Origin: an uncultured Gammaproteobacteria bacterium
GTDB taxonomy: Bacteria; Pseudomonadota; Gammaproteobacteria; UBA9214
Assembly (NCBI GenBank): GCA_905480305.1
Contig: CAJQPV010000099.1
Span: 1-9,191 of the forward strand
Length of the DNA: 9,191 nt
Direction: 5' to 3'
Shown in pieces: positions 1 to 9,191 of this stretch. A program made the translations under genes and the position numbers. How positions within the stretch are numbered: the first letter of the stretch is position 1; each line of letters begins with the position of its first letter. The notes under the pieces are model-generated. The model did no database searches. It was given only the letters and a program-made list of their open reading frames with translations, and had not been told where the DNA came from.

Positions 1-397
1 TCACCAGCATGCCGGTGATGGCACCGCCGCGGAAGGCAATCTGCAGGGCGGCATTGATGCCGTCATGGGCTGCCTCGGCAGTGCGCACATTTGAGCGCAC
101 CGAGATATGCATGCCGATGTAGCCAGTGAGCCCGGAAAAGACGGCGCCGACCGCAAAGCCCGCGGCGGTGATCCAGTCAATGAAGTAGCCAACCAGCAGG
201 AATAAAGCAACGCCGGCAATGCTGATGGTGGTGTACTGGCGGTTGAGATAGGCTTTGGCGCCTTCCTGAATAGCCGCCGCGATTTCCTGCATGCGTTCGT
301 TGCCGGTGGGTTTCGTCATGATCCATTTTGCGGACACGACGCCGTAGGCGAGGGCTACAAAGCCGCAGGCCAGGGCAAAGATAAGTTCAATAGGCAT
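1..397 (-). CDS. hppA: Ion-translocating membrane pyrophosphatase, N-terminal part (cut by window edge)
   Basis: This is the first 132 codons of a membrane-bound pyrophosphatase, which hydrolyses PPi in the cytoplasm and pumps H+ (or Na+) across the inner membrane. The translation opens with a hydrophobic helix (about residues 3-23). The family-typical segment [14 protein letters not shown] follows at residues 45-58, then further helices at about 59-75 and 77-95 and the conserved stretch [19 protein letters not shown] at 92-110. The start is supported by AAGGAG about 7 nt upstream. The gene runs off the left edge, so the catalytic loops and the residues that separate H+ from Na+ pumps and K+-dependent from K+-independent types are not visible. 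It lies 21 nt after the 65-residue gene and downstream of pfp on the same strand, so co-transcription is likely. Family assignment is confident; ion specificity is unknown. Confidence 0.93.
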
Positions 398-418
398 TTA
401 TATTCTCCTTATTAACCA

Positions 419-616
419 CTAGGGTGTTTTAAAATCTGTGCCCGGTTTCAGGCCGAACAGGGTTTCCAGATCGAATTCTCGGATGAAGGCGTCCACGGCA
501 CCTTGACCGTGATCAAGTTTGACCTCGGCCAGGATCAATCGGGTGGCATTGCGGTTATAACCACCGCCCATATTTGCCTGCACAGCCAGTAATTCACGCG
601 CTTTTTCAAGAGTCAT
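419..616 (-). CDS. Small conserved-looking hypothetical protein (65 aa) between pfp and hppA
   Basis: This complete 65-residue soluble protein has no transmembrane segment or signal peptide. The N-terminal half looks helical (TLEKARELLAVQ), followed by a glycine/asparagine turn NMGGGYNRNATR at about residues 15-26. A second helix-like stretch with DHGQGAVDAFIREF comes next, and the tail is LFGLKPGTDF. I do not recognise a named domain and assign no function, although the sequence resembles small hypothetical proteins I associate with gammaproteobacterial genomes. A purine-rich AAAGGA lies about 10 nt before the ATG, at the base of a perfect stem-loop that could influence translation. The gene sits between pfp and hppA on the same strand, 21 nt before hppA, so a role in pyrophosphate metabolism or in HppA assembly or regulation is conceivable. 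That role is inference from position only. Confidence 0.75.
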   Translation of the reverse strand: MTLEKARELLAVQANMGGGYNRNATRLILAEVKLDHGQGAVDAFIREFDLETLFGLKPGTDFKTP

Positions 617-629
617 TTGTTGTTGATCC

Positions 630-652
630 TTTCTGTCTGATAAAGACAGAAA
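630..652 (-). promoter_or_regulatory. Stem-loop at the ribosome binding site of the 65-aa gene
   Basis: A perfect 9-bp inverted repeat (arms 630-638 and 644-652, sequence TTTCTGTCT/AGACAGAAA) with a 5-nt loop lies directly before the 65-residue gene. In the minus-strand transcript, the 3' arm ends in the AAA of the AAAGGA ribosome binding site at 627-632. The stem therefore partly covers the site and could tune translation initiation. There is no U-run after it, so it does not look like an intrinsic terminator. A regulatory role is inferred. Confidence 0.4.
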
Positions 653-657
653 TTATG

Positions 658-736
658 GCCACGGAATCCACGGAAGAACACGGAAAAATAAATGCCTTAT
701 AAAAATATTTCCGTGTTCTTCCGTGGATTCCGTGGC
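658..736. repeat. Perfect 29-bp inverted repeat built of CACGGAA units
   Basis: The arms at 658-686 and 708-736 are exact reverse complements over 29 bp, with a 21-nt AT-rich centre. Each arm contains three near-tandem CACGGAA heptamers (left arm at 660-666, 669-675 and 679-685, so spaced 9 and 10 bp). The element lies in the gap between pfp and the 65-residue gene and would form a very stable hairpin in the operon transcript. No U-tract follows on either strand, so it is not a classic intrinsic terminator. It resembles a dispersed intergenic palindrome of the REP or MITE kind, and similar CCGTGG/CACGGAA-rich palindromes are, from memory, scattered in other proteobacterial genomes. It may stabilise or process the pfp-hppA transcript. 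Confidence 0.85.
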
Positions 737-801
737 TAATGGGTTTCACTGACATAGCTCTTAAAGTAAGCGCCGCTTGAGTCTGACTACATTGATCAGG
801 C

Positions 802-2076
802 TTATTTAACCTTGAAATCCTTAAGTTTTTTAGCCACTGAGATATTCTTCAGCTGCACGTATTTCGGCAGGCCATCCTTGCCATAGGGCGGATAGTCTTC
901 GCCCTGCATCAATGGCGCGAGGTAATCGCGGCAGCTGTTGGTGATGCCAAAACCGTCTTTGGTGATGTAGCGCTTCGGCATCATTTTCTCGACGTTGGCC
1001 ACGCGTGACAGTTTCGCCTCGCCGATCTTCCAGCGATACGGTTTGTTGGAGGTGCGAACAACCGTTGGCATGACAGAGTTTTTACCGGCCACTGCCATTT
1101 CCACTGCCGCCTTGCCCATGGCATAGGCCTGGTCAACATCGGACCTGGACGCAATGTGGCGAGCAGCGCGCTGCAGGTAGTCGGCAACCGCCCAGTGGTA
1201 TTTGTAGCCGAGCTTCTCACGCACCATGTTGGCAATCACCGGGGCGACGCCACCGAGCTGGGCATGGCCAAAAGCATCTTTCAGGCCCTGGTCGGCGAGG
1301 AATTTGCCCTTGCTGTCGGCAACACCCTCGGAAACCACGATAGAGCAGTAACCGTACTGCTTCACCTTGGCCTTCACCTCGCGCAGGAATTTTGCCTGGT
1401 TAAAGGGCACTTCCGGGAACAGGATGATGATTGGCAGGTCACAGTCTTCCGACGCAGCCATGCCGCCAGCAGCTGCAATCCAGCCGGCGTGGCGACCCAT
1501 GACTTCCAGTACGAATACCTTGGTGGAGGTGGCGCACATGGAGGCAACATCAAAGCTGGCTTCACGGGTAGAGACGGCAATGTACTTTGCTACCGAGCCA
1601 AAACCCGGGCAGTTGTCAGTGACCGGCAGGTCGTTGTCCACGGTCTTGGGCACATGAATGGCCTGGATCGGGTAGCCGGTGGCCTTGGACAGCTGTGAGA
1701 CCTTCAGGCAGGTGTCGGCGGAGTCGCCACCGCCGTTGTAAAAGAAGTAACCGATGTTGTGTGCGGCGAAGACCTCGATCAGGCGGTCGTATTCACGCTT
1801 GTTCGCTTCCAGGCTTTTCATCTTGTAGCGACAGGATCCGAAAGCACCGGATGGTGTGTGGCGCAATGCAGCGATGGCGCGAGCGCCTTCCTTGCTGGTA
1901 TCGATCAGGTCTTCGGTGAGTGCACCGATAATGCCGTTACGCCCGGCATATACCTTGCCGATCTTGTCTTTGTGCTGACGCGCTGTTTGGATCACGCCAC
2001 AGGCGGATGCATTAATGACTGCCGTAACACCGCCGGACTGTGCATAAAATGCATTCTTTTTTCCTGCTTTTACCAT
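802..2076 (-). CDS. pfp: Pyrophosphate-dependent 6-phosphofructokinase
   Basis: This enzyme reversibly converts fructose 6-phosphate plus PPi into fructose 1,6-bisphosphate plus phosphate, in the cytoplasm, in glycolysis or gluconeogenesis. The 424-residue protein shows the phosphofructokinase fold signatures: GGVTAVIN at residues 15-22, NGGGDS at 114-119, the catalytic PKTVDND at 143-149 and the sugar-phosphate motif MGRHAG at 193-198. Two features mark PPi rather than ATP use: Asp118, where ATP enzymes have the Gly of GGDGS, and Lys144, where ATP enzymes have Gly (PGTIDND). The residue before Asp118 is Gly instead of the common Asp, Glu or Asn. The start is supported by AAGGAGAG about 7 nt upstream. 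It follows the 114-residue gene by 48 nt and lies upstream of hppA on the same strand, an arrangement like that in Methylococcus, where both genes handle PPi. No frame damage is seen. Confidence 0.95.
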   Translation of the reverse strand: MVKAGKKNAFYAQSGGVTAVINASACGVIQTARQHKDKIGKVYAGRNGIIGALTEDLIDTSKEGARAIAALRHTPSGAFGSCRYKMKSLEANKREYDRLIEVFAAHNIGYFFYNGGGDSADTCLKVSQLSKATGYPIQAIHVPKTVDNDLPVTDNCPGFGSVAKYIAVSTREASFDVASMCATSTKVFVLEVMGRHAGWIAAAGGMAASEDCDLPIIILFPEVPFNQAKFLREVKAKVKQYGYCSIVVSEGVADSKGKFLADQGLKDAFGHAQLGGVAPVIANMVREKLGYKYHWAVADYLQRAARHIASRSDVDQAYAMGKAAVEMAVAGKNSVMPTVVRTSNKPYRWKIGEAKLSRVANVEKMMPKRYITKDGFGITNSCRDYLAPLMQGEDYPPYGKDGLPKYVQLKNISVAKKLKDFKVK

Positions 2077-2124
2077 TGCTTGCTCTCCTTCGAGGTTGTT
2101 GCTGTTGGATAAATTTCAGTTGAT

Positions 2125-2469
2125 TTATGCGTTCTCGTTTTCAGGGGCCACGAAATCCGCCTGTACCTGCAGTAACGTCACAATGCACTCTGACAGGTCG
2201 TCGTATTCTTCAACGCCGGTACCATACATCTTGTGTACGCGGTAATAGAACTGGCAGCGGTAGTTCGAGTCACCGGTCTTGCAAATAATGAAATGGCAGC
2301 CCTCGTGTTCCCAGTAGGCCGCCGGGCAGGGAGTTAGCTCGGTGGCGTAGGCGTTCAGGCGCAGCTCGGTGTCGGCCAGCATCGGTTCGGTGGCTTTGCC
2401 ATAACGCTCTTCGAGTGTGGTCTTGATAATCCACAGCTCGCTCTCGGTGAAATCTTCGATAGTACTCAT
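2125..2469 (-). CDS. Hypothetical acidic cysteine-containing protein (114 aa) upstream of pfp
   Basis: This is a complete 114-residue soluble protein whose family I do not recognise. The first 25 residues look helical (TESELWIIKTTLEERYGK) and are followed by an acidic helix around 30-44. The middle is aromatic and cysteine-rich: PCPAAYWEHEGCHFIICKTG at about 47-66, then YRCQFYYRVHKMYG at 70-83, a pattern suggesting beta strands. A C-terminal helix-like segment (DDLSECIVTLLQVQADF) follows. Five cysteines (48, 58, 63, 72, 95) are present, without a clear CxxC zinc motif. It is the first gene of the probable minus-strand operon, 48 nt before pfp, and diverges from adk. A -10/-35 pair lies upstream. 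The reading frame has no competitor of similar length and fits the neighbours' arrangement. No function is assigned; a link to PPi-driven glycolysis is inferred from position only. Confidence 0.75.
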   Translation of the reverse strand: MSTIEDFTESELWIIKTTLEERYGKATEPMLADTELRLNAYATELTPCPAAYWEHEGCHFIICKTGDSNYRCQFYYRVHKMYGTGVEEYDDLSECIVTLLQVQADFVAPENENA

Positions 2470-2523
2470 TAGAATGTATGCCGGGTTGCCAGTTAGACCG
2501 GGGTATACTCCCGGGGGCGCCAG

Positions 2524-2552
2524 ATTCTAGCTCAAAACCTGATTTATTTCAT
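2524..2552 (-). promoter_or_regulatory. Putative sigma-70 promoter for the pfp-hppA operon
   Basis: On the minus strand, ATGAAA (2547-2552, 4 of 6 to TTGACA) and TAGAAT (2524-2529, 5 of 6 to TATAAT) are separated by 17 nt. They sit 55-83 nt before the start of the 114-residue gene. Spacing and orientation are right for driving the minus-strand operon. This is consensus matching only. Confidence 0.4.
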
Positions 2553-2560
2553 GAACTTCG

Positions 2561-2590
2561 TTGACTTATGCTACTGGCAGAGGGTAGCTT
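2561..2590 (+). promoter_or_regulatory. Possible sigma-70 promoter for adk
   Basis: TTGACT (2561-2566, 5 of 6 to consensus) and TAGCTT (2585-2590, 3 of 6) are separated by 18 nt, ahead of the upstream ORF and adk. The -10 is weak. It lies just beyond the -35 of the divergent minus-strand promoter, so the two would sit back to back within about 70 bp and could be co-regulated. Confidence 0.3.
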
Positions 2591-2625
2591 AAACGCTATC
2601 GCGTGCATCGGCCACGTAAAAAACC

Positions 2626-2700
2626 ATGTCTGCATTGAAAAAACCTTCCGTGGTTCAGGAGGTTGACGAAATTAACACACTAAAGGAAGCTACACCATAA
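2626..2700 (+). CDS. Short upstream ORF (24 aa) overlapping the adk start
   Basis: An ATG-initiated ORF of 24 codons begins MSALKKPSVVQEVDE and ends ...LKEATP. Its TAA stop at 2698-2700 shares one base with the adk ATG (TAATG), a geometry typical of translational coupling or re-initiation. Its own start has only an A-rich stretch upstream and no clear Shine-Dalgarno sequence, while AAGGAA for adk lies inside its last codons at 2683-2688, 11 nt before the adk ATG. I do not recognise the peptide. It may be a real leader peptide controlling adk translation, or a chance ORF; the overlap favours the first only mildly. Confidence 0.35.
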   Translation: MSALKKPSVVQEVDEINTLKEATP

Positions 2701-3851
2701 TGAGAATTGTATTGCTGGGAGCCCCCGGTTCAGGCAAGGGTACCCAGGCGAAATTGCTGGTCGAGAAATACAAGTTGCCGCAAATCTCGACGGGTGACAT
2801 GTTGCGTGAAGCTGTGGCCGAGGCGACCCTGCTGGGGCGGCAGGCGAAGGTTTCCATGGACGCCGGGCAGTTGGTCAGCGACGAGATTGTGCTGGCGATT
2901 ATTCAGGAGCGTGTAACCCGCCCGGATGCCCGTAAAGGATTTATTTTAGACGGTTTTCCAAGAAATCTGCAGCAGGCAGAGGCACTTGACCAGTTGTTGA
3001 CCAGCCTCGGGAGACCGCTGAACCTGTCGTTGCTGGTAGCCGTGGATGTGGATGCCCTGATTCAGCGTTTGGTGGGGCGTCGTACCTGCCTGTCCTGCGG
3101 ACAGATGTACAACATTTATTATGCGCCACCGCATATCGAGGGGCGTTGTGACGAGTGTGGCGGTCGTTTGCGACACCGCGCTGATGACAACGAGGAAACC
3201 ATCGGTAACCGCTTGCGGGTTTTTGAAACGCACACCCTGCCGGTTGTCGAGTATTACAAGGAGCAGGGTACCTTGCGTACTATCCAGGGTGTTGGCGAAA
3301 TTTCCGACATCTTCAAGGCGGTCACCAAGGTTGTGGAAGATGTGAAGTCCAACCTGAAAAACGAAACCCGTACCGATGCTATTCGCGCGGCCTTTGCCAA
3401 GCACCGCGCCAGCAAGGCCGAGAAGGCAGCCGCCGACAAAAAATCGACCAGGAAGGCGACCAGCAAAAAAGCTGCCAGCAAGACGGGGAAGAAAACCGCC
3501 GCCAAAAAGACAGGGAAGAAAACCGTCGCCAAAAAGACAGTCAAGAAAAAAGTGGTTGCCAAAAAGAAGGCGGCCGTGAAAAAGACAGTTAGAAAGAAAG
3601 TGGTGACGAAGAAAAAGGTGACGGCGAAGAAAAAAGTGGCTGCCAAAAAGAAGCTAGCCACGAAAAAAACAGTCAGGAAGAAGGTGGCAGCGAAGAAAAA
3701 ACCAGCTGCCAAAAAGAAAGTAGCTACGAAAAAGACAGTAGCCACGAAAAAGACAGTCAGGAAGAAGCTGGCAGCGAAGAAAAAGCCAGCTGCCAAAAAG
3801 AAAGTCACTGCGAAAAAGACTGCCAGCAAGACGACACGCAAGAAGCGCTGA
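2700..3851 (+). CDS. adk: Adenylate kinase with a long lysine-rich, histone H1-like C-terminal tail
   Basis: Adenylate kinase interconverts ATP + AMP and 2 ADP in the cytoplasm. The core (about residues 1-217) is complete. It has the P-loop GAPGSGKGT at 7-15, the AMP-site TGDMLR at 31-36, FILDGFPRN at 81-89, and a LID with CLSC at 130-133 and CDEC at 150-153, which should bind zinc as in many Gram-positive enzymes. RHRADDNEETIGNRL follows at 158-172. The usual family length is about 214-220 residues; this protein has 383. From about residue 234 it continues with repeats of KKTVRKKV, AAKKKPAAKKK and TGKKTVAKK. Residues 241-383 hold about 61 lysines, six arginines and only two acidic residues. 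Such Lys/Ala/Thr-rich tails are known from histone H1, AlgP-like and HctB-like DNA-binding proteins. The tail is in frame with no intervening stop. It probably binds nucleic acid or another polyanion, which is inference. AAGGAA lies 11 nt before the ATG. Confidence 0.95.
   Translation: MRIVLLGAPGSGKGTQAKLLVEKYKLPQISTGDMLREAVAEATLLGRQAKVSMDAGQLVSDEIVLAIIQERVTRPDARKGFILDGFPRNLQQAEALDQLLTSLGRPLNLSLLVAVDVDALIQRLVGRRTCLSCGQMYNIYYAPPHIEGRCDECGGRLRHRADDNEETIGNRLRVFETHTLPVVEYYKEQGTLRTIQGVGEISDIFKAVTKVVEDVKSNLKNETRTDAIRAAFAKHRASKAEKAAADKKSTRKATSKKAASKTGKKTAAKKTGKKTVAKKTVKKKVVAKKKAAVKKTVRKKVVTKKKVTAKKKVAAKKKLATKKTVRKKVAAKKKPAAKKKVATKKTVATKKTVRKKLAAKKKPAAKKKVTAKKTASKTTRKKR
3483..3536 (+). repeat. 27-nt tandem duplication in the adk tail
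   Basis: Two adjacent 27-nt units (3483-3509 and 3510-3536) encode TGKKTAAKK and TGKKTVAKK (residues 262-279). They differ at only a few bases, so the units are related by recent duplication and not just by shared amino-acid composition. Confidence 0.8.
3660..3827 (+). repeat. 84-nt tandem duplication in the adk tail
   Basis: Two adjacent 84-nt units (3660-3743 and 3744-3827) encode 28-residue blocks at residues 321-348 and 349-376, each starting TKKTVRKK and containing AAKKKPAAKKKV. The DNA is nearly identical through the first two thirds of each unit, indicating growth of the tail by tandem duplication. Tail length may vary between strains. Confidence 0.8.
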
Positions 3852-3936
3852 TCGAGGGCTGCCGGCCTGTTTTTATTTATGCCTTGAACTGCCGCCAGTG
3901 CAGCTTTTAGCAACCTCACAGTTTGCATGATTTACG

Positions 3937-4455
3937 ATGCTGCAACTCATTAGAGCCTGGTTTGATATTTGCCTGTTCCGCAAGGGACCTCAGGACCTGC
4001 CGGTTTCCGGGTTTCTGTCCGGGCTGTCTCTGGCCTGTTATGTACTGGTTTCATTCCTGGTAGCGTCTTCATCCTCCGGTATCGTTGCCGGCGTGCAACT
4101 GGCGGCTCTGGATGTGGTGATGCTGATCGTATTTGTGTCAGTACTTTTGTATTTGCAAACCAAAACCGAGCGTCTGGGCCAGACTCTGTCGGCAATGGCA
4201 GGTAGTGGCAGCCTGATGGGTTTGTTTGCTGTGCCGCTGGTGCTGCTGGTCGATCCTGGCTTGCCGGCTGATCGGTTGTCGCCGTTGCTGATCGGTAGCT
4301 GGCTGTCATTGCTGGTCTGGAATATATTTGTCATGGCCCATATCATGCGCCATGCCCTGTCGACTTCATTTGCTGTTGGACTGGGTGCTGCCGTGTTGTA
4401 CGCACTGGTGAGCATGCAAATCGTCGCAACGCTTTTTCCACAACAGGTTGTCTGA
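3937..4455 (+). CDS. Small multi-spanning inner-membrane protein of unknown function (172 aa)
   Basis: A short N-terminal segment (MLQLIRAWFDICLFRKGPQDLP) is followed by about five hydrophobic helices, near residues 24-45, 50-73, 88-106, 114-136 and 142-166. Short polar links include QTKTERLGQ (about 74-82) and DPGLPADRLSP (106-116). The protein is therefore an integral inner-membrane protein. No catalytic motif is seen and I do not recognise a named family. The ATG at 3937 is the first in-frame start after a stop at 3928-3930, and it lacks a good Shine-Dalgarno sequence. The stop codon directly abuts the mpl ATG, so the two genes are probably co-translated. A tie to cell-wall recycling is suggested by this coupling only. 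Confidence 0.8.
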   Translation: MLQLIRAWFDICLFRKGPQDLPVSGFLSGLSLACYVLVSFLVASSSSGIVAGVQLAALDVVMLIVFVSVLLYLQTKTERLGQTLSAMAGSGSLMGLFAVPLVLLVDPGLPADRLSPLLIGSWLSLLVWNIFVMAHIMRHALSTSFAVGLGAAVLYALVSMQIVATLFPQQVV

Positions 4456-5817
4456 ATGCATATTCATATTTTGGGTATTTGCGGAACTTTCATGGGCGGC
4501 ATTGCACTGTTGGCGCGGGAACATGGTGTTCAGGTGAGCGGGTCGGATGCCAATGTCTATCCGCCGATGAGCACCCAGTTATCGGAACAGGGGATTTCCC
4601 TGACAGCAGGTTATGATGCGGCGCAACTTGATGCGGCGCCTGACTGCGTGGTGATAGGCAACGCCATGTCGCGCGGCAACCCGGCTGTTGAAGCAACGCT
4701 GGATCGAGGGCTGAGCTACACTTCCGGGCCACAATGGCTGTCTGAACAGGTGCTGCAGGGCCGCTGGGTGCTGGCGGTGGCTGGCACGCATGGCAAGACT
4801 TCCACGGCCAGTATTCTTGCCTGGATTCTTGAATATGCCGGGCTTTCGCCGGGTTTTCTGATTGGCGGTATTCCGCGAAATTTCGGCATTTCTGCACGGC
4901 TTGGCGCAGCGCCGTTTTTCGTGGTCGAAGCGGACGAATACGATACGGCTTTTTTTGACAAGCGTTCCAAGTTTGTCCATTACCACCCGCGCACACTGGT
5001 GCTGAATAACCTCGAATTTGACCACGCTGATATATTTCCCGACCTGGCGGCTATCCAGACCCAGTTTCATCACCTGGTACGTACCGTTCCCGGTAGCGGG
5101 CTGATCGTCACTAACGCCGACGACAGCAACCTGGATGCGGTTTTGCTGCGCGGTTGCTGGACACCGGTTGAGACGGTTTCATCAGCCGCTGGCGCGGCGC
5201 AGTGGCAGGTGCGCAAGCAGACAGACGACGGTCGCTGTTTTGATGTCATGCTGGCCGGCGAGCTGGCCGGGACGGTGAGCTGGGACCAGCTGGGTGATCA
5301 CAATATTCATAATGCACTGGTGGCGATCGCGGCGGCGCGCCATGCCGGTGTGCCGGTTGACCAGGCAATTGCGGCACTGGCGGAGTACCAGGGTGTTAAA
5401 CGCCGCATGGAAGTGCGCGGCGAAGTGAATGGCGTGACTGTCTACGATGACTTTGCCCATCACCCCACGGCTATCGCGACCACGCTACAGGGGTTGCGTA
5501 GACGGGTCGGTGATGCGCGCATACTGTTGTTGCTGGAGCCACGCTCCAACACCATGCGCATGGGTGTGCACCGTGACACGCTGGCAGCATCCATGCAGGG
5601 TGCAGACCTTGTCTGGATGCATGAGCCGGCGGAACTGGACTGGTCGCTTGCTGAGGTAGCCGGGGTGCTGGATGTACCGGTGACGGTGTCAGGGTCGGTG
5701 GATGCGATAGTTGCCGCAGTCGTTCAGGCTGCACGCAGCGGCGATCATATACTGGTGATGAGTAATGGCGGCTTTGGCGGCATCCACCAGAAACTGCTGG
5801 ACAGTCTGGACGGTTAG
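4456..5817 (+). CDS. mpl: UDP-N-acetylmuramate:L-Ala-gamma-D-Glu-meso-Dap ligase
   Basis: Mpl joins the murein tripeptide recovered from old peptidoglycan to UDP-N-acetylmuramate, using ATP, in cytoplasmic cell-wall recycling. The 453-residue length matches the family. The N-terminal Rossmann-type domain begins HIHILGICGTFMGGIA. The ATP P-loop of the Mur ligase family is GTHGKTSTASIL at 110-121. EADEYD at 158-163 and NLEFDHADIF at 185-194 belong to the central domain. DHNIHNALVAIAA at 281-293 precedes the C-terminal ligase domain, which carries YDDFAHHPTAI at 330-340, EPRSNTMRMG at 361-370 and SNGGFGGIHQKLL at 436-448. EADEYDTAFFDKR and the short ICGTFMGG start distinguish Mpl from MurC. Its start follows the previous stop with no gap and only a weak AGG upstream, implying translational coupling. 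It ends 7 nt from the convergent DedA-PAP2 gene. Confidence 0.96.
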   Translation: MHIHILGICGTFMGGIALLAREHGVQVSGSDANVYPPMSTQLSEQGISLTAGYDAAQLDAAPDCVVIGNAMSRGNPAVEATLDRGLSYTSGPQWLSEQVLQGRWVLAVAGTHGKTSTASILAWILEYAGLSPGFLIGGIPRNFGISARLGAAPFFVVEADEYDTAFFDKRSKFVHYHPRTLVLNNLEFDHADIFPDLAAIQTQFHHLVRTVPGSGLIVTNADDSNLDAVLLRGCWTPVETVSSAAGAAQWQVRKQTDDGRCFDVMLAGELAGTVSWDQLGDHNIHNALVAIAAARHAGVPVDQAIAALAEYQGVKRRMEVRGEVNGVTVYDDFAHHPTAIATTLQGLRRRVGDARILLLLEPRSNTMRMGVHRDTLAASMQGADLVWMHEPAELDWSLAEVAGVLDVPVTVSGSVDAIVAAVVQAARSGDHILVMSNGGFGGIHQKLLDSLDG

Positions 5818-5824
5818 CAGGGAA

Positions 5825-7858
5825 CTACCGGGAAAGCTGCTGCTGTTTTTCCCATGCCAGCAATACATTGCCCTGCCAGGGTATTGGTAAACCGCTAACT
5901 GTCCGCTGTCTGCGTAGCAAGCGCGTTGTCGTACTGTTGCCAAGTGCCCGGGATAACAGGTCGAGCGGGCTCTCAAAGTCCGTCCCGGTGCGCAGATAGC
6001 TAATCAGCGGCAGTTCCTTTTCGATTAACAGGTAGGCGATATAGCCGTTCCATACCGGGGTGTTGCTGTTGATGAGCTGCAGGTCGGAAGGCCACAGCCG
6101 CAGGATAACGAGCCGCTCTTTATCAGTCTGCCGTGGTGCCACCAGTAGCAGGCCCTGGTGCTGACCGTCGTTGACCTGCGGCAGGATTGGCAGCCCGGTA
6201 ATCTCCGGGTCAGGTGCCAGCCAGTTAATGGCATTGGTGGGACGCAGTGCCGCTGCAGATGTCCAGGCTTGTGTCTGCAGCACACTTTTCAGTGCTTCAA
6301 GGCTGCCGGCCCACTGGAAGTTCATCGGCTGGGTGTTGACCCCCTCAATATCGATTCGATATGCCGGTAATCGTTCCCAGCTGCTGGTAGTCCAGGTAGG
6401 CAGTGTCACCCGATGTATTTCCACTGCGGGTGAGTAGTAGGCGAGTTCGCGTTTAAAGTCATGCTGTGTCTGCCAGCTACCGGCCACTATCAGCAACAGC
6501 GTGCTAACCCCGAGCAGTCGCTTCACCGGCAGACGCGGTGCCGGGTGCCGGTCATAGGCAAGGCCAATCAATGCAACCCAGATCAGCCCAAGCAAGGCCC
6601 CGGCGAAAACATCCGAGAACCAGTGGACACCCAGATACAGGCGCGACAGGGCAATGGCGGTAACCAGCAGTCCGGCAAAGGAGTAGGGTAGCCAGCGCCG
6701 GGTAACATGCAGTTCGCGGGCAATGATGAGGGCAAGGAATCCGTATACCGCCAGACTCATGCTGGTGTGTGCGCTCGGGAACGAGTAGCCCCCGTAGCTC
6801 GACAGTGGGCGCGCGACCTGTACCGTACTCTTTAATAACCAGGTGAGCAGGCCAACGCTGGCATACGCGGCCAGCCAGTGCCAGGCGGCCTTGCTGTTGC
6901 CCTTCCAGAGCAGCCATGCGCAGCTGCCGGCCAGTACCAGCGCCAGTAATGCCTGGTCACCGAGCTGGGTGATGAAGACCATTACCTGGTCGGCCCAGGG
7001 AGTGCGCAGGTTCTCCAGTGAATGGAACAGGTAGGCGTCGATGCCATACATCCAGTGGCCGTGCAGTACCTGTCTGGAGGTTAGCAGCAGCAGCCACAGG
7101 GCGACGAAAAACAGCGCGGACAGGGCGGCCAGCCCGCGCGCTTCCGGGTGGTCCGGATCAAGCAGAGAGCCGGCCAGTGGATTGATGCGCGGGTGGTTGC
7201 GGCTGTATTCGAGCAGTTTTTCAAGGGCGCGGGCAATGTGCGGCTGCAGCAGCCGTATCAGGCCGCTGGCAATCCAGATACCGAACCAGGCAATAGCGGC
7301 GACTACCACCAGTAGCACTACCAGCCGGCCGGCGACCTCGGCGGCCAGCCCCAGGGAAGCGCCGAACACCATGCCGGGCAGGATGTAGACCGGTGCCCAC
7401 AGCGCCGAGGCAATGATGTCGATGACCAGAAAGCGCGAGGTCGACATGTTCATCATGCCGGCAATCGCCGGTACGATTGGCCGCAGTGGCCCGATGAAAC
7501 GCGCCATGAAAACGCTCTTGCCACCGTGCCTGACGAAGAAGTCGACACCGCGATTGACCATCACCGGGTAACGGCGAAACGGCCAGATGACACGTAGAGT
7601 TTGATGGTAGTGGCGGCCAAGCAGGAAGCTGATGAAGTCGCCGACTATGGCGCCGGCGATGGTCGATAGCATGATCGGGGCGATCGGCAATGCGCCGGTG
7701 GCCATCAGTGCGCCGGCGCCAAACAACAGTGCGGCACCCGGTATCAGCAGGCCCAGAACCACCAGTGATTCCATCAGCGCAACAAAAAACACGGCGATAC
7801 TGAATGCCATCGGGTGCAGGGTGATCCAGCTCAGCAGATTTTGCAGCAGTTCGTTCAT
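5825..7858 (-). CDS. DedA-PAP2-LssY type multidomain membrane phosphatase
   Basis: This 677-residue membrane protein joins three modules. Residues 1-200 are a DedA (VTT/SNARE-associated) domain with GDFISFLLGR at 73-82 and ARFIGPLRPIVPAIAG at 119-134; this family contains lipid transporters or flippases. Residues about 240-435 are a PAP2 lipid phosphatase with all three motifs: KSTVQVARP (343-351), PSAH (361-364, catalytic region) and SRLYLGVHWFSDV (405-417, with His412 and Asp416). After a last helix at about 447-460, residues 465-677 form a soluble region that looks like the LssY C-terminal domain known from Legionella. The likely substrate is a lipid phosphate or pyrophosphate such as undecaprenyl-PP or phosphatidic acid, which is inference. 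AAGGGA lies 5 nt before the ATG. It follows hemL by 28 nt on the same strand, so the two are probably co-transcribed. Confidence 0.88.
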   Translation of the reverse strand: MNELLQNLLSWITLHPMAFSIAVFFVALMESLVVLGLLIPGAALLFGAGALMATGALPIAPIMLSTIAGAIVGDFISFLLGRHYHQTLRVIWPFRRYPVMVNRGVDFFVRHGGKSVFMARFIGPLRPIVPAIAGMMNMSTSRFLVIDIIASALWAPVYILPGMVFGASLGLAAEVAGRLVVLLVVVAAIAWFGIWIASGLIRLLQPHIARALEKLLEYSRNHPRINPLAGSLLDPDHPEARGLAALSALFFVALWLLLLTSRQVLHGHWMYGIDAYLFHSLENLRTPWADQVMVFITQLGDQALLALVLAGSCAWLLWKGNSKAAWHWLAAYASVGLLTWLLKSTVQVARPLSSYGGYSFPSAHTSMSLAVYGFLALIIARELHVTRRWLPYSFAGLLVTAIALSRLYLGVHWFSDVFAGALLGLIWVALIGLAYDRHPAPRLPVKRLLGVSTLLLIVAGSWQTQHDFKRELAYYSPAVEIHRVTLPTWTTSSWERLPAYRIDIEGVNTQPMNFQWAGSLEALKSVLQTQAWTSAAALRPTNAINWLAPDPEITGLPILPQVNDGQHQGLLLVAPRQTDKERLVILRLWPSDLQLINSNTPVWNGYIAYLLIEKELPLISYLRTGTDFESPLDLLSRALGNSTTTRLLRRQRTVSGLPIPWQGNVLLAWEKQQQLSR

Positions 7859-7886
7859 GCCGTCCCTTGTGGCGGGTGTGCGGTGC

Positions 7887-9167
7887 TTACAGTGTTGCGA
7901 AAACCCTTGCGGCAGTTGCTACCGTCTCGTCGATGAGTGCATCGCTGTGGGCTGATGACACGAAGCCGGCTTCATAGGCGGAGGGTGCGAGATAGACGCC
8001 CGCCTCGAGCATGCCATGATAAAACTGCTGGAAGCGTTGCATGTCGCAACGAGTCACCTGCTCAAAGCGGCTGATACGGGTCTCGGAGCTGAAGAAGCAG
8101 CCGAACATGCCGCCGACCTGGTTGCTGGTGAAGGGGATGCCGGCCTTGTCGGCCGCGGCTTGCAGACCGCTGGTCAGTCGTTTCGTCGCCTGGTCCAGCT
8201 GCGCATGAAAACCGTCGCTGCCAGTCAGTTCCAGTGTCTTTAGTCCGGCCGCCAGTGAGATCGGGTTGCCGGAGAGCGTGCCGGCCTGGTAGACCGGGCC
8301 CAGCGGCGCTATCTGTTCCATGATGTCGCGGCGACCACCAAAGGCCCCCACCGGCAGACCGCCGCCGATAACCTTGCCAAGGGTGGTCAGGTCGGGTGTG
8401 ACGCCGTAATGTCCCTGCGCACTTCCGGGGGAAACGCGAAAGCCGGTCATTACCTCGTCGAAAATAAGGACGCAGCCATACTGGTCACAGATTGCGCGCA
8501 GGCCTTCCAGAAAGCCGGGTTCCGGCAGAATACAGTTCATGTTACCAGCGACCGGTTCTACGATGATGGCGGCAGTTTCGTTACCAATTGATGCAAATGC
8601 CTCCTCAACGCCGGCAATGTCATTGTAAGTGAGGGTGCTGGTGTGGGCTGCCACAGCCGCGGGTACGCCCGGCGAAGTGGGTACGCCCAGTGTCAGGGTG
8701 CCCGATCCGGCTTTTACCAGCAGGGCATCCGAATGACCGTGATAGCAGCCCTCGAACTTGACGATCCGGTCACGACCGGTGAAACCGCGCGCCAGGCGAA
8801 TGGCGCTCATGGTGGCCTCGGTGCCGGAATTGACCATGCGCACCAGCTCCATGGAGGGCAGCAGGCGGCAGAGCGTATCCGCCATGCGGGTTTCTATTTC
8901 TGTCGGTGCGCCAAAGCCAAGGCCTTTGGCGGCCATTTCCTGTACTGCGCGGATGACTTCGGGGTGTGCATGCCCGGCAATCATCGGGCCCCACGAACCG
9001 ACATAGTCGATATAACGTTTGTCATCGGCGTCATACAGGCAGGCGCCCTCACCACGGGTGAAGAACACCGGATCGCCACCCACGCCCTTGAAGGCCCGTA
9101 CCGGGGAATTTACGCCGCCGGGAATGTGTTGACAGGCGGATTGGAACAGCTCGTGTGATCGGCTCAT
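7887..9167 (-). CDS. hemL: Glutamate-1-semialdehyde 2,1-aminomutase
   Basis: HemL converts glutamate-1-semialdehyde to 5-aminolevulinate, the last step of the C5 route that feeds heme, siroheme and cobalamin synthesis. The protein is complete at 426 residues, the same length as the E. coli enzyme. Characteristic segments are the start [38 protein letters not shown] at 52-69, [16 protein letters not shown] at 113-128, [11 protein letters not shown] at 137-147 and FDEVMTGFR at 236-244. The PLP-binding lysine is in [18 protein letters not shown], at K265. QAGTLSGNP follows at 294-302. AAGGA lies about 9 nt before the ATG. It is the upstream partner of the DedA-PAP2 gene, with a 28-nt gap. That pairing has no obvious biochemical logic and may only reflect transcription. 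Confidence 0.97.
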
Positions 9168-9191
9168 GCGGGAGATCCTTGTGACGTTTTT

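What the first reader, a model, noticed from the sequence alone, without database searches (positions are those of the whole stretch)
3390..3851. Adenylate kinase fused to a long lysine-rich, histone H1-like tail
The core enzyme ends near residue 217, but the frame continues for about 165 residues. Residues 241-383 are about 43% lysine with almost no acid residues, organised in KKTVRKK / AAKKKPAAKKK repeats like H1, AlgP or HctB tails. Joining a metabolic nucleotide-balancing enzyme to a polycation is unusual. The tail could tether Adk to the nucleoid, to RNA or ribosomes, or to polyphosphate, placing ADP/ATP interconversion at a site of use. The neighbouring operon handles pyrophosphate, so a polyphosphate or PPi connection is worth testing. 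The sequence facts are direct; the role is inference.
Basis: partly seen in the sequence, partly recalled or inferred. Interest (0 to 1): 0.75.

Follow-up and report, generated by a model that had tools for sequence, protein, structure and literature searches.

The report
Adenylate kinase with histone-H1-like nucleic-acid tail
Many gammaproteobacteria, including this one, carry an adenylate kinase (a basic energy-balancing enzyme) that ends in a long lysine-rich tail resembling histone H1, which likely holds the enzyme on DNA or RNA; the tail is conserved across dozens of bacterial family groups, and my literature searches found no description of it.

Summary
The fusion is real. The 383-aa frame (2700-3851) has an intact Cys4-lid adenylate kinase core (1-217) and a 166-aa tail (net charge +69; 43% Lys over 241-383). 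It is not an assembly error: of 370 gammaproteobacterial genomes searched, at least 90, in 41 family groups, carry a tailed Adk. Tail sequence and length diverge, but composition holds: Lys about 34%, almost no acid in the distal half, mixed AAA/AAG codons, an Arg-rich end. In 39 of 89 such genomes it is the only Adk match; the window's family also has an ordinary tailless 218-aa Adk. A PPi-type phosphofructokinase gene usually lies divergently beside it (67 of 87 tailed, 7 of 42 tailless), but independence from descent is not shown. Tails of the same kind in these genomes sit on DksA, HU-like, RNase R-like, helicase and stand-alone H1-like proteins. PPK1 is missing from 34 of 89 tailed genomes, so polyphosphate made by PPK1 is not a universal partner. 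Best reading: a disordered polycation that likely anchors Adk to nucleic acid. Binding and localisation are untested.

The parts
2700..3350 (+). adenylate kinase core, residues 1-217
   Evidence: Pfam ADK, AAA_17 and ADK_lid; P-loop and the Arg/Asp residues recalled as catalytic are invariant in a 36-row alignment; AlphaFold pLDDT above 90 in each block of ten up to residue 220
3087..3158 (+). Cys4 lid (C130, C133, C150, C153), zinc-lid type
   Evidence: invariant in the 10 cores aligned (9 tailed, 1 cut by a contig end); at least 4 Cys in the lid stretch of 89 of 90 tailed loci; zinc binding itself is recalled from the family
3369..3476 (+). predicted linker helix, residues 224-259
   Evidence: AlphaFold, block pLDDT 77, 92, 92, then 70
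3351..3848 (+). Lys-rich histone-H1-like tail, residues 218-383, predicted disordered from about 263
   Evidence: composition, pLDDT below 50, a tail in 90 of 135 loci examined
3837..3848 (+). C-terminal RKKR; Arg-rich ends recur among the tails
   Evidence: Arg is 30% of the last five residues against 3% in the rest of 76 complete strict tails
3856..3868 (+). weak terminator-like stem followed by T run
   Evidence: 4 found in the region against a mean of 2.5 in shuffles, so not significant
802..2076 (-). phosphofructokinase, PPi-dependent type (pfp), divergent neighbour
   Evidence: Pfam PFK; the PPi-dependent type is recalled, not from a call; divergent within 1.2 kb in 67 of 87 scored tailed loci
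2125..2469 (-). 114-aa acidic protein of unknown function between pfp and adk
   Evidence: no Pfam hit at E 0.001; 21 acidic to 8 basic residues; found in 30 of 90 tailed loci and 1 of 42 tailless
3937..4455 (+). 172-aa probable membrane protein (my reading of the sequence), downstream neighbour
   Evidence: no Pfam hit; next downstream in the window's family where the contig reaches
4456..5817 (+). Mur ligase, probably Mpl (name recalled), downstream neighbour
   Evidence: three Pfam Mur_ligase domains; downstream in the window's family where the contig reaches

Best explanation
This is a Cys4-lid adenylate kinase with a conserved polycationic tail, predicted to be disordered, that likely works as a nonspecific anchor holding the enzyme on nucleic acid (nucleoid DNA, RNA or ribosomes). 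Shown: an intact core, the composition and conservation of the tail, and tails of the same kind on proteins that, by my reading, handle DNA or RNA in related genomes. Inferred: the tail binds phosphate backbones electrostatically, as reported for the tails of PhaF, AlgP, Hc1/Hc2 and actinobacterial TopA. Inferred and weaker: the anchor places AMP + ATP <-> 2 ADP where AMP arises on nucleic acid (RNA decay, ligation, tRNA charging), while the neighbouring PPi-type phosphofructokinase would use the matching pyrophosphate. The Arg-rich end and changing repeats suggest that charge density, not a specific sequence, is what selection keeps.
For: A tail in 90 of 135 loci examined, in 41 family groups; 85 in 39 under a stricter rule. 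Across 90 tails Lys codons are mixed (1990 AAA, 3649 AAG), while Glu codons, one transition away, number 469 (907 Lys and 1100 Glu in the cores), so Lys is kept by selection on the protein and not only by copying of DNA repeats. The distal half of 76 complete strict tails is 43% Lys and 0.6% acidic; net charge of the tails has median +65 and minimum +26. AlphaFold gives a well-folded core and a low-confidence tail. In related genomes such tails or extensions sit on HU-like, DksA, RNase R-like and DEAD-helicase-like proteins, stand-alone H1-like proteins and a phasin-like protein (names are my reading). A K-rich DksA extension is present in 20 of 30 tailed-Adk genomes against 7 of 30 others. 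AlgP and PhaF tails are reported to bind DNA (section 14 of PMC9239181; passages of PMC3574117, PMC13052382), Hc1/Hc2 DNA and RNA (passages of PMC2848022), and TopA lysine repeats to stabilise the enzyme on DNA (passages of PMC7398561).
Against: No binding or localisation data exist here. The same chemistry would bind polyphosphate, and AlgP does associate with polyP granules (abstract of PMC9239181). The DksA comparison used 60 genomes picked by me and is not corrected for descent; 10 of 30 tailed genomes lack the extension and 7 of 30 others have it. 42 of 135 related loci have no tail, so the fold does not need it. Five of the 90 tails are short, Arg-rich or poorer in Lys, and some tails end in other sequence (L205, L207, L238). 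The pattern search missed the window's own Adk tail, so the list of tailed proteins is incomplete.
Confidence: 0.55

Rival explanations
1. The tail tethers Adk to polyphosphate, perhaps for polyP-linked AMP phosphorylation.
For: AlgP, with a similar tail, associates with polyP granules (PMC9239181, abstract and section 14). PPK1 is present in 55 of 89 tailed genomes and in the window's genome.
Against: 34 of 89 tailed genomes are not among the 228 with a PPK1 match, among them the one-contig genomes G094, G096 and G140; tailless genomes have it more often, 35 of 42. PPK2 was not tested.
Confidence: 0.15
2. The tail couples Adk to PPi metabolism by docking on the neighbouring phosphofructokinase or on the acidic 114-aa protein encoded between the two genes.
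For: Divergent pfp within 1.2 kb in 67 of 87 scored tailed loci against 7 of 42 tailless; the 114-aa protein is acidic and occurs in 30 of 90 tailed loci against 1 of 42.
Against: On the tree only 4 well-supported independent pairs exist; pfp goes with the tail in a mean of 0.6 of them, against it in 0.0, and does not differ in 3.4. Among named loci 11 of 27 scored tailless ones have pfp too, against 8 of 12 tailed. The phosphofructokinase itself is basic, 59 Lys+Arg to 39 Asp+Glu. 20 of 87 tailed loci lack adjacent pfp.
Confidence: 0.1
3. The tail is a nearly neutral product of repeat expansion, tolerated because it does not hinder the enzyme.
For: Lengths vary among 12 proteins with an identical 217-aa core, 346-378 aa; tandem repeats are evident; 42 of 135 related loci have no tail.
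Against: Present in 41 family groups; its distribution over the tree is clustered, 11 changes against 56.5 in shuffles; Lys kept through synonymous change, Glu rare; an Arg-rich end recurs.
Confidence: 0.12
4. The tail works mainly on the protein itself: solubility, oligomerisation or condensate formation, without a fixed polyanion partner.
For: Coacervation with polyP is discussed for the AlgP tail (passage of PMC9239181).
Against: No direct evidence; such condensation would still need a polyanion.
Confidence: 0.08

Closest known systems
Cys4 (zinc) lid bacterial adenylate kinase
   Same: Core fold, P-loop, lid cysteines; closest solved chains by sequence are 217-226-aa adenylate kinases such as 5g3y, 5g3z and 4qbh.
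   Different: Those chains end with the core; here 166 residues follow.
PhaF / AlgP C-terminal domains (Pseudomonas)
   Same: Lys-, Ala-rich, disordered H1-like C-terminus on another N-terminal part; DNA binding reported (PMC9239181 section 14, PMC3574117 passages).
   Different: The N-terminal part here is a metabolic enzyme, not a granule-associated protein; the window's tail is poor in Pro (1%), while AlgP is described as KPAA repeats. The tails were not aligned here.
Hc2 (HctB) and BpH1
   Same: Lys-rich repeats that vary in number without loss of frame (passages of PMC2848022); 24 of the 120 listed close relatives carry a precomputed PF07382 label.
   Different: Hc2 is a stand-alone DNA/RNA-binding protein; the window's own tail does not reach PF07382 at E 0.001.
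Actinobacterial topoisomerase I with lysine repeats
   Same: An enzyme with an H1-like lysine-repeat C-terminus that stabilises it on DNA (passages of PMC7398561).
   Different: TopA acts on DNA itself; Adk's substrates are free nucleotides.
Fap7/AK6 adenylate kinases
   Same: An adenylate kinase that works at nucleic-acid machinery (ribosome biogenesis; PMC4019466, listing and start of abstract).
   Different: Eukaryotic, different subfamily, no polycationic tail known to me (recalled).

Membership tests
Bacterial adenylate kinase (Adk) | P-loop GxPGxGKGT and ADK domain | tested here: met
   invariant columns
Bacterial adenylate kinase (Adk) | catalytic Arg/Asp set (R36, D84, R88, R123, R160, D162-D163, R171 in window numbering) | tested here: met
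   all invariant in 36 rows; their catalytic role is recalled
Bacterial adenylate kinase (Adk) | Adk activity | not testable with these tools
   needs an enzyme assay
Zinc-lid Adk | four lid cysteines | tested here: met
   C130, C133, C150, C153; zinc itself not testable
Histone H1-like / Hc2 tails | long, Lys-rich, acid-poor, low-complexity repeats | tested here: met
Histone H1-like / Hc2 tails | match to Pfam HC2 (PF07382) | tested here: not met
   no match at E 0.001 for the window protein; label present on 24 of 120 listed relatives
Histone H1-like / Hc2 tails | nucleic-acid binding | not testable with these tools
   needs a binding assay
PhaF / AlgP | phasin or AlgP N-terminal part | tested here: not met
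   N-terminus is ADK; the only other Pfam matches are ADK_lid and AAA domains
Polyphosphate-associated protein | co-occurrence with polyP kinase PPK1 | tested here: not met
   55 of 89 tailed genomes have it, 35 of 42 tailless; PPK2 not tested, so polyP made otherwise is not excluded

The most novel reading that the evidence does not exclude
A large set of gammaproteobacteria runs a nucleic-acid-bound adenylate kinase: an H1-like tail turns the cell's AMP-recycling enzyme into a resident of the nucleoid or of RNA, as part of a wider habit in these bacteria of putting the same polycationic tag on DksA, HU-like and RNA-decay proteins. Energy charge would then be balanced at the genome and its transcripts rather than uniformly in the cytosol.
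Probability: 0.4. Interest if true: 0.78.

Novelty: new variant of a known kind. Interest (0 to 1): 0.62.

Why it matters
Adenylate kinase is a textbook soluble enzyme. If many bacteria tether it to nucleic acid, nucleotide charge is spatially organised in bacteria, which can be tested by removing only the tail. It would also widen the H1-like tail from chromatin and granule proteins to a core metabolic enzyme, and it gives a set of tailed and tailless orthologues for comparison. In 39 of 89 tailed genomes no other Adk match was found, so there the tailed form presumably also does the housekeeping job.

Tried and rejected
Frameshift or assembly fusion: rejected, the tail is in frame in relatives of 41 family groups, including one-contig genomes. 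Loss of the tail in the window's genus: not seen. Of 12 genus-mates 7 show the tailed gene and 5 do not. None of the five gave a match to the window's Mpl at E 1e-60 (that search had no positive control) and three (G002, G004, G006) none to the phosphofructokinase either; in the other two (G007, G010) it was found near a contig start. So the locus is probably missing or broken in these assemblies, though real loss is not excluded. Antisense ORF 3254-3928: rejected as the mirror image of Lys codons. Weak own-genome match C183:2615-3031 to the tail (E 0.009): reads as a secreted-looking ORF without a Lys tail, chance. A tail search by HMMER over 10 genomes, all with a tailed Adk, rang in 5 and found the Adk tail itself in only 3, so a Lys codon pattern was used. 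That pattern is also incomplete: 4 of 14 genomes gave nothing and it missed the window's own Adk tail. Of six further spots read, one (L316) showed no Lys-rich ORF and one (L312) only a short Lys-rich end; L282 has an acidic as well as Lys-rich end. Independence of tail and pfp: tested, not supported. PolyP: tested by PPK1, disfavoured. Literature: searches; four of them returned more papers than were listed (20 of 47, 20 of 26, 25 of 42, 20 of 43), and I judged by listed titles and abstract starts; none there describes a Lys-rich tail on Adk. The one Adk mention in the PhaF paper is a reference about archaeal Adk unfolding.

Full report
Observation. The frame 2700-3851 encodes 383 aa. Residues 5-190 match Pfam ADK and residues 127-162 ADK_lid. 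Residues 241-383 contain 61 Lys of 143 and 2 acidic residues; the tail as a whole has 73 basic and 4 acidic residues. Tandem repeats of 18-84 bp underlie it. AlphaFold from a 36-row alignment gives a confident core, a helix at 224-259, and pLDDT below 50 for most of 263-380.

It is not an artefact. In the window's genus 7 of 12 other genomes show the gene, all seven with a tail. In the other five no Mpl match was found and in three no phosphofructokinase match either, so the locus seems to be missing from those assemblies (one search had no positive control). A protein search scored 8,000 candidates, of which 7,990 passed E 1e-40; the best 120, the only ones listed, are 270-397 aa long with cores 88-100% identical. 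Twelve proteins with a core identical to the window's have lengths of 346-378 aa, which recalls the repeat-number variation of Hc2 (passages of PMC2848022).

How widespread. I searched 370 gammaproteobacterial genomes, 363 of them at least 90% complete and at most 5% contaminated, and read the full frame and surroundings of the best match in 135 of them (loci); the weaker or fragmentary matches in the others were not read. By the rule 'at least 25 residues after 217 with at least 22% Lys+Arg', 90 are tailed, 42 tailless and 3 undetermined (N runs, or a contig end with a less basic tail). A stricter rule (60 residues, 20% Lys) leaves 85 in 39 family groups. Nine of 90 tails are cut by a contig end. 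Named examples are in the gammaproteobacterial endosymbiont of Lamellibrachia anaximandri (524 aa), a Thiotrichaceae MAG (403), two Natronospirales MAGs (310, 288) and Steroidobacter gossypii S1-65 (350), while Ectothiorhodospira shaposhnikovii, a Methylophaga and a Halothiobacillus have tailless Cys4-lid Adks. On a tree of 186 cores the tail state needs 11 changes, at least 4 forced by well-supported branches, against 56.5 when shuffled. The tree is a quick one with several long branches, and it cannot tell gain from loss.

What is kept. Across 90 tails the Lys codons are 1990 AAA and 3649 AAG; in 74 of 86 tails with more than 20 Lys each codon makes up at least 15%. Glu codons, reachable by one transition, number 469 in tails, against 1100 Glu to 907 Lys in the cores. 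The distal half of 76 complete strict tails is 43% Lys, 5% Arg and 0.6% acidic; net charge has median +65 and minimum +26. The last five residues are 30% Arg against 3% in the rest of the tail. So charge and an Arg-rich end are kept while sequence is not.

Two kinds of Adk. In the window's family, 17 of the 18 ordinary Adk loci listed were read: none has a tail or a Cys4 lid; 16 are 218 aa and one stops at 159. In the class draw the tailed gene is the only Adk match in 39 of 89 tailed genomes (window's incomplete genome left out), and 50 have further matches, which may include fragments. 'Only' means at E 0.001 with the window's core as query. At least 4 Cys in the lid stretch occur in 89 of 90 tailed and 37 of 42 tailless loci.

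Neighbours. adk is divergent from a phosphofructokinase gene (Pfam PFK; the PPi-dependent type is recalled). It lies within 1.2 kb in 67 of 87 scorable tailed loci and 7 of 42 tailless ones. In the 42 named loci the contrast is weaker: 8 of 12 tailed and 11 of 27 scored tailless. On the tree there are 4 supported independent pairs; pfp goes the same way in a mean of 0.6, the other way in 0.0 and does not differ in 3.4, so the link may only reflect shared descent.

Which polyanion. PPK1 is found in 228 of 370 genomes, in 55 of 89 tailed and 35 of 42 tailless. One-contig genomes G094, G096 and G140 have the tail and no PPK1 match. Polyphosphate made by PPK1 is therefore not a general partner. 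By contrast, a pattern search for KKKxxKKK codons in 14 genomes (10 with matches) and a tail search in 10 (5 with matches) led to other proteins with the same sort of tail or extension: stand-alone H1-like ORFs (G001, G056, G094, G130, G381), DksA (G056, G094, G130, G238), HU-like proteins (G130, G381), RNase R-like (the window's own genome), DEAD-helicase-like (G001, G005) and a phasin-like protein (G238). These names are my reading of the translated sequences, recalled, not from a family search. Both searches are incomplete; the pattern even misses the window's own Adk tail. DksA with at least 10 Lys in some 40-residue window upstream of its conserved part occurs in 20 of 30 tailed-Adk genomes and 7 of 30 others (Fisher p 0.0016, genomes picked by me, upstream frame read back to the previous stop, no correction for descent). 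These hosts of the tail mostly handle DNA, RNA or RNA polymerase, which is the main reason for preferring nucleic acid.

Mechanism. The most likely working is a flexible electrostatic anchor. For such tails DNA binding is reported in AlgP and PhaF (section 14 of PMC9239181; passages), DNA and RNA binding in Hc1/Hc2 (passages), and stabilisation of the enzyme on DNA in actinobacterial TopA (passages). The benefit of anchoring Adk is inferred: AMP is released on nucleic acid by RNA decay, ligation and tRNA charging (recalled), and Adk returns it to ADP.

Verdict. A real, conserved and, as far as my searches show (capped listings), undescribed variant: a known enzyme with a known kind of tail, in a new combination of wide distribution. 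Function is inferred.

Noticed in passing
L323-L382, also L270, L272, L274, L315: DksA in many of these gammaproteobacteria has a long Lys-rich H1-like N-terminal extension (20 of 30 tailed-Adk genomes, 7 of 30 others).
   Followed up: partly
L292 (G001), L273/L278 (G056), L277 (G094), L290 (G130), L313 (G381): Stand-alone Lys-rich H1/Hc2-like ORFs; all five end in Arg, as many Adk tails do.
   Followed up: partly
window 2125-2469 (-): Conserved acidic 114-aa protein between pfp and adk, no Pfam match; found in 30 of 90 tailed loci and 1 of 42 tailless.
   Followed up: partly
window 5825-7858 (-): One protein with VTT, PAP2 and LssY C-terminal domains in a row.
   Followed up: no
L022-L029, L031-L039: Ordinary second Adk in the window's family: 218 aa in 16 of 17 read, no Cys4 lid, no tail.
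   Followed up: yes
L285 (G000 contig C326): RNase R-like protein (my reading) of the window's own genome with a Lys-rich C-terminal tail.
   Followed up: no
L237, L242, L243: Short tails (31-42 aa) in which Arg outnumbers Lys, on related Adks of one family group, beside a more distant pfp (53-56% identical).
   Followed up: no
window 3254-3928 (-): Long antisense ORF rich in Phe and Ala, a mirror of the Lys codons; not a gene.
   Followed up: yes
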